64,000 bases of DNA from Flavobacteriales bacterium (GCA_015665315.1 JADFAK010000029.1:1-64000), one strand, 5' to 3'. Counted from the stretch's first letter, positions 1 to 64,000 are shown. A program made the numbers and translations. Notes: a model not told the origin generated them from the sequence alone.

Positions 1-1
1 C

Positions 2-1408
2 TTCGGTCATGAACCCACAGAAGGCCAGCGAAAGTTCTTTTTGGCTCTCGATCGAATGCTCAATAGTTCGATGCCAAGATGCACGCTACTTCTCACGGGG
101 TACGCAGGAACCGGCAAAACCACGAGTACGAAGGCGGTCATCGATACCTTTCGCGAACTCAAACAAAGAGCCGTTCTATTAGCTCCTACTGGAAGGGCCG
201 CAAAAATACTCGGTAGTTATAGCGGTCAACAAGCATTTACCATTCACAAATACATCTACCAAAGAAAAGCGATGGCCGACGGTTCGGCGGCATTTAGCAT
301 GGCCGTGAATAAACATAAAAACACCCTTTTCATTGTCGATGAGGCCTCCATGATTGGTGAGTCCGGAGTCGCCGCAGGCGGATTTCAGTATCGCAGTTTG
401 CTCGATGACCTGATCGAATTCGTCTTCTCAGGCGATTCTTGCCGACTCCTCTTAATCGGAGACAATGCGCAGCTCCCACCTGTAGGCATAGACCAAAGTC
501 CGGCACTGCAGCTTAAAAAACTACAGGCCGATTTCTACTTGACCATTGCTCAAATTGAATTCAACGAAGTCCTACGTCAGGCTCAAGACTCAGGAATCCT
601 GTATAACGCCACGCTGCTTCGAGTACAACAAATGGAAAACCCCGAAGCTTTTCCTGTATTTGATCTAGGTGCATACACAGATATCATACGAATAGGCGGG
701 GCCGATTTACAAGAGTACCTGGATGACGAAATTTCCAGCAATAGCATTGAAGACGTTGTGGTAATTACCCGATCAAACAAGCGAGCCAACCTATTCAATG
801 AACAAATTCGCCGACGGGTGCTATGGCAAGAAGAAGAAATAAATGCGGGAGATCACCTGATGATCGTGCGCAATAATTATTTCTGGTTGGATGAGGACGA
901 ACAACAAATTGCAGGCTTCATTGCCAATGGAGATACGGCGGAAGTCCTCAAAATTATTCGCACGGAGGACATGTGGGGCTTTCGCTTTGCCGACGTCAGC
1001 ATAGAGCTTGTGGACTACGATAATATTCCAGCTTTTGAGGTCAAGGTAATTCTCGATACACTTCATTCCGACGGACCGAGCTTGGATCCCGACAAAGCCA
1101 AGGCGCTCTATCACTATGTTGCCGAAACCTACCTTCACTTAGGAGACAAGCGATTGATCCACCGCGCGGTCATGAAAGACCCCTACTACAACGCTCTTCA
1201 AGTAAAATTCGCCTACGCAGTCACCTGCCACAAAGCGCAAGGCGGACAATGGCCAGTCGTTTTTGTCGAGCAAGGCTATCTCACCGATGACATGATGGAC
1301 CTTTCATTTCAACGTTGGCTCTACACGGCATTTACCCGAGCACAACAGAAATTATATCTCGTAAATTTCCATGCCTCCTTCTTCGGGGAAGAGGAAGACC
1401 TATTCTAG
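2..1408 (+). CDS. RecD-like ATP-dependent DNA helicase (5' truncated by window edge)
   Basis: Superfamily 1 helicase of the RecD/UvrD_C_2 type, presumed to unwind DNA in repair. The Walker A motif is GYAGTGKTT near the N-terminus and the Walker B is FIVDEAS. The C-terminal part has CHKAQGGQWPVV and YTAFTRAQQKLYLV, typical of the UvrD_C_2 region. The ORF track starts at a TTG (base 41), but the frame is open to base 2 and reads FGHEPTEGQRKFF, the usual N-terminal stretch of this family, so the real start lies upstream of the window. It converges on icd. The family is clear; the exact physiological role is not. Confidence 0.9.
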   Translation, partial: FGHEPTEGQRKFFLALDRMLNSSMPRCTLLLTGYAGTGKTTSTKAVIDTFRELKQRAVLLAPTGRAAKILGSYSGQQAFTIHKYIYQRKAMADGSAAFSMAVNKHKNTLFIVDEASMIGESGVAAGGFQYRSLLDDLIEFVFSGDSCRLLLIGDNAQLPPVGIDQSPALQLKKLQADFYLTIAQIEFNEVLRQAQDSGILYNATLLRVQQMENPEAFPVFDLGAYTDIIRIGGADLQEYLDDEISSNSIEDVVVITRSNKRANLFNEQIRRRVLWQEEEINAGDHLMIVRNNYFWLDEDEQQIAGFIANGDTAEVLKIIRTEDMWGFRFADVSIELVDYDNIPAFEVKVILDTLHSDGPSLDPDKAKALYHYVAETYLHLGDKRLIHRAVMKDPYYNALQVKFAYAVTCHKAQGGQWPVVFVEQGYLTDDMMDLSFQRWLYTAFTRAQQKLYLVNFHASFFGEEEDLF

Positions 1409-1440
1409 TTCTCTCCAAGCCACCTCTCAATTACAGCCAT

Positions 1441-1472
1441 AAAAAAACCCCTAGCCATACGACCAGGGGTTT
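1441..1472 (-). terminator. Intrinsic terminator of icd
   Basis: A perfect 8-bp stem AAACCCCT/AGGGGTTT with a 12-nt loop lies between the convergent helicase and icd genes. On the minus strand the stem runs into a T tract (the A run at 1441-1447), so it should mainly end icd transcription; it may also stop the plus-strand helicase transcript. Confidence 0.8.
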
Positions 1473-1496
1473 CTAACTTCGTTTGAAGTTTATGTT

Positions 1497-2720
1497 TTAT
1501 GCCATTCTTGCTTGCAGACCGGCGTCTAGAGCCTCTAGAAACTCTTCAGTGGTTAACCAATGTTCAGTCGTCATTTGCTTACCATGAACCAAGATAGCTA
1601 AGTCCTTCGTCATTTTACCACTTTGAACAGTGTCAATACACACCTGCTCTAAAGTCTGACAGAAGTCACGAAGGGCTTGATTGTTATCGAGCTTTCCACG
1701 GAAGTCCAAACCACGTGTCCATGCAAAAATACTTGCAATAGGATTTGTGCTGGTCTTCTTTCCTTCTTGGTGCTGACGGTAGTGACGAGTCACTGTTCCG
1801 TGAGCCGCTTCAGCTTCCATGGTCTTTCCATCCGGAGTTACCAAGGTAGAAGTCATCAAGCCGAGTGACCCAAAACCTTGAGCTACTGTATCCGATTGAA
1901 CGTCTCCATCGTAATTCTTACAAGCCCAAACGAATCCACCGTTCCACTTCATCGCCGCGGCAACCATGTCATCGATAAGTCGGTGCTCATAGGTCAATCC
2001 CGCTTTGGCAAAACTCTCAGTAAACTCAGTTTCATATACTTCTTGGAAGATATCCTTGAATCGTCCGTCGTACGCTTTCAAAATCGTGTTCTTAGTCGAA
2101 AGATACAATGGCCATCCTTTGGCGAGAGCTTGGTTGAAACATGAACGTGCAAATCCGAAGATCGACTCATCCGTATTGTACATGCTCATAGCAACACCAT
2201 CGCCTTGGAAGTTATAAACCTCCCATGACTGTGTGTTTCCATCTTCTCCTTCAAATGTCATCGTGAGCTTTCCTTTGCCCTTGATTACAGTATCTGTCGC
2301 CTTATATTGATCGCCAAAAGCATGACGTCCTATGCAAATCGGCTTGGTCCATCCTGGAACCAAACGAGGAACATTTGACATGATAATAGGCTCGCGGAAA
2401 ACTGTTCCACCTACGATGTTTCGGATCGTTCCATTTGGAGATCTCCACATCTTCTTCAAGCCAAATTCAACTACGCGGTCCTCATCAGGTGTGATCGTTG
2501 CACACTTGATACCTACATTGTATTTCTTAATCGCCTCAGCAGCATCGATGGTAATCTGGTCATCGGTATTATCTCTACTCTCCATTCCTAGATCGTAGTA
2601 CTTGATGTCCAAATCCAAGTATGGGAAAATCAACTTGTCCTTGATGAATTGCCAGATTACTCTGGTCATCTCATCTCCGTCGAGCTCAACTACTGGGTTC
2701 GCTACTTTTATCTTATCCAT
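1497..2720 (-). CDS. icd: NADP-dependent isocitrate dehydrogenase, eukaryotic-type homodimeric class
   Basis: Oxidatively decarboxylates isocitrate to 2-oxoglutarate with NADP in the TCA cycle. The 407-aa length and motifs such as [19 protein letters not shown] and [12 protein letters not shown] match the eukaryotic-like IDH1/IDH2 class rather than the E. coli Icd class. The ATG start gives the usual [20 protein letters not shown] beginning. It lies 50 bp downstream of ndk on the same strand, with no convincing promoter in the gap, so the two may be co-transcribed. An intrinsic terminator follows the stop. Confidence 0.97.
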
Positions 2721-2770
2721 GTGATTTAGATTGTGGAACCTCTATGATTCCGTGTGAGCGAAATCCTCGC

Positions 2771-3193
2771 TTATTTTGTCTTTTCGCGCTCCGAGAAGTA
2801 AAAACTTCCTTCGATAGCCGCATTCTCATCGCTGTCCGAACCGTGAACTGCATTGGCTGCAATTGACGTAGCAAACATTTTACGAATGGTTCCTTCTGCA
2901 GCCTCGGCTGGGTTAGTCGCACCAATCAAGTCACGGAAAGAAGCCACAGCATTGTCTTTTTCCAAAATAGCCGCAACGATAGGTCCCGAAGACATATAGT
3001 CTACCAATTCTTCATAAAAAGGACGCTCACTATGAACTGCATAAAATGCCTGAGCATCTTCTTTAGACAATTGTGTCCATTTCATAGCCTTAATGCTAAA
3101 TCCCGCTTCAATTATCTTGTCGATAATCTTTCCTGTGTGCCCTGCGCCTGTCGCGTCTGGCTTGATCATTGTAAATGTTCTGTTTCCTGACAT
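2771..3193 (-). CDS. ndk: Nucleoside diphosphate kinase
   Basis: Transfers the gamma phosphate from ATP to nucleoside diphosphates through a phosphohistidine. The 140-aa length is normal. The signature NAVHGSDS carries the catalytic histidine, and MIKPDA near the N-terminus is the conserved nucleotide-site motif. The ATG start follows a good Bacteroidetes promoter at 3219-3249. It sits upstream of icd in a probable two-gene unit. Confidence 0.97.
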
Positions 3194-3218
3194 CTCTTAT
3201 ATTTTCGAAAATTCGGCG

Positions 3219-3249
3219 CAAAAATACAAAGAAGTGTAGACCTGACGAA
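3219..3249 (-). promoter_or_regulatory. Bacteroidetes-type promoter of ndk
   Basis: On the minus strand TATTTTTG (3226-3219) matches the TAnnTTTG -7 box exactly. It is preceded, after a 19-bp spacer, by TTCG (3249-3246), 3/4 to the TTTG -33 box. Spacing and position (about 25 bp before the ndk ATG) fit the family consensus. Confidence 0.6.
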
Positions 3250-3331
3250 GTCCAATGAGCCTAAGTTGTTTAAAACATGAATATACCTCTAAAACCCCAT
3301 TCAAAAAGCCAGGTATTCAAAGGTGTTGTCA

Positions 3332-3512
3332 CGAAAGGATGAAAGGAAGATAGAATAATGTGCAGGGCATTCGCTGTTCTCTCCATACAGCGAAACTTTA
3401 TCAATGTCTAGCCACATCTAATCCCTGCACACTATATCCTGGTACCGAAGTACCTCATTTGGTTATATGAGTGGATTTCTCCACAGTATCAAGACGAACT
3501 TTGTCCTGTTCG
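3332..3512 (+). ncRNA. Candidate structured RNA (multi-branch), unassigned
   Basis: Nested inverted repeats predict a compact fold. An outer stem with one bulge pairs 3332-3343 with 3500-3512. A 9-bp stem TGTGCAGGG/CCCTGCACA (3359-3367 with 3423-3431) encloses an 8-bp hairpin TTCGCTGT/ACAGCGAA (3370-3377 with 3387-3394). Three abutting 5-bp hairpins follow: 3441-3454 (GGTAC cgaa GTACC), 3454-3471 (CTCAT/ATGAG) and 3471-3484 (GTGGA/TCCAC). It matches no riboswitch, tmRNA, RNase P or SRP consensus that I know. It could be an independent small RNA or the leader of the downstream acetyltransferase; the strand is uncertain and folding was not computed. Confidence 0.35.
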
Positions 3513-3578
3513 GTCACATTATTTTTAAATAATTTTCATCTTTACCACCTACATTATTTTTAACACCTCCATTCTGTG

Positions 3579-4151
3579 ATGCCTTCCCCGATTGTAATTG
3601 AAACTAAGCGGCTAATTTTGCGCGAATGGAATGAGTCCGACGCAGCATTCTTGCTCGAGCTCAACTCCAATCCCGAGGTTGTCAAATACACTGGAGACCC
3701 ACCATTCGCATCTTTAAAAGCCGCCCAAAATTTCATTCAAGCCTACGATCACTATCAAAAGCATGGTTATGGACGTTGGTTGTGTGTGTTGAAGGAGAAT
3801 GCAATGCCCATTGGTTGGTGCGGACTAAAATGGGACAAGGATGAAAAGCTGATTGATCTTGGGTATCGCTTCCTAGAATCTCATTGGAATCAAGGCTTTG
3901 CGACTGAAGCAGGTTTTGCTTCCCTGGTTGTTGGCTTCGATCACTTCGGTATGAAAGAGATCATTTGTCGGGCCATGAAACTCAACCTTCCCTCTTTCCG
4001 TGTAATGGAAAAGATGGGCTTCAAATACCTGAAAGACGGACAATGTGCTCTTCATGATGCCCGCTATTACCGCTTAGGAAGGGAAGAATTTGAGGTCTTT
4101 TGGCCACGTGAGACTTGGCCTTCGAAGGTGACTTATTCTGTATCTACCTAA
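3579..4151 (+). CDS. GNAT-family N-acetyltransferase (RimJ/RimL-like)
   Basis: Predicted acetyl-CoA-dependent acyltransferase of about 190 aa. The N-terminus IETKRLILREWNESDAAFL is the classic start of the RimJ/RimL (Acetyltransf_3) group, and LGYRFLESHWNQGFATEA is the acetyl-CoA-binding region. The substrate is unknown. The ORF track begins at a GTG (3576) directly before an ATG (3579); I chose the ATG. The long upstream gap contains a strongly structured segment. A copy of the dispersed GCC-TTC-GGC-type repeat begins 11 bp after the stop. Confidence 0.85.
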   Translation: MPSPIVIETKRLILREWNESDAAFLLELNSNPEVVKYTGDPPFASLKAAQNFIQAYDHYQKHGYGRWLCVLKENAMPIGWCGLKWDKDEKLIDLGYRFLESHWNQGFATEAGFASLVVGFDHFGMKEIICRAMKLNLPSFRVMEKMGFKYLKDGQCALHDARYYRLGREEFEVFWPRETWPSKVTYSVST

Positions 4152-4161
4152 GGAAAGCGTG

Positions 4162-4182
4162 TTTAAGCCATTCGGCAAATGG
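4162..4182 (+). repeat. Dispersed short repeat, variant with extra base (copy 1)
   Basis: Contains GCCATTCGGCAAATGG preceded by TTTAA, just after the GNAT stop codon. It matches the reverse complement of the copy at 24711-24730 except for one extra A, and differs from the main form (GCCTTCGGCAAATG) by an ATT in place of TT in the hairpin loop. Confidence 0.6.
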
Positions 4183-4304
4183 AGCTAGCCATCCAATGAT
4201 AGGAAGGGAAGTTAGACCCAAAATACCTTCAACCTACCCCCCGATCATTCCTTAGGAATTCAATAAATTCGCACTTTAAAATCAACCCAATAAATAGTCA
4301 GAAT

Positions 4305-5546
4305 ATGGCAGAAGTGATGGACAACAAACTCAGCTCAGTTGAAGCGATGGATCTCGAAAACAAGTATGGTGCACATAACTACCATCCGCTACCCGTAGTA
4401 TTGGATCGTGGTGAAGGCGTATTTGTTTGGGATTTGGAAGGAAAGAAGTACTACGACTTCCTATCGGCCTATTCGGCAGTGAATCAAGGGCATTGCCATC
4501 CTAAAATTGTTGAGGCCATGGTCAACCAAGCCAGAAAACTCACTTTAACGTCACGTGCCTTTTACAATAGCGTTCTTGGACCTTACGAGAAATTCGTCAC
4601 TGAATTCTTCGGATACGATAAAGTACTTCCAATGAACACAGGTGCCGAGGCCGTTGAAACTGCACTTAAACTATGCCGTCGATGGGCCTACGACAAGAAG
4701 GGCATTCCTGCCAACCAAGCGAAGATTATTACATGTGAAGGAAATTTTCACGGACGTACCACAACCATTATTTCATTCAGTACCGACCCCGATAGCAATT
4801 CGCGATTTGGACCTTATACTCCAGGTTTTGAAGTGATTCCTTACAATGACTTAGATGCTCTGGCCAAGGCTTTAGAAGATCCCAACGTAGCAGGATTCTT
4901 GGTTGAGCCTATTCAAGGTGAGGCAGGTGTTAACGTTCCCGATGAAGGATATTTGCGCGGAGTCGCTAAGCTTTGTAAAGAGAAAAACGTGCTTTTTATG
5001 GCCGATGAGGTGCAGACGGGTGTTGCGCGGACTGGCCGACTTGTATGTATCGATCACGACGAAGTGAAGGCCGATCTTCTGATTCTTGGAAAGGCAATGA
5101 GCGGTGGTGCTTACCCTGTTTCGGCGGTGCTTACGAGCCATGAAATTATGGACGTTATCAAGCCGGGCGAACATGGATCTACATTTGGTGGTAACCCCAT
5201 CGCAGGTGAAGTTGCAATCGCAGCTTTGAAGGTTGTTCGCGATGAAAAGCTTTCCGAAAATGCCGAAAGACTGGGCAAGATTTTTAGAGCCGAAATGAGC
5301 AAACTAGCCGATGAATGTAATTTGGTTGATCGCGTTCGTGGAAAAGGATTGCTCAATGCCGTGCTCATCAACGACACGCCAGAAAGTAGCACTGCTTGGG
5401 ATTTGTGCGTAGCTATGAAAAACAACGGACTTCTAGCCAAGCCAACGCATGGAAACATTATTCGTTTTGCGCCTCCTTTGGTGATGACCGAAGAGCAATT
5501 GATGGAATGTGTCGCCATTATTAGAAAGACTTTCTTGGAGTTTTAG
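4305..5546 (+). CDS. rocD: Ornithine--oxo-acid aminotransferase
   Basis: PLP-dependent class III aminotransferase converting ornithine plus 2-oxoglutarate to glutamate semialdehyde plus glutamate, in arginine/ornithine catabolism or proline synthesis. The length (413 aa) is normal. Visible motifs are [14 protein letters not shown] near the N-terminus, [13 protein letters not shown] (phosphate binding), FMADEVQTG (PLP ring contact) and [14 protein letters not shown] with the Schiff-base lysine. It stands alone with its own downstream terminator. Confidence 0.95.
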
Positions 5547-5568
5547 ACTTCCTCAGAAAAGATAATTC

Positions 5569-5605
5569 AAGCTGGTACTTTTATAGAAGGTGCCAGCTTT
5601 TTTTT
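5569..5605 (+). terminator. Intrinsic terminator of rocD
   Basis: Stem AAGCTGGTAC/GTGCCAGCTT (10 bp with one G-U pair) followed by eight T residues, 23 bp after the rocD stop. Confidence 0.9.
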
Positions 5606-5620
5606 GTTCAATGAGGTGGC

Positions 5621-5638
5621 TTTAGCCTTCGGCAAATG
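5621..5638 (+). repeat. Dispersed short repeat (copy 2), full form
   Basis: Exact TTTAGCCTTCGGCAAATG, placed 16 bp after the rocD terminator. The same 18 bases occur in reverse orientation at 56410-56427 and 63578-63595. Confidence 0.75.
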
Positions 5639-5700
5639 TTGAGCAACCTTAAATTGTATCTTAGCCGTCATTCACGATCAGTAGCTAATTCATGCACTAA

Positions 5701-6330
5701 ATGAGGATTCTCTTTTCTGTTCTACTCGCTTCAATTTTCTCGGCTTGCACGCTCCCAAATGAAACGCAATCGACCGGGCAAAAGATCATCCATGATACGA
5801 TTGAAGTCGTTACGGTGCAAATTGATACCGTCTTCATTGAAAAATCAGGTGAAAGAAGCCCCTCGGACTTTATTATTGCCGCTATGTTGCCCGACTGGCT
5901 TATGCAAACGGGCATTTTGAAGGGTCTTAGCCTCTCTGATCATCTAGAGTTAGATTGCCGATTAAATCCTATGTATTTCGAAGCAGATTTTAACGGGGAC
6001 GGCAATTTGGATGTCGTATTTCCAATCATCGATTGGCAGACGAAAAAAAAGGGCTTCGCGGTGGTTCATGGAACATCCCACGATCTTTATATAGTTGGAG
6101 CGGGAGAATTGATAAAAGACGCACTGAGTGATGATATGTCTGGATACGACATCTGGAAAATCAATAGACTCAAAGTGAACCCTCCGGGGCTGGATGAATT
6201 TGGCGAAATCAATAAAAATGGTCCGCTTCATCTTGAAAATCCTTCTATTCAGATCGAAGCCTCAGATATCGGGGGCGGACAAATCTATTGGAATGGCAGT
6301 GAATACGTCTATTTCCATCAGACTTGTTAG
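5701..6330 (+). CDS. Putative lipoprotein with a calcium-loop-like motif
   Basis: A 209-aa protein of unknown function. The N-terminus (MRILFSVLLASIFSAC) is a signal peptide ending in a lipobox, so it is probably an outer- or inner-membrane lipoprotein. Residues near 97-105 read DFNGDGNLD, the aspartate-rich loop seen in VCBS/FG-GAP and EF-hand-like calcium sites, followed by beta-rich sequence. No enzyme motif was recognised. It is monocistronic and ends 13 bp from the convergent CotH-type gene. Confidence 0.7.
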   Translation: MRILFSVLLASIFSACTLPNETQSTGQKIIHDTIEVVTVQIDTVFIEKSGERSPSDFIIAAMLPDWLMQTGILKGLSLSDHLELDCRLNPMYFEADFNGDGNLDVVFPIIDWQTKKKGFAVVHGTSHDLYIVGAGELIKDALSDDMSGYDIWKINRLKVNPPGLDEFGEINKNGPLHLENPSIQIEASDIGGGQIYWNGSEYVYFHQTC

Positions 6331-6343
6331 CAAAATCAACACG

Positions 6344-8527
6344 CTAAATCTTGATAATTCGGTCGGTGAATGATACTTCTCCCACCGTCACCCGAACCAA
6401 GTAAATCCCCGGTTTTAGATTGGAAATATCAACCCCTTGCATTCCATACCAATCGCGCATGACCAACTTGCCTTGTCCGTCGAACACCGTGATTTCGACT
6501 CCCTCTATTTCACCAGGCAAGTCGGTATAAAGGACATCCGCCGCCGGATTGGGAAAGAAAGTAAGCGGACTCCCAAAGTTTTCTTGAATAAAGTTAACGA
6601 GCTTTTGCGGTCTAGTGAGCGCAAATATTTTCATCTCCTCCAGGTGATTCTGCCACGTTGAATAGTTAGTAGGCTGGTTCCAACGTTGGATGTGTTGGAA
6701 CATAAATGGAGCGTACAACTGTTCGAGAGAATCAATCTTCGAAAGCACGATCGACGGATTAAAATTGCTACTTAAGAGTTGATACAATCTGATCGTAAAC
6801 TGACTGCGAAACTTGTCATTCGTGAACAGGTTGCTCAGCAGGACTTTATCCCAGTCGGTCGTTGTAGGATCTTCGAAGAAATCCATTGAGTTGAATCCAT
6901 CTTTGTAAAAACACGCGTCGCAATCAAAGAAGAACCAGCGAAATTTACCGTCGGCATCCAAGGACTTCCAATATTCAACATTGTTGTGCGGCCAATCCCA
7001 ATTTGCCGCATACATGTGCATAATATTGAAGTCGATGAAACTCGCAATGTCCATCTCCTTCAACACATGATCGTAGTGCTCTGCCTCAGAAAGGTCGTTG
7101 TTCTCAATGTACTCGACCAAGTGTAAGTAGTCAATATTATTACCTTCAAGCACTTCGGCATTGTTCTTCAGAATAATTACAGAATCCTCATCCAGTCCAT
7201 AATACTGTTCAAGGTAATGCTCGTCCAAATTCTCTCTGGCGTCGTGAATGCCCCAATACTCGCCATTGAGATACAGCAATGTCAACTTTGACTCTTGAAA
7301 ATCAACATGCATTCCATCTAAAAGGGAAGCAGATAGTACATCGGCAAACATGGATTGGGTAAAACCAGCCTGCCCTGTTCTCAAATTGACCGACTTAAAC
7401 GAATCCAGATCACGTCTTTCAAAAAAGGGGTAGTTAAATGAACCGCTACCATATTTATCTTTCGCCGTAAATCGAAGCGATTTCTGAGGTTTGAACCTCG
7501 AACTCTTACCTCTATTCTTCACCTGACAGTCTTGTCCGATTACCTTCTCCCCTTGATCGGTAAAAACTTCAAGATGGCAGTCCCGTTCCCAATTCTCGCC
7601 CGGATGGAGATAGTTTCCACCTTGTAAACCTGGCACATAAATCCCGACTTCATCTGAAAAGAAACCGTCAACATCTGTGCTCATTGAAAACACCAAGGCA
7701 TTTTTGGGAAAAGCCAACTCCTGGCCGATAAAGTAGGATTCGGAAAGTGTCTCTGATACAGGACACCCGTTGTAAAATGCTCTCGCACGAAGAACGGTTG
7801 CTTTGGGAAGTGGCAACTTTGGCTCCGACCAGTCTTCGGCTGTTGGAATAAACGAAAGATCATTTTCGTTGAGGGTTCGTTTATTCAAGGTGATGGGATC
7901 CGTGTATAGTCCCGAAGTAGGATCTAGTTCGGATCCATTCGTAGAATAAAAAACTGAATACGGACCATTTTCCAGAATCTCAACCTCAATGGAACTTGGG
8001 TAGAACCCGGCGGGTCGACTTACTGATAAAGTCGTTTTACATGGAAAATCAAAGCCAATAGGATTGGGTTCGTTTGGCGTTGGGTACTCCGAGAAATAGA
8101 ACCTCCCATCTTCTGGATGAGCAATTGCCGACTCGTCTTCGGAAATACAAACCGCTGGAAAAACGTGAATCAGAGTCCCCTGATTATTTGACAAAAACAA
8201 GGCTTCTCCTTCACTTCCTATTTTAAAATTTGTGTGCCATTGCTCGACAAGATCCTTTCCCGAGGCAAAGATTAATAGTTGTTGACCCGCATTTAGCATT
8301 GAATTTGGAAACACCCATTTCTGCATCTCGTCCTCATCATCGGAAATGAACCAGCCAGAAATGTCGACTGGATGCTCTCCTAAGTTGCTTATCTCCAACC
8401 AATCAGGGCTGTCACCCTCGAAGTCTTCAAGCACATGGTCATTGTCCGACATCACTTCGGAGATAATAACTTGCGCTGGATAATGTCCAGCGACAAAAAT
8501 GAAAAGAAAGATTACCAGCTTTTTCAT
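6344..8527 (-). CDS. Secreted CotH-like/lamin-tail protein with T9SS sorting domain
   Basis: A 727-aa exported multidomain protein. After the signal peptide come a lamin-tail-like domain (about residues 19-150, VIISEVMSDN...DWLEISN), a chitobiase C-terminal-like beta domain (about 165-270) and a CotH-like region (about 300-560; NRGKSSRFKPQKSLRFTAKD, WGIHDARENLDEHYL, FFFDCDACF). CotH proteins are atypical kinase-fold proteins of spore coats and bacterial surfaces. The last ~75 residues (FFPNPAADVL...GIYLVRVTVG...IIKI) are a type A T9SS sorting domain, so the protein should be exported across the outer membrane and anchored or released. Its ATG overlaps the TGA of the upstream beta-barrel gene (ATGA), suggesting translational coupling. 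Confidence 0.88.
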   Translation of the reverse strand: MKKLVIFLFIFVAGHYPAQVIISEVMSDNDHVLEDFEGDSPDWLEISNLGEHPVDISGWFISDDEDEMQKWVFPNSMLNAGQQLLIFASGKDLVEQWHTNFKIGSEGEALFLSNNQGTLIHVFPAVCISEDESAIAHPEDGRFYFSEYPTPNEPNPIGFDFPCKTTLSVSRPAGFYPSSIEVEILENGPYSVFYSTNGSELDPTSGLYTDPITLNKRTLNENDLSFIPTAEDWSEPKLPLPKATVLRARAFYNGCPVSETLSESYFIGQELAFPKNALVFSMSTDVDGFFSDEVGIYVPGLQGGNYLHPGENWERDCHLEVFTDQGEKVIGQDCQVKNRGKSSRFKPQKSLRFTAKDKYGSGSFNYPFFERRDLDSFKSVNLRTGQAGFTQSMFADVLSASLLDGMHVDFQESKLTLLYLNGEYWGIHDARENLDEHYLEQYYGLDEDSVIILKNNAEVLEGNNIDYLHLVEYIENNDLSEAEHYDHVLKEMDIASFIDFNIMHMYAANWDWPHNNVEYWKSLDADGKFRWFFFDCDACFYKDGFNSMDFFEDPTTTDWDKVLLSNLFTNDKFRSQFTIRLYQLLSSNFNPSIVLSKIDSLEQLYAPFMFQHIQRWNQPTNYSTWQNHLEEMKIFALTRPQKLVNFIQENFGSPLTFFPNPAADVLYTDLPGEIEGVEITVFDGQGKLVMRDWYGMQGVDISNLKPGIYLVRVTVGEVSFTDRIIKI

Positions 8528-9093
8528 TTCAGTAAAAATCCTGCTCTAATATTGGCGCTCATGTAATCAATGCTGCTCTCATAGCTGACATTGTCCAAGG
8601 CATATTCCAGTTCTGCAAATTGATATTTGAATGAGAGACTTGTGAAGAATCCTATTTTCTCCCCCAAATCAAAGCTCCAAAGTCGTCCGATCTCGATAAA
8701 GTAACCACCATCCAAGTCGATAGCTGACAGCGAATTTTCAGATCGATTCTCGGCAAGGGCAAATCCTGATTGCATAAATAACTTCGCATTCTGATTCTTG
8801 AAGATGGAGGCGTCCAATCTAAAAAAGATCGGATAAAAATAATCGTCATCGAAATTCTCCATGCCCACACCCATGCCTATTTGCACTTGATCGGTAATTT
8901 GATGTAGCAGACCAATTTGGGCACTTATTCCAGAAGAGTAAAGGAAATTATTTGAACTCACCGTGCCACCAAAATTTGCACCGCCCACTATAAAAGGCAT
9001 GAGCTTAATCCGAGGCTTTTCATTTTGGGAGACCCCCTGAAGGCTTGTCAGAATTAGGAGAGTTAACGCAAGTAGTCGAAATACAATTTTCAA
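8524..9093 (-). CDS. Predicted outer-membrane beta-barrel protein, TTG start
   Basis: A 189-aa protein with signal peptide (KIVFRLLALTLLILTSLQGVSQ) followed by alternating hydrophobic/polar strands and a C-terminal ANIRAGFLLK, as in small outer-membrane barrels. The specific function is unknown. The first usable codon after the upstream in-frame stop is TTG; there is no ATG or GTG in frame before the signal peptide. A perfect inverted repeat (9100-9119) lies 6 bp before that TTG. The stop overlaps the start of the CotH-like T9SS gene, so the two are likely made together. Confidence 0.72.
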   Translation of the reverse strand: MKIVFRLLALTLLILTSLQGVSQNEKPRIKLMPFIVGGANFGGTVSSNNFLYSSGISAQIGLLHQITDQVQIGMGVGMENFDDDYFYPIFFRLDASIFKNQNAKLFMQSGFALAENRSENSLSAIDLDGGYFIEIGRLWSFDLGEKIGFFTSLSFKYQFAELEYALDNVSYESSIDYMSANIRAGFLLK

Positions 9094-9099
9094 AACAGA

Positions 9100-9119
9100 A
9101 ACTTTGGTGGGCCAAAGTT
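9100..9119. promoter_or_regulatory. Perfect inverted repeat before the beta-barrel/CotH pair
   Basis: AACTTTGGtgggCCAAAGTT: 8-bp arms with a 4-nt centre, immediately upstream of the TTG start at 9093. It could be an operator or an RNA hairpin at the translation start. There is no T run in either direction, so it is not a terminator. Confidence 0.45.
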
Positions 9120-9383
9120 CGGTTAAGATTGGGTATTAAAAATCAACAAATGCAAAAACGCCAGCACCCTAATATGCCAGTTTCAAGGCGATGCGAGGAA
9201 ACATTTCACTCAATACACTTTCCATTTTCTTGTGCCGTGTACCACTATTCTACGGAACGTATAGGCCGACAAATTCGATTCTGAAATAGTTTCACACTTG
9301 CTCGAATCAAAATGCAATGATTGCAAATAGAAAACGTTTTATCCCGCAGCCCCATTTCACATGCTGAACAGAGCACCTTTTTC

Positions 9384-9407
9384 GCTAAATTTATTTTAGC
9401 TTTTTTT
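9384..9407 (+). terminator. Orphan plus-strand intrinsic terminator
   Basis: GCTAAA/TTTAGC 6-bp stem with a 5-nt loop followed by seven T residues on the plus strand. The neighbouring genes on both sides are on the minus strand, so no known transcript ends here. Confidence 0.5.
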
Positions 9408-9458
9408 AACAAATAGATTCGTCTCTACCCTGCTCTGCCTACCTTTCTGGCGAACCAA

Positions 9459-10820
9459 CTAGGATATACTGGCAATCAAGTCATGCTTGGTGATAATATG
9501 GAGTCCACCTTTCTCCATCTTTACCAGAACCGCGGGTGTGTCTTTGTTGATCTTGGCCGAAATTTCTTCGATGGTCGCGCCTTCGCCGACGATCGGCAAG
9601 GCCTTACTCATTACTTCAGAGATCTTTTGATCCAACAATGAACGGTCGCCCAAGATCTTTTGGACTAGGTCATGCTCGTCAATTGTTCCAACAAGCTCGC
9701 CATTGGCCATCACTGGAATTTGAGAAATTTCAAATTGCTTCATTTTGGCCACCGCATGGCTTACCAATTCCTTTTCAGTAATAGTTACCAATGGTAGGTC
9801 TTTATGCTCCGCTATGAGGTCTTTTGCGTATTTGCGCTCCGCGCTGAGAAATCCCCTATCGCGCATCCAATCATCGTTGTAAATTTTTCCTACATACCGA
9901 CTGCCATGATCGTGAAACAGGATAACTACGACATCATCTTCAGTCAATTGATCCTTCATCTGACGCGCAACTTGAAAGGCCGAACCAGCTGAATTCCCCA
10001 AAAACAAGCCTTCTTTCAAAGCCAACTCACGAGTGGTAACGGCTGCATCTTTATCGGTTACCTTTTCGAAGTGGTCAATTATCTTGAAGTCCACATTGGC
10101 TGGCAAAATATCCTCACCAATTCCTTCAGTCACATACGGGTAAATTTCACTTTCATCAAACACTCCGGTTTCGTGATACACCTTGAAAACCGAACCATAT
10201 GTGTCTGCCCCCCAAATCTTGATATTCGGGTTTTTCTCTTTCAAATACTTACCAACACCAGAAGCGGTTCCGCCAGTACCCACACCTGTAATAAAGTGGG
10301 TGATCTTACCATCGGTCTGCTCCCAAATCTCCGGCCCTGTCTGCTCGTAGTGCGCAAGTCGGTTACTCAAATTGTCATATTGGTTCACCCAATAAGAATT
10401 CGGGATCTCCTTACTCAATCGTTCGGCAACCGAATAGTATGAATCGGGATGATCTGCGGCCACTGCTGTCGGACAAACAACTACTTCCGATCCCAAGGCA
10501 CGTAAAACATCAAATTTCTCTTTCGACTGCTTGTCATTTGAAGTACAAATCAACTTGTATCCTTTCACAATGCAAGCTAGCGCCAACCCCATTCCTGTAT
10601 TGCCAGAAGTGCATTCGATTACAGTTCCACCGGGCTTCAACAAACCTGCCGCCTCAGCATCCTCGATCATCTTCACGGCCATCCGGTCTTTCACCGAATT
10701 CCCTGGATTGAAGTATTCAACTTTGGCCAAAATTGTCCCTGGAATGTCCTGGGCGATGGCGTTGAGTTTAACCATTGGCGTATTTCCTATGGTCTCGAGG
10801 ATATTGTTATAGATCTTCAT
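9459..10820 (-). CDS. Cystathionine beta-synthase-type PLP enzyme with CBS-domain pair
   Basis: A 453-aa fold-II PLP enzyme joining serine (or O-acetylserine) with homocysteine or sulfide. The catalytic part (about 1-320) has NPGNSVKDRMA with the PLP lysine, TSGNTGMGLA, and the glycine loop GVGTGGTASG. The C-terminal ~120 residues form two CBS modules that usually bind adenosyl ligands and regulate activity. The PLP+2CBS layout fits cystathionine beta-synthase better than CysK. I set the start at the second ATG (MKIYNNILETIGNTP): the upstream ATG of the ORF track lies inside a TACTTTTG promoter-like box. Confidence 0.9.
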   Translation of the reverse strand: MKIYNNILETIGNTPMVKLNAIAQDIPGTILAKVEYFNPGNSVKDRMAVKMIEDAEAAGLLKPGGTVIECTSGNTGMGLALACIVKGYKLICTSNDKQSKEKFDVLRALGSEVVVCPTAVAADHPDSYYSVAERLSKEIPNSYWVNQYDNLSNRLAHYEQTGPEIWEQTDGKITHFITGVGTGGTASGVGKYLKEKNPNIKIWGADTYGSVFKVYHETGVFDESEIYPYVTEGIGEDILPANVDFKIIDHFEKVTDKDAAVTTRELALKEGLFLGNSAGSAFQVARQMKDQLTEDDVVVILFHDHGSRYVGKIYNDDWMRDRGFLSAERKYAKDLIAEHKDLPLVTITEKELVSHAVAKMKQFEISQIPVMANGELVGTIDEHDLVQKILGDRSLLDQKISEVMSKALPIVGEGATIEEISAKINKDTPAVLVKMEKGGLHIITKHDLIASIS

Positions 10821-10838
10821 CAGTTCGCAAAATTTGGG

Positions 10839-10846
10839 CAAAAGTA
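10839..10846 (-). promoter_or_regulatory. -7 box of the cystathionine beta-synthase gene
   Basis: TACTTTTG on the minus strand, an exact TAnnTTTG match 18 bp before the chosen ATG. No good -33 box is seen at 19-21 bp. It argues against the ORF-track start at 10841. Confidence 0.4.
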
Positions 10847-10853
10847 CCTTTTT

Positions 10854-12362
10854 CTAATCAAAGCGGATGGCCTTGATCGGAGAGATTCGTGAAACATACA
10901 TTCCAGGAAGGATCAAGAATAGCAGGCACACAAAGAGGGTAAACACATCCAAAAGGAGAATATACAAGGGTTCAATCAAAATCGGCGCTTGATCGACAAA
11001 GTAGGTCGTGGGGTCCAAAGAAATAAAGCCTGTGGTCGATTGCAACACACACACACCGATTCCCAGCACATTCCCCAAGATGAGCCCGAGACCAACGATA
11101 TAGCCTGCATTGCGAAGAAAGATTTCAAGTATCTGACCGTCGGAAGCTCCCATGGCCTTTAACAGACCAATCATTTGCGTACGCTCAAGAATAATGATTA
11201 ATAAAGCCGAAGTCATGTTAATTACGGAGATAAAAATCATGAGGCCAATGATAATATACACATTCAAATCCAGCATTTCCAACCAATTGAATATTTCCGG
11301 ATTGAGGTCTTTGACATTGCGTGTCTGCGTGAAAAAAGGAATATTCTGGTACACCTTTTCATCCATCTCCTCGAGCTTGTCGAAGTCATCGATAAATAAT
11401 TCATAGCCCCCTGTATAATTTTTGTAGGAGCTACCACTTGTGGTCAATTCATAGTTAAGTTGAGGGCAGCAGCCTTCGGCAAATGCAATGCTGAATTTCA
11501 CCTTTGCTGTATCCGTTATGGTTTCGCTTTGGTCGTTAATGACCAGTTGGATTTCTTCTTGGTCCTTCGGACAAATGGCATGAGGCCCAGGTCCGAACCA
11601 GTTGGGATCCGTCCAATTGTAGTCAAAGTCTCCATCTCCTCCAAAAGCCAATCCCTCGACAGAATAACCATTTGCGCATGCTGTATCCACTCTAATTTGA
11701 GCCTCTAGCCCCCATCCTTGCGTGCGCTGTATATATTCGATATCGGTCAAGACAAACTTCCTATCAAATTCATCCAAACCACTTTGAAACAGCCCTACAA
11801 TGCGAAAGACCTGCGGTTTGATGTCTTCCTCGCTGCGGACTAAGTACAAGGTAATCTTATCGTTGAGCTCCACTTCCAGCCGACTAGCAAGCGTTTTGGA
11901 GATAATGATATTCTGATTCGATCGTAGGGAAGAGTCGTTGAGCAATTTTCCTTCTACGAGTTTGTCACTGAAAAATTTCCATGAAAAATCCTCGGCCACA
12001 CCTTTGACCACCACACCTTCGATCGACTCTGATTCAAGAATTCCTGGCATCAACGCGAATCGTTGGACATGTTCTACTCCCGACAATGAATCCAATGATT
12101 GCACCAAATTAAAGTCGTGCCTCATGCGCACCGACTCCTTGGAGTAATTATCGTCAGAAGAAACTACCTGGAGGTGAGCACCAAAGCCGATGAGCTTTTG
12201 CTTGATCTCTTCTTGAAAGCCCCGAAGTACGCTCAACGCAACGATCATGAGCGCTACCCCAAGGGCAATGGCAATCATGGCGATAGTCACGATAGGTCGC
12301 GATAAACGACTGCCCTTGCCGCCAATTAGACGTTTAGCTATGAATGAGGTTGAGTTTGCCAC
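10854..12362 (-). CDS. ABC transporter permease, LolC/LolE-FtsX type
   Basis: An inner-membrane permease of about 502 aa resembling the lipoprotein-releasing LolC/E group. It has an N-terminal TM segment (RPIVTIAMIAIALGVALMIV), a large periplasmic MacB-PCD-like domain, and three C-terminal TM segments in FtsX arrangement with ERTQMIGLLKAMGASDGQI. No ATPase is adjacent, so LolD must be elsewhere. The start is taken as GTG 12362 (VANSTSFIAKRLIGGKGSRLS): this is where family members begin, and a TATATTTG box lies just upstream, inside the extended ORF-track reading. An insertion-like cysteine-containing loop (about residues 250-320) carries one copy of the dispersed repeat in frame. Confidence 0.85.
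   Translation of the reverse strand: MANSTSFIAKRLIGGKGSRLSRPIVTIAMIAIALGVALMIVALSVLRGFQEEIKQKLIGFGAHLQVVSSDDNYSKESVRMRHDFNLVQSLDSLSGVEHVQRFALMPGILESESIEGVVVKGVAEDFSWKFFSDKLVEGKLLNDSSLRSNQNIIISKTLASRLEVELNDKITLYLVRSEEDIKPQVFRIVGLFQSGLDEFDRKFVLTDIEYIQRTQGWGLEAQIRVDTACANGYSVEGLAFGGDGDFDYNWTDPNWFGPGPHAICPKDQEEIQLVINDQSETITDTAKVKFSIAFAEGCCPQLNYELTTSGSSYKNYTGGYELFIDDFDKLEEMDEKVYQNIPFFTQTRNVKDLNPEIFNWLEMLDLNVYIIIGLMIFISVINMTSALLIIILERTQMIGLLKAMGASDGQILEIFLRNAGYIVGLGLILGNVLGIGVCVLQSTTGFISLDPTTYFVDQAPILIEPLYILLLDVFTLFVCLLFLILPGMYVSRISPIKAIRFD
11471..11485 (+). repeat. Dispersed short repeat core inside permease gene (copy 3)
   Basis: AGCCTTCGGCAAATG, the exact 15-base core, lies in frame within the periplasmic loop of the permease, encoding part of FAEGC on the minus strand. 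Confidence 0.5.
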
Positions 12363-12371
12363 TATTGGATG

Positions 12372-12379
12372 CAAATATA
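12372..12379 (-). promoter_or_regulatory. -7 box of the LolC/FtsX-type permease gene
   Basis: TATATTTG on the minus strand, exact to TAnnTTTG, 9 bp before the GTG start. It would give a very short leader. It supports the downstream start but has no clear -33 partner. Confidence 0.35.
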
Positions 12380-12437
12380 TAAGGCTGGGCATTGCGAAGA
12401 TTGATTCGGTCTTAGATATTTGCACAATTATTGTAGT

Positions 12438-13652
12438 ATGCCGCCCATGTATCGACACACATTTACCCTTCTTCTATCCTTTTTGGCCTTTTTCTGTTCT
12501 TGTCAGACAGCCCAACAGCCCAGGACAACTCGTTCGAACACGTCCATTGTTGTAGGCGCTGAACGCACTGTTTCCTACCTTCCCATGCTTCAGGATAAAC
12601 GCGTAGGTATAATAGCCAACCAGACGACAATGATTGGAAATACACACCTAGTCGATAGTTTGGTCACTTTGGGAGTCCATATTCAGCGTGTGTTTGCTCC
12701 CGAGCATGGATTTCGGGGACAAGCCGCAGATGGCGCTCACATTTCAGATTCCGTTGATCCAACTACACAACTCCCAATATCAACTCTTTACGGTAAGAAT
12801 AAAAAACCCAGCGCCGAACAGCTCAAGGACATTGACGTGCTGATTTTTGACATTCAAGATGTAGGTGCTCGATTTTATACTTTTATTTCGACCATGCATT
12901 TGGCCATGGAAGCCGCTGCGGAGAACGGCGTGACATTCGTAGTTCTTGACCGACCTAATCCAAACGGCTTTTATGTGGATGGACCTGTGCTCGACCCACA
13001 ATTCAGTTCTTTTGTTGGTATGCATTCCATTCCGATTGTTCACGGCCTGACTGTGGGAGAATTGGCCAAAATGATCAACGATGAGGGTTGGTTGAAAGGT
13101 GGTTTGAAGTGTAACCTAAGCGTTGTTGCCTGTGAAAATTACCATCACCTGGATTTATACCAACTTCCCATTGCCCCGTCGCCCAACCTTCCAAACATGA
13201 CTTCGATCTACCTATACCCTTCTCTATGTCTGTTTGAAGCCACAACAGTAAGTGTAGGCCGTGGAACTGAAAACCCGTTTCAGGTTATAGGTCACCCAAA
13301 GCACAAGGGTAAAATCGAATTCACCCCTCAAACTATCCCAGGAGTATCGGAAAATCCGAAGCAAAAAAATGTAGTATGTTCGGGGCATCTGTTGAAGGAC
13401 TTTGGAGATTTTTATTTTACATCTAAAGGTCGTTTGTATTTAGAGTGGCTGATTTCCATGAATGAAGAACTAGGGAAAGATGAACTATTTGACCGCCCCG
13501 AATTCTTTGACAAACTGGCTGGAACGGATGCGCTGCGCAAACAAATAATTGCTGGAAAAACGAGCATAGAAATTCAAGAAAGCTGGCAAGCTGATCTAGA
13601 AAAATATAAAAAGCTCCGTCGGAAGTATCTTCTCTACCCCGATTTTGAGTAA
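12438..13652 (+). CDS. DUF1343 (NamZ/YbbC-family) exo-N-acetylmuramidase-like lipoprotein
   Basis: About 404 aa. The DUF1343 family includes NamZ/YbbC, which releases terminal N-acetylmuramic acid from peptidoglycan fragments. Visible signatures are GIIANQT, FAPEHGFRG (with the family's catalytic glutamate), IFDIQDVGARFYTF, LDRPNPNG and SVGRGTENPFQVIG. The N-terminus (YRHTFTLLLSFLAFFCSC) looks like a lipoprotein signal, placing it in the periplasm or outer membrane. The ORF-track TTG start is replaced with ATG 12438; ATG 12447 is also possible. It is divergent from the permease gene across 75 bp. Confidence 0.88.
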   Translation: MPPMYRHTFTLLLSFLAFFCSCQTAQQPRTTRSNTSIVVGAERTVSYLPMLQDKRVGIIANQTTMIGNTHLVDSLVTLGVHIQRVFAPEHGFRGQAADGAHISDSVDPTTQLPISTLYGKNKKPSAEQLKDIDVLIFDIQDVGARFYTFISTMHLAMEAAAENGVTFVVLDRPNPNGFYVDGPVLDPQFSSFVGMHSIPIVHGLTVGELAKMINDEGWLKGGLKCNLSVVACENYHHLDLYQLPIAPSPNLPNMTSIYLYPSLCLFEATTVSVGRGTENPFQVIGHPKHKGKIEFTPQTIPGVSENPKQKNVVCSGHLLKDFGDFYFTSKGRLYLEWLISMNEELGKDELFDRPEFFDKLAGTDALRKQIIAGKTSIEIQESWQADLEKYKKLRRKYLLYPDFE

Positions 13653-13676
13653 TTTCAGCGCCGATAAATCAAGGAC

Positions 13677-14201
13677 ATGAAAAAAGGCATCTATTTCTTT
13701 CTATTCGTTTTGGCTATTGGGCTTACTTTTTCTTCTTGCAAGAAAAGCGAAGAATTCATCAACCCAGTGTATGAATGTGATTGTGGAAAGGTAAATTGGT
13801 TTGGATCAAACCACGACCTCCTAATGTCGGAATTCGTGCGCCCAGATGAAACGAACTTCTTGAGCCGCAGATATTACATCACAGCCGATGTATCCTCTTC
13901 TGGCGAATCTGAGCCGCATCACTTGAATATCATTATTGAAACAGATTCAGTTCACCATGAGTTCTTCGACTTGATGTTGAGCCCACACATTTCAGTAGAA
14001 GTTGAAGAGGTCAACTACAACGACCCTACATTGTTGGTTCGTCACTACGTTCCAGTAATCGGGAATGTCAACATCAACGCAGCCATCCTTGGCGGATCCG
14101 AAAGCGCAAGTTTTAACTTGAGTGTGCAAGAGTCTTTCAACGGAACACCTGCAGGAGCAATTCTTCCTTTGTCTGGAAGCTTGAATGTTCTCGTCCAGTA
14201 A
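13677..14201 (+). CDS. Hypothetical lipoprotein
   Basis: 174 aa with a lipoprotein signal (LAIGLTFSSCKK). The mature part is beta-rich, has an early CDCGK motif, and has no family I recognise. It begins 24 bp after the DUF1343 gene and probably shares its transcript. It ends 12 bp from the convergent SGNH-like gene. Confidence 0.65.
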   Translation: MKKGIYFFLFVLAIGLTFSSCKKSEEFINPVYECDCGKVNWFGSNHDLLMSEFVRPDETNFLSRRYYITADVSSSGESEPHHLNIIIETDSVHHEFFDLMLSPHISVEVEEVNYNDPTLLVRHYVPVIGNVNINAAILGGSESASFNLSVQESFNGTPAGAILPLSGSLNVLVQ

Positions 14202-14213
14202 TTTAAAGTTCAC

Positions 14214-15467
14214 TTACCGCTTCACGAAAGTGGATATTCCTGAGCCTTTTTCGCATTCGATTGTCAAAATGTACCGGCCTTCGGCCAAATGACTAGTCGG
14301 AATAGATTCCACGGCATTCGCGTTTTCATCGATTAACACCCCCGCCATTGAGTAGATTCGATAGGAATACTTCGAGTCGATTCCTTCGACTTCAATCCAA
14401 TCAGTCGCCGGATTGGGGAAGGTTTTAAATTCTTGAATCTGTCCGTCTACTACATAATCCCCCTCGCCTATTTCAATGGTTTCGACGATCCCAACATTTC
14501 CACATGCGGAATATATTTCTAGCTCGTAGGTTAGCATCCCGTCATCGAAAAGGAGGGCATTGACATCACCGTCTTGCCACAAAAATTCCTCATCTCCAAA
14601 ATTCACCAATACGCTGTCTGCCCAGTACGACAAATTAGTCTCGACTGAATAAAAAGGAGGTAAGTCTTGAGAAATATCCAATTCTCCCCAAACCACAGGA
14701 TAGTGGTTCCAGGCCTCCTGCCCCCCAGCAACTACGTCGCCGGCAACACCCTGCAAATATTGAGCATCTGCAACATCGAGCCCAGCGTAGTAATCACTTC
14801 CTACTGGACTTTCATTCCACATCATAGCATAGAAAACGCAGGCGGCAAGGTAGGTGCCCGCAACACTCGGATGTGAACCATCATTGACATACAATTGAAT
14901 GTCATCATTTGTCTCTTCACGAACTTGTTTCCAGGCAGCTCCAACAGGAGAAACCCAACAATCATTCATAACTGACATCTCCTGGTATCGCTCCGTAAGA
15001 AGCTCTTGCATGCCCTCATAGGTGCACAAGGGAGGGAAATTTTCACAATTATCTACATCACCATTCATTCTTCCCCAAGTCATATAAAAAATCGGCATCA
15101 CACAATTGTTGTATGCTCGTGCCGTATCTACCAAGTTTTTGGCGAATGGATAAACATCTGTCTGCACCTGATTGATCGGAAAGGCGGGCATCTGACTTTG
15201 CTCCTGTAAAATCACAAAATCCCATGATCCATTGTGCAATAGGTCTTGCGTCACACTATTCACTGTATGCGATTCGAACGTGCTACCTCCCGGAGTGCTC
15301 GAGGCCGTAATCAGACTATTTGATTTCGACTCAGCTATTTGGGAAAGCATCAAGGGCAAGTCATTGGTGTAGATGTATGAATTGCCAACAAAAAGCGCGT
15401 TGTAGTCTTGGGCGCTTGCAGACAAACCTAAAAAGCTCAGACACAAGCATATAATGATTCGATTCAT
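14214..15467 (-). CDS. Secreted SGNH/GDSL-like hydrolase with T9SS sorting domain
   Basis: About 417 aa. After the signal peptide (LCLSFLGLSASAQ) the sequence YNALFVGNSYIYTNDLP resembles SGNH block I with the serine in GNSY, WDFVILQEQS is a middle block, and DGSHPSVAGTYLAA fits the block V Asp-His pair. It is therefore probably an esterase or carbohydrate deacetylase of unknown substrate. The C-terminus (TFPNPATDWIEVEG...EGRYILTI...FVKR) is a T9SS type A sorting domain. The start is moved from the ORF-track MGKTPI to the internal ATG 15467, giving MNRIIICLCLSF. Confidence 0.8.
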   Translation of the reverse strand: MNRIIICLCLSFLGLSASAQDYNALFVGNSYIYTNDLPLMLSQIAESKSNSLITASSTPGGSTFESHTVNSVTQDLLHNGSWDFVILQEQSQMPAFPINQVQTDVYPFAKNLVDTARAYNNCVMPIFYMTWGRMNGDVDNCENFPPLCTYEGMQELLTERYQEMSVMNDCWVSPVGAAWKQVREETNDDIQLYVNDGSHPSVAGTYLAACVFYAMMWNESPVGSDYYAGLDVADAQYLQGVAGDVVAGGQEAWNHYPVVWGELDISQDLPPFYSVETNLSYWADSVLVNFGDEEFLWQDGDVNALLFDDGMLTYELEIYSACGNVGIVETIEIGEGDYVVDGQIQEFKTFPNPATDWIEVEGIDSKYSYRIYSMAGVLIDENANAVESIPTSHLAEGRYILTIECEKGSGISTFVKR

Positions 15468-15566
15468 GATAGGGGTTTTACCCAAAGTTAATCGAACTCT
15501 TCAAGGTTTGGTCGTTTTATTTGAGGAATTACGGCAATTATTATGCAGACAATTGCAATGCCGTTG

Positions 15567-17054
15567 TCATTTGTTCTTGGCCATTTGCTGGCGTTCGTCA
15601 ATAATATCCAGAGTCAAAGACATCACGTGATCCTTTCCCGCGAGAAAGTCGTTTAGGTTCTGGCTGGCCTCAATGTCAGGCACGACACCCCGATTCGATT
15701 CAGCGACAGGAACATTCAGCTGAAAGAGTACTCTGGGAACCTCAACGATTAATCCGCTATTTGGCAGAATCAAACGATAGAAATAACCACTACTATTTGC
15801 CGATGCACCGCCAAGTGTTTCAGTACCGATCAAGGTGCAGCGTGGAACATAGGACTTAGCCATGGAGGCAAAATCTGAACCTCCACTAAATACCTCCCCA
15901 CCTATGAGCACATACACATCTCCACGAAACTGGGGTGATTGATGCTCGAGTGTTTTTTGGAATCTATCTCTTCTTACCCACGAGTCATCGGACTCACTGA
16001 ACTCAAATGTTTTGTAGAGGAAATCACTAAATCGATTCTTTGTAGCCCCCTGCATGAATTTGTAATATGACGATTCGGTGCTGCGCATTTCAACCAAATC
16101 ATACTTATCATTCAGCGTATGTGGTAGATAAGACAAGAGCATATTCTCAAAACCTTCACGCCCACCACCATTTTCCCGGATGTCGATGATCAAAGAGGCC
16201 ACTCCTTTTTCTTCCAAGATGCTGAAACACCGATTCAAAAACATGCTGTAATTGATCTTGCTTATACCATGAAACTGGTTGATGGTTAAAACACCTATTC
16301 CATCCTTGATATCAAAATCCATCTTGGATGCGGGAGTTTGATGGCCAAACCCATAGACCTCTTGTAATAGGTCAAAACGGTCGCTATACCTGATTGCGGT
16401 TACGACCAAATTCTTCTTTTCACTTTCCGCCACTTCCATAACGTCGAGGTACTCTAATCGAAAGGTCGATTTGAATCCGAATCTCAGGGCGTAATACCAC
16501 CAAAACTGACCCTCCAATTGTTCTAGTTTGGCTGCTCTAGGCGCACCATCGCAGGTGATAAAAGGAAGCAACTCATCCACAATACAATCTACATGCATGC
16601 CATTTATCGTGAGCACTTCACAACCACGCGCCATGTATTCATGCTCGCTGAAATTATGATCGATGTAGGCTACGCCATTTATAAATTTCAAGGTGAATGG
16701 AAAGAATCTTTGGGTGGCAAGGATGTAATCAGACAACTCCTCGTTCAAGTGAACATTGGTGTGTCCGTCATGAATATGGTCGATCAAATCAGCTATATGG
16801 GTGTATGTCTCACAGTAGGTGAGTCCATCAGATGGTATTTTTTGAGAGAACAAGCTATCAATTTGATTGGCCTTTAGATACAGGTCAAATCCAGGATGGG
16901 ACTCAGAAAGGACCGAATACAACAGTTCAAGATCAGCTTCGACCCTATGTGGCGGGATGCGATAGTCGAGGTATTCGTCGTCCTGCGCAAAAAGTTGGGT
17001 CGCGCAAAACCAGCAAACAATCCCCAAAAGGTATTTTGCGTAGCTAGGTAACAA
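15567..17054 (-). CDS. S41-family (C-terminal processing-like) secreted peptidase, TTG start
   Basis: 495 aa with signal peptide (IVCWFCATQLFAQ). GVGVLTI-type strands, SLIIDIRENGGG and VLIGGEVFSGGSDFASMAK (catalytic serine region) followed by ETLGGASANSSG identify an S41/tricorn-core protease. The N-terminal helical segment with IHDGHTNVH is typical of the Bacteroidetes subgroup. No PDZ domain is obvious. The only start after the in-frame TGA is TTG 17054; there is no ATG or GTG before the signal peptide. Confidence 0.85.
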   Translation of the reverse strand: MLPSYAKYLLGIVCWFCATQLFAQDDEYLDYRIPPHRVEADLELLYSVLSESHPGFDLYLKANQIDSLFSQKIPSDGLTYCETYTHIADLIDHIHDGHTNVHLNEELSDYILATQRFFPFTLKFINGVAYIDHNFSEHEYMARGCEVLTINGMHVDCIVDELLPFITCDGAPRAAKLEQLEGQFWWYYALRFGFKSTFRLEYLDVMEVAESEKKNLVVTAIRYSDRFDLLQEVYGFGHQTPASKMDFDIKDGIGVLTINQFHGISKINYSMFLNRCFSILEEKGVASLIIDIRENGGGREGFENMLLSYLPHTLNDKYDLVEMRSTESSYYKFMQGATKNRFSDFLYKTFEFSESDDSWVRRDRFQKTLEHQSPQFRGDVYVLIGGEVFSGGSDFASMAKSYVPRCTLIGTETLGGASANSSGYFYRLILPNSGLIVEVPRVLFQLNVPVAESNRGVVPDIEASQNLNDFLAGKDHVMSLTLDIIDERQQMAKNK

Positions 17055-17154
17055 TCAGTCAAAAATTAGTCACCTAAATATACGTAGATCAGCCAAATAA
17101 GTTTCGATTCTACGGACCTAAAACTACCATGGAGACGTCGGTAGACTAGTGATA

Positions 17155-17424
17155 CTATCGGTCTTCCGGCATATCATTCCTTTCTATCCTATCATTTTGA
17201 TCTAGTGAGTTCTCGGCATGCTCCGAAGATTTCAAGACAAGAAACAAGATCAAGAGAAAAACCAGCAAAGCCAGAAAGGCGAGTGGATTCTTGTAAAGGG
17301 GCTTTTTATGGATATTTATTAGCGTACGTTCATAGGAAGACACAACTTTCCCGTAGTCCTTGTACTTGGAAATCTGCTCGTCAGTCAACGGCTCTTGTTC
17401 GTTATCCACCTCAAATCTTCTCAT
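17155..17424 (-). CDS. Small single-pass membrane protein overlapping the ECF sigma gene
   Basis: 89 aa: a charged N-terminal half (about 1-47), one strong TM segment (LAFLALLVFLLILFLVL) and a short charged tail. It overlaps the sigma gene end by 14 bp, so the two are co-transcribed and probably translationally coupled. Position and topology suggest a partner, such as a minimal anti-sigma factor, but there is no zinc-binding or FecR-like motif. Function inferred from context only. Confidence 0.65.
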   Translation of the reverse strand: MRRFEVDNEQEPLTDEQISKYKDYGKVVSSYERTLINIHKKPLYKNPLAFLALLVFLLILFLVLKSSEHAENSLDQNDRIERNDMPEDR

Positions 17425-17998
17425 CCGTCCTCAAAATAATGGATTTTAAACGTTTAAAGGCACGTATTACCTTCATTTTGGCAGCATCTTCAGAAATCCC
17501 CAGGATTTCACCTATTTGTCGATGCCTCATTTGTTCAAAATAGCGCATCTCTATTAACAAGGTCGACGCCTCATCCAGTTGATTCAATCCTTCCACCAAC
17601 TGGCGCATTTTGCTTTCGTTCGATGGTAATTCTTCTATCTCATCCGACAAACATGCAAGCATTTCACTCGACAACTTCGTGACTGTCATTTTTTTCGTCG
17701 ATCGAAAATGCATGTTTACCTCGTTAATGGCAATTCGGTAGATCCACGATTTCAACGGAGCACCAGTGTGCTTGTACGAGGATAAATTGATCATCGCCTT
17801 GATAAAAGTCTGCGAGACCAAATCTGCTGTCAGATCCACATCAGACACACGCTTATGTACAAAACGAAACAAGTCGTTGTGGTACAACTCATAGATTCTG
17901 GCAAACTCCTTGGAGTTTCTTTTGGCTGCCTGAATGAGTTTCTTTTCTGTCAAGTATTTGAACCGTTGGTTATGCTTGTGACTTGTGAACGTGCGCAC
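17411..17998 (-). CDS. ECF-type RNA polymerase sigma factor
   Basis: 195 aa. Region 2 is at about 25-100 (ARIYELYHNDLFRFVHKRV, DLVSQTFIKAM, LKSWIYRIAINEV) and region 4 at about 130-190 (LLIEMRYFEQMRHRQIGEIL, EDAAKMKVIRAFKRLK). It is an extracytoplasmic-function sigma factor probably responding to an envelope signal. The start is GTG 17998; a TTG 15 codons later is an alternative. The overlapping downstream membrane protein may be its regulator. Confidence 0.88.
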   Translation of the reverse strand: MRTFTSHKHNQRFKYLTEKKLIQAAKRNSKEFARIYELYHNDLFRFVHKRVSDVDLTADLVSQTFIKAMINLSSYKHTGAPLKSWIYRIAINEVNMHFRSTKKMTVTKLSSEMLACLSDEIEELPSNESKMRQLVEGLNQLDEASTLLIEMRYFEQMRHRQIGEILGISEDAAKMKVIRAFKRLKSIILRTDEKI

Positions 17999-18107
17999 TT
18001 AGATAGAATGCACCTTTTCAAAAAGGTAACGCTGATGGGAAATTATTATTCCATATAACCTATTCCCCAAATTCACGTATGACTAGCTGAAACTCATTCT
18101 CCAGAAC

Positions 18108-18494
18108 ATGTTCAAGAGTCTTTTTATAGCACAACTATTCATCTTCACGCCAATCGTATTACAGGACTCTGGCCTGATGAAGCATATAGTTCGAAGCTGG
18201 TCAAACGGCGCGCCCTACGTTGTAGTATATACTCAGGGACCAGAAAATGAGCGCGTTAAAGAAGAGCTCTATTTCGAAAATGGTACATTAGATTATGTCG
18301 GTTACTACAAGAATGGAAAAGAACATGGCGAGTGGAAGTATTTCTGGGAAAACGGAAATATCAAATCTGTTGAGTACTACGAAAAAGGATTGGAAGAAGG
18401 CATCATGTACGACTACAATGAAAAAGGTGAAGCCATCATCAAATACCGCTATGTGCATGGCGACTTAATGTCTCAGACAAAATTGACTCCCTAG
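18108..18494 (+). CDS. MORN-like repeat secreted protein (YwqK-type)
   Basis: 128 aa with a signal-like N-terminus. Repeats of the form YYKNGKEHGEWKYF, ENGNIKSVEYY and KGLEEGIMYDYNEKGE are MORN-like/YwqK repeats, common in Bacteroidetes surface proteins of unknown role. Its stop overlaps the convergent pdeM stop by 4 bp. Confidence 0.75.
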   Translation: MFKSLFIAQLFIFTPIVLQDSGLMKHIVRSWSNGAPYVVVYTQGPENERVKEELYFENGTLDYVGYYKNGKEHGEWKYFWENGNIKSVEYYEKGLEEGIMYDYNEKGEAIIKYRYVHGDLMSQTKLTP

Positions 18495-19162
18495 ACCTTT
18501 CTTACTGACTTTCCTGCGATCACAAACACATCATCTCCTTTCTTGGGTTGTATACGATGGCTCCCCGTAAAATCCCCAAACGCGGGCATCAACCCCTGCT
18601 TCCCACCAAACCAAAAGCATTTCAATCTCATGCTCTGCTTGGCCTTTCCGGCAAGTCTTACACACGGATGAATATGTCCTGCCAAACCATAACCTGGTTT
18701 GCCCACTAAATCTTCTGGTTCATGCGCGAAGAAGAAAGGCTCCACGAGCAACTCATCGACAACTTCAAGATTAGACAAGGAATAAACATCGACATCCAGA
18801 ATATCATGGTTTCCCTTTACTAAAATCCACTCCAGTTCTTCGTAGTTAGCTTTCAGGTCTAGGAATTGTGCCCATTCCTCATTGTACTCGCTATGGAATA
18901 AATCACCTAACAAAAGGACCTTTCTAGGAGAGTAACGATCAATAAGCATCGATAAATTCCACAGATTATTGTCCCCCACTATCCCTGGCAAAGGAGTCCC
19001 ATTTCTCCGAAAATGACCCGACTTGCCCAAATGTAGATCGGATATTATCAACATATCCTTTTCCTCCCAAAACATGGCACACAAAGGATCGAGCCAAAGA
19101 TTTTGGTCTAAAAAATGAAAGGCCGTGGGTGGGTGATCCCTGTTAATCTTGTGATTGATCAT
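18491..19162 (-). CDS. pdeM: Metallophosphoesterase of the PdeM (ligase-associated) family
   Basis: About 223 aa of the calcineurin-like phosphoesterase fold. Metal-binding motifs are seen in order: IISDLHLGK, LLGDLFHS, VKGNHD and AGHIHP. Family members are usually encoded with a DNA ligase, an exonuclease and a helicase for DNA repair; none of these is adjacent here. The ORF track begins at TTG; ATG 19162 is the better start. Confidence 0.85.
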   Translation of the reverse strand: MINHKINRDHPPTAFHFLDQNLWLDPLCAMFWEEKDMLIISDLHLGKSGHFRRNGTPLPGIVGDNNLWNLSMLIDRYSPRKVLLLGDLFHSEYNEEWAQFLDLKANYEELEWILVKGNHDILDVDVYSLSNLEVVDELLVEPFFFAHEPEDLVGKPGYGLAGHIHPCVRLAGKAKQSMRLKCFWFGGKQGLMPAFGDFTGSHRIQPKKGDDVFVIAGKSVRKV

Positions 19163-19376
19163 TTGAGACAATGATAGCTCTAATAGCCATGAATCAAGTT
19201 GTAAAATTCAGGATAATTCAGCAAATCCGCCAATGCATCCAAGGTGTTCAAAACGAAATAACATTAAATAGGCCAGCCGATCCAATATCTGACTAGAAAT
19301 GAGCATCTTAGTACTCGACTATTAAGAGGTCCGGTTTATATCCATGCAACTATTGTTATGGAATGTGTCCTTCAGA

Positions 19377-19423
19377 TATTCGTCGCAGTTGAATTCTTGG
19401 ATTTGTTTTTGTTGTGACGAATA
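19377..19423. promoter_or_regulatory. Inverted repeat upstream of beta-barrel gene
   Basis: Arms TATTCGTCGCA (19377-19387) and TGTGACGAATA (19413-19423) pair over 11 positions with one G-U, separated by 25 bp, and end 27 bp before the downstream ATG. This suits an operator or a leader hairpin; no T run follows. Confidence 0.45.
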
Positions 19424-19450
19424 CTAGTAAGTCGAACTTAATACAACCTC

Positions 19451-20080
19451 ATGAAAAGAATATTTTTATTTCTACTAGCTGCTACTCTCTCTTTATTCAC
19501 ATTTGGTCAAACCCCTACGCCCGAAACGTCCTCGGCAGTTGTTCATGAAGAAGCCTCGAATCCAAGAGCGATCAAGAACAACTTCACCGTTAGTTTTGGA
19601 GTCCCTATTGGGGGTATTCAGTTGGACGGCTTCACCCAAGGAACTGGTTTTGGTGTCGAGCTGAGCAACAATATGTACGTGGGCGACGAAAATGCGAAAT
19701 TCCGTGCTGGACTGAATGCCAACTGGTTCCAGGCCAATTATTACCGCAAAATGACCGATAGTACGCTCACTGGAATCGTTGAGTATCATATTTTGAAAAT
19801 CGGACCTATGGTCACATTTAGCGTGGCCGATGGGATGGATGCAAGTATTTATGCCAACATCGACCCCGTTTTCTCCTTCGGATTATCACAGGACTGGGAC
19901 GAAGGATTGAGCTATTCGGGAGTGCCTCTCTACGCTTTCGGAGGAAAATTCAGATATGACAATTTATTACTAGGCGTTGAAACTTCTATGGGTCGAGTAG
20001 GATACAGAAGCTCAAAAGACTCTAAACCGGGACTCAAAGATTTCCAGCGATACCGGATCTACTTCGGGTTCCAATTTTAG
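19451..20080 (+). CDS. Predicted outer-membrane beta-barrel protein
   Basis: 209 aa: signal peptide (FLFLLAATLSLFTFGQ), then beta-strand-rich sequence with alternating aromatic residues and a terminal YRIYFGFQF, the aromatic C-terminal strand of outer-membrane barrels. No specific family assigned. It is monocistronic, between an inverted-repeat-containing leader and a strong terminator shared with acn. Confidence 0.7.
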   Translation: MKRIFLFLLAATLSLFTFGQTPTPETSSAVVHEEASNPRAIKNNFTVSFGVPIGGIQLDGFTQGTGFGVELSNNMYVGDENAKFRAGLNANWFQANYYRKMTDSTLTGIVEYHILKIGPMVTFSVADGMDASIYANIDPVFSFGLSQDWDEGLSYSGVPLYAFGGKFRYDNLLLGVETSMGRVGYRSSKDSKPGLKDFQRYRIYFGFQF

Positions 20081-20096
20081 GATCGTATTAAAATAG

Positions 20097-20134
20097 AAAA
20101 AGGCTGCCTCAAATCAATTGAAGCAGCCTTTTTT
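20097..20134. terminator. Bidirectional terminator between barrel gene and aconitase
   Basis: Stem AAAAGGCTGC...GCAGCCTTTT with an inner TCAA/TTGA extension. T runs are present in both directions, suiting both convergent genes. Confidence 0.88.
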
Positions 20135-20149
20135 ACGTAGTCTAATTTT

Positions 20150-22417
20150 CTATTTTCCCAGCTCCTGACGAATTAGATTCAAAGCACTTCCCGCTTTAAA
20201 CCAATCAATTTGTTGAGCATTGTAGGTATGATTCGTTGAGACAGTGTCTTTCGATCCATCTGCGTGAACAAACTCCAAGGTAACTGGTTTTCCTGGTGCA
20301 AATGACGCCAGGTCAACAAAGTTAATCGTGTCATTCTCTTGAATCTTATCGTAGTCCGATTCGTTGGCGAAAGTCAGTCCTAACATCCCTTGCTTCTTCA
20401 AGTTCGTTTCGTGAATACGAGCGAATGATTTCACAAGCACTGCGCATACACCTAAATGGCGTGGCTGCATGGCAGCATGCTCTCTAGATGATCCTTCTCC
20501 GTAGTTGTGATCTCCGACAACGATAGAAGGAACCCCTGCTGCTTTGTAAGCACGAGCAACTGCAGGAACCTCTCCCATCTCACCAGTCAGCTGATTTTTG
20601 ACTTCATTGGTGTTGCCATTGAATGCATTCACCGCTCCTGTCAACGTATTGTTAGAAATATTGTCGAGATGTCCTCTAAATCGCAACCAAGGGCCGGCCA
20701 TTGAGATATGGTCGGTTGTGCATTTGCCTTGTGCTTTAATTAAAAGCTTGGCTCCCATGATATTGCTGCCATTCCATGGAGAAAAGGGAGTCAACAACTG
20801 AAGTCGTTCTGATGTTGGATTTACCACAATATTGATTCCAGCTCCATCTGCAGCTGGCTCTTGGTATCCGCGATCCTTCACGTCAAATCCAGCAGCCGGC
20901 AATTCATGTCCACTAGGTTCAGGCAACATGACCTCCTGACCATCTTTGTTAACCAACTTGTCTTTCAGCGGGTTAAAAGCCAGTGTTCCACCAATCGCTA
21001 AGGCAGTTACAAGTTCAGGTGAACCAACAAATGCGTATGTGTTCGGGTTACCATCGGCACGCTTGGCAAAGTTTCTATTGAACGAGTGAACGATTGTATT
21101 CTTCTCCTGCTTGTCTGCACCCGCTCTAGCCCACTGACCAATACATGGTCCGCAAGCGTTGGCAAATACATCGGCGCCCATCTTTTCAAAAATATCGATG
21201 TAGCCATCACGTTCGATTGTGTAACGCACTTGCTCAGATCCAGGAGTAATAGTGAGCTGCGCTTTCGGCTTAACTCCTTGATCATTTGCCACTTTGGCGA
21301 TACTCGCAGCACGAGAAATATCTTCGTAAGATGAATTGGTACACGAACCAATCAATCCGTATTCTATTTTCATGGGCCAACCTTCTTTTTCGGCACGAGC
21401 GGCCAATTGAGAAATAGGAGTGGCAATGTCTGGAGAAAACGGACCGTTCAAATGTGGCTCGAGTTCAGACAAGTTGATTTCAATCACTTGATCAAAATAC
21501 TGCTCTGGATTGGCATATACTTCGGCATCACCTGTCAAATGTTCTTTTACATTATCGGCAGCATCGGCAACATCTGGACGGCCGGTTGAGCGCAAGTAAC
21601 GGCTCATAGAATCATCATAACCGAAAGTCGAAGTCGTAGCGCCAATCTCAGCCCCCATGTTACATATCGTTCCCTTTCCAGTACATGAAAGCGACTCGGC
21701 ACCAGGGCCGAAATACTCCACTACACATCCAGTTCCACCTTTTACGGTAAGGATACCAGCAACTTTAAGGATAACGTCTTTGGCCGACGTCCATCCGTTT
21801 AGTTTGCCAACCAACTTAACACCGATTAGCTTTGGAAACTTAAGTTCCCAAGCCATTCCGGCCATTACGTCTACGGCATCAGCTCCACCAACACCAATGG
21901 CAATCATTCCCAATCCACCAGCATTCACTGTATGGCTGTCGGTTCCGATCATCATTCCGCCTGGAAATGCATAATTTTCTAAAACAACTTGATGAATAAT
22001 ACCAGCACCTGGCTTCCAAAAACCAATTCCATATTTGTCGGAAACTGATTCCAAGAAATTAAAAACCTCGTTGTTCTTATTGATAGACTCTTGCAAATCT
22101 TTGTCGGCCGAAACGCGCGCTTGGATCAAGTGATCACAGTGAACCGTCGAAGGCACCGCAGTCTTGGCACGACCAGCCTGCATGAATTGAAGCAAGGCCA
22201 TTTGAGCAGTTGCATCCTGCATGGCAACTCTGTCCGGAGCAAAATCGACATAGGATCCGCCGCGCTCAAAAGGTGCGCTTGGAGTATCGTCCCACAAGTG
22301 GTTATAAAGTATTTTTTCCGAGAGAGTTAGAGGCTTATTGAGGATGCTTCGAGCTTGTGAAATTCGCTCTGGCATACGCTCATAAACCGCCTTGATCATA
22401 TCAATATCAAATGCCAT
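20150..22417 (-). CDS. acn: Aconitate hydratase, mitochondrial-type
   Basis: Isomerises citrate to isocitrate in the TCA cycle using a [4Fe-4S] cluster. About 755 aa, the size and sequence class of mitochondrial aconitase ([27 protein letters not shown] and [10 protein letters not shown] with the cluster cysteines; C-terminal swivel domain with [15 protein letters not shown]). The start is moved from the ORF track to ATG 22417 ([19 protein letters not shown]), the family's normal N-terminus. Together with icd it supplies 2-oxoglutarate, but the two genes are 17 kb apart. Confidence 0.96.
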
Positions 22418-22585
22418 AGTGCTGAGTTTATTACCGTTTCCTTTTGGTGTGAATCGAGCGCGAAAATACAACTAAAATTGCCAATATTAAAGCGCAAACC
22501 AAAGGCTTTCTCCACATCAAACCGGTCGCTTTGTTAAAAGACCAAAATTACCGATGAAGCAATGTTCGGTGTGTAGCATAGGGCC

Positions 22586-22593
22586 TATATTTG
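22586..22593 (+). promoter_or_regulatory. -7 box of the trypsin-like protease gene
   Basis: TATATTTG, exact to TAnnTTTG, 22 bp before the ATG. A TTCG lies 17 bp further upstream, slightly short for the -33 spacing. Confidence 0.4.
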
Positions 22594-22615
22594 CGGTTCA
22601 ACAGACTTTTATATT

Positions 22616-23434
22616 ATGGCACTTATCCATCCCAATGTATTTGACGCAGTAGTGGCTATTGGCATTACCGATCAACAAGGAAAGAAAAAATGGGTTGGAA
22701 CTGGATTCTTGTACGGCTCCTTTATCCAAGCCAATGATGACGGCAAAAAGCAGTACAGAATTTTTGTAGTGACCAACAAGCATGTCTTTCGTAATTTGGA
22801 CAGAATCCTCATTCGTTTCAATCCGCAGAACAATGAAAAGGCTATCGACTTCCCCATTTCACTGTTGAAGGAAGACAAAAAACCGAAGTGGAAAGGGCAC
22901 GCCACACCTGCTGTCGACATTGCGGTATTGGAGATAAATATGAAGGTCATTCACGATCACGGGGCCAGGTTTAGTTTCATTCGATCGGATGAACATGTGT
23001 TGACGCTTGACGAAATGAAAGAAACCGGCATCTCGGAGGGCGATGGTGTATTTGCGCTTGGCTACCCCATGGGAATTTTGGACGACGACAAGCAATACGT
23101 AATCTTGAGGGCTGGAGCCATTGCACGTATTCGCGATTCATACGACATGAATAAAGCTGATTACCTCTGTGATATTTTCGTATTTCCCGGAAACAGTGGA
23201 GGGCCTGTTTTTATTAAGCCTTCGGCAAATGCGATTACTGGTACAAAATTAAATAACAAGTCGGCGGCAATTGGTGTCGTTCGTTCCTACATTCCCTACC
23301 GAGACATGGCGATCAGTCAGCAAACTAAACGACCGCGAATTACTTTTGAGGAGAACTCGGGCTTGGCATCTATCATACCGATGGACTATGTAAATGAAGT
23401 CATCGAGGCGATTAAGGGAGTGCCTACAAATTGA
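22616..23434 (+). CDS. Trypsin-like serine protease domain protein without signal peptide
   Basis: 272 aa. A chymotrypsin-fold triad is visible: histidine in VVTNKHVF, aspartate in AVDIAVLEI, serine in FPGNSGGPVF. There is no signal peptide or TM segment, so it would act in the cytoplasm unless exported in another way. After the catalytic serine, the loop KPSANAITG contains an exact copy of the dispersed repeat core. The permease gene follows 12 bp later, suggesting an operon. Confidence 0.82.
   Translation: MALIHPNVFDAVVAIGITDQQGKKKWVGTGFLYGSFIQANDDGKKQYRIFVVTNKHVFRNLDRILIRFNPQNNEKAIDFPISLLKEDKKPKWKGHATPAVDIAVLEINMKVIHDHGARFSFIRSDEHVLTLDEMKETGISEGDGVFALGYPMGILDDDKQYVILRAGAIARIRDSYDMNKADYLCDIFVFPGNSGGPVFIKPSANAITGTKLNNKSAAIGVVRSYIPYRDMAISQQTKRPRITFEENSGLASIIPMDYVNEVIEAIKGVPTN
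23217..23231 (+). repeat. Dispersed short repeat core inside protease gene (copy 4)
   Basis: AGCCTTCGGCAAATG in frame, encoding part of KPSANA in a loop right after the catalytic GNSGGPVF segment. Confidence 0.5.
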
Positions 23435-23446
23435 TAACTTAGGACC

Positions 23447-24700
23447 GTGGCGCTAGGGAGCAATAAATTAATCAGAGAGAATATTCGAGTTGCGTTGCGA
23501 TCCATACGCAGTCAGCTCCTCAAGACGATCATTACTGTAGCGATGATCATGTTGGGTATCTCCGCTTTGATCCTGATTAACACGGCTGCCGAGTCGCTAA
23601 AATCTAAAGTGAAAGATGAGTTCACCATGCTGGGTGCTAATACCTTTTCAGTGTATGCCAAAAATGCCAGAAGCCGTGGAGGACGACACGGAGTGCAGGC
23701 GAAAAAATACGAGCCCATAGATTACCAACAAGCAATCCAATTTTCAAACGAGTATGAATTTCCTGCATTGGCCTCCATTTCGGCTATGGCATCTATGAAT
23801 GGAGTCGTCAAGTTCGATTCAAAGAAGACGAATCCCAATGTTCAAATTTTAGGAGGAGATCAGAACTACCTAGACATTGCAGGATACAAGCTGGAAGAAG
23901 GGCGTAATTTCACGGAGACGGATATTGAGCATGGCACCAATGTCGTCTTAATCGGGGCCGACTTGGTTTCCCGGCTCTTCAGTGATATCGATAGTCCGAT
24001 AGATCAAGTTGTGAGTATTGGGAGCTATAAATTCATGGTCATCGGGATTCTAAAATCCAAGGGAACAAGTTTGGGTTTTTCGAATGACAACCAGTGTTTT
24101 ATTCCCATTTCAAACCTGAAAAAGAACTTTGCGTCACCACGTACGAGTTACAGTATAAACGTTCTAGTTGATAACCCTGAGTTTCTCGAAGAGGCAATTA
24201 GCGAAGCCCATGGGGTACTTCGGATCGTGCGCGGCGATGAACCAGGACAACCAGAATCATTTGAAATAGAAAAAAGTGACAGCACAGCAGAAATGCTTAA
24301 TGACGTGCTAAGTCAAGTAAGCTGGTTTGTGATAGCGATTGGTCTGCTCACACTTTTAGGCGCAGGCATAGGACTCATGAATATCATGCTCGTCTCTGTT
24401 TCAGAACGCACACGAGAAATAGGGGTTCGAAAGGCACTTGGGGCCAGTTCCTCCATAATAAAGATGCAATTTCTCGTTGAAGCCATCGTCATTGGACAAA
24501 TTGGTGGGTTGCTCGGAATCATTTTTGGCGTGATCGTGGGAAATCTGATTGGGCAATGGCTCGAGACGCCTTTTACCATCCCTTGGCTTTGGACCATCTT
24601 GGGCGTCACGCTCAGTTTGCTCACAAGTATTGCATCCGGTTATTATCCAGCTAAGAAGGCTGCTTTGCTCGATCCTATCGAAGCGCTGAGACATGAATAA
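23447..24700 (+). CDS. MacB/FtsX-type ABC transporter permease
   Basis: 417 aa. An N-terminal TM helix (IITVAMIMLGISALILI), a MacB-PCD periplasmic domain, then three C-terminal TM helices with MNIMLVSVSERTREIGVRKALGAS, the MacB/FtsX signature. The start is GTG. No ATPase or membrane-fusion gene is adjacent; the only close partner is the trypsin-like protease 12 bp upstream. Macrolide or peptide efflux is possible; the substrate is unknown. Confidence 0.85.
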   Translation: MALGSNKLIRENIRVALRSIRSQLLKTIITVAMIMLGISALILINTAAESLKSKVKDEFTMLGANTFSVYAKNARSRGGRHGVQAKKYEPIDYQQAIQFSNEYEFPALASISAMASMNGVVKFDSKKTNPNVQILGGDQNYLDIAGYKLEEGRNFTETDIEHGTNVVLIGADLVSRLFSDIDSPIDQVVSIGSYKFMVIGILKSKGTSLGFSNDNQCFIPISNLKKNFASPRTSYSINVLVDNPEFLEEAISEAHGVLRIVRGDEPGQPESFEIEKSDSTAEMLNDVLSQVSWFVIAIGLLTLLGAGIGLMNIMLVSVSERTREIGVRKALGASSSIIKMQFLVEAIVIGQIGGLLGIIFGVIVGNLIGQWLETPFTIPWLWTILGVTLSLLTSIASGYYPAKKAALLDPIEALRHE

Positions 24701-24710
24701 CTGCAATTGA

Positions 24711-24730
24711 CCATTTGCCGAATGGCTAAA
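24711..24730 (-). repeat. Dispersed short repeat, variant (copy 5)
   Basis: CCATTTGCCGAATGGCTAAA, 10 bp after the permease stop. Its reverse complement matches the variant at 4162-4182 apart from one inserted base there. Confidence 0.6.
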
Positions 24731-24787
24731 AAACCTGCGCGAAACTTAATAAAGTGTTAAGTGTAAGGTGCTCGCAATTCAATTAAT

Positions 24788-24795
24788 TATATTTG
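24788..24795 (+). promoter_or_regulatory. -7 box of the TlpA-like lipoprotein gene
   Basis: TATATTTG, exact to TAnnTTTG, 28 bp before the ATG. No -33 box recognised. Confidence 0.4.
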
Positions 24796-24823
24796 CTTTT
24801 CGAATCAAAAAGGGTCTAGTCCA

Positions 24824-26302
24824 ATGATATTTCAGAATCTGATTTTAGCAACAGCCACATCGCTTACACTCATAGCCTGTGGAAATACTGAACCAAAGCC
24901 AACTTCTACTGAAGAAACTGTTACCGAAACAACCGCCGACCAATCGGCCGCTACGAGCAATTTCGTGAGCGGACTAACAGACGCTAACAAGGACGTCGTG
25001 AGAGGGGAAATGGCGCTTACGGGAAGTTTCAGAAACAACGTGAACAACGTAAAAATGTACTTGTATGAGACAGAGGGCAAGCAGAACTTCCTGATCGATA
25101 GTACGATTGTTCAAGGCAATTCATTTTCGTTTGCAAAGAGGCAATACGAATCAGGATTTTACATGCTGGCATTGAAAAACTCACTTAATATGGTGGGTAT
25201 AATCATGAACCCAGCTGAAAAGGCGGTTGATATCACTTTTGCAACGGGCCGATTAGAAAACAGTGCCTCCAGTGCCACGTCCAAGGAAAACATTGGCTGG
25301 TTTGAGTATCTCAAGGCTGAAAAAGCCGCTGAAGCGAAGAAAAAGGGCTACCGCACAAGTGCGAAGGACAGTCCGATGAAAGCCAAGTTTGAAAAATTGA
25401 TGCAAGAAGAAGACGATAAATTGACCGCTCTTCAGCAAGACATTATTAAAAGATACCCAGGAACTTACTTAGCTAAGTTGATGACCTGGAAGCAGACGCC
25501 TAACAAAAATGACAAGTCTAAATATTGGGCTGACTTGAATTTTGAAGACGAGAGCATTATTCATTCGCCTGTGATTCCAGATCGCATTCAAGAGTTTATG
25601 CGTGCGTTTAGTGGTGGGACAGAAGACGGTTTTATGAATGCCGTTGATCTTGTGGCTCAGGCGGCAGGTGTTTATACCGAGGCAGCTGATGGCGAAAGTG
25701 AACTTGTAAATCCAGAAGTCTATAGTTTCACAATTTTGACCATGTTGGAAGGATTTTATTCATCGGGCAAGGAAGATATTTGCTCGTACATCATGGACAG
25801 CTATGTATACGGTGAGAACTGTGGAAGCGGTGATTATGCCGAAGAAATGAAAAATCGAGCCAGCGGAATTAAGAACCTTGCTATTGGAAGTGTTCCTCCT
25901 GATTTCACTATTGAAAAGTGGGATGGCGGCAAGGTTAATTTGCAGTCGGAAGTTCAAAAGCATGACTATACATTGGTGATGTTTTGGTCAAGCTGGTGTC
26001 ACAAATGCGAGCAGGAAATTCCAACATTGAAAGTCCTATACGATCAGTATAAAGATGCTGGCTTCGGTGTTGTTGGTGTTAGTGTGGACTCAGAGAGAAG
26101 TGCTTGGGTTCGTGCAGTAGAAGAAAAAGGAGCCACTTGGCCCAACGTGTCTCAACTTGATGCCTGGAACTCACCAGTAGCCAAGGACTATCGAGTGAGT
26201 CAGACACCGACTCTTTTCTTGTTGAATAGCAAAAGAGAGATTGTTCTGAAACCAGAAAGAATATTCCACGTACGAGACTTCTTAAGTAAGAACTTGAAAT
26301 AA
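24824..26302 (+). CDS. TlpA-like thioredoxin-fold lipoprotein
   Basis: 492 aa with a lipoprotein signal (ATATSLTLIACGN). The N-terminal half (about 60-160) resembles the DUF4369-type beta domain often found in front of TlpA domains in Bacteroidetes. The C-terminal ~140 residues are a thioredoxin fold with the redox motif WCHKC after MFWSS and cis-proline in SQTPTLFLL. It is a probable periplasmic thiol-disulfide oxidoreductase. Monocistronic with its own terminator. Confidence 0.88.
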   Translation: MIFQNLILATATSLTLIACGNTEPKPTSTEETVTETTADQSAATSNFVSGLTDANKDVVRGEMALTGSFRNNVNNVKMYLYETEGKQNFLIDSTIVQGNSFSFAKRQYESGFYMLALKNSLNMVGIIMNPAEKAVDITFATGRLENSASSATSKENIGWFEYLKAEKAAEAKKKGYRTSAKDSPMKAKFEKLMQEEDDKLTALQQDIIKRYPGTYLAKLMTWKQTPNKNDKSKYWADLNFEDESIIHSPVIPDRIQEFMRAFSGGTEDGFMNAVDLVAQAAGVYTEAADGESELVNPEVYSFTILTMLEGFYSSGKEDICSYIMDSYVYGENCGSGDYAEEMKNRASGIKNLAIGSVPPDFTIEKWDGGKVNLQSEVQKHDYTLVMFWSSWCHKCEQEIPTLKVLYDQYKDAGFGVVGVSVDSERSAWVRAVEEKGATWPNVSQLDAWNSPVAKDYRVSQTPTLFLLNSKREIVLKPERIFHVRDFLSKNLK

Positions 26303-26307
26303 TCTAG

Positions 26308-26333
26308 AAAGCGGTCGACTTGGCCGCTTTTTT
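26308..26333 (+). terminator. Intrinsic terminator of the TlpA-like gene
   Basis: Stem AAAGCGGTC/GGCCGCTTT (9 bp with one G-U pair), 5-nt loop, then T residues. Confidence 0.85.
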
Positions 26334-26344
26334 ATTCCACTACA

Positions 26345-27310
26345 ATGCTGCGAAAAGTTATTCTAATTGGACTATGCGCCACAGTGCTCATAGGGTGTAA
26401 TATGGAACAAAAAGAGGTAAACAATGAATCAGCGGCGAAAGCTGTCATCCTCCAAGGTCACCGAGGTTGCCGAGGTGAACTACCTGAAAACACCATAGAA
26501 GCCTTCCTTCGCGCAGTTGATGCTGGCGTGAGCACGCTGGAAATGGATGTTGTTCTTACAGGTGATCGAGATGTACTGGTCTCGCATGATCCCTGGATGA
26601 GTCAAGAGATCATGGCTATGCCCGATGGTTCAAAAATTGACCCAGCGACACAGCATGAATTGAATATTTTCGAAATGACTACGGATTCTTGTCAGACATA
26701 TATCTGTGGTTCCAAACGACACAATAGCTTTCCAGATCAACAGTCGGTCAAAAGTTTTAAACCAACTTTGAGGCAGGTAGTAGAGGCAGTGCGGGATCAT
26801 TGCCGCAAGAAAAAATTACCGGTACCTAGCTTCGATATTGAAGTAAAAAGCACTTTGGCTTGGGAGGGAAAGTATCATCCAGCACCTGAGTCATATGCAT
26901 CGGTTTTTTTGAGAGAATTTCTCACGTTGAGCATTGCTCATATGTCGACCGTTCAGTCCTTCGATCATCGAATTTTGAATTCAATACACAAGCAATATCC
27001 CGAACTTGACCTCATCTATTTAGCAGAAAGGGAGCGTTCAATTTCTGAGATGCTCTCGATGCTTGATTTCAAACCGTATGGCATAAGCTTGGATTACAAA
27101 TTGTGGACCGACCAGAAAGTGAAAGAATGCAAGGATCGTGGATTGCACATGACGGCTTGGACTGTGAATGCGGAGGCAGACATGAGTGCTTTGCTTAAAT
27201 TGGGAGTGTATGACATCATCACCGACTACCCGACTCAAATGGTACAAGCGCTGAAAAAGCAGGGTATCCAAGTATACAATCGCGCTACCTCAACCGAGGA
27301 GTCCCTTTAG
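26345..27310 (+). CDS. Glycerophosphodiester phosphodiesterase lipoprotein
   Basis: 321 aa. Hydrolyses glycerophosphodiesters to glycerol-3-phosphate and an alcohol. GHRGCRGELPENTIEAF has the catalytic His-Arg pair, LEMDVVLTGD the metal-binding acidic residues and VSHDP the second histidine. The signal LCATVLIGCN makes it a periplasmic or outer-membrane lipoprotein. Its 3' end overlaps the convergent Ppx gene by 26 bp. Confidence 0.9.
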   Translation: MLRKVILIGLCATVLIGCNMEQKEVNNESAAKAVILQGHRGCRGELPENTIEAFLRAVDAGVSTLEMDVVLTGDRDVLVSHDPWMSQEIMAMPDGSKIDPATQHELNIFEMTTDSCQTYICGSKRHNSFPDQQSVKSFKPTLRQVVEAVRDHCRKKKLPVPSFDIEVKSTLAWEGKYHPAPESYASVFLREFLTLSIAHMSTVQSFDHRILNSIHKQYPELDLIYLAERERSISEMLSMLDFKPYGISLDYKLWTDQKVKECKDRGLHMTAWTVNAEADMSALLKLGVYDIITDYPTQMVQALKKQGIQVYNRATSTEESL

Positions 27311-28199
27311 CATCCAACTTTCCTTTCATCCAATTCTTGGCCATTTCAAGAACCAATCCGTCGGATAGTCCTACTCTTGGCACGATCATTTCGTCGATTT
27401 GAGCATAGCCCATCAATCGGTTATAAATCTCCCCAGCAGGTAAGATGACGTCGGCTCGATCTGGTTTCAAAAGAAGTACCGACAAGCGTTCTTCCATGGT
27501 ATGTCCTTTGATATAATCATGTACCTCTTTGATCTCTTTTCTAGTGATTGTCTCCAGGTATTTTTTACCCGACTCCTTAAAAATTCGGATAATATTTCCA
27601 CCTGTTCCAATGGCTATTAAATGATCCTCACGTTTTACCAATTCTTGGATCCAATCCTTGGCACGTCCCCACTCTTTGTTTGACACACGGCCCTTGAGCA
27701 TGCGCACGGTTCCGATTGAAAATGATTGGGACTTTAGACGAACTCCCTTTTTTATCAGTGTAACTTCTGTGCTTCCTCCACCGACGTCGATGTACAGGTA
27801 ATTCCCCTTCAAGTTAATCCGCTGCCTTTTGAAGTTTGCAAAAATCAATTCAGCCTCTCGTTCTCCATCAATTACCTCTACTTGGATCTCTGCTTTATCT
27901 TGCAAGTACTGTATGATTTCCGGTCCGTTCTGAGCCTCTCGCATTGCACTTGTCGCGGTCGCTCGATAGTAGACTATTTCATGAAGATCCATCAAGTACC
28001 AAAACGCAAGCATGGCCTTGCCTAGCTGCACTTTTTTAGACTTGGATATTTTGCCCTTGGAAAACACGTCCTCTCCCAGGCGGATAGGAACACGGTTCAA
28101 AGATATTTTCCGAATTTGTAGTTTCCCTTCAACGATTATGGCCTCTTCTATGAGAAGGCGCACTGCATTTGACCCTATGTCGATTGCTCCAAATTTCAC
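27285..28199 (-). CDS. Ppx/GppA-family exopolyphosphatase
   Basis: 304 aa, ASKHA-fold phosphatase acting on polyphosphate or pppGpp. Motifs: AIDIGSNAVRLL (phosphate 1), YIDVGGGSTEVTL (phosphate 2) and AIGTGGNI. This is the short Bacteroidetes form lacking the C-terminal HD domain. The start codon is GTG. It follows the TetR gene by 15 bp and is likely in the same transcript. Confidence 0.9.
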   Translation of the reverse strand: MKFGAIDIGSNAVRLLIEEAIIVEGKLQIRKISLNRVPIRLGEDVFSKGKISKSKKVQLGKAMLAFWYLMDLHEIVYYRATATSAMREAQNGPEIIQYLQDKAEIQVEVIDGEREAELIFANFKRQRINLKGNYLYIDVGGGSTEVTLIKKGVRLKSQSFSIGTVRMLKGRVSNKEWGRAKDWIQELVKREDHLIAIGTGGNIIRIFKESGKKYLETITRKEIKEVHDYIKGHTMEERLSVLLLKPDRADVILPAGEIYNRLMGYAQIDEMIVPRVGLSDGLVLEMAKNWMKGKLDAKGTPRLR

Positions 28200-28214
28200 G
28201 TCGATATATTATTG

Positions 28215-28766
28215 TTAATATTTCAATGCAGTCCAGAAGAAATTGAAGGATGAGTACTTATGCATTTCATCCTGATACTTTTCCGGATACCTAGAATAGA
28301 AGCGCGTTGCACTGTCTAAAAGCGACTCGACAGAGAGTTGCAACAAGGCGGCATCGATCAAACGTAGCTTTCTACTGGACTGTCCTTCTTGAATCAGTGC
28401 CACGAGATTCGGATCTTTCAGCAATTCATCATCTGGCGAGGCAAATGCCGAGTTTTCAAATCGATGGATAAATGTCAACGCGGCCGAGTTGGAAAGCCCC
28501 CATGCTATTCTTCCCAAGAAAAGATCTTTTAATCTTTGTTTTACAGTCAGACTACCATCTGAAATAGTGGAATGTTCGGCTCTCAAGTCCACACAATGTT
28601 GGTAAACACATTGAATTAGATCTGCCTTAGAATCAAAATGGTGGAACAAGGTACCTGTGGCGACCCCGGCATGTTTCGCTACTTGACTCGTTGGTGTCCC
28701 TTGAAATCCATTGAGGACAAAGAGTTCCAAGGCCGACTCGATTAATCGTTTGCGTTTATCGCTCAT
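28215..28766 (-). CDS. TetR-family transcriptional regulator
   Basis: 183 aa with an N-terminal DNA-binding domain (LIESALELFVLNGFQGTPTSQ, VATGTLFHHFDSKADL) and a divergent ligand/dimer domain. A 16-bp inverted repeat lies 8 bp before its ATG, consistent with autorepression. It is upstream of ppx/gppA on the same strand, so it may also control that gene. The ligand is unknown. Confidence 0.9.
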   Translation of the reverse strand: MSDKRKRLIESALELFVLNGFQGTPTSQVAKHAGVATGTLFHHFDSKADLIQCVYQHCVDLRAEHSTISDGSLTVKQRLKDLFLGRIAWGLSNSAALTFIHRFENSAFASPDDELLKDPNLVALIQEGQSSRKLRLIDAALLQLSVESLLDSATRFYSRYPEKYQDEMHKYSSFNFFWTALKY

Positions 28767-28774
28767 GGAATATT

Positions 28775-28790
28775 GACTGACTATTCAGTC
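28775..28790 (-). promoter_or_regulatory. Candidate TetR operator
   Basis: GACTGActatTCAGTC: perfect 6-bp arms around a 4-bp centre, just upstream of the TetR ATG, a normal size and position for an autoregulatory operator. Confidence 0.6.
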
Positions 28791-28802
28791 TATAAATATG
28801 GT

Positions 28803-28833
28803 AAAAAAAAGGCACATCCAAAAATGCGCCTTT
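28803..28833 (-). terminator. Intrinsic terminator of valS
   Basis: On the minus strand AAAGGCGCAT/ATGTGCCTTT (10 bp, one G-U) followed by eight T residues, 16 bp after the valS stop. Confidence 0.9.
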
Positions 28834-28848
28834 CAATTTGATTCAATT

Positions 28849-31473
28849 CTACGAAAGCGAAGCGAGCTTCTCTTCAATAATTTTAATCGTCTCTTCAGCA
28901 TCGGCCATCTTCTTCCGTTCGGCTGCCACGACTTGCTCGGGGGCGCCGCTTACAAAGCGTTCGTTGGAAAGTTTTTTACTTACGCTTTGACAGAATCCTT
29001 TGGCATACTCAAGCTCTTTCTTGAGCTTTTCGATTTCACCTTCAACATCAACGTTGTCTCCAAAAGGCACAAAGTATTCATTCCCGGAAACGATGAAAGA
29101 AAACGAATTCTCGACTTGCTCTTCGCAGTAGGTAATCGACGCAACATTGCACAAATGCTGGATCACGCAATCAAATGACTTATCTGCACCGTGATTGATT
29201 TTAGCAAATAGCTCAATCTGAATCTTGTTCGGAATATTGTTGTTCTTCCGAACTTGGCGGACATTACTTACTACTTCAGCAGTTTTTTCAAAGGACTCCA
29301 ACAACGCTGAATTGGGCGCTGATGCTTTTGGCCATTGAGCCAGTACAATTGATTCTTCAGGAGAATTACGCTCTCTCAAGAGGTGCCAAATTTCTTCCGA
29401 GATAAAGGGCATAAACGGATGAATGACACGCAGGATCGTTTCGAAGCTTGACACAGCATGTTCGTAGGTTGTCCTATCAATCGAATCACCGTAAGTAGGC
29501 TTGATCATCTCAAGGTACCACGAGCAGAAGTCGTCCCAAATAAGCTTGTAAGACAACATGAGTGCCTCTGAAATTCTGAATTGATCGTAGGCTGTATTCA
29601 ATTCGGCCAAGACTTGTGCCGACTTATTATCGAACCACAAGCTTCCCATTTTTGCCGACTCGGTTGGCTCTTTGTCCTCAATCTCCCAACTATTGATCAA
29701 TCGGAACGCGTTCCAAATTTTATTGGAGAAATTACGCCCTTGTTCGCACAACTTCGGATCAAAAGGCAAATCGTTACCGGCTGGACTCGTGAGCAACATC
29801 CCCACTCGCACGCCATCGGCACCATATTGCTTCATCAATTCGATTGGGTCTGGAGAATTACCGAGTGATTTACTCATTTTCCGCCCTTGCGTATCTCGCA
29901 CGATTCCTGTGAAGTAGACATTTTTAAATGGCAATTCATCTCGATACTCATATCCAGCAATGATCATTCGTGCCACCCAAAAGAACATGATTTCGGGAGC
30001 AGTTACGAGGTCATTGGTTGGGTAATAATAATCTACCTCCTCCTTTTCATAGAAACCATCGAACACAGAAATCGGCCAGAGCCACGAAGAAAACCATGTA
30101 TCGAGTACGTCTTCATCTTGTTTCAAATCGGCCTCAGTCAAGGACTGATTTCCCGTTTTTTCCCGGGCTTTCACCAAGGCGTCTTGCAAGGACTTAGCGA
30201 CTACAAACTGACCTTCTTCCTCTCCGTAATAATAAGCAGGGATTCGATGCCCCCACCAGAGCTGACGGCTAATGCACCAATCCTTGATGTTTTCCATCCA
30301 GTGACGGTAGGTATTTTTGAACTTTGCAGGATGGAATTGGATGTTGTCGTTCATCACATTCTCCAAGGCTGGTTTGCTCAATTCCTTCATATCAACCCAC
30401 CACTGTTGAGATAGGCGCGGTTCTATCACAACATCGGTGCGCTCTGAGTATCCGACTTTGTTGAGGTATTCTTCAATCTTTACAAGACTTCCTTTTTCCT
30501 CTAGTTCTTTGACGATTTTCTTGCGGACAACAAATCGATCTTCACCTACATACATTTGGGCATCTGGCCCCAAGGTTCCATCGGCGTTCATAATGTTGAT
30601 CGTCTCGAGCTTGTGTTTTTGCCCAAGCATGAAGTCATTGGCATCGTGTGCAGGGGTTACTTTCAAACAACCCGTACCGAATTCCATTTCAACATAGTCG
30701 TCCAAGATGATTGGAATTTCACGTCCCAACAAAGGCACAATAGCCTTCTTTCCGTGCAGATGAGTGAAACGCTCATCTTTCGGGTGGATACAAATTGCCG
30801 TATCGCCCAGAATTGTCTCTGGACGCGTAGTTGCAATCGTTACAAACTCATTCGAACCGAGGATTTGGTACTTGACATAGTAGAGTTTAGAGTTCTCTTC
30901 TTTGTGAATCACCTCCTCGTCGCTCAATGCGGTTTTGGCCGATGGATCCCAATTGATCATTCGCTCTCCCCGGTAAATTTTTCCCTTTTCGAACAAGTCT
31001 ACAAAGGTGTCAATTACACTTTCGTAGTACTTATCATCCATTGTGAATCGGGTTCGGTCCCAATCACAACTTGCGCCTAATTTTTTAAGTTGCTCCAGAA
31101 TAATACCTCCATGCTTATCGGTCCACTCCCAAGCATGCTCCAAGAAAGCATCTCTACTTAGGTCCGATTTTTTAATTCCTTCAGCTCGCAATTTCTGCAC
31201 AACCTTGGCCTCTGTGGCAATAGACGCGTGGTCGGTACCTGGCACCCAACAAGCATTCTTACCCATCATGCGCGCACGGCGGACCAATACATCTTGAATC
31301 GTATTGTTCAACATATGCCCCATATGGAGGACTCCGGTCACATTGGGTGGTGGAATTACGATGGTGAAAGGTTCTCTTTCGTCAGGAACTGATTTAAAGA
31401 ATTCGTTCTTTAACCAGAATTCGTACCACTTGTCCTCGGTTACCGTCGGATCGTATTTTGCTGGAATATCCAT
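28849..31473 (-). CDS. valS: Valyl-tRNA synthetase
   Basis: Charges tRNA-Val. About 874 aa, class I synthetase with PPPNVTGVLHMGHM (HIGH region), the editing domain and GRKMSKSLGN (KMSKS). A C-terminal coiled-coil arm (EIEKLKKELEYAKGFCQSV...) is present as in bacterial ValRS. The ORF-track start is a TTG; ATG 31473 (MDIPAKYDPTVTEDKW) is used. It has a good promoter and a strong terminator and stands alone. Confidence 0.97.
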   Translation of the reverse strand: MDIPAKYDPTVTEDKWYEFWLKNEFFKSVPDEREPFTIVIPPPNVTGVLHMGHMLNNTIQDVLVRRARMMGKNACWVPGTDHASIATEAKVVQKLRAEGIKKSDLSRDAFLEHAWEWTDKHGGIILEQLKKLGASCDWDRTRFTMDDKYYESVIDTFVDLFEKGKIYRGERMINWDPSAKTALSDEEVIHKEENSKLYYVKYQILGSNEFVTIATTRPETILGDTAICIHPKDERFTHLHGKKAIVPLLGREIPIILDDYVEMEFGTGCLKVTPAHDANDFMLGQKHKLETINIMNADGTLGPDAQMYVGEDRFVVRKKIVKELEEKGSLVKIEEYLNKVGYSERTDVVIEPRLSQQWWVDMKELSKPALENVMNDNIQFHPAKFKNTYRHWMENIKDWCISRQLWWGHRIPAYYYGEEEGQFVVAKSLQDALVKAREKTGNQSLTEADLKQDEDVLDTWFSSWLWPISVFDGFYEKEEVDYYYPTNDLVTAPEIMFFWVARMIIAGYEYRDELPFKNVYFTGIVRDTQGRKMSKSLGNSPDPIELMKQYGADGVRVGMLLTSPAGNDLPFDPKLCEQGRNFSNKIWNAFRLINSWEIEDKEPTESAKMGSLWFDNKSAQVLAELNTAYDQFRISEALMLSYKLIWDDFCSWYLEMIKPTYGDSIDRTTYEHAVSSFETILRVIHPFMPFISEEIWHLLRERNSPEESIVLAQWPKASAPNSALLESFEKTAEVVSNVRQVRKNNNIPNKIQIELFAKINHGADKSFDCVIQHLCNVASITYCEEQVENSFSFIVSGNEYFVPFGDNVDVEGEIEKLKKELEYAKGFCQSVSKKLSNERFVSGAPEQVVAAERKKMADAEETIKIIEEKLASLS

Positions 31474-31502
31474 TGCTTTTTTATTCAATCTAGTGAAGCT
31501 CG

Positions 31503-31533
31503 CAAAATTACACAGATTGTTGGCGTGGGCAAT
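31503..31533 (-). promoter_or_regulatory. Bacteroidetes-type promoter of valS
   Basis: TAATTTTG (-7, exact TAnnTTTG) at 31510-31503 with ATTG as the -33 element after a 19-bp spacer, 29 bp before the ATG. Confidence 0.6.
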
Positions 31534-31688
31534 GATCTTATCCCGTGCATTTTGATTTAAGCTTTAGCACAAGGCAAATGAATTTAACATCTCGCAACAT
31601 GGTTTGGCATTCGTTAACATAACAATTTGCAGCGTTGGCCGTCTTACAGGTGTCTTTAAGATACTGAAGATCATCAAAACGCAAAACC

Positions 31689-32039
31689 ATGAATTCAAAA
31701 ACACTATTCTCCATCATTGCCGCATTCGTATTCTCAGTTCAGTTTACGTACGCGCAGCCACTTGAGTCCACTCCCAATATGGGCAAAGAAGAAATCAGAA
31801 AAACCATCGTGACCCACCTAAGTGGAATGAATGTCAAAGGTGCCGCACGGTTTACCGAGGACATTAAAATCTGCTTCAAGATTCAGTCGGACGGACTTGT
31901 GCAGCTGCACGAGGTTGTTTGTAGCAATCCGAAGTTGGCCAAAGAAATTAAAGAAGAGTTGAAAGACATGAAGGTTGAAACATCCGACTCAGATGAAGAT
32001 CAGTTCTACTGGATAACCGTGAAGTTCAAGGTTGTCTAG
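31689..32039 (+). CDS. Small secreted hypothetical protein
   Basis: 116 aa with a signal peptide (SIIAAFVFSVQFTYAQ). The mature part is about 90 residues with no recognised domain and a central CFKIQSDGLVQLHEVVC stretch. It is followed by a strong terminator, so it is likely monocistronic. Confidence 0.65.
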   Translation: MNSKTLFSIIAAFVFSVQFTYAQPLESTPNMGKEEIRKTIVTHLSGMNVKGAARFTEDIKICFKIQSDGLVQLHEVVCSNPKLAKEIKEELKDMKVETSDSDEDQFYWITVKFKVV

Positions 32040-32061
32040 CAGGTTTATATATAGGAAGCGG

Positions 32062-32093
32062 AAAGGGAGTATTCTAACGAATGCTCCCTTTTT
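32062..32093 (+). terminator. Intrinsic terminator
   Basis: A 13-bp stem AAAGGGAGTATTC/GAATGCTCCCTTT (one G-U) with TAAC loop and a T run, after the small secreted protein gene. Confidence 0.92.
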
Positions 32094-32210
32094 GTTTTCG
32101 GGAAGCTTAGATGGGTTAATGAAATGTTAAAGGAGTTATGAAGCTGTTAAATGCCGAACTTAGCGGAAAATGTGAGCGTAATTCGTAGGGCAAACAAAAA
32201 TTCAAAAATC

Positions 32211-32606
32211 ATGAACAAATTTCTACCAACCCTTTTTCTTGCCCTTATGAGCACCGTGATGATGTCGCAGCCAGTATTGGGCGAACCCAATTTAAGTGTG
32301 GAACAAGACACCTATGATTTCGGTCAAGTGGATCAATTTGAGCACACAGAATGTGTCATTGTGGTGACCAATACGGGCGACCAACCTTTGATCATTAGCA
32401 AATGTCAAAAATCGTGTGGTTGCACAATACCTCAATGTGACCCGACTCCTATTGAACCTGGACAGACCTCTGAGATTACCATTAAGTATGACTCAGGACG
32501 CGTTGGCCCATTTAACAAATCGATCACGGTTCACAGCAATGATCCTGATGAACCAAAGAAAGTACTGCGCATTAAGGGAGAGGTCTTGGCGCAAAAGAAA
32601 GACTAA
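32211..32606 (+). CDS. DUF1573 domain protein (1 of 3)
   Basis: 131 aa, exported (signal LFLALMSTVMMSQPVLG). One DUF1573/ASH-like immunoglobulin fold: YDFGQVDQFEH start, TNTGDQPLIISK, SCGCTIPQC and the terminal IKGEV strand. The family function is unknown; the domain is generally extracytoplasmic. Start set at ATG 32211, not the ORF-track start, to place the signal peptide at the N-terminus. First of three consecutive paralogues. Confidence 0.85.
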   Translation: MNKFLPTLFLALMSTVMMSQPVLGEPNLSVEQDTYDFGQVDQFEHTECVIVVTNTGDQPLIISKCQKSCGCTIPQCDPTPIEPGQTSEITIKYDSGRVGPFNKSITVHSNDPDEPKKVLRIKGEVLAQKKD

Positions 32607-32690
32607 TTGAAACTTTAAACACAAAAATGCGTGTAATACAGATCTTGTTAAGCATTTGTTAAAGCGCATTAACAATCATTCTACTGGTAT

Positions 32691-32698
32691 TATATTTG
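32691..32698 (+). promoter_or_regulatory. -7 box before second DUF1573 gene
   Basis: TATATTTG, exact to TAnnTTTG, 41 bp before the ATG, implying separate transcription of the second paralogue. No -33 box recognised. Confidence 0.4.
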
Positions 32699-32739
32699 CC
32701 TTAGAGTATTCCAAAATAGAAACGACAAAACAAAGTATT

Positions 32740-33195
32740 ATGAAAAAAGCAATCTTGTCAATCGCATTTGTATTCGGCGCAGCCGTAGCAATGCTAGCTC
32801 AGACAGAAGTAGTAACAGGCCCAGCAATCGCATTGGACAAAGAAGTACATGATTATGGTACTATTCAGCAAGGTGGTGACGGAGCGTGTGAGTTTATTGT
32901 ATCTAACACTGGTACTGAGCCGTTGATCATTGCTAAGTGCAAAGGATCTTGTGGTTGTACTGTACCTAAGTGCGACAAGAACCCAGTTCTTCCAGGTGAA
33001 ACTTCTGCAATTTCAGTGAAGTATGACACGAAGCGTGTTGGACCAATTAACAAGAGTGTAACAATCACTTCAAATGCTGTTAATGAGCCTACGAAAGTGA
33101 TTCGTATCAAAGGAAAAGTTGAAGGAGACCCAAGCGCTACTCCAGCTACTCCAGTTAAGGTTCCTTCGGAAGGAGCTCCTGTTAACAAGCAATAA
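32740..33195 (+). CDS. DUF1573 domain protein (2 of 3)
   Basis: 151 aa, exported (IAFVFGAAVAMLAQ). The DUF1573 fold is very like copy 1: DYGTIQQGG, SNTGTEPLIIAKC, SCGCTVPKC, VGPINKSVTI. It has a proline/alanine-rich tail (about the last 25 residues) absent from the others. Start set at ATG 32740 for the signal peptide. Copy 3 follows 7 bp later, so they are co-transcribed. Confidence 0.87.
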   Translation: MKKAILSIAFVFGAAVAMLAQTEVVTGPAIALDKEVHDYGTIQQGGDGACEFIVSNTGTEPLIIAKCKGSCGCTVPKCDKNPVLPGETSAISVKYDTKRVGPINKSVTITSNAVNEPTKVIRIKGKVEGDPSATPATPVKVPSEGAPVNKQ

Positions 33196-33202
33196 TATAC
33201 GT

Positions 33203-33592
33203 ATGAGCCTGAATGTCAAGTCTATTTTCATTCTGCTCTTCACTATAACATTGAACTCCGCAACTGTCTTTGGACAGTTTGCGGAGTTTTTATTTGAGGA
33301 AGAGGTACACAAGTTTGACAAGACACAAGAGGGCGAACAGCTTTCGCATACCTTCCGATTCACCAATACTGGTGATGCACCTTTGATCATATCGAAATAC
33401 AAGGTTGAATGCACGTGCACCGTTGCAACTTATTCCAAAGACCCCATTCTCCCGGGAGAGGAAGGCACCATTGAGGTCACTTTTGACACACATGAGAAGA
33501 TTGGTTGGCAATACCGGCAGATCGAATTGTACGCCAACACAAAAAAATCTCCCACTATCATCGAGCTACGCGTAAAAATCTTGAATGATTAG
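33203..33592 (+). CDS. DUF1573 domain protein (3 of 3)
   Basis: 129 aa, exported (FILLFTITLNSATVFGQ). The most divergent copy: the SCGCT motif becomes VECTCTVATY and the NKS segment becomes WQYRQIELYAN. Start set at ATG 33203. It ends the array, with no T-run hairpin directly after it; an inverted repeat GTTGAAC/GTTCAAC (33595-33623) overlaps the region just past the stop. Confidence 0.85.
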   Translation: MSLNVKSIFILLFTITLNSATVFGQFAEFLFEEEVHKFDKTQEGEQLSHTFRFTNTGDAPLIISKYKVECTCTVATYSKDPILPGEEGTIEVTFDTHEKIGWQYRQIELYANTKKSPTIIELRVKILND

Positions 33593-33730
33593 CGGTTGAA
33601 CCGAACTCAAAGCATAGTTCAACTGGCTTCGAATCCCTTAGTGCTCCTTATCGACTTCTTGACCGAGCGCAGTTGCCTAGCTACCATCTACAGTCCTCTT
33701 TCCACTTAGTTCATCATTTGCCTTGTGCAT

Positions 33731-33762
33731 AAAAAAAAGCCCCACGAATCGCAGGGCTTTTT
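33731..33762 (-). terminator. Intrinsic terminator of the T9SS esterase-like gene
   Basis: Stem AAAAAGCCC/GGGCTTTTT with an 11-nt loop between convergent genes. The minus-strand T run is the longer one; it may also stop DUF1573 transcripts from the plus strand. Confidence 0.85.
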
Positions 33763-33785
33763 CACTAATATGAACTAAACAGGGA

Positions 33786-35981
33786 TTACTCCTTGATCAA
33801 TTTCTGAGTCAATTGCTGATTTCCAGCAAAAACAGTTACAAAATAAACACCCGTCTCTAAGTTTTGCGTGTTGAGCTCAACTTGGGCAGACAATGGCGAT
33901 TGAATCACTTCTACTACTTCTCCGATGAGGTTGTGAACGATTACACGATCCATCAATCCTTTGGTAGTAATCTTTACGTTTCCAGTCGTTGGATTCGGAT
34001 AAAGATCAAAGTTAGCAGCTGTAAATTCTTCAACGCTCACTGTAAGCTGAGTGATGTGAATACAATACTCACCATCTGCTTGAACGCCTACTTCATCTAC
34101 ACCAACTCCGTTGAAACCATCAATCATGATGATGTAATCTTGTCCGTCAACAGTTGAAAAGTCCAAACCGGCAAAATAGTTATCGGTTACGGCATTATCA
34201 GAATCCTCGCTACAGCCATCGGCTACAGGAACGAGTGCACCACAGTCTCCTGTGAAAATCTGAATCTGCGTATCACCGAAGTCAATGTAGTCGGCTAATC
34301 CGCCGCCACAATCGCCTGTTTCGATGGTATAATCTTCACCATCACCGGTAAAGGTGTAGTACATTGTATTGTTCAAGACAGGATCAACATTGAAGCTAGG
34401 CTCACCAAAGCAATCATATCCAGAAGTAGGATCTGAAGCTGTTGATGTAGCTAGAGTGTTGTCATATACATCCGAAATCACTTCATTCGTAGAGTTGGTA
34501 TGGAATAAATCATCCACATCGATTGCTCCTGCACAGTCGTTATTTGCTGGAGGTGCACCTGCGCATGGATTTCCAGGAAGATCCATCACGCACATTACAC
34601 GTGGAAGAATATATCCTTGAATCGTATCCAGGTAAGCCATTCCTTTTTCGGCTGACATATCTGGGTTCGTTGCCAAAGAAGCTTGGTGAATGGTTACTCC
34701 AAGAGGCGTAACTATTTGCGAATTCGGAGAATTTGGATCCCACCATTCCCAAGGAGCTGCCTGATTGAATGTAAAATCCTCAAGAGGAAGTTCAATTGGG
34801 AACAATCCTTCAGGTGTCGCGCTTACAGTTATCTGAGTAGCATTGGATGCATCAAAGGTCTGTCCGTACAAAGAACGTGCGCGATCGGTATAAGGATCGC
34901 CATCAGGTAGACTAGCAAATACATCGTTAATACCGAGGTCGTTGCACTTTTGGATAAATTGATTGGCACCATTCACTGGCACAACGTCTTGTAGACTTCC
35001 AGGAACAATAACGATACCCTCGTCAAAAGGAGCAAAATCGTCACGAATGCAGTTAACACCTACCATTGGCACATCGCCAGGCCCAAGCCACGACTCATCG
35101 GCCATAGCTCCACCGGCGTTGATCACCATGCTTACATCGGCCGAAATACCATTGTCACGGTAAAGGTTCACTGAATTTGGGTAACCCCAACCTTCAACAA
35201 CACCAACCGCCAATGTGTCGACATAGCTTACGTCTGGCTCAAAAGGGTCTGGAATAAATTTGTCCAAGAAAAGCTCCGTTGCGGCGTCATCAAGCGTTGC
35301 ATAAGAAGTAGCGATATAGCCTCCAGAACCTTGTCCGAAAATAGCAATACGCGTTTCATCGATTTCCCATTGATTATCGGCCATGGCATCTGCTCTCATA
35401 TAGCGGACAGCCATTTTCGCATCATGGATAGCACGGTAAACGGCATTAAGGAGCGTTCCTCTTCTTTCTTGCACAGAAGGAAGATCAGGTCTCCAGCCCA
35501 GACGATAATCGGCACTAATGGCAACATACCCGCGCTTGGCCCAACCTCTACACAAGGCTACAGCAGAGCTATCGGTCCGTTCCCCTGTAGCAGACATATT
35601 TTGGGGCTGCGGAAGGAAGTTACCTGTGTGAAGGAAAAGAATAACAGGGCGTTCATCCACATCATCATCATCCATGTTTGGGTAATAGATATCCATTTCG
35701 ATATCTATGATTTTCACGTCGGTCGAACCATCAGCTGGATCGTAGTAGGCAGCCGGGAATTCGAGGCCATTGTCAACAATATTGCTCAAAGTTCCGATAT
35801 CGACAGCGGTATTTGGTCCGTCGAGAACTGAAGTTAGAAAATTAATATTGGTCGCGTAAACGACAGTTTCCATCTCTATCTGATCATCCGTAAAGACCTC
35901 CTCGAGATATCTCTGAGCGAAGGCTCCTTGGACCGACAAGACGGCAGTTAGCAGAAGAATAGTACGTAAAGTTTTGCTCAT
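33786..35981 (-). CDS. Secreted alpha/beta-hydrolase (carboxylesterase-like) with T9SS sorting domain
   Basis: 731 aa. Signal peptide (LLTAVLSVQGAFAQ), then an alpha/beta-hydrolase-like domain (about 95-390): VILFLHTGNF (oxyanion strand), GYVAISADYRLGW, and the nucleophile elbow IFGQGSGGYIA with serine in GxGSGG form. The middle (about 480-640) is a cysteine-containing beta domain seen in Bacteroidetes surface proteins. The C-terminus (FDLYPNPTTGNVKIT...GVYFVTVFAG...KLIKE) is a T9SS type A domain. It lies 32 bp downstream of the TonB receptor gene and is probably in its operon. Confidence 0.85.
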   Translation of the reverse strand: MSKTLRTILLLTAVLSVQGAFAQRYLEEVFTDDQIEMETVVYATNINFLTSVLDGPNTAVDIGTLSNIVDNGLEFPAAYYDPADGSTDVKIIDIEMDIYYPNMDDDDVDERPVILFLHTGNFLPQPQNMSATGERTDSSAVALCRGWAKRGYVAISADYRLGWRPDLPSVQERRGTLLNAVYRAIHDAKMAVRYMRADAMADNQWEIDETRIAIFGQGSGGYIATSYATLDDAATELFLDKFIPDPFEPDVSYVDTLAVGVVEGWGYPNSVNLYRDNGISADVSMVINAGGAMADESWLGPGDVPMVGVNCIRDDFAPFDEGIVIVPGSLQDVVPVNGANQFIQKCNDLGINDVFASLPDGDPYTDRARSLYGQTFDASNATQITVSATPEGLFPIELPLEDFTFNQAAPWEWWDPNSPNSQIVTPLGVTIHQASLATNPDMSAEKGMAYLDTIQGYILPRVMCVMDLPGNPCAGAPPANNDCAGAIDVDDLFHTNSTNEVISDVYDNTLATSTASDPTSGYDCFGEPSFNVDPVLNNTMYYTFTGDGEDYTIETGDCGGGLADYIDFGDTQIQIFTGDCGALVPVADGCSEDSDNAVTDNYFAGLDFSTVDGQDYIIMIDGFNGVGVDEVGVQADGEYCIHITQLTVSVEEFTAANFDLYPNPTTGNVKITTKGLMDRVIVHNLIGEVVEVIQSPLSAQVELNTQNLETGVYFVTVFAGNQQLTQKLIKE

Positions 35982-36013
35982 AATTTCATGTATTTAGTTA
36001 CTAATCTTGAGTA

Positions 36014-38968
36014 TTATTTCAACTCAAATAAGACAGACGCATACAGCAACCTTCCAACGCGGGGGCCGCCATATACTTGTAAGTTATCATTGTGTATAGC
36101 TCTTTCAAATTTATCAGAAAATGTGGTCAAGTCGTTATCAAAAAATGGAATTACACCAAAAAGATTTGAACCACCAACTTTAACTGTACAGTTAATGGCT
36201 GGCACATAGACATTGATTTGGGCATCAACCATATCGTATCGATCTATGGCACCAGTAAACTGAGGGGACCCTTCGAAAACGAAACCATCAATCCACTTGT
36301 AATTCACCCCGAATCCAACCTTCTTGATCCTGTTGAAAAGCACGAGATCCCTTCCGTTCAAACCAAGGTTATATTTATGCTTGGGCGTATTGAATGCTGG
36401 AATAATTGGATCATCCTCACCGCTCAAAAGCGTGTTGTAGCTATAATTGGCGTTGAAGGTGAGCCTTTTGAAGTAGTAATTAAGACCGATAGACGCACCC
36501 GTAGTTCGCACCTTCTCTTGGGCGTTGGCGGCCACACGATAGACACCAATACCTCCAACGGTATAGCCATTTGTTTCATCGAACTCGGCATCGATACCGA
36601 TTACGTAACCAATAAAGTCGGTGTAGACACTGTAATATGCGCCCACATCCAAGTACACACTTTTACTCACTGTCCCTCGGTATCCAGCTTCAATGGTTCG
36701 AACTTTTTCAGGACGAATTTTGTCAATATTGAAATACTCCAGTTTCTCCAGTCCGCCAATCAAGGAAGTTGAAGTTCGGTAATCATTGAAGGAATCAACT
36801 GTGATTAGTGAATCGGATCCTTCCTCAAATCGACCGTCGATATTTCCTAGAAGAATGGCACGCCCTACGTTGTAAAACAAGTACTGATCGGCCAAGGTCG
36901 GATTTCGAATGGCCGATGACACGCTGGCTCTAAAGGTGTGCTTTTCAGAGGGCAAGTAAACTACTGATCCAGCAAAGGATGGGAGAAAACCGAAGTTTTG
37001 GTTTTTATCTACGCGTGCCGTGGTATTTAACTTGAGCTTTTCCTCAAACAGTTTTGCTTCCAACCCCACATAGGAGCCGACCTCCCAATTCCGAATAACC
37101 ACTCTCGTTGAATCGGTAGTCACTCTGCGACCATTGCCATCCAGAATGTAATTCCCTAAGGAATCGACAGCGTATACATACTGCAAGGTGTCTTGAAAAA
37201 TTGTCCCTTGCGTATCAGGTCTGTACAGTCGACCACTCACACCTCCAACTATATCTAGATACTTGGTTTTTACTTTCTTTTCTCCTTGAATATTGTAAAG
37301 GGCTGATTTGTCATAGAACAGTGAACCACCCTCCGTAAATGTCTTGGAAGTCACCGCGGCATGCAGGGAGTCAAACCTCGCAGTTCCAGGCTCGAAGAAA
37401 GGTTCAATAACCGCCGTACTTTGGCTATTGATTTCATCTAGGGCTTGGTCATACAATCCGCTGAAATAGTCAAATTCCTCCAAGTACCATTCGGCAAGCA
37501 AGGTTCTAAAATAGTCCAGTTTTTCGTCATTCGGGATATCAGCTTCTAATGCCATATTGAACAACTCGTCGTAGCGCGGAAGGTCCTTGACGTCATCGGC
37601 ATAATTGAGTCGCCAGTACTGGGCCATTCTTGCATTCCACTCGGCTGTCTTGGCCGACTCGTCCAACATTCTAATTCCCGTCGTAACAATATCGTAGGTA
37701 TCTCCAGCGTCTTCTTGGGTTGAATAAATGCGTACAAACCAATCATCTTTGGCTCCAACTTGGAGTTTATGTTGCATGAATTCAACGTTCTTTAGAGCAT
37801 ATCTATTATCGCCTTGGTAAACCGTGGAGCCTGTGCTATAATTGAAATTGTAGCTAGCCTGTACGTTGGAAGAAATATTGTAATACAGCCCTGTATTGAA
37901 TTTTCTGTTGTCAGTGCTATAGTCCACTAAATCTATTTCCCTGTATCCTCGGCGATAGAAAGTACCCAAGCCGGCATAATCTTGCGGCAGGTCACTAAAA
38001 TCATTGTTGGTCGCTGAAGCTTCATCGCCGTATATATTCACAGCATTGTAACCAAAAGGATTGGTTTCATCGTGCAATGAACCAGTGATAGGCGAATAAT
38101 TTTCTGCCTCCCATTCATTGGCCGTTAGAGAGAACCAATTCAACTTAAAACCGAATTTCTCCTCACCTTTATCGTTTTTAATCACCTCGGCCAATCTGAA
38201 TGCATATTCCCACAATCCCCGCTCGCCTTTCTTCATATACATGCTGAAACCAGGAAAAGTAAAAGGATCCTTGGTTGTCATATTGATCACGCCATTGAAT
38301 GCTCCAGGACCGTAGAATGCCGAGGAAGCGCCTGCAATAATATCCACACGCATGACGTCTAAATCCGACGCCCCCAAGAAATTTCCGAGAGAAAAATTCA
38401 GCCCGGGAGATTGGTTGTCCACTCCATCGATTAATTGAAGCGATCTCACTGGTGAAGTAGAATTAAATCCGCGGGTATTGATGATTTTAAATCCCAGACT
38501 GGCTGATGTTAGGTCTACACCTTTCAAAGTTCCCAGACTTTCATAAAAACTACCTGAAGGGGCATCTTTGATCGCAATAACATCCATTGACTCGACTGTG
38601 AGCGAGGCTTGCTTTTGTTTATCTGAAATTCGTTGTCCGACTATCTCAGCTTCTGAAAGCATAACATTGTCTTCTTTCAAACGAATCGTAATATTCGAAA
38701 CTGGCGCAGTGAAAGTTTGCACCTGCGGGAGGTAGCTAATAAAAGAGAACTCCAAATTAACTGGAAACGATTTGACATCGATTTCGAAAACACCATCAAA
38801 ATCGGTACTCACACCTGTCGTAGTGCCTTTGATGATGACATTTCCAAAAATGATAGGATCGCCCGTCGTGGCGTCGAGCATAACGCCCTTTACAACACCT
38901 TGCCCCAAGATCAATTGGGAGCAAAGAGCAATCATAACTGTGAGGCTTATTCGAGACAACAATTTCAT
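36014..38968 (-). CDS. TonB-dependent receptor with carboxypeptidase-regulatory-like N-terminal domain
   Basis: 984 aa outer-membrane transporter. Signal peptide, then a CarboxypepD_reg-like domain (about 25-105: GVVKGVMLDATTGDPIIFGN), plug domain (about 130-235: IINTRGFNSTSPVRSLQLID, VDIIAGASSAFYGPGAFNGV) and a large beta-barrel ending in YASVLFELK. No SusD partner follows, so it is not a classical SusCD pair; the downstream gene encodes a T9SS esterase-like protein. The substrate is unknown. A perfect 11-bp inverted repeat sits in its promoter region. Confidence 0.93.
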   Translation of the reverse strand: MKLLSRISLTVMIALCSQLILGQGVVKGVMLDATTGDPIIFGNVIIKGTTTGVSTDFDGVFEIDVKSFPVNLEFSFISYLPQVQTFTAPVSNITIRLKEDNVMLSEAEIVGQRISDKQKQASLTVESMDVIAIKDAPSGSFYESLGTLKGVDLTSASLGFKIINTRGFNSTSPVRSLQLIDGVDNQSPGLNFSLGNFLGASDLDVMRVDIIAGASSAFYGPGAFNGVINMTTKDPFTFPGFSMYMKKGERGLWEYAFRLAEVIKNDKGEEKFGFKLNWFSLTANEWEAENYSPITGSLHDETNPFGYNAVNIYGDEASATNNDFSDLPQDYAGLGTFYRRGYREIDLVDYSTDNRKFNTGLYYNISSNVQASYNFNYSTGSTVYQGDNRYALKNVEFMQHKLQVGAKDDWFVRIYSTQEDAGDTYDIVTTGIRMLDESAKTAEWNARMAQYWRLNYADDVKDLPRYDELFNMALEADIPNDEKLDYFRTLLAEWYLEEFDYFSGLYDQALDEINSQSTAVIEPFFEPGTARFDSLHAAVTSKTFTEGGSLFYDKSALYNIQGEKKVKTKYLDIVGGVSGRLYRPDTQGTIFQDTLQYVYAVDSLGNYILDGNGRRVTTDSTRVVIRNWEVGSYVGLEAKLFEEKLKLNTTARVDKNQNFGFLPSFAGSVVYLPSEKHTFRASVSSAIRNPTLADQYLFYNVGRAILLGNIDGRFEEGSDSLITVDSFNDYRTSTSLIGGLEKLEYFNIDKIRPEKVRTIEAGYRGTVSKSVYLDVGAYYSVYTDFIGYVIGIDAEFDETNGYTVGGIGVYRVAANAQEKVRTTGASIGLNYYFKRLTFNANYSYNTLLSGEDDPIIPAFNTPKHKYNLGLNGRDLVLFNRIKKVGFGVNYKWIDGFVFEGSPQFTGAIDRYDMVDAQINVYVPAINCTVKVGGSNLFGVIPFFDNDLTTFSDKFERAIHNDNLQVYGGPRVGRLLYASVLFELK

Positions 38969-38998
38969 TTAATCTACAAGTTACCGAAGTAAAGCATA

Positions 38999-39040
38999 TT
39001 GCCGACAAAAATTTACTTAAAGCTTCAACTTTGTCGGCAA
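38999..39040. promoter_or_regulatory. Perfect inverted repeat in TonB-receptor/MFS intergenic region
   Basis: TTGCCGACAAA (38999-39009) and TTTGTCGGCAA (39030-39040) are perfect 11-bp arms with 20 bp between. No T run follows. It lies 31-72 bp before the receptor ATG and about 110 bp before the divergent MFS gene. The minus-strand TTTGCC and TAAATTTTTG stretches within and around it resemble promoter boxes, so a dimeric regulator could act here. Confidence 0.55.
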
Positions 39041-39149
39041 AGCAGATTCGAAAGATATAATTTTTTAGTAGGCTTGCATAACATATTTCATTTTTCCGAG
39101 GCGCATATTTCAATGAAATCTTGATTTCGAAAAAACTAGATTTGCATTT

Positions 39150-40367
39150 ATGCCAAAGTACCAAAAACACGCCTTACTTTTTATTTTCATTACGGTCCTA
39201 GTTGACGTAATCGGCGTAGGAATCATTATTCCTGTTATTCCAGAATTATTGACCTCACTTACGGGAAAGAATTTGAACGAAGCGGCAGGAATTGGTGGAC
39301 TTTTAATGTCGACGGCCGCGCTGATGCAATTTTTCTTTGCCCCTGTCATGGGCGAACTGAGTGATCGATTTGGCCGAAGGCCGGTTCTTTTATTGGCACT
39401 TTTCGGACTGGGCTTGGATTATTTGCTTCATGCGTATGCTCCAACAATCGCCTGGTTGTTTTTGGGAAGAATTTTGGCAGGAGTATTCGGATCGAGCTTT
39501 ACCGTTGCTACGGCATATATCGCAGATGTGAGTACACCAGAAAAGAAGGCCAAAAATTTCGGATTGGTTGGCGCGGCCTTTGGTTTGGGCTTTATTATCG
39601 GGCCCGTGATCGGTGGGGTGTTTGCACAATGGGGTGTACAAGTTCCATTTTTGATCGCGGCTGGGCTGACTTTGGCAAACTTCATCTTCGGACTTTTTAT
39701 TCTACCTGAATCCTTACCTGTTGAAGATCGCAGACCCGTGAATTTTAAAAAGATGATTCCGGGTGTTTCACTTTTCAAACTCGGCAGCTACAAAGCATTT
39801 GGTGGTCTGCTGTTGGCATTTTTTCTAGCTCAACTAGCTGGCCAAACCCTACCTTCCATTTGGTCCTTTTTCACCATTGAAATGTACTCTTGGACGGCGG
39901 CAGAAGTTGGGTATAGTTTGGCTGCCGTTGGGATTCTAGTGGCCATCGTTCAGGGATTGTTGATAGGGAAGGTCGTATCTCGGTTTGGCAACAAACGTGT
40001 TATTATGGGCGGCTTTATTCTATGGACTCTGGGGATGTTGCTGTATGCGGTTAGTTTTCAGTCCTGGATTCTCTATGCCTCCTTGATCCCTTACTGCCTA
40101 GGAGGTGTCGCTACGCCAACTTTGCAAGGTCTGATTTCCAACAAAATACCGGCCAACGAACAAGGAAACCTCCAAGGAACATTGACGAGTATGGCAAGTG
40201 TAACATTCATTGTTGGACCGTTTATCAGCACCACTATATTTGCGGCCTTCGCTGATTCAACGAAAGGAATCTATTTCCCTGGCGCACCTTTTGTCATGGG
40301 CGCGATGTTTTTGGTTGTCGGATCAATTGTGGCCTATCGATCGTTGAAAAAAATCGAATCGAACTAA
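39150..40367 (+). CDS. Major facilitator superfamily transporter (TetA-like, DHA1)
   Basis: 405 aa with 12 predicted TM helices. GELSDRFGRRPVLLLALFG is the motif A loop between TM2 and TM3, and GLVGAAFGLGFIIGPVIGG is motif C of drug:H+ antiporters. Closest in pattern to the tetracycline-resistance-like TCR group, but the substrate cannot be told. A TAGATTTG lies only 5 bp before the ATG. Its stop overlaps the convergent S4-domain gene by 4 bp. Confidence 0.9.
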   Translation: MPKYQKHALLFIFITVLVDVIGVGIIIPVIPELLTSLTGKNLNEAAGIGGLLMSTAALMQFFFAPVMGELSDRFGRRPVLLLALFGLGLDYLLHAYAPTIAWLFLGRILAGVFGSSFTVATAYIADVSTPEKKAKNFGLVGAAFGLGFIIGPVIGGVFAQWGVQVPFLIAAGLTLANFIFGLFILPESLPVEDRRPVNFKKMIPGVSLFKLGSYKAFGGLLLAFFLAQLAGQTLPSIWSFFTIEMYSWTAAEVGYSLAAVGILVAIVQGLLIGKVVSRFGNKRVIMGGFILWTLGMLLYAVSFQSWILYASLIPYCLGGVATPTLQGLISNKIPANEQGNLQGTLTSMASVTFIVGPFISTTIFAAFADSTKGIYFPGAPFVMGAMFLVVGSIVAYRSLKKIESN

Positions 40368-40573
40368 GCTTGTACAACCTCAATGGTGCGACCTTCGAAT
40401 TCAATTTTGTCACCCAGTCGGATCTTTCGTCTTTTTCGAAATTCTTGCTCGCCATTCACGAAGACCATGCCTTCAGCAACAACCATCTTAGCTTCCCCTC
40501 CAGACTGGACGAAATTCATGTATTTAAGTACTCGAATAAGTTCTAAGAACTCCTTGTCCAATTTGAATTCCAT
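40364..40573 (-). CDS. S4-domain RNA-binding protein
   Basis: 69 aa consisting of one S4 domain: ELIRVLKYMNFVQSGGEAKMV and VFVNGEQEFRKRRKIRLGDKI. Like YbcJ/RlbA-type small proteins that bind structured RNA such as rRNA. It is encoded 2 bp after the E1 gene and probably translated from the same message. Confidence 0.88.
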   Translation of the reverse strand: MEFKLDKEFLELIRVLKYMNFVQSGGEAKMVVAEGMVFVNGEQEFRKRRKIRLGDKIEFEGRTIEVVQA

Positions 40574-40575
40574 AA

Positions 40576-42990
40576 TTAGCTGATCGGAAGAAATGTATTG
40601 GGATCGGCCTCGGACATCATTTCATAAACTGCCTCCACGATGTCATCAACCGACGGTTTGCTGAAATAATCTCCATCGGTGCCGTAGGCTGGCAAATGTG
40701 GTTTAGCACTCATCGTCTTAGGTTCTGAATCCAAGAAGTAGAAAGCACCTTGTTTGTTCACGACTTGATCCAAAATATACGCTGTTGCACCACCTGGAAC
40801 ATCTTCGTCGACAATGAATAGTCGATTTGTCTTCTTAACGGAATTCGCAATTTCGTGCAGTTCGTCGAATGGAAGTAAAGTCTGTACATCAATCATTTCC
40901 ACCGAAACACCGAGATTCTTAAAAGACTCTCGAGCTTCCATCGCAATATTGAATGTACTACCGTAGGAAACCAATGTAACATCAGTACCCTCTTCAACTA
41001 TATCTACTTTGCCCAAGCGAACTTTATGTTCTCCTAAATTCGTAGGCATTTGCTCCTTCTTACGATATCCATTGAGACATTCAACAACTAAGGCCGGCTC
41101 ATCGGACTCCAGTAGGGTATTGTACATACCTGAAGCTATTGTCATATTTCGTGGCACACAAACATGCATTCCTCTCACCGAATGAATGATGGCTGCCATT
41201 GGCGATCCCGAATGCCAAATTCCTTCTAAACGGTGTCCACGAGTACGAATAATCAATGGAGCTTTTTGTCCGCCACGCGTTCTATATTGCACAGTAGACA
41301 AGTCATCTCGCATAAGCTGCAAAGCGTAATACAGGTAATCTAAATACTGAATCTCGGCGATTGGGCGAAGTCCCCTCATTGCCATACCGATTCCTTGTCC
41401 GACAATGGTAGCTTCTCGAATGCCAGTATCTGCAACTCTTAACTTACCGAATTGCTCTTGCATGCCTTCCATCGACTGGTTCACACCACCAATGGTTCCG
41501 GTATCCTCACCAAAAGTTAGTACTTCGGGATATTTCTCAAATATTTTCGCAAAATTCTCCCGCAAAATAATTCTACCATCAACCCAGTCGGCGGCCTCAT
41601 CAAATATGGGATCTACGCTTTGGATGTTTTGGACAGACTGACTATTCTCGGAATATAGTTTGTCGCTATATCTGTTGTAATTGACTTTTTGATTGGCGTC
41701 CAACCAAGAGATTAGTGTTTCTCTTTCACTTGAGCTGTCGCCTCGAGAAAGCAACAATACTTGTCGAATCGCCGAAACAAAATCCTTTCTTATCGGCTCA
41801 CTGTTCTTTCTCAGAGCTTCGGTAATGGGTGCAATCTCTTCCTGAAAATCCGAATTATCGGCATACGCATCCATCAGGGCAAGAGCCTCTTGGGTCTCGC
41901 CGTCAATATCAGCCCGAAACTCGGCCCAAGCTTCTTTTTGTTGATTGCGAACAAGCTTTTTAACCTCCTTGCGGATTAGATCAAACTCTTCTTCTTCAAC
42001 CGGACCTTGCAGCTGAATGAACTTCTGCATTTGATCAATGCAATCGTATTCTTTGGCCCAAGCTAGTCGCTCAGGAGTTTTATAACGTTCGTGCGACCCC
42101 GATGTCGAATGTCCTTGAGGCTGGGTCATTTCTTCCACGTGAACCAGTACGGGAATATGATTTTTGCGCGCGAAAGCAGTCGCCTTTTCATAAGTAGCAA
42201 TCAGGTGCGGATAATCCCACCCTTTTGTCTTGAATATTTTTAGTCCGTTCCCCTCCTTCCCAATAGCAAAACCTGCCAACGCCTCAGAAATACTCTCTTT
42301 TACAGTTTGGAATTTCTTGGGTACAGAAATCCCGTATCCATCATCCCAGATAGACATCACCATGGGCACACCCAGTACACAGGCCGCATTCATCGACTCC
42401 CAGAACAATCCTTCCGAGGTAGAGGCATCACCTATTGTTCCAAAAGCAACTTCATTCCCTTGGTCTGAAAATTTGGTGAAATGCGCGAGATCTGGGCTTG
42501 CGCGATATATCTTGGAAGCTTGCGCCAACCCTAGTAACCTGGGCATTTGGGAGCCTGTTGGAGAAACATCTGCTGAGCTATTGTACTGCTCCATCAAATT
42601 CTTCCAACTTCCATCGGGATTCAGGTTTCTCGTCGCGTAATGTCCGCCCATTTGTCGGCCACCGCTTGCAGGTTCCTTCTCCGTATCGGTATGCCCATAA
42701 AGCGCTGCAAAATATTCTTTGACTGTAATTAAGTCAAGCGCAAACATGAATGTCTGGTCCCGATAATATCCCGATCTGAAATCACCTTTGCGGAAGCACC
42801 TAGCCATTGCCAATTGGGCAACTTCTTTTCCATCGCCAAAAATGCCAAACTTGGCTTTTCCGGTTAGTACCTCTTTTCTACCTAGCAGGGATGTTTCACG
42901 ACTGATGCACGCAATGCGAAAATCATTTAGCATCTGCTCGCGTAATTCCTGATCAGTTAATTCCAACACTTCGGTGATACTTTCTGACAT
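40576..42990 (-). CDS. 2-oxoacid dehydrogenase E1, fused alpha and beta subunits (branched-chain type)
   Basis: 804 aa. Residues about 30-400 are the E1-alpha part with TPP site TIGDASTSEGLFWESMNAAC and SGYYRDQTFMFAL; about 465-800 are E1-beta with FGEDTGTIGGVNQ, VGQGIGMAMRGLRPIAEIQY and VDVQTLLPFD-type strands. It decarboxylates a branched-chain (or related) 2-oxoacid and passes the acyl group to an E2 lipoyl protein, with E3 possibly supplied by lpdA in this window. The fusion is common in Bacteroidetes. The substrate is inferred, not proven. Confidence 0.9.
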   Translation of the reverse strand: MSESITEVLELTDQELREQMLNDFRIACISRETSLLGRKEVLTGKAKFGIFGDGKEVAQLAMARCFRKGDFRSGYYRDQTFMFALDLITVKEYFAALYGHTDTEKEPASGGRQMGGHYATRNLNPDGSWKNLMEQYNSSADVSPTGSQMPRLLGLAQASKIYRASPDLAHFTKFSDQGNEVAFGTIGDASTSEGLFWESMNAACVLGVPMVMSIWDDGYGISVPKKFQTVKESISEALAGFAIGKEGNGLKIFKTKGWDYPHLIATYEKATAFARKNHIPVLVHVEEMTQPQGHSTSGSHERYKTPERLAWAKEYDCIDQMQKFIQLQGPVEEEEFDLIRKEVKKLVRNQQKEAWAEFRADIDGETQEALALMDAYADNSDFQEEIAPITEALRKNSEPIRKDFVSAIRQVLLLSRGDSSSERETLISWLDANQKVNYNRYSDKLYSENSQSVQNIQSVDPIFDEAADWVDGRIILRENFAKIFEKYPEVLTFGEDTGTIGGVNQSMEGMQEQFGKLRVADTGIREATIVGQGIGMAMRGLRPIAEIQYLDYLYYALQLMRDDLSTVQYRTRGGQKAPLIIRTRGHRLEGIWHSGSPMAAIIHSVRGMHVCVPRNMTIASGMYNTLLESDEPALVVECLNGYRKKEQMPTNLGEHKVRLGKVDIVEEGTDVTLVSYGSTFNIAMEARESFKNLGVSVEMIDVQTLLPFDELHEIANSVKKTNRLFIVDEDVPGGATAYILDQVVNKQGAFYFLDSEPKTMSAKPHLPAYGTDGDYFSKPSVDDIVEAVYEMMSEADPNTFLPIS

Positions 42991-43020
42991 AGATTATATA
43001 GCTTCTGGTGACTAGAAATG

Positions 43021-43028
43021 CAAAGATA
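43021..43028 (-). promoter_or_regulatory. -7 box of the fused E1 gene
   Basis: TATCTTTG on the minus strand, exact to TAnnTTTG, 30 bp before the ATG. No -33 box recognised. Confidence 0.4.
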
Positions 43029-43100
43029 GTGAACGGCTCTGAAGTGTAGGCGTTGAACTAATGCTTTCAGGAAAAAATCAGTTTTTCTAAGGACCTGAGA

Positions 43101-44021
43101 CTACCTTGCCGACCAGTTTACGGCACATTGTGCCCCGAGAACGGCATTGTTCTTCACCAATTCTAAATTTGCCTGAAGGCTCTTCCCATGCGTAATTTCA
43201 TTCACGCTAGACAGCAAAAAAGGAGTCAATTGTTTTCCTGAAATTCCCTTGGCAACTGCTGATTCCAGCGCCAGTTCGATAGCAGACTCAATCTGACTTG
43301 CATCAATAGCTGCCGCTTGTGGGATAGGATTGGCAACGATTATTCCTTGCTGGGAACCTAAGGACTGATGAACACGAAATACGTTCACGATTTCTTCAAC
43401 GGTATTCACACGATGGTCAACAGAACAACCACTGCTGGCGCAGTAAAACGCGGGAAAACTTGCCGTTCGAAAACCTAAAACAGGCACTCCCATAGACTCG
43501 AGGACCTCTAATGTTTTGGGAATATCTAGAATGGATTTGGCCCCGGCGGTAACTACGGCAACCGGCGTACTGGCCAATTCTTGGAGATCGGCTGAAATGT
43601 CCCAGGAATCTGCGACACCTCTATGTACACCACCAATTCCACCGGTAACAAACCAAGAAATACCTGCAAAATGCGCTGCCATCATGGTCGTGGCAACAGT
43701 CGTGGCTCCAAGTTGCTTGGTCGCCAAAGCCCACGCCATATCCCGTCTGGACAATTTAATACACTCTGGGCTAGAGGCAATCTGTTCGAGACCGTCGTCA
43801 TTTAGTCCAACTTGAATTTTTCCATTCGACACGGCGATGGTCGCGGGAACAGCTCCCTGCTCTCTTATGATTTTCTGAAGTTGATGGGCTAGTTCCAAGT
43901 TGTTAGGCCACGGCATGCCATGTGCGATGATGGTAGACTCCAATGCGACTACCGCCATACCTTGGGCTAGAGCATCTGCCACTTCCTCGTTTATTTGGAG
44001 ATACTCCGATACATTTCTCAT
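43101..44021 (-). CDS. psuG: Pseudouridine-5'-phosphate glycosidase
   Basis: 306 aa. Cleaves pseudouridine 5'-phosphate to uracil and ribose 5-phosphate. The family signature VALESTIIAHGMPWPNNLELA, the SRRDMAWALA region and the TPFLLSSVNEITHGKSL C-terminal part are all present, and length is normal. No psuK kinase or transporter is nearby. Its ATG is 7 bp after the arylsulfotransferase-like T9SS gene, an odd operon partner. Confidence 0.93.
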   Translation of the reverse strand: MRNVSEYLQINEEVADALAQGMAVVALESTIIAHGMPWPNNLELAHQLQKIIREQGAVPATIAVSNGKIQVGLNDDGLEQIASSPECIKLSRRDMAWALATKQLGATTVATTMMAAHFAGISWFVTGGIGGVHRGVADSWDISADLQELASTPVAVVTAGAKSILDIPKTLEVLESMGVPVLGFRTASFPAFYCASSGCSVDHRVNTVEEIVNVFRVHQSLGSQQGIIVANPIPQAAAIDASQIESAIELALESAVAKGISGKQLTPFLLSSVNEITHGKSLQANLELVKNNAVLGAQCAVNWSAR

Positions 44022-44028
44022 AGAGACA

Positions 44029-46485
44029 TCACTTCACGATTCGGACAGTATGATTCGAATCGGCATTGGCAATGGTGATCAAATATAAGCCATCAACCAA
44101 ATTTTGAATTGAAAAATCGAAATCTGTTCCCGAGAAGGTAAACTCTTGAACGAGACGACCGCTTGCATCAAATACGCGTGCTATCCATTTGCCAGCGGCT
44201 AAATTATTTAAAAAGATAGCATCACCTTGACGTAGAAACGAGAATGGGAACTCCTGCTCCAAAACGCCCACTAACAAATCTTCTCCATCGCAATCTTGAT
44301 CAATGCCGTCATTTGGAATCTCTATTTCGTCTGGATTGATATCTTCATCAAAATCATCACAATCTCCATCGGCGGGGGAAAATCCATCGTTATCTTGGTC
44401 ATCTAAATCGGCACCTGAACAATCCTGGTCCACTCCGTCGTAGGGAATTTCATCGGCATCGGGATTGATATCTGAATCGTAGTCATCGCAATCACCATCT
44501 TCAGGTGTAAATCCGTCTCCGTCGACATCCGTAAGATCCGCACCTGAACAGTCTTGATCTATCCCATCGTAAGGAATTTCATCCATATCGGGATTGATAT
44601 CTGAATCGTTGTCGTCGCAATCACCATCATCGGGAGAAAAACCATCTCCGTCCACATCTGTAAGATCAGCTCCCGAGCAATCTTGGTCTATCCCATCGTA
44701 GGGAATTTCAACGGCATCGGGATTGATGTCTCCATCATTATCGTCACAATCAACGTCGGCTAAAAACCCGTCTCCATCTGCATCAATGGCGTCGGCTCCA
44801 CTACAGTCTTGATCAATTCCGTCGTTCGGAATATCGGTGGCATCGGGATTTATTGATTCATCCGTATCATCACAGTCACCCGTTTGGGAAGTGAATCCAT
44901 CCCCATCGTCATCATATTGACACATATTGGGTGCATCGACGTTGGCATCGGGGTCAAAATTGAAGGCAGTTTCGTCCATGCAACCCATGATTGGTGTCAC
45001 AAACATCCATTCGGCTTTTCTGACTCGATACGAGCCCCAGCCTTGGGGATAATTGAATTCGAGCAGCACATTTCCAGCTACATCGACTTCTGAAAACCTT
45101 GCGCCATATCCATCAATTGACACATTCCCCCAATAAATGAGCGTGTTTCCGTTGGACATTCTTTGCACACCGCCGGTGCTCGAACCAAAAATCTGCTCGG
45201 GATGAATGTATTGCCATACTCTGGACACCGTATTTGCTACTGTATCCATCGAGTACTCAATTGCGCGTGAAACTTGGCCTGTAACATTCGCGTTGTCATA
45301 CATGAGGATATTTCCATTGGGCAATCGACGAACGTCATGCTGATGCGAAAAGCCAAAGTCGTTGAGGAATTCAAATTGAGAATTTGCCTCGTTGATCCCC
45401 CATCGCCAGATTATTTCACCTGTCGAGCTGTTGAACTTCAGCACCTCATTGAGATGTCGCATTGAAATAAGAATATTCGAATCGGAATCAATATCTATTG
45501 AATTGATGTGAAATGGATCAACTGAGGTCAGGCTAAGATTCTGGTTTTCATTGTCTGTAATCTCCAAATGGTCCCAGCTTCTCCATTGCAGAAGAAGTAA
45601 ATCATTCTCATCTAGCTCCTGGATAACAAAACCGGCAACCACGGCATCGGGATGGCCACCGTCCACTTCTTCGCTCAAGTCTACTATTTGTTGATCATAA
45701 GCGAAGAGCCACTTGTGACCATTTTCAAGATGTTGGAAATCGTGCCAATCGATTGTATAGCCGTTCCACATTGTGACAAATTCCGACACTTGACCAAGGT
45801 CATCCAAGATTCTCCAACCGTACGGTTCAGTAATTCCATATGTCGGCAAATTGCCTCGCCCAAGTTTAAAATCGCGACCTCCGATTGGTTCGGCATCGTG
45901 CCAGAGAATCTCTCCTGCAACTGAATCGAGAATTGCAATCTCGGAGTCTTGACCATCACGGAGGGATATAAAATAATTCCCTGGTGCAATGTTGCCATTT
46001 GGAGCTACTAAATAATTTTCTTGTGGAAAATTCTGAGCAGACAAATTGACTTGTCCTTCTTCCGAACTATCTTCTTCATCGACCCATGGAATAGGCAAAT
46101 GTTTACTTGTATGAAAACTCCAACTCATTCCGTCTATCGGCGCACCTTCAACCGTTTTCAAGCAATCACCTAGCACCAAACTCACTTCTTCATCCAATGC
46201 AAAATCTTCATCGAAGGTGAAATTCAGTGTTTTTTGGTCGGCACTCTGAAAGAATTCAAATTCATGCGCCCCACTGTTGCTACCCACTACAGAAAAACAA
46301 TTTTCATCCAGATCATGCACGTCTATTCCGACAGCATGCCGCAGAACGACGCATGTATTGGTGTTATGGTATTCGCTGTTATCCTTTGGACTGAAATACT
46401 GGAGTTTCTCGGAATCTTGTGTCAATTGGGAAAAACTGCCAATAGAAAAAGAGGCTATAAAGCTTAACGTTACTAAAATTCTCAT
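44029..46485 (-). CDS. Secreted arylsulfotransferase-like protein with MopE-type repeats and T9SS domain
   Basis: 818 aa. Signal peptide, then an SbsA-Ig-like domain (about 25-110). Next is an arylsulfotransferase (ASST)-like beta-propeller (about 130-520): GWRILDDLGQV, DWHDFQHLENGHKWLF, HINSIDIDSDSNILISMRH and GFSHQHDVRRLPNGNILMYDN. Five ~42-residue acidic repeats of the type DGDGF..DCDD.D..INPDA.EIP.DGIDQDC follow (about 525-735; MopE-like, putative metal binding). A T9SS domain ends the protein (WIARVFDASGRLVQ...GLYLIT...VRIVK). It is a likely surface-exposed, calcium- or metal-binding enzyme of unknown substrate. Confidence 0.85.
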   Translation of the reverse strand: MRILVTLSFIASFSIGSFSQLTQDSEKLQYFSPKDNSEYHNTNTCVVLRHAVGIDVHDLDENCFSVVGSNSGAHEFEFFQSADQKTLNFTFDEDFALDEEVSLVLGDCLKTVEGAPIDGMSWSFHTSKHLPIPWVDEEDSSEEGQVNLSAQNFPQENYLVAPNGNIAPGNYFISLRDGQDSEIAILDSVAGEILWHDAEPIGGRDFKLGRGNLPTYGITEPYGWRILDDLGQVSEFVTMWNGYTIDWHDFQHLENGHKWLFAYDQQIVDLSEEVDGGHPDAVVAGFVIQELDENDLLLLQWRSWDHLEITDNENQNLSLTSVDPFHINSIDIDSDSNILISMRHLNEVLKFNSSTGEIIWRWGINEANSQFEFLNDFGFSHQHDVRRLPNGNILMYDNANVTGQVSRAIEYSMDTVANTVSRVWQYIHPEQIFGSSTGGVQRMSNGNTLIYWGNVSIDGYGARFSEVDVAGNVLLEFNYPQGWGSYRVRKAEWMFVTPIMGCMDETAFNFDPDANVDAPNMCQYDDDGDGFTSQTGDCDDTDESINPDATDIPNDGIDQDCSGADAIDADGDGFLADVDCDDNDGDINPDAVEIPYDGIDQDCSGADLTDVDGDGFSPDDGDCDDNDSDINPDMDEIPYDGIDQDCSGADLTDVDGDGFTPEDGDCDDYDSDINPDADEIPYDGVDQDCSGADLDDQDNDGFSPADGDCDDFDEDINPDEIEIPNDGIDQDCDGEDLLVGVLEQEFPFSFLRQGDAIFLNNLAAGKWIARVFDASGRLVQEFTFSGTDFDFSIQNLVDGLYLITIANADSNHTVRIVK
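44277..44916 (-). repeat. Five tandem MopE-type coding repeats
   Basis: About 129-bp units encoding DCDDxDxxINPD...IPxDGIDQDCSGAD. The units near 44400-44770 are the most alike at the DNA level, indicating recent internal duplication. Confidence 0.85.
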
Positions 46486-46638
46486 AATTGCAGATGGTTC
46501 AGTCGCAAGGTCGCAATCGATTGGGATAACAGAAAAGGATCAATTTGAATATCTAGGATTGCCAATCTGACCAGTTCTTGAATAATGTGGCTACATCCCA
46601 AGTGGCTCGCCCAACTCAGAATCTACTAAATTGCAATC

Positions 46639-47193
46639 ATGAAGCAGTTAATCCTTCTTTTCATCGGACTTGTTTGTACTATGGCATTCACGGGGCAAGA
46701 CTCACTAATAACTTGGAAACACGACATCCAATTAGATTGGTCGGATTTCACTCAGCGGGTAGGCCAAGGAGGAGTGTTTAAAGCTTTCACATACAGCGGA
46801 ATTCGCTACGAGGTTCGCGATTATAATGGCACGATACAAATCGATGTAGCGGCTTACTTTCTACCGGATGAAAGTTGGGCGTTTCAAGACTTTTTGAACC
46901 CTGAATTATTGGCTCACGAGCAATTCCATTTTCATATCACCGAACTATATGCACGACGGATGCGACAAGAATTTCGCGAATTTGAGGTAGGCGTTGAGCA
47001 GTTCATTGAAGAACACTTAATTGAGAAGCTAAAGGATCTTTTCAACTCAATTTACGACGAAATGGAAAATACCCAGAAAGAGTATGATGAAGATACTAGC
47101 CACGGTACAAAGCAGGACGTGCAAGACAAATGGCAGGCAACGATAGAAGGCCAGTTAAAATCGACCGAAGTCTATGCACTTCCTAGCGACTAG
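46639..47193 (+). CDS. DUF922 putative secreted zinc protease
   Basis: 184 aa with a signal peptide (LILLFIGLVCTMAFTGQ). The core LLAHEQFHFHITELYARR carries an HExxH zinc-protease motif (HEQFH). This fits DUF922, predicted Zn-dependent proteases. Before it, ITWKHDIQLDWSDFTQR is the usual N-terminal strand of the family. Activity is not shown. It ends 4 bp from convergent obg. Confidence 0.8.
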   Translation: MKQLILLFIGLVCTMAFTGQDSLITWKHDIQLDWSDFTQRVGQGGVFKAFTYSGIRYEVRDYNGTIQIDVAAYFLPDESWAFQDFLNPELLAHEQFHFHITELYARRMRQEFREFEVGVEQFIEEHLIEKLKDLFNSIYDEMENTQKEYDEDTSHGTKQDVQDKWQATIEGQLKSTEVYALPSD

Positions 47194-47197
47194 TCAA

Positions 47198-48199
47198 TCA
47201 GTCATTTAGAGACTTCCAGATCATATCTTTGAGCGCTTGTATTCCAAGCCCTGAGACTGACGAGATAAAAATCAGCGGGATTCTTGGAAGCACTGCTTCA
47301 ATCTCGGCCTTCATTTCGGCCATCAATTCTTCATCGAGCATATCGCATTTCGAAATGGCCAAAATTCGCTGTTTGTCTATTAATTCAGGATTGAACTCCC
47401 GCAATTCATTCAACAAAATTTGATACTCCTTTCCTACATCGTTTGAATCGGCGGGGATCATGAACAATAAGGCCGAATTCCGTTCGATATGCCTTAAAAA
47501 TCTGTGCCCCAAACCCTTTCCTTCATGAGCACCTTCGATGATTCCTGGAATATCGGCCATCACAAAGGAGCGGTCTCCTCGATATTGAACCATGCCCAAA
47601 TTGGGCACCAGGGTCGTAAAAGGATAATCGGCTATTTCAGGCTTGGCTTCAGACACCACAGAGAGTAAAGTTGACTTACCAGCATTGGGGAAGCCCACTA
47701 GCCCCACATCTGCCAAAACTTTCAGCTCAATGATAAAGCACTTTTCTATTCCTTCCCCCCCAGGCTGTGCAAAACGTGGAGTTTGATTGGTCGACGTTTT
47801 AAAGTGCGCATTACCTTTACCGCCTTGTCCGCCCTCAACAACAATGACTTCCTTGTCATGTTCCGTAATCTCAAAAGCAACTTCTCCTGTTTCCTCATCA
47901 CGCACCACAGTTCCCAAAGGTACTTCGAGCACTTCATCGGCCCCATCGGAACCATGTTTATGATTGGCTCCACCAAACTCCCCCACGGCAGCAAAAACAT
48001 GCCGATGATAGCGCAAGTGGAGCAAGGTCCAAATATTCCTATTTCCTTTGAGAATTATATGTCCGCCTCGACCACCATCGCCTCCATCCGGGCCACCTTT
48101 GGCCAAGTTTTTTGCTCGATGCAAATGCGTAGAACCTCCACCACCGTGCCCAGAACGACAATAAATCTTGATATAATCAACAAAGCTGGAGTTACTCAT
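47198..48199 (-). CDS. obg: Obg-family GTPase (ribosome assembly)
   Basis: 333 aa. N-terminal glycine-rich Obg fold ([26 protein letters not shown]), then the G domain: G1 [10 protein letters not shown]3 DIPG, G4 as SKCD. The C-terminal OCT domain is absent, as in many Bacteroidetes. Acts in late large-subunit maturation and stress control. It follows adk by 22 bp, a likely operon. Confidence 0.96.
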
Positions 48200-48221
48200 A
48201 GGATCGAAAAATCTTTGACTA

Positions 48222-48788
48222 TTAGTCTATAGCGTTATAAAGTCGCTGCGTAATAGCATCAATTGACCCAAGGCCGTTGACCGCATGAAACTTATCTTGT
48301 CTTCGGTAATAATCTGCAACGGGAGCAGTTTCGGCATTGTACACGTCGATACGCTTCTGGATAACTTCGGGATTCGCGTCATCCGGTCTGCCACTCGTTT
48401 CAGCTCTTTTAGCTAGTCGATCTCGCAATTCAGACTCCTCAACTTCGAGGGCCAACATTTTTGTAATAGAAGTATCTCTTCCCGCAAGGAATGTATCCAG
48501 GGCATCAGCTTGTGCTTCAGTTCTAGGAAAACCGTCGAAGATAAAGCCCTTGGCCTCAGGGTGTTTATTCACTTCCGATTCAAGCATTTTAATCGTCACC
48601 TCGTCTGGCACCAACGCACCTTTGTCCATAAAACTCTTAGCCAAGTTTCCAAGTTCAGTAGCTCCTTTGATATTGGCACGAAAAATATCCCCCGTTGATA
48701 AATGAATCAAGTTATACTTCTCGATCAATCTTTCACTCTGAGTTCCTTTTCCGGCTCCCGGAGGCCCGAACAAAACAATATTCAACAT
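48222..48788 (-). CDS. adk: Adenylate kinase (short form)
   Basis: 188 aa. Converts ATP and AMP into two ADP. P-loop [20 protein letters not shown] and the NMP-bind segment STGDIFR are visible. The LID is the short type without the zinc-binding insertion. It is upstream of obg. Confidence 0.96.
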
Positions 48789-48833
48789 CTCTTATTTTTT
48801 ATGTCAACCTTTTTTAACGCCCGCAAAATTACG

Positions 48834-48841
48834 GTTTTTCC
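48834..48841 (-). promoter_or_regulatory. -7 box of adk-obg
   Basis: TAATTTTG on the minus strand, exact to TAnnTTTG, 45 bp before the adk ATG. No -33 box recognised. Confidence 0.4.
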
Positions 48842-48940
48842 ATCACTAGGCAGTGACCAAAGTCATCCTGTATCCGCTAAAGACTGCAATGGACAGACTT
48901 ACCTATGCGAATAGTTTACAATTTGGTTTAACCGAGCAGG

Positions 48941-48948
48941 TAGATTTG
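48941..48948 (+). promoter_or_regulatory. -7 box of lpdA
   Basis: TAGATTTG, exact to TAnnTTTG, 61 bp before the ATG. A TTTG occurs upstream but at only 15 bp spacing. Confidence 0.4.
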
Positions 48949-49009
48949 CTAACTTCGCACCCAATTTATTTCCCAAAAGGGAATCTTTGGATAAATATTC
49001 AATATCACT

Positions 49010-50398
49010 ATGAATTACGATGTAATAGTTGTCGGCAGTGGCCCAGGAGGATATGTTGCCGCTATTCGTTCGGCGCAATTGGGCTTGAAAACAGCCGTTG
49101 TAGAGCGAGAATCATTGGGAGGAATTTGCCTGAACTGGGGCTGTATTCCAACCAAAGCATTGCTTAAAAGTGCAAGCGTATTTGAGTATATCAACCATGC
49201 TGCAGACTACGGAATCTCGGTTTCGGGACAGAAAGTAGATTTTGGCGGTGTTGTAAAACGCAGTCGCGACGTGGCGAATGGGATGAGCAAAGGCATCGAA
49301 TTCCTTATGAAAAAGAACAAAATCGACGTGATTTTGGGAAATGGTGTAGTCAAAGCTGGTAAGACAGTTGCGGTTACTTCTGAAGATGGAAAAACTACCG
49401 ATTACTCTGCAACTAGCATTATAATCGCTACAGGTGCTCGTTCACGCGTTCTGCCTTCGCTTCCACAGGATGGAAAGAAAATTATCGGCTACCGTGAAGC
49501 CATGAATCTTGCAAAGCAACCTAAGAAAATGGTTGTTGTAGGATCAGGTGCAATTGGAGTCGAGTTTGCCTATTTCTACAATGCTATCGGTACCGAGGTA
49601 ACAGTTGTTGAATTCATGCCCAATGTTGTGCCAGTAGAAGACTTGGAAGTGAGTAAGCAACTGGAACGTTCGTTGAAAAAGACAGGCATTAGCATAAAAA
49701 CCAATGCCGAGGTAACTTCAGTTGACACATCTGGAACTGGTTGCAAAGTGCACGTTAAGACAAAGAAAGGGGAAGAAGTTATTGAATGTGACGTTGTGCT
49801 TTCTGCCGTAGGTATCGCAGCCAACATCGAAAACATCGGTCTTGAAGACTTAGGAATCGCAACCGATCGAGGCCGAATCCTTGTCGATGAATTCTACCAA
49901 ACAAATATTCCTGGTTACTACGCAATTGGCGATGTGATTCCTGGACCAGCTTTGGCTCACGTCGCGTCGGCCGAGGGAATTATCTGCATTGAAAAAATTG
50001 CAGGACACAATCCTGAGCCTTTGGACTACGGAAATATTCCTGGTTGTACCTATTGCTCTCCTGAAGTGGCATCTGTCGGAATGACCGAGGCCGCAGCTAT
50101 TGAAGCCGGACACGAAATCAAAGTGGGTAAATTCCCGTTCTCGGCATCTGGTAAAGCAAGTGCAGCAGGACACAAAGATGGATTCGTAAAATTGATCTTT
50201 GATGCCAAGTATGGAGAATTGTTAGGCGGACATATGATCGGATACAACGTAACAGAAATGATCGCGGAAATTGTAGCCGTTCGTAAATTAGAAACTACGG
50301 GAGAAGAGTTGATTAAAACTGTTCATCCGCATCCTACTATGAGTGAGGCCATTATGGAAGCTGCAGCAGCGGCTTACGGCGAGGTAATTCACCTATAG
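49010..50398 (+). CDS. lpdA: Dihydrolipoyl dehydrogenase (E3)
   Basis: 462 aa FAD-dependent disulfide oxidoreductase that reoxidises lipoyl groups of 2-oxoacid dehydrogenase complexes and the glycine cleavage system. GSGPGGYVAAI (FAD), the redox disulfide in GGICLNWGCIPTK, VVGSGAIGVEFA (NAD) and the C-terminal HPHPTMSE with the catalytic histidine. It could serve the fused E1 encoded 6 kb away. Monocistronic with a strong terminator. Confidence 0.97.
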   Translation: MNYDVIVVGSGPGGYVAAIRSAQLGLKTAVVERESLGGICLNWGCIPTKALLKSASVFEYINHAADYGISVSGQKVDFGGVVKRSRDVANGMSKGIEFLMKKNKIDVILGNGVVKAGKTVAVTSEDGKTTDYSATSIIIATGARSRVLPSLPQDGKKIIGYREAMNLAKQPKKMVVVGSGAIGVEFAYFYNAIGTEVTVVEFMPNVVPVEDLEVSKQLERSLKKTGISIKTNAEVTSVDTSGTGCKVHVKTKKGEEVIECDVVLSAVGIAANIENIGLEDLGIATDRGRILVDEFYQTNIPGYYAIGDVIPGPALAHVASAEGIICIEKIAGHNPEPLDYGNIPGCTYCSPEVASVGMTEAAAIEAGHEIKVGKFPFSASGKASAAGHKDGFVKLIFDAKYGELLGGHMIGYNVTEMIAEIVAVRKLETTGEELIKTVHPHPTMSEAIMEAAAAAYGEVIHL

Positions 50399-50417
50399 AC
50401 AAGGTATTCTATTATGA

Positions 50418-50457
50418 GGGGCCATTCTGAATTAGTTCGGAATGGCTCTTTTTTTTT
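50418..50457 (+). terminator. Intrinsic terminator of lpdA
   Basis: A 13-bp stem with two G-U pairs (GGGCCATTCTGAA/TTCGGAATGGCTC) with TTAG loop, followed by nine or more T residues. Confidence 0.93.
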
Positions 50458-50546
50458 GACTGGTTTGTGATTTCGATTATTGAGCGACAAGCGCAAATCT
50501 TGTATTTTCGTACAAACCAAGCGTAGAACACAATGAGATTTGGGTC

Positions 50547-51158
50547 ATGGGAAAGAAGTTAAAAGCCATCGATGAGTACATTGCCAATGCACAACCATTC
50601 GCTAAGCCAATCTTGCTCATGTTTCGTGATTTGATTCATGAAGTATGTCCGCAATGTGAAGAAAAAGTAAAATGGGGCATGCCGCATTTTGAATACAAGG
50701 GTCAAATGATGTCCACCGCCTCATTTAAAGAACATTGTATCTTAAACTTTTGGAAAGCCCCACTTCTAGATGACCCGCAAGAGGTATTGGAAAAAGGCAG
50801 CACTTCCGCGATGGGACAGTTGGGACGTATTCGGAGCATGGACGATGTGCCAGACAAATCGGTCCTAGAAGAACTCATACTGAACGCTATGCGCCTCAAC
50901 GAGGCCAACATCAAATTGCCTAAAAAGACCTCGCAACGTGTCAAAGAAATTGATCTTCCTTCTGATTTTCAACTTGCTTTGGATGCCGACGTGACAGCCG
51001 CAGACCATTTCAACAGCTTTCCACCCGGACAACGAAAAGAGTATTTGGAATGGATTACTGGGGCAAAAAGAGAAGAGACGCGCGCTAAGCGTATAATAAC
51101 AGCCATAGAATGGCTCGCGGAAGGAAAAAGAAAAAACTGGAAATACGAAAAATGCTAG
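50547..51158 (+). CDS. YdeI/OmdA-like DUF1801 protein
   Basis: 203 aa. The N-terminal DUF1801 domain has PQCEEKVKWGMPHFEYKG and HCILNFWKAPLL; the C-terminal OmdA-like part has FNSFPPGQRKEYLEWITGAKREETRAKRI. The family binds no known ligand and its role (antimicrobial resistance or stress) is uncertain. First gene of a four-gene run to 52904; the next start lies next to or within its stop. Confidence 0.85.
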   Translation: MGKKLKAIDEYIANAQPFAKPILLMFRDLIHEVCPQCEEKVKWGMPHFEYKGQMMSTASFKEHCILNFWKAPLLDDPQEVLEKGSTSAMGQLGRIRSMDDVPDKSVLEELILNAMRLNEANIKLPKKTSQRVKEIDLPSDFQLALDADVTAADHFNSFPPGQRKEYLEWITGAKREETRAKRIITAIEWLAEGKRKNWKYEKC

Positions 51159-51160
51159 CG

Positions 51161-51745
51161 ATGAAAATAAAATCGATCATAGCCACAATAACCTTATGCA
51201 CTGCCCTTAATTGTGTAGCTCAGGAAACGTCAACTACAATTATTCCAATTGACATTATTTATCCCGACACTTTTCATTTCGAATTTGGCTACTACGGAGA
51301 TGAAGAAGGAATCGTCTTGGAGCAAGCTCCATTATTTGCCAACTATTACGAACTTGGCGGAGATCAATGGGGTTTGAGAATTTTCCATTACCAAGCCCAA
51401 GATCCCTTGACACCCTCCGACACCGCCATGTTAATCGAGTTCCGAGGAAGCGATGGAGGTGGCCCATCACAGTTTATTGACACAACTATCTTTGTTTTTA
51501 ACCCATTGGTTGATGCCGTATGGGAGAGAATTCAACGCCAACCAAAGATTGGACCCAATCCATGTTCAGGAGATTTGTTGAACACCTCAAGTTTCGAACA
51601 GGAGTACTTCATTTACGATGGCTCTGGCTCTTTAGTGCAAATGGGTAAAACTACCAGCCAAGGTGAAATAAGATTAGAAAAGGTGCAGACTGGATTGTAT
51701 TATTTGGTACTTGCCGGACATACCGAAAAGATTATTCGTCTATGA
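51161..51745 (+). CDS. Small secreted protein with T9SS sorting domain
   Basis: 194 aa with signal peptide (KSIIATITLCTALNCVAQ). The central ~90 residues are beta-rich and unassigned. The C-terminus IGPNPCSGDLLNTSS...TGLYYLVLAGHTEKIIRL is a T9SS sorting domain. ATG 51161 is used (ATG 51152, overlapping the previous stop, is possible). Its stop overlaps the PAP2 start (ATGA). Confidence 0.75.
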   Translation: MKIKSIIATITLCTALNCVAQETSTTIIPIDIIYPDTFHFEFGYYGDEEGIVLEQAPLFANYYELGGDQWGLRIFHYQAQDPLTPSDTAMLIEFRGSDGGGPSQFIDTTIFVFNPLVDAVWERIQRQPKIGPNPCSGDLLNTSSFEQEYFIYDGSGSLVQMGKTTSQGEIRLEKVQTGLYYLVLAGHTEKIIRL

Positions 51746-52470
51746 AATCGTGGACTATCCTTGCTTTTCTGTTGTTCAGTATAACCTCGACAGGCCAATT
51801 CACAGAATACCATCCTACAAGTGAGTGGATAAAAAGCGGGAGCGCATTGGTGTTATTTGGAGGCTCACAACTCATCAAATACAATGTAAAACCATTGTCC
51901 ATCGAGCAAATAGATATGCTTCAAGTGGGACACGTAAACAAACTTGACCGGATTTCCACTAGTCTTTGGTCGCCACAACATGCCAAGGCTAGCGATGTTC
52001 TGATGATGACTAGTTATGCATTCCCCTTGACATTAGCGTTCAACAAAGACGCACGAAGCCAATGGAAGACTATTGGTCATATTTATTTTCAAACTGCCGT
52101 CCTGACAGTGGCTATGACTGAGACCATTAAGTCACTTGTACACCGCACGCGACCATACGTCTACAATAAAGAGGTTGAGCTTCACCATAAAACCGAACGT
52201 GATGCGCGGTTCAGCTTTGTTTCAGGACACACCTCCACAGTCGCCGCCAATTGCTTTCTTACAGCTCAATTGTACTCCAAATACAGCACCAACAACCTGT
52301 CTAAAGGCTTGGTATGGACAGGAGCTGCCATCTACCCATTGTTGGTCGGGTATATGCGCATTCGCGCCGGCAAACACTTTGTAACGGATGTTATTGGTGG
52401 GTACATTCTCGGCGCGTCATTGGGTCTAACCATGCCTTGGATTCTTCAACAAATCTCCAAATCAAAATAG
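51742..52470 (+). CDS. PAP2-superfamily membrane phosphatase
   Basis: 242 aa. Lipid- or phosphate-ester phosphatase with the three motifs KSLVHRTRP, FSFVSGHTS and RIRAGKHFVTDVIGG. A signal/TM start and several hydrophobic segments place the active site at the periplasmic side. The substrate, such as a phosphatidylglycerophosphate or undecaprenyl diphosphate, cannot be told. Confidence 0.88.
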   Translation: MKSWTILAFLLFSITSTGQFTEYHPTSEWIKSGSALVLFGGSQLIKYNVKPLSIEQIDMLQVGHVNKLDRISTSLWSPQHAKASDVLMMTSYAFPLTLAFNKDARSQWKTIGHIYFQTAVLTVAMTETIKSLVHRTRPYVYNKEVELHHKTERDARFSFVSGHTSTVAANCFLTAQLYSKYSTNNLSKGLVWTGAAIYPLLVGYMRIRAGKHFVTDVIGGYILGASLGLTMPWILQQISKSK

Positions 52471-52475
52471 ACTAG

Positions 52476-52904
52476 ATGAACAGAATTTATAGTTCTCTGA
52501 TTTTTTCCTTCCTCCTACTTACTCTGATAAGTTGCCATTCACATCTCGACAACGAGAGCATCAAAGGAACTTGGAAGGTCACCCACGTTGAAGTTATTTC
52601 TTTGACCGAAAACTTCACAGAGGAGATAACCAACAAGGCGGAAGAAAGAATGATGTCCTTCACCTACACTTTTCTGGAAGATGACAACCTCAAAACACTG
52701 GACGGAGATCGCAATATTGAAAAAGGAGGAGACTATATTCTCGACGAAAAACGCAATGTCCTCACTATCAACGAAGCATACAATGGAATCAAAATAGCTT
52801 CAGTCCTTTGGAAAATCGAAGAGAGTAGTTCCGAATCAATGACATTATACCTGGAGACTCCCAATAAATCTACAACCCGCATGACGCTTGTCAAGGTGCG
52901 ATAA
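52476..52904 (+). CDS. Lipocalin-like hypothetical lipoprotein
   Basis: 142 aa with lipobox (LLLTLISCHS). The sequence SIKGTWKVTHVEVI with a run of strands ending RMTLVKVR resembles small lipocalin-like lipoproteins in Bacteroidetes. No specific role. It is 5 bp after PAP2 and closes the operon; a terminator follows. Confidence 0.7.
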   Translation: MNRIYSSLIFSFLLLTLISCHSHLDNESIKGTWKVTHVEVISLTENFTEEITNKAEERMMSFTYTFLEDDNLKTLDGDRNIEKGGDYILDEKRNVLTINEAYNGIKIASVLWKIEESSSESMTLYLETPNKSTTRMTLVKVR

Positions 52905-53237
52905 ACGCAAATGAAAAAGGTCCCCGACGCTTCGGAGACCTTTCTTAAACCTTAACCAAAATAACTATTAACCAAAACCAATACTTGCTAGAATTGCAAG
53001 TTTAGAAGTTGCTAATCATAATGCAATTGCTGTGCCAAAGACACAAGCATCGAGGCTGATTAACACCCTTTAACTTTCACCAACACCTCTTTAAATAGTT
53101 CCTCCAAGAAGCTCGTACCTAGGTAACCTCTTCATCCTACTGCAAGCATGTTGACGCAGGACATATTTGTCCCTGACCGTCATCACCCTCAAAATCAGAC
53201 TTCCTCGTTAAATTCGATGTAGAATCAATAACGAAAA
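52905..53237. other. 333-bp gene-free region before the CBS-pair gene
   Basis: Besides the terminator it holds the palindromes TACCTAGGTA (near 53117) and GGACATATTTGTCC (53159-53172). The latter overlaps CATATTTG, a near -7 box, 68 bp before the CBS ATG. No ORF or RNA gene was recognised. Confidence 0.5.
52914..52944 (+). terminator. Terminator of the YdeI-T9SS-PAP2-lipoprotein run
   Basis: Stem AAAGGTC/GACCTTT with an inner CCGA/TCGG helix. The T run is short (TTTC). Confidence 0.65.
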
Positions 53238-53660
53238 ATGATGAAAAAGAGAGAACCAGTATCACACATTATGACAAGGGATCTATTTACCTTGAATCAC
53301 ACCAACACCCTAGAGGATGCCGAAAAACTATTCCACGAACACAAGGTGCGCCATTTACCTGTTGTCACTGGATCGAAACTAGTAGGCATGTTGAGCTTGA
53401 CAGACTTGCAAAGAATTAGTTTCGTCGACAATTTTGGAGATGGTGAAGATTTAGTTGATACGGCCGTGTACACGATGTTGAGCCTCGAACAAGTAATGGT
53501 ATCAAATCCGATATCAGTGTCGAGTGCAACAACTATTAAAGAAGTCGCAGAGATACTTTCAAAGCAGGAATTTCACGCATTGCCTGTTGTTGATGACGGC
53601 AAACTAGTGGGAATAGTAACCACCACTGACTTGATCAAATTCTTGATCGACCAATATTAA
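53238..53660 (+). CDS. Stand-alone CBS-domain pair protein
   Basis: 140 aa with two CBS modules (PVSHIMTRDLFTL...GMLSLTDLQRI and VSNPISVSSATT...GIVTTTDLIKFL). Such proteins sense adenosyl nucleotides or other ligands and regulate partners; the partner is unknown. Two ATGs, 53238 and 53241, are possible starts. Convergent with the cysteine desulfurase gene. Confidence 0.9.
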   Translation: MMKKREPVSHIMTRDLFTLNHTNTLEDAEKLFHEHKVRHLPVVTGSKLVGMLSLTDLQRISFVDNFGDGEDLVDTAVYTMLSLEQVMVSNPISVSSATTIKEVAEILSKQEFHALPVVDDGKLVGIVTTTDLIKFLIDQY

Positions 53661-53688
53661 GAAGTCTAAGTCTTAAGGAATGCAGTTT

Positions 53689-54858
53689 TTAGTAAGCCTG
53701 AGTTGCGCGCTCAGGCTTTACTTCCTTTACCTCACACAGGTTTTGCAGTTTAGCGACCGCAAAGTCAATCTCTTCCTTGGTGGTGAACTTGCCAAAGGAG
53801 AATCGTAGACTTGTTCTGTTCGGATGGATGGCATCAATTGCCGTTAACACGTGAGATCCTTTTGCGGCACCTGAAGAACATGCACTTCCCCCTGAGCATG
53901 CTACTCCTTCCAAATCTAGAAGAAACAACATCATTGCTGAATTCGGGTTTTCTGGAAGAGTAATATTGAGCACCGTGTACAGACTATTCTTACTTCCAGA
54001 ATCGCCGTTAATATCGCACCCTGGAAGGTGTTCATTGAGTTGCTGAATCATGTATTGCTTCAAGCCTCCGATATGTGATTGGTGCTCTTCAAGATGGTCA
54101 TAGGCGAGTTGCATAGCCTTACCGATCCCAACAATTCCATATAGATTTTCCGTTCCACCACGCTGCTTTCGTTCCTGTCCGCCACCAGTAATCAGTGCTT
54201 TTACCTGCACCTGGCGATTGATATACAAGAATCCTATTCCCTTTGGCCCATGAAATTTGTGAGCTGCTCCAGTAATAAAATGGATATGAAGATCTTGCAA
54301 ATCGAATTCATAATGCCCCATCGTTTGGACCGTATCTGAATGAAAGATAGCATCGTACTTCTTGCAAAGCTCCCCTACTTCTTTTAGTGGAAGAAGGTTT
54401 GCAATTTCATTGTTCCCATGCATCAATGACACGAGGCACTTGCCTCCCATAGCCAGAAGCTCATCCAAGTGCTGAAGATCAACATGTCCCTTTGGCGTCA
54501 GATTCACATAATTCAGCTCTACCTTTCCGGCCGACTCAAACTCTTCTGCGGTATTGATTACAGCGTTGTGTTCAAGTTTGGACGTGATTATTCGATTGCA
54601 TCCTAGGTCATTGACACTTCCTCGGATTGCGAGATTATCTGCTTCAGTTCCACCAGAGGTGAAACATATTTCTTGTGGCCGACAGTTCAAGGTCGATGAA
54701 ATGATTCTCCGTGAAGTCTCTATCGCTGTTTTTGTCTTTCGCCCAAAGGAGTGTGTCGACGAAGGGTTGCCAAAATGGTCGGTCAAGAATGGAAGCATCG
54801 CATCGAGTACTTCTTTGTCCAATGGGGTCGTTGCCGCGTTATCTAGATAAACTTTCAT
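53689..54858 (-). CDS. Cysteine desulfurase (NifS/IscS class)
   Basis: 389 aa PLP enzyme moving sulfur from cysteine to Fe-S or tRNA thiolation partners. VYLDNAATTP start, GGTEADNLAI, AAHKFHGPKGIGF with the PLP lysine and the catalytic cysteine in GSACSSGAAKGSH are class I NifS/IscS motifs. The ATG overlaps the glmM stop by 4 bp; no IscU or other Fe-S genes are adjacent, so I do not choose between iscS and nifS. Confidence 0.92.
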   Translation of the reverse strand: MKVYLDNAATTPLDKEVLDAMLPFLTDHFGNPSSTHSFGRKTKTAIETSRRIISSTLNCRPQEICFTSGGTEADNLAIRGSVNDLGCNRIITSKLEHNAVINTAEEFESAGKVELNYVNLTPKGHVDLQHLDELLAMGGKCLVSLMHGNNEIANLLPLKEVGELCKKYDAIFHSDTVQTMGHYEFDLQDLHIHFITGAAHKFHGPKGIGFLYINRQVQVKALITGGGQERKQRGGTENLYGIVGIGKAMQLAYDHLEEHQSHIGGLKQYMIQQLNEHLPGCDINGDSGSKNSLYTVLNITLPENPNSAMMLFLLDLEGVACSGGSACSSGAAKGSHVLTAIDAIHPNRTSLRFSFGKFTTKEEIDFAVAKLQNLCEVKEVKPERATQAY

Positions 54859-56246
54859 TTTTCAATAATCTCTTTAATCTCCCCGATAGTCTTTTGCGCC
54901 AGTGCATTTGCCTGATCAGCACCTACACTTTCGGCATAAATGCGAATTATTGGCTCCGTATTGCTTTTTCGCAAATGAACCCACTCAGTTGGGAAGTCAA
55001 TTTTAACTCCGTCGATCGTATTCACTTGTTGATCGCTATGTTTGGCTTCCATTTCTCGAAGCACTTCATCGACATCGATTTGAGGAGTTAGCTCAATTTT
55101 GTTTTTACTTATTACATACGTGGGGTAGGAGTCTCTCAATTCTGAACATTTCATCTTACTCTTCGCAAGATGAGTGAGGAACAAGCCAACACCTACTAAA
55201 GCATCCCTTCCGTAGTGCAATTCAGGATAAATCACCCCACCATTTCCTTCACCGCCGATCACCGCCTTGGTGCTCTTCATTTGGTCGACTACATTCACCT
55301 CGCCTACAGAAGCGGCGGTATACGTTTGCCCCCATTTTTCCGTAACATCACGAAGTGCTCTTGTGCTTGACAAATTGGAAACAGTATTGCCTGGAGTCTT
55401 ACTTAAAACATAATCTGCCACAGCGACCAATGTGTATTCTTCGCCAAACATGCTTCCATCTTCACAAACCATGGCTAATCGATCCACATCCGGATCGACG
55501 ACGATCCCGACATCAGCACCATTCTTGGTGATTATGCTCGCAATCTCCGTTAGATTTTCAGGAAGCGGCTCCGGATTGTGTGGAAAATGACCTGTTGGCT
55601 CAGAATAGATTTCTAAAATCTCCTTCACCCCTAGCGCCCGCAGTAAGGCCGGGATAAAAATCCCACCTGTTGAATTAACGCTATCGCAGGCTACTTTAAA
55701 ATTGGCCGCTTGAATCGCTTCCTTGTCCACCAATGGAAGATCAAGCACCATTTGAATATGCTTTTCAAGATAAGAGTTGTCTTGGGTATAAGTTCCGAGG
55801 TCGTGAACATCGGCAAAACTCAGAGCACCTTCCTCTCCGATCCGCAACACTTCAGCTCCGTCTTCTGCAGATATAAACTCTCCTTTTTCGTTCAAGAGTT
55901 TCAGGGCATTCCATTGAGTCGGATTGTGGCTTGCTGTAATGATTATCCCAGCATCTGCATTTTCATTGGGCACAGCAACCTCTACAGTAGGGGTAGTCGA
56001 CAAGCCGAGATCAACGACATCTGCACCTATACCTTGAAGTGTACCTACGACCAAATTCCGAACCATTTCACCCGAAATTCTAGCATCCCTTCCAATGATA
56101 ACTTTGATACGTTTTTTGCCACTTCTCTTCAGAATAAAGGCAGCAAAAGCCGAAGTGAATTTCACAATATCCGGCGGAGTTAGACCTTGATCTATCTGCC
56201 CACCTATCGTACCGCGAATTCCAGAAATAGATTTTATTAGAGTCAC
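54855..56246 (-). CDS. glmM: Phosphoglucosamine mutase
   Basis: 463 aa. Interconverts glucosamine-6-P and glucosamine-1-P for UDP-GlcNAc and so peptidoglycan and LPS. IITASHNPTQWN holds the phosphoserine, VVDPDVDRLAMV the metal loop, GGEGNGGVIYPELHYGRDAL the sugar site and LRKSNTEPIIRIY the phosphate-binding loop. Start codon is GTG. Some Bacteroidetes enzymes of this class also act as phosphoglucomutases. Coupled to the downstream cysteine desulfurase. Confidence 0.9.
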   Translation of the reverse strand: MTLIKSISGIRGTIGGQIDQGLTPPDIVKFTSAFAAFILKRSGKKRIKVIIGRDARISGEMVRNLVVGTLQGIGADVVDLGLSTTPTVEVAVPNENADAGIIITASHNPTQWNALKLLNEKGEFISAEDGAEVLRIGEEGALSFADVHDLGTYTQDNSYLEKHIQMVLDLPLVDKEAIQAANFKVACDSVNSTGGIFIPALLRALGVKEILEIYSEPTGHFPHNPEPLPENLTEIASIITKNGADVGIVVDPDVDRLAMVCEDGSMFGEEYTLVAVADYVLSKTPGNTVSNLSSTRALRDVTEKWGQTYTAASVGEVNVVDQMKSTKAVIGGEGNGGVIYPELHYGRDALVGVGLFLTHLAKSKMKCSELRDSYPTYVISKNKIELTPQIDVDEVLREMEAKHSDQQVNTIDGVKIDFPTEWVHLRKSNTEPIIRIYAESVGADQANALAQKTIGEIKEIIEK

Positions 56247-56373
56247 AATAAATATGATTAAGTCAACAAAGATAGAGCTTTAGATCCTCCTCTTTGTAAT
56301 CCCTAAAGGTGATTCTATTCACAAGACACTGACACCTTTGTGACGCTAGAAAATGTTCAGGAAAAAATTATCC

Positions 56374-56402
56374 AAAAAAATGGGCGACCACAAGGATCGC
56401 CC
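56374..56402 (-). terminator. Intrinsic terminator of the YceI gene
   Basis: Minus-strand stem GGGCGA/TCGCCC with 9-nt loop followed by A and seven T residues. A dispersed-repeat copy lies between it and the stop codon. Confidence 0.82.
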
Positions 56403-56409
56403 GAATAAG

Positions 56410-56427
56410 CATTTGCCGAAGGCTAAA
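56410..56427 (-). repeat. Dispersed short repeat (copy 6), full form
   Basis: TTTAGCCTTCGGCAAATG on the minus strand, identical to the copy at 5621-5638, placed 2 bp after the YceI stop and before its terminator. Confidence 0.75.
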
Positions 56428-56429
56428 TA

Positions 56430-57038
56430 CTACTTCGTTCCAACGATCTCAATCGAAAGAACAATATCATCTGAAAGCACCATTTCTTGTGCCGGGTGAG
56501 CAAATGCTACCTCATAGTTTTGACGATCAAACGTCAATGAAGCTGTGGCTTTTAACCCTGCATCGGATTCATTGATAACTATGTCTGTTAGCGTTTCGGC
56601 ATTTGTCTTTCCGCGAACAGTCAAGCTACCTGTATCAGCACCTGTAAATGAGAAAGAAGCTGTCGGGTTGCTCTCAACCGCGAAAAAGTCTTCTGACGAC
56701 AAGTGTCCGACAAGCATGCCAGCAGTCTTTTCCTCGTCGTAATTCCCATCGGTTGGGTTCATGGTAGTCATGTCAATTACGAAGTCTCCACTAACAACAG
56801 CACCATCCTTCACCGTAACAGTTCCTGAAGTGAATTTAATGTCACCTTCGTGCGAGTACATGCCCATCATTTGGCCCTTCCATTTAACTGAACTAGCTGC
56901 CAAGTCAACATTGTAAGTTGTCTCAACACTCTCGACTACAGCTTCTTCTTGAACAGCTGGACTTTCGGCTTTCTCAGCACCTCCGCAAGAAGCCAGAATT
57001 AATAGGCCCGCCATGGCCAAAACTTGTGTAATTTTCAT
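56430..57038 (-). CDS. YceI-family lipoprotein
   Basis: 202 aa. Lipobox in AGLLILASCGG. A YceI lipocalin-like barrel follows (about 45-200: YNVDLAASSVKWKGQMMGMY, GSLTVRGKTNAE, ending LSIEIVGTK). YceI proteins bind polyisoprenoid or amphiphilic ligands in the periplasm. It has its own promoter and terminator. Confidence 0.92.
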   Translation of the reverse strand: MKITQVLAMAGLLILASCGGAEKAESPAVQEEAVVESVETTYNVDLAASSVKWKGQMMGMYSHEGDIKFTSGTVTVKDGAVVSGDFVIDMTTMNPTDGNYDEEKTAGMLVGHLSSEDFFAVESNPTASFSFTGADTGSLTVRGKTNAETLTDIVINESDAGLKATASLTFDRQNYEVAFAHPAQEMVLSDDIVLSIEIVGTK

Positions 57039-57064
57039 CTTTTGATTGAATTTTGATTTGGCTG

Positions 57065-57097
57065 CAAATGTAAATGTCTCGACGAAATATTCGCCAA
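57065..57097 (-). promoter_or_regulatory. Bacteroidetes-type promoter of the YceI gene
   Basis: TACATTTG (-7, exact) at 57072-57065 with TTGG as -33 element at 57097-57094 after 21 bp, 26 bp before the ATG. Confidence 0.6.
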
Positions 57098-57324
57098 CTT
57101 ATTTTGATTAATGTCCATACATCTGTATGCAAATGAGAAAGTTAGATGATTCCAATAGCCATTGTCTCAGGTTGAGTATTTTATGTTCATCGTTCTTATT
57201 TGAAACAAAATGACTAAAAAGTACATTCTACACCATTTATTGTAACTCTCTCCTTCCTGTACCCCTGATTCGTCTGCATTTAAGCCATGAATCGACCTCC
57301 TGTTTAATCTTTTTTGGCACGTCA

Positions 57325-57355
57325 ATTGCAATGCGTTGTATAAAGATTAATTTTA
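57325..57355 (+). promoter_or_regulatory. Promoter of the three-lipoprotein operon
   Basis: ATTG (-33) at 57325-57328, a 19-bp spacer and TAATTTTA (7/8 to TAnnTTTG) at 57348-57355, 73 bp before the first ATG. Confidence 0.45.
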
Positions 57356-57428
57356 CCCTTCTATACCCACCTCTAGAAAAGTCTTTGTATTACGACTACT
57401 AACTGAGTGTGAGTGAAACCACAGAAGC

Positions 57429-58805
57429 ATGACCAGACTTTTATTCTCTCTTTCTCTTGCGTGTGTTCTTGCCCTATTCTCGTGCGGAGGCTCATCGGCC
57501 TTGACTAAAAAAGCTGTGCAGCTTGAAAACGCAGGATTAGTCACGGAGGCTGCTCAATTCTACTATGACGCGCTGACTAAAAAACGCACCAACATTGACG
57601 CGCAAATTGGATTGAAAAAGACAGGCCAAATTTTACTATCTCAGAAATTGAGTGCCTTTTCCCAAGCCGCGGCTTTTGACTCGCAAAGAGAAGCTGTTTA
57701 CAAATACTTAGAAGCAGAAGACTACCAAAAAAAAGTCGCTAAAGTGGGCGTAAACCTGGAAATACCCGCCATGTACAGGTCTGATTTCGAGGTAGCCAAA
57801 GAAAAATATTTGGGTGAATTGTACGAACAGGGGACCGAATTATTAGATCAGCAACAATTTTCGGAAGCAGAGAATGTTTTTAGCGAATTATCCCGACTTG
57901 ATCCAAGTTTTAAAGATGCCTCCAATTTGCAGAGTATTGCTTTCGTGGAGCCCAAATACAAAGCGGGAAAAAAAGCAATGGCCAATGGTCACTACAGAAC
58001 GGCCATGAATCGATTCACTGAAGTTCAAAAAAAGATGCCTCATTATAAGGACACGGATGAAGAACTTAAAAATGCTCTTGCGCTGGGGCAATATAGTCTT
58101 GCCTTACTCCGATTCGAAAATGCCTCCGATAAAATAGGTTTGTCGGCCTTGGCAGAAGCTTATGTGCTTGAGGCTCTTTCGGACATCAACGATCCTTTTC
58201 TTCGCATAGTAGATCGAGACAATTTGCAAGTTATAATGGATGAACAGACCCTGGGTATGACGGGGGTTATTGACGAAGAAACAGCTGTGAATGCCGGAGA
58301 GATAATTGGGGCTCAAGCAATTGTCACAGGGACAGTTTTATCGTATTCATCTTCGCTTGGAAGGGTTGTTACCAAGAAAAAGAAAGGATTCGAACATTCT
58401 CAAGTAAAACAGTACTCCAAGGCCGATGAAACCCCTAAGTATGTTGACAGGTACAAAGAGGTCGAATATGTTGAGACAAGCGCTACAAACAAAGCAAGTT
58501 TTTCATTTCAATTCAAAGTCATTTCGCTTAAAACGGGAGAAGTCCTACTCACGAATCTCATCAACAAAGAGCTGAGTGACCAAATGGCCTATGTGAATTA
58601 TGAAGGCGAGCTAAAGTCCCTCTACCCTGCTGGCTCCAATGGTGCAGTGAACACAAAAAGATCAAGCCAAATGGCACTTCATCAACTGGCTAATGCTCCG
58701 CGTGAGTGCAAAACTCCTGAGCAATTGACAAATGAAATAATCCTGGCTTCCTCTTTGGAAATGAAATCGGCGATAAGCAAGTTACTCAAGCAGGAAGTTA
58801 AATGA
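57429..58805 (+). CDS. CsgG-like lipoprotein with TPR-like N-terminal region
   Basis: 458 aa. Lipobox (VLALFSCGG). Residues about 25-220 are helical with repeat-like segments (AQFYYDALTKK, ALGQYSLALLRFENA). From about 235 comes a CsgG-like fold: LRIVDRDNLQVIMDEQTLGM, AVNAGEIIGAQAIVTGTVLSY. CsgG forms the curli secretion pore; related proteins (LpoB, FlgT) are envelope accessory lipoproteins. It overlaps the next gene start (ATGA). Confidence 0.8.
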   Translation: MTRLLFSLSLACVLALFSCGGSSALTKKAVQLENAGLVTEAAQFYYDALTKKRTNIDAQIGLKKTGQILLSQKLSAFSQAAAFDSQREAVYKYLEAEDYQKKVAKVGVNLEIPAMYRSDFEVAKEKYLGELYEQGTELLDQQQFSEAENVFSELSRLDPSFKDASNLQSIAFVEPKYKAGKKAMANGHYRTAMNRFTEVQKKMPHYKDTDEELKNALALGQYSLALLRFENASDKIGLSALAEAYVLEALSDINDPFLRIVDRDNLQVIMDEQTLGMTGVIDEETAVNAGEIIGAQAIVTGTVLSYSSSLGRVVTKKKKGFEHSQVKQYSKADETPKYVDRYKEVEYVETSATNKASFSFQFKVISLKTGEVLLTNLINKELSDQMAYVNYEGELKSLYPAGSNGAVNTKRSSQMALHQLANAPRECKTPEQLTNEIILASSLEMKSAISKLLKQEVK

Positions 58806-60187
58806 TGGTTCGCACGCTGACATATATATTCCTTGTAATTCTAGTTTGCGGATGTGGCAATAAAAAGGGCACCCAAGAAACGGTTGAGCAACCTGATGTA
58901 CAACCCCATTGGATGACTGATCGGCCTATTCAAAGCGGTTATTACATCGGAGTAGGCAGCGCTTCAAAAAATGAGCATCCTCTTGATTTTTCACAAGTTG
59001 CCAAAGAAAATGCCCTCTTAGATTTGGCGTCTGAGATTCGGGTGACCATTTCTGGCGAGTCGTTTCTAAGCACCCTTGAGGTGAACGATTATTTTCAGGA
59101 AGAATTCATCTCCAAAATTTCCACCTCAACAAAAGAATATCTGGAGGGTTATGATCTTGTGGACACCTGGGAGGACAATCAACAATACTGGACTTTTTAT
59201 CGACTGTCTGTCGCCGAATACAACCGAATTCGAGCAGAGCGCAAGCAAAGTGCGATGAAACGATCGGCCGACAACTTAAGGCGAGCAAAGAGTTTTGAAC
59301 TGGAAGGGGATGTACGCGGAGCGATTTCAAACTACTTAGATGGTTTGGTTGGGATTCATGAATATTGGACAGAAAGCAATGAGTTTGACCTAAACGGACA
59401 GACGATTTTCTTGGATCATGAATTACATCATGGTTTCAAAGACCTGCTGCGAGATATTCAAATTGAACCTAATCCAACAGAGATTGTACTGAACCAAATG
59501 AATCGTTACAGAGAAGATGTAAAAGTCTTGGTTCACTTGCGTGGCAACCCAGTGCGGGATTTCCCTTTGAAATATCGTGTAACATTTGATGGCGGATACA
59601 ATCGATTTCTCGCCATTCGCACCAACGACAATGGAATAGCCACAATTCGTATTGAAAATGTGTCCCTAGAAGGAGGAAGTACAACCAGACTAGAAATAGA
59701 ATCGGGCATGGATAAGATGGATTTTGAGGGGATAGAAATGCAGGTGCGAAAACCATTGATGGATGAAATCGGCTTTAGTTCTCGTCAGCTTCCCTTGCGC
59801 ATCATTTTGCCATCGATGTCGATCGAAAGCCAGGAATTAAATTTAGGCACTACACTAAGTAGCCCCTTGCTTTCGGCAACCTTGCGCTCTGAATTAGCGT
59901 CACTCGGAATTCGGTTCGTTGCCTCCTCGGCACAGGCCGACTATGTTGTGAAGGTGCATGCCGACTCACGAGAATCAGGCACCTCGCAGGGATTTCACGT
60001 GGCTCACTTGGACGCGCGTGTCGAAGTGCTAGACAGGATAACGGGCGAGCTGGTTTATTCATGGCAAGAAAACAGCATCAAAGGACTGCAGCTCAATTTT
60101 GAATCTGCCGGAAAAGAAGCGTATAAAAAAGCGGCAAAAAAAATGGAACAAATAGTTGGAACAGAAATCATAGACGCTATTCTTTAG
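58802..60187 (+). CDS. LPP20-like lipoprotein, large form
   Basis: 461 aa. Lipobox (LVILVCGCGN). Residues about 35-145 look like LPP20 (YYIGVGSASKNEH, AKENALLDLASEIRVTISGES). The middle is beta-rich and the C-terminal ~110 residues form another alpha/beta unit (LASLGIRFVASSAQADYVVKV, ITGELVYSW). Translationally coupled to the CsgG-like gene. No known enzymatic motif. Confidence 0.75.
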   Translation: MMVRTLTYIFLVILVCGCGNKKGTQETVEQPDVQPHWMTDRPIQSGYYIGVGSASKNEHPLDFSQVAKENALLDLASEIRVTISGESFLSTLEVNDYFQEEFISKISTSTKEYLEGYDLVDTWEDNQQYWTFYRLSVAEYNRIRAERKQSAMKRSADNLRRAKSFELEGDVRGAISNYLDGLVGIHEYWTESNEFDLNGQTIFLDHELHHGFKDLLRDIQIEPNPTEIVLNQMNRYREDVKVLVHLRGNPVRDFPLKYRVTFDGGYNRFLAIRTNDNGIATIRIENVSLEGGSTTRLEIESGMDKMDFEGIEMQVRKPLMDEIGFSSRQLPLRIILPSMSIESQELNLGTTLSSPLLSATLRSELASLGIRFVASSAQADYVVKVHADSRESGTSQGFHVAHLDARVEVLDRITGELVYSWQENSIKGLQLNFESAGKEAYKKAAKKMEQIVGTEIIDAIL

Positions 60188-60246
60188 CTCTGGCATAGTT
60201 TGTGCATCCAACGAGAATCAACATAAAAACGTCTAATTCAACTGAT

Positions 60247-60831
60247 ATGAAAAACATTACCACTTTTAGAAATCTAGCCCTTATTGGTTTGGCTTTGCTT
60301 ACAATAACTGCCATTGGGTGTAAGAAGAAAAAGCAGATCGTAGAGGAAAAGCCGAAAGGAGAAGTATTGATCAATGAGTATTGTTCATCTGAAAACTTCT
60401 TTTCTGACAAAAAGACTTTTCGCGCAACAGCTACTGGAGAAAGCATGGATCGAGAAACGGCCAAGAAAAAGGCTCGTTCTAATGCCAATGCTGAGTTGGC
60501 AAAAACAATCCGTACAACCATGCAGATTGTGGGAGACAACTATGTTAATTCAACTGAATTCAACAACAAAGAAGAAGTTACTGAGACTTTCAACGAGATG
60601 GCCAGAACCATCATCGACGAAACGTTGACTGGGGCGATAAAAATTTGCGACAAGCTTACCCAGAAGCCTGACGGAAATTACGTCTCGTATATAGCCATTG
60701 AATTATCCGGCGAGGACTTGGTAGCCGAATACCATGAAAGTTTAAGTAAAAATGAACGCATCATGGCCGAATACAATTATGAAAAGTTCAAGGAGACTTT
60801 TGAAGCTGAAATGGAAAAAATGGGCAACTAA
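60247..60831 (+). CDS. LPP20-like lipoprotein, small form
   Basis: 194 aa with lipobox (LLTITAIGCKKKK). The mature protein is LPP20-like (FRATATGESMDRETAKKKARSNANAELAK, NEMARTIIDETLTGA) and similar in arrangement to the N-terminal part of the previous protein. Start set at ATG 60247, not the ORF-track start. It follows the larger gene by 59 bp and ends in a terminator. Confidence 0.78.
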   Translation: MKNITTFRNLALIGLALLTITAIGCKKKKQIVEEKPKGEVLINEYCSSENFFSDKKTFRATATGESMDRETAKKKARSNANAELAKTIRTTMQIVGDNYVNSTEFNNKEEVTETFNEMARTIIDETLTGAIKICDKLTQKPDGNYVSYIAIELSGEDLVAEYHESLSKNERIMAEYNYEKFKETFEAEMEKMGN

Positions 60832-60857
60832 ACATCCCCATTTCTTAAAATAAGTAG

Positions 60858-60887
60858 AAGGTTAAGTCGGAAGGCTTAACCTTTTTT
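60858..60887 (+). terminator. Intrinsic terminator of the CsgG/LPP20 operon
   Basis: Perfect 9-bp stem AAGGTTAAG/CTTAACCTT, 8-nt loop, T run. Confidence 0.92.
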
Positions 60888-61013
60888 ATTTTCCAATAAT
60901 TCTGGGAACAAGCGTCCAAAACTAATTAGACGAAGGTGTGAACTGCGTACAACATCACCTCATTATTTGTACATTCGTAGCCGCAGACGATCTTGGATTA
61001 AGCACCTAGACCT

Positions 61014-63566
61014 ATGTTGAATTTACTCCGCATTAACATATTGCTGGTTGGGCTTGCTATGTCAGCCGCTATGGACGCCCAAATTTATGGCGACCCTATC
61101 GTCTATTGGGATTTCGCGAATGGATTACCAAACACTTGGGTAAACGATAGCGAGTCACAAATTGGCAACTGGGAATACCGGGGGCCATCGACCTCGCCCA
61201 ACAATACAGTATGTTCGCAGGGCTCATGTGGGACTGGATCGGTCCCAATTGCTTCTCAAAGTTTAACGAACGGATTTGTGATTTTCGACTCCAATTATTG
61301 GGATGACAACGTCGGTCCGTGTGGCAGTATAGGTTCTGGCCAAGATCCAGGGCCTCATGAAGCATGGCTTATCACCAACGCGGTTAATCTGACCGGTGTG
61401 AGCACGCCTACCCTTACTTTTCAGCAACAATACAAGCATTTCCAGTCTGCCCAATACGACGTTTACACCTCCATTCTTATAAGCATCGATGGCGGAGAAA
61501 ACTTCACGGTCATTCACGAGAACCCAGGTGACTACATGGTTTCCCCTCCTGCAGAATGGGTTACGATCCCTATTGGTTCCATTGCGGCTAATCAGCCTGA
61601 CGTGCGGATCAAATTTCTATTTACGGGGTTATATTATTGGTGGTGTTTAGATGATATCGCTATCTATCAACCGAATCAGGAAGACCTCCTCATCGCGAAT
61701 GCCAAGTTTACCGAGTTCGACTACAATTTGGATCCTGCGGGATTCGGGGACATGGAATACAGTTCGTACGCATACACCATGCTGCCCGAATTCAACTTTT
61801 CGGGTCAGTGCATCAATATCGGTGCTACTGCTGCGAATGGCTCGCACTTTGAGGTTAGCGTGAATGATTCAGACGACAACGAAGTTCACTTTCAAACAAC
61901 CAATCCCTTTAATTTAGTTACTGGGGGAAGTATATTGTACGAAGCACCCAGTTCATACGTCCCCGACCTTCCGTTCGGCCATTATGAAATTGAGTTTCTC
62001 ATGGATCAAACGGAAGTAGACGATGCTTACTGGAATAACTTCGCTTACAAAGATTTCAATATCCATCCTTTTCAAATGGCACTTGATAAAGGAAACAATG
62101 GTGGTCAATTCGTCCCTCCTGTCTCGCTTCAAAACCAGACAATGGAGATTGGAAATATTTTTGTCACTTGGGAATACGGTCATCAAATAAACTCTGTCAG
62201 CTTTTCAGTCGGTGACAGTTCCGACGTGGGAACGCCAGTATATGGTGTTGTGTACAACCTTGAGCGGAGTGAGATATACGGGCAAACGGCGTCTTACGAG
62301 ATTAACGTGACGGATGTAAACGGAAGTCCGCAAGACGCATGGGTCACCTTGCCCCTTCTGGAACCTATACCTACAACTGATACGTCCTTGTTCTTGATCA
62401 TGATTGTCGACAGTTCGGATATTGGCAATTTCTATGTTAATCGCAGTGGTCAAGTTCCTGAATTTGCTTCGCAGGTTGCTTTTCCAGAATCGAATGGTTT
62501 ATACTACCTCTTGGAGGCCGCTGCAGTTCGCATGAACCTATTTCCCGCTGGAGTCATTTCGGGATGTTTAGATTCCAATGCGATGAACTTCAATGCAAAC
62601 GCTACGGCTGATGATCTTTCTTGTCTTTTCGCTGGCTGCACTGACCTAGAAGCATCTAATTATGATAGCACCGCTACTTGGGACGACGGTAGCTGTGTCA
62701 ATGCTGGATGTACCGATCCAGAGGCCGACAACTACGACCCGGATGCTGAGATTGAAGATGGAAGTTGCCAATACTTGGGCTGCACAGATGAAAATGCAAA
62801 TAACTACGATTCGACGGCCAATACAGACAACGGATCATGTACCTACAGCCAAGCGTTCATGAGTGTAAATCAAATGATAGGTTGTGTTCCTTTGACGATA
62901 ACGATCATGAACCAAACAGAATTGGGCGAAGAGTCGGAATGTACATTTGACCTAGGGGACGATACGATTATCACCACTTGCGAAACCAGTATTACCCACA
63001 CTTACACTGAACCGGGAAATTACACGATCAACTACTCGCACACCATCGGTGAGTTTCAATCTGATTTTCAGATTTCGCCAATTGAAGTTTTTGCAAACCC
63101 GGATCCTCCAATGATCTCTTTCGATTCGGGCACCAACGAACTTAGTTGTGCCTGTCCAATTGATATCAGCTATACATGGTTCTTTAACGACATTCAACTC
63201 ACGGATACATCGGCCCAGATTAATCCGAACAACAATGGCATCTATAGCCTGTTGATTGTCGACGAACATGGATGCAGTGCAACTTCAAACGACCTACCGG
63301 TTGTCATTACGCATTTGGACGAAGTTCCAAACAATATTCATGCAACAATCGTTTATCCAAACCCCGCAGAAGAGTGGTTTTTCATCGCAACTCCTCTGAT
63401 CAACCCGATGGTGACGGTCTTTGACTTGTACGGACGAGTCATTCACACCGAGCAATTATCTGGTGAATCGACCATGGTAAAGACAGACCAATGGGCCTCT
63501 GGAAGCTATATCGTGCGGATTTCGACTCAGGAAAAAACTGAATCGATACGATTGCTAGTTCATTAG
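61014..63566 (+). CDS. Large secreted protein with GCTD repeats, PKD-like domain and T9SS domain
   Basis: 850 aa. Signal peptide (LVGLAMSAAMDAQ), then an N-terminal jelly-roll-like region (about 25-220: IYWDFANGLPNTWVN-like start, FKFLFTGLYYWWCLDDI). An unassigned beta-rich middle is followed by four cysteine-bearing repeats GCTDxxAxNYDxxAxxDDGSC (about 517-610) and a PKD-like domain (about 613-700). The C-terminus (VYPNPAEEWFFIATP...GSYIVRISTQEKTESIRLLVH) is a T9SS domain. It is probably a cell-surface adhesin or structural protein; no catalytic motif. Confidence 0.82.
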   Translation: MLNLLRINILLVGLAMSAAMDAQIYGDPIVYWDFANGLPNTWVNDSESQIGNWEYRGPSTSPNNTVCSQGSCGTGSVPIASQSLTNGFVIFDSNYWDDNVGPCGSIGSGQDPGPHEAWLITNAVNLTGVSTPTLTFQQQYKHFQSAQYDVYTSILISIDGGENFTVIHENPGDYMVSPPAEWVTIPIGSIAANQPDVRIKFLFTGLYYWWCLDDIAIYQPNQEDLLIANAKFTEFDYNLDPAGFGDMEYSSYAYTMLPEFNFSGQCINIGATAANGSHFEVSVNDSDDNEVHFQTTNPFNLVTGGSILYEAPSSYVPDLPFGHYEIEFLMDQTEVDDAYWNNFAYKDFNIHPFQMALDKGNNGGQFVPPVSLQNQTMEIGNIFVTWEYGHQINSVSFSVGDSSDVGTPVYGVVYNLERSEIYGQTASYEINVTDVNGSPQDAWVTLPLLEPIPTTDTSLFLIMIVDSSDIGNFYVNRSGQVPEFASQVAFPESNGLYYLLEAAAVRMNLFPAGVISGCLDSNAMNFNANATADDLSCLFAGCTDLEASNYDSTATWDDGSCVNAGCTDPEADNYDPDAEIEDGSCQYLGCTDENANNYDSTANTDNGSCTYSQAFMSVNQMIGCVPLTITIMNQTELGEESECTFDLGDDTIITTCETSITHTYTEPGNYTINYSHTIGEFQSDFQISPIEVFANPDPPMISFDSGTNELSCACPIDISYTWFFNDIQLTDTSAQINPNNNGIYSLLIVDEHGCSATSNDLPVVITHLDEVPNNIHATIVYPNPAEEWFFIATPLINPMVTVFDLYGRVIHTEQLSGESTMVKTDQWASGSYIVRISTQEKTESIRLLVH
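62562..62840 (+). repeat. Four tandem GCTD coding repeats
   Basis: Units of about 25 residues with pattern GCTD..A.NYD..A..DDGSC. The aspartate/asparagine loops suggest calcium binding. Confidence 0.75.
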
Positions 63567-63577
63567 ACCTGACTCCT

Positions 63578-63595
63578 CATTTGCCGAAGGCTAAA
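63578..63595 (-). repeat. Dispersed short repeat (copy 7), full form
   Basis: CATTTGCCGAAGGCTAAA on the plus strand, 11 bp after the stop of the large T9SS gene; the exact reverse complement of copy 2. Confidence 0.75.
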
Positions 63596-63707
63596 GTATT
63601 ATCTCCTTACAATTTCTTGCCATTCTTGCCTTCCAGTTTTCGGGCTTTCAAACAGGTCTTGTTCCAGTAGGCCATATTTGTTAACTTTACCCAAAGCCTT
63701 TAACCAT

Positions 63708-64000
63708 GGTGAGAGTCACCTATCTATTTCTTCTTCTAACACTTGTTTTTGGATCTTGTAAAAAGGACCCTGTCGTATTTGAAAATAACGACATTCCTCC
63801 TTATGACGAAATCCCTACGATTGTTGTCAATAATTATGTGAACCGACTCTTCATTGACATCATTGGGCGAGAACCTCTTGACGCTGAAATGTCGGCCGAA
63901 GTATCTCTACTCGAGCAAAACGACCTCAACCAAGAGTCGCGTGAGCTTTTAGTTCAGAAATTGATGTACAGCGAGGAACCAGTCGACGGGGACATCAGCT
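63708..64000 (+). CDS. Lipoprotein, 3' truncated by window edge
   Basis: Not in the ORF track because it runs off the window. It reads MVRVTYLFLLLTLVFGSCKK, a lipoprotein signal, then about 80 residues with NNYVNRLFIDIIGREPLDAE. That segment resembles the N-terminal helix pattern of DUF1549-type proteins, but too little is visible for a call. Located 142 bp after the T9SS gene on the same strand. Confidence 0.7.

Follow-up and report, generated by a model that had tools for sequence, protein, structure and literature searches.

A three-lipoprotein operon with TPR-CsgG and LPP20 domains and putative RpoN-dependent promoters in Flavobacteriales

Known systems, gene layout and conservation

Lipoproteins of the LPP20 and CsgG classes are best known from flagellar disks and from curli export. 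In Vibrio, the FlgO, FlgP and FlgT proteins form, or are needed for, the flagellar H ring and are sigma-54/FlrC-dependent (PMC6504787), and flgP of Campylobacter is also among the sigma-54-dependent genes (PMC4626219). Within the FlgP family, the ability to form rings correlates with the presence of an insert that separates the SHS2 helix from strand 2 and is a beta-hairpin in FlgP (PMC12222027). In H. pylori, the gene for HP1454 shares an operon with that for Lpp20 (HP1456), and both proteins interact with FlgP and FapH; Lpp20 is needed for no known ring, and its deletion is without motility or barrier phenotype (PMC11756786). Sigma-54 itself has been described as exerting general control over the bacterial exterior (PMC3162934).

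The operon described here lies in a window of 64,000 nt, the whole stretch of DNA that was analysed, and encodes on the plus strand three lipoproteins, designated P1, P2 and P3. P1 (57429..58805; 458 aa) joins TPR-like repeats (residues about 24-220) to a CsgG domain (about 228-400) that is without the CsgG-type membrane hairpins. P2 (58802..60187; 461 aa) carries an LPP20 domain (35-135), helices, an Ig-like domain (about 238-301) and a C-terminal domain of the LptE/PelC/CsgG/FlgT class (about 327-460), and P3 (60247..60831; 194 aa) is a small lipoprotein with an Lpp20 (SHS2-like) fold, the best conserved among the trio. The reading frames of P1 and P2 overlap by ATGA, and the positions and order of the three frames agree with the lipoprotein operon that a first-pass annotation of this DNA had described. 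For P3, the ATG at 60247 is a more plausible start than the GTG at 60202 given in the ORF list, since this GTG falls within a sigma-54 element described below. The terminator that had been claimed after the trio was also observed: an intrinsic terminator at 60856..60885 (plus strand), with a stem of 13 pairs and a U-run, folds 3.8 s.d. better than shuffled sequences (z -3.8), the bare pattern count alone being not significant.

Like FlgO, FlgP and FlgT of Vibrio, the trio would be an outer-membrane-associated set which combines LPP20/SHS2 and CsgG-related folds with sigma-54 promoters, the latter being seen for the trio at the level of sequence. In contrast to the Vibrio proteins, however, P1 combines TPRs with a CsgG Pfam domain, P2 includes an Ig-like domain, and the domain order is different. 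Furthermore, the Vibrio set belongs to a flagellum, whereas we found no flagellar L-ring gene FlgH in the trio's own genome, and the FlgO and FlgT Pfam models did not match P1, P2 or P3 at E<=1 (a single P2 homologue and a single P3 homologue matched FlgT_N, at E 0.04-0.05). Accordingly, although the common fold class and the common sigma-54 control would suit true FlgO/FlgP/FlgT orthologues, surviving as a remnant or accessory of a flagellar motor, we consider this explanation extremely improbable, and have rejected it. The Vibrio parallel supports a way of working; membership in the H-ring system fails, in that the trio's own genome has no FlgH and the trio has no match to the family models.

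P2 and P3 mirror HP1454 and HP1456 of H. pylori, since the best PDB match of the P2 sequence profile is HP1454 (E 1.8e-4), the gene of which lies in the Lpp20 operon. Each pair consists of an Lpp20 lipoprotein and a longer protein that begins with an Lpp20-like domain. Unlike the trio, the H. pylori pair comes from a flagellated host and HP1454 is described as secreted; the later P2 domains, moreover, are unalignable to HP1454 by sequence, and we know of no TPR-CsgG partner for HP1454 and HP1456.

Conservation of the gene order in relatives, on which the first-pass reading had been made to depend, was found in 42 loci of the order (including the window and one contig-edge case), in all of which P1, P2 and P3 follow each other intact on one strand, with a P1-P2 spacing of mostly -4 and a P2-P3 spacing of mostly 40-70 nt. 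Among 60 genomes of the order, a protein search gave P1-like matches in 46, and PF03783 CsgG exceeded its cut-off in 46; the 14 genomes without a CsgG match were also without LPP20, which was missing from one further, incomplete genome. A scan of genome contigs with the P3 alignment matched 371 loci, of which 80 were kept; a single-sequence contig scan with P2 gave no match. The named relatives are metagenome-assembled genomes (MAGs) of uncultured Flavobacteriales, marine and freshwater. Several MAGs titled Chryseobacterium gleum (L090, L091, L099, L102, L108, L118, L157) group with uncultured Flavobacteriales, and their species label is probably wrong. Outside the order, P2 and P3 occur alone in the family f19, and in another group a 206-aa CsgG-like protein precedes P2.

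Genes flanking the trio vary among relatives. Directly before P1, a DUF4476 gene opens the operon in about 21 relatives (L062-L071, L041-L050 and others); it is missing in the window's genus. The next gene downstream (61014-63566) codes for a large secreted protein in which PKD and T9SS sorting domains are present, and members of this protein's family also stand after the trio in several relatives. This neighbour, and a lineage in which such a role is plausible, would be expected if the trio were an accessory of gliding motility or of type 9 secretion, the envelope machines of the phylum. Yet the terminator parts the trio from that gene, and most other families sampled within the order do not have the trio, which hardly occurs elsewhere in the class, so that we regard an accessory role of this kind as quite improbable.

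Domains, folds and predicted orientation

P1 matched the Pfam model PF03783 CsgG at 37.2 bits (cut-off 20.8) and also matched TPR, in keeping with the earlier description of a TPR-like front part fused to a CsgG-like domain. By hhalign, P1 aligned weakly over CsgG 65-190 (E 0.015). A PDB profile search with P1 returned essentially TPR matches only, and the CsgG assignment therefore rests on Pfam and the weak hhalign alignment. With the CsgG curli channel P1 has this Pfam domain in common, but it adds the TPR half, and a longer, strongly charged insert (36% charged) replaces the first membrane hairpin. The best alternating hydropathic face averaged 0.31 in the first hairpin region of P1 (maximum 1.66), as against 2.64 in E. 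coli CsgG, and 1.29 in the second, as against 2.54. By hydropathy at both segments and charge at the first, the two hydrophobic transmembrane hairpins of CsgG are absent from P1. In addition, CsgF was found in 0 of the 60 genomes of the order, with a positive E. coli control.

These observations bear on the idea that P1 oligomers act as a pore in the outer membrane through which a substrate is exported, P2 and P3 being an accessory gate or guide. A genuine CsgG domain in a lipoprotein is what such an export channel would use; however, the hairpin segments are not hydrophobic, the sampled genomes are without CsgF, and the operon has no gene for a secreted repetitive substrate, and we hold the channel to be very improbable. 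A curli-type channel made by P1 is unlikely on the grounds that P1 is without the hydrophobic hairpins, CsgF is absent from the 60 genomes and FlgH is absent from the trio's own genome. The secretion-pore option of the first-pass annotation is thus not borne out by P1, and neither is its penicillin-binding-protein activator option, since the LpoB Pfam model did not match any of P1-P3 at E<=1; a curli channel and an activator of the LpoB type were both rejected. Its argument that a different structure may be built where no flagellar or curli gene is visible agrees with the lack of FlgH and CsgF just described.

Proteins related to P1 exist apart from the operon. About 16 relatives have, unaccompanied by P2 and P3, a P1 paralogue of about 27% identity (L024-L040), which mostly lies beside coaE-like and rpe-like genes; for eight of these paralogues a sigma-54-like element stands at -39 to -44. 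The trio's own genome contains, at unlinked loci and without clear sigma-54 sites, a second CsgG-domain protein (L192:6999-7829) and a second P3-like lipoprotein (L193:5429-5989).

P2 matched PF02169 LPP20 at 56.5 bits (cut-off 25.9), and 41 of 41 P2 homologues matched this model too. Its predicted monomer model (pLDDT 84) comprises the LPP20 domain, two long helices, a beta-sandwich and a C-terminal domain; in some homologues Pfam calls the beta-sandwich Big_1, DUF4198 or MG-like, and the C-terminal domain, about the last 130 residues, is modelled as two helices on a long-stranded sheet. A PDB fold search with the model gave LptE, DUF330, PelC, CsgG, FlgT (3w1e), HpaA, TraT and the LPHT ring, matches that, judged by their length and topology, would belong to the C-terminal domain. 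The extra C-terminal part of the second protein, which had been singled out as unusual, thus comprises an Ig-like domain followed by a domain of the CsgG/LptE/PelC/FlgT class. In this superfamily, outer-membrane lipoproteins that form rings or complexes are common, and some member lipoproteins form no ring. P2 has the fold of the PelC/LptE/DUF330/GNA1162 lipoproteins in about its last 130 residues, but differs from them in that the domain is fused behind LPP20 and Ig-like domains and the operon contains no Pel or other transport genes.

P3 scored 15.4 bits against PF02169 LPP20, below the Pfam cut-off, and 28 of 41 P3 homologues also matched weakly. The best PDB fold match of the P3 AlphaFold model (mean pLDDT 80), on the other hand, was Lpp20/HP1456 of H. 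pylori (5ok8; E 6.8e-4). With Pfam for P1 and P2 and the AlphaFold fold for P3, the folds assigned beforehand (CsgG once, LPP20 twice), which had been offered as a point of possible refutation, were recovered. Identity to the congener is 90% for P3, 53% for P1 and 48% for P2. The model of P3 shows a helix, like that of Lpp20, at the insert which follows the SHS2 helix and precedes strand 2, and a FlgP-type beta-hairpin is not evident in this model; in P2 an insert exists at this place (residues 82-109), with low model confidence.

For each of the three proteins, the lipobox Cys was invariant in 41 of 41 aligned homologues. An acidic signal for surface export after this Cys is known in the phylum. 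In the homologues of P1, P2 and P3 (41 per protein), the residues after the Cys were rarely acidic, and 37 of 41 P3 sequences had at least two basic residues there. Since this is unlike the surface-export signal, the three proteins, which are probably sorted to the outer membrane, would be expected to face the periplasm rather than the cell surface.

Sigma-54-type promoter elements

Scans upstream of P1 for sigma-70 (TTGACA/TATAAT) promoters and for the Bacteroidetes TANNTTTG promoter gave nothing above chance. When P2-P3 gaps were aligned by eye, we observed a recurring TTTGGCAC...TGAA, the -24/-12 signature of sigma-54. The published sigma-54 consensus is YTGGCACRN4TTGCW, and elements were scored against it (maximum 16) without fitting it to the scored sequences. 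The putative sigma-54 (RpoN) -24/-12 promoter of P1, at 57314..57330 on the plus strand (TTGGCACGTCAATTGCA), matches this consensus perfectly, and is one of two perfect scores on both strands of the 64 kb; a second sigma-54-type element lies in the P2-P3 gap at 60190..60206 (plus strand; CTGGCATAGTTTGTGCA). The gap element reached at least 13 of 16 in 38 of 42 loci, as compared with 8 of 196 control upstream regions of equal size, and the operon leader site reached at least 14 in 28 of 41 loci, as compared with 3 of 196; P values for the two elements (3e-23, 1e-31) are overstated, in that the loci are related and the motif had been seen before scoring. Possibly, both elements are active promoters, and that in the gap is probably a separate promoter of P3. 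Where a single shared promoter had been proposed for the operon, we find instead the leader promoter together with a conserved internal element, and the comparison with FlgO, FlgP and FlgT, drawn in the first-pass annotation from folds, gains independent support from sigma-54 promoters such as those of the Vibrio genes.

The congener (L061) has a similar sigma-54 site before P1, as in the window's genus, while in most of the operons that begin with DUF4476 the site stands before the DUF4476 gene. In family f19, which is without P1, the P2 leader carries a sigma-54 site, whereas most P2-P3 gaps have none. Of the 60 genomes of the order, 59 have RpoN, and the trio's own genome gave four strong matches to enhancer-binding proteins. 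Strict sigma-54 pattern searches through four whole genomes yielded 23 sites, 5 of them at the trio operon.

Several further sites were noted. The second perfect site of the window (53022-53038, minus strand; TTGGCACAGCAATTGCA) is directed leftwards, in antisense to the small lipocalin-like gene at 52476-52904; there is no obvious minus-strand gene downstream of it, and an antisense or small RNA is possible. Unlinked DUF4476 genes (L215 and L244 in G001, L238 in G033) are each preceded, at 42-51 nt from the start, by a strong sigma-54 site, which suggests that DUF4476 proteins are RpoN targets. In three genomes (L211, L212, L219), a strong site 39-41 nt before the start precedes an outer-membrane beta-barrel-like protein of roughly 242 aa, which is a likely conserved RpoN target. 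In family f19, a gene identified by eye only as rpoN-like (L179:9617-11071) is found 2.7 kb after the P2-P3 pair. Sites that fall within a uroporphyrinogen-decarboxylase-like frame (L206, L220) were set aside as apparent coincidences of coding sequence.

The range of genes preceded by such sites is relevant to the main rival of a ring or scaffold, namely that P1, P2 and P3 are lipoproteins of envelope stress or maintenance, induced by RpoN during surface remodelling, which act separately, each binding its own periplasmic or outer-membrane clients, and build no ring. Models for such client binding are LptE for LptD and LpoB for PBP1b. LptE is among the best fold matches of the P2 C-terminal domain and the TPRs of P1 are of the protein-binding kind, but LpoB has no match in P1. 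The other strong sigma-54 sites precede the beta-barrel-like protein, DUF4476, acyltransferase-like proteins and an ECF sigma factor, as might be expected if sigma-54 controls the bacterial exterior in general (PMC3162934), and deletion of hp1456 gave no ring phenotype (PMC11756786). Against separate action, the strict co-occurrence and gene order of the trio suggest that the three proteins act jointly. We regard this explanation as a realistic possibility, if a minority one.

A possible periplasm-facing ring or scaffold

Given genomes without a sign of flagella or curli, as judged by FlgH in the trio's own genome and CsgF in the 60, and given the RpoN-type elements, the trio probably builds an envelope structure that has so far gone unrecognised. 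The explanation that we favour, at somewhat under an even chance, is that the three lipoproteins make up an RpoN-controlled, non-flagellar ring or scaffold at the periplasmic side of the outer membrane, which works like FlgO, FlgP and FlgT. In this model, P1, P2 and P3 would face the periplasm, with their anchors in the inner leaflet of the outer membrane. P1, with its TPRs and CsgG domain, would provide a protein-binding base of the ring type, and P2, with its LPP20, Ig-like and LptE/PelC/CsgG-class domains, a connector. P3, with its Lpp20 fold, would serve as a repeated building block, possibly made in excess from its own sigma-54-type promoter. The assembled trio would lie beneath the outer membrane as a ring or scaffold and would stabilise this membrane or support an envelope machine, in the manner of the FlgO/P/T ring and the FlgP disk and not for a flagellum.

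In favour of this model are the conserved order and spacing of the three genes, the joint presence or absence of the CsgG and LPP20 families in the 60 genomes, the invariant lipobox Cys, the sigma-54-type elements together with RpoN, and the matches of P2 and P3 to HP1454, Lpp20, CsgG, PelC, FlgT and the LPHT ring. Several observations weaken it. The insert of P3 is helical as in Lpp20, and that of P2 is of low confidence, whereas FlgP has a beta-hairpin; moreover, Lpp20 is needed for no known ring, and the LptE/PelC/CsgG class includes lipoproteins that form none. The joint action of the trio is likewise made less certain by the occurrence of P2 and P3 without P1 in family f19, and of P1 paralogues without P2 and P3.

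The domains of the trio are known ones; their combination, its strict conservation in Flavobacteriales and the double sigma-54 control were not found in the literature searched. No papers were found there on LPP20 with CsgG, on LPP20 with gliding or on DUF4476, and little on RpoN function in Flavobacteriales. A more far-reaching form of the ring model, which we think rather unlikely, is that non-flagellated Flavobacteriales possess an apparatus not described before, an outer-membrane ring or disk that is switched by RpoN and consists of TPR-CsgG and LPP20 lipoproteins, often together with DUF4476. If such an apparatus does exist, the parts of the flagellar H ring and basal disk would belong to an older, motor-independent envelope module under the same sigma factor. 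The trio offers a testable case for the roles of LPP20- and CsgG-class lipoproteins before or besides flagella, and RpoN, which is present in essentially every genome of the order, gains in this operon a concrete predicted target in Flavobacteriales.
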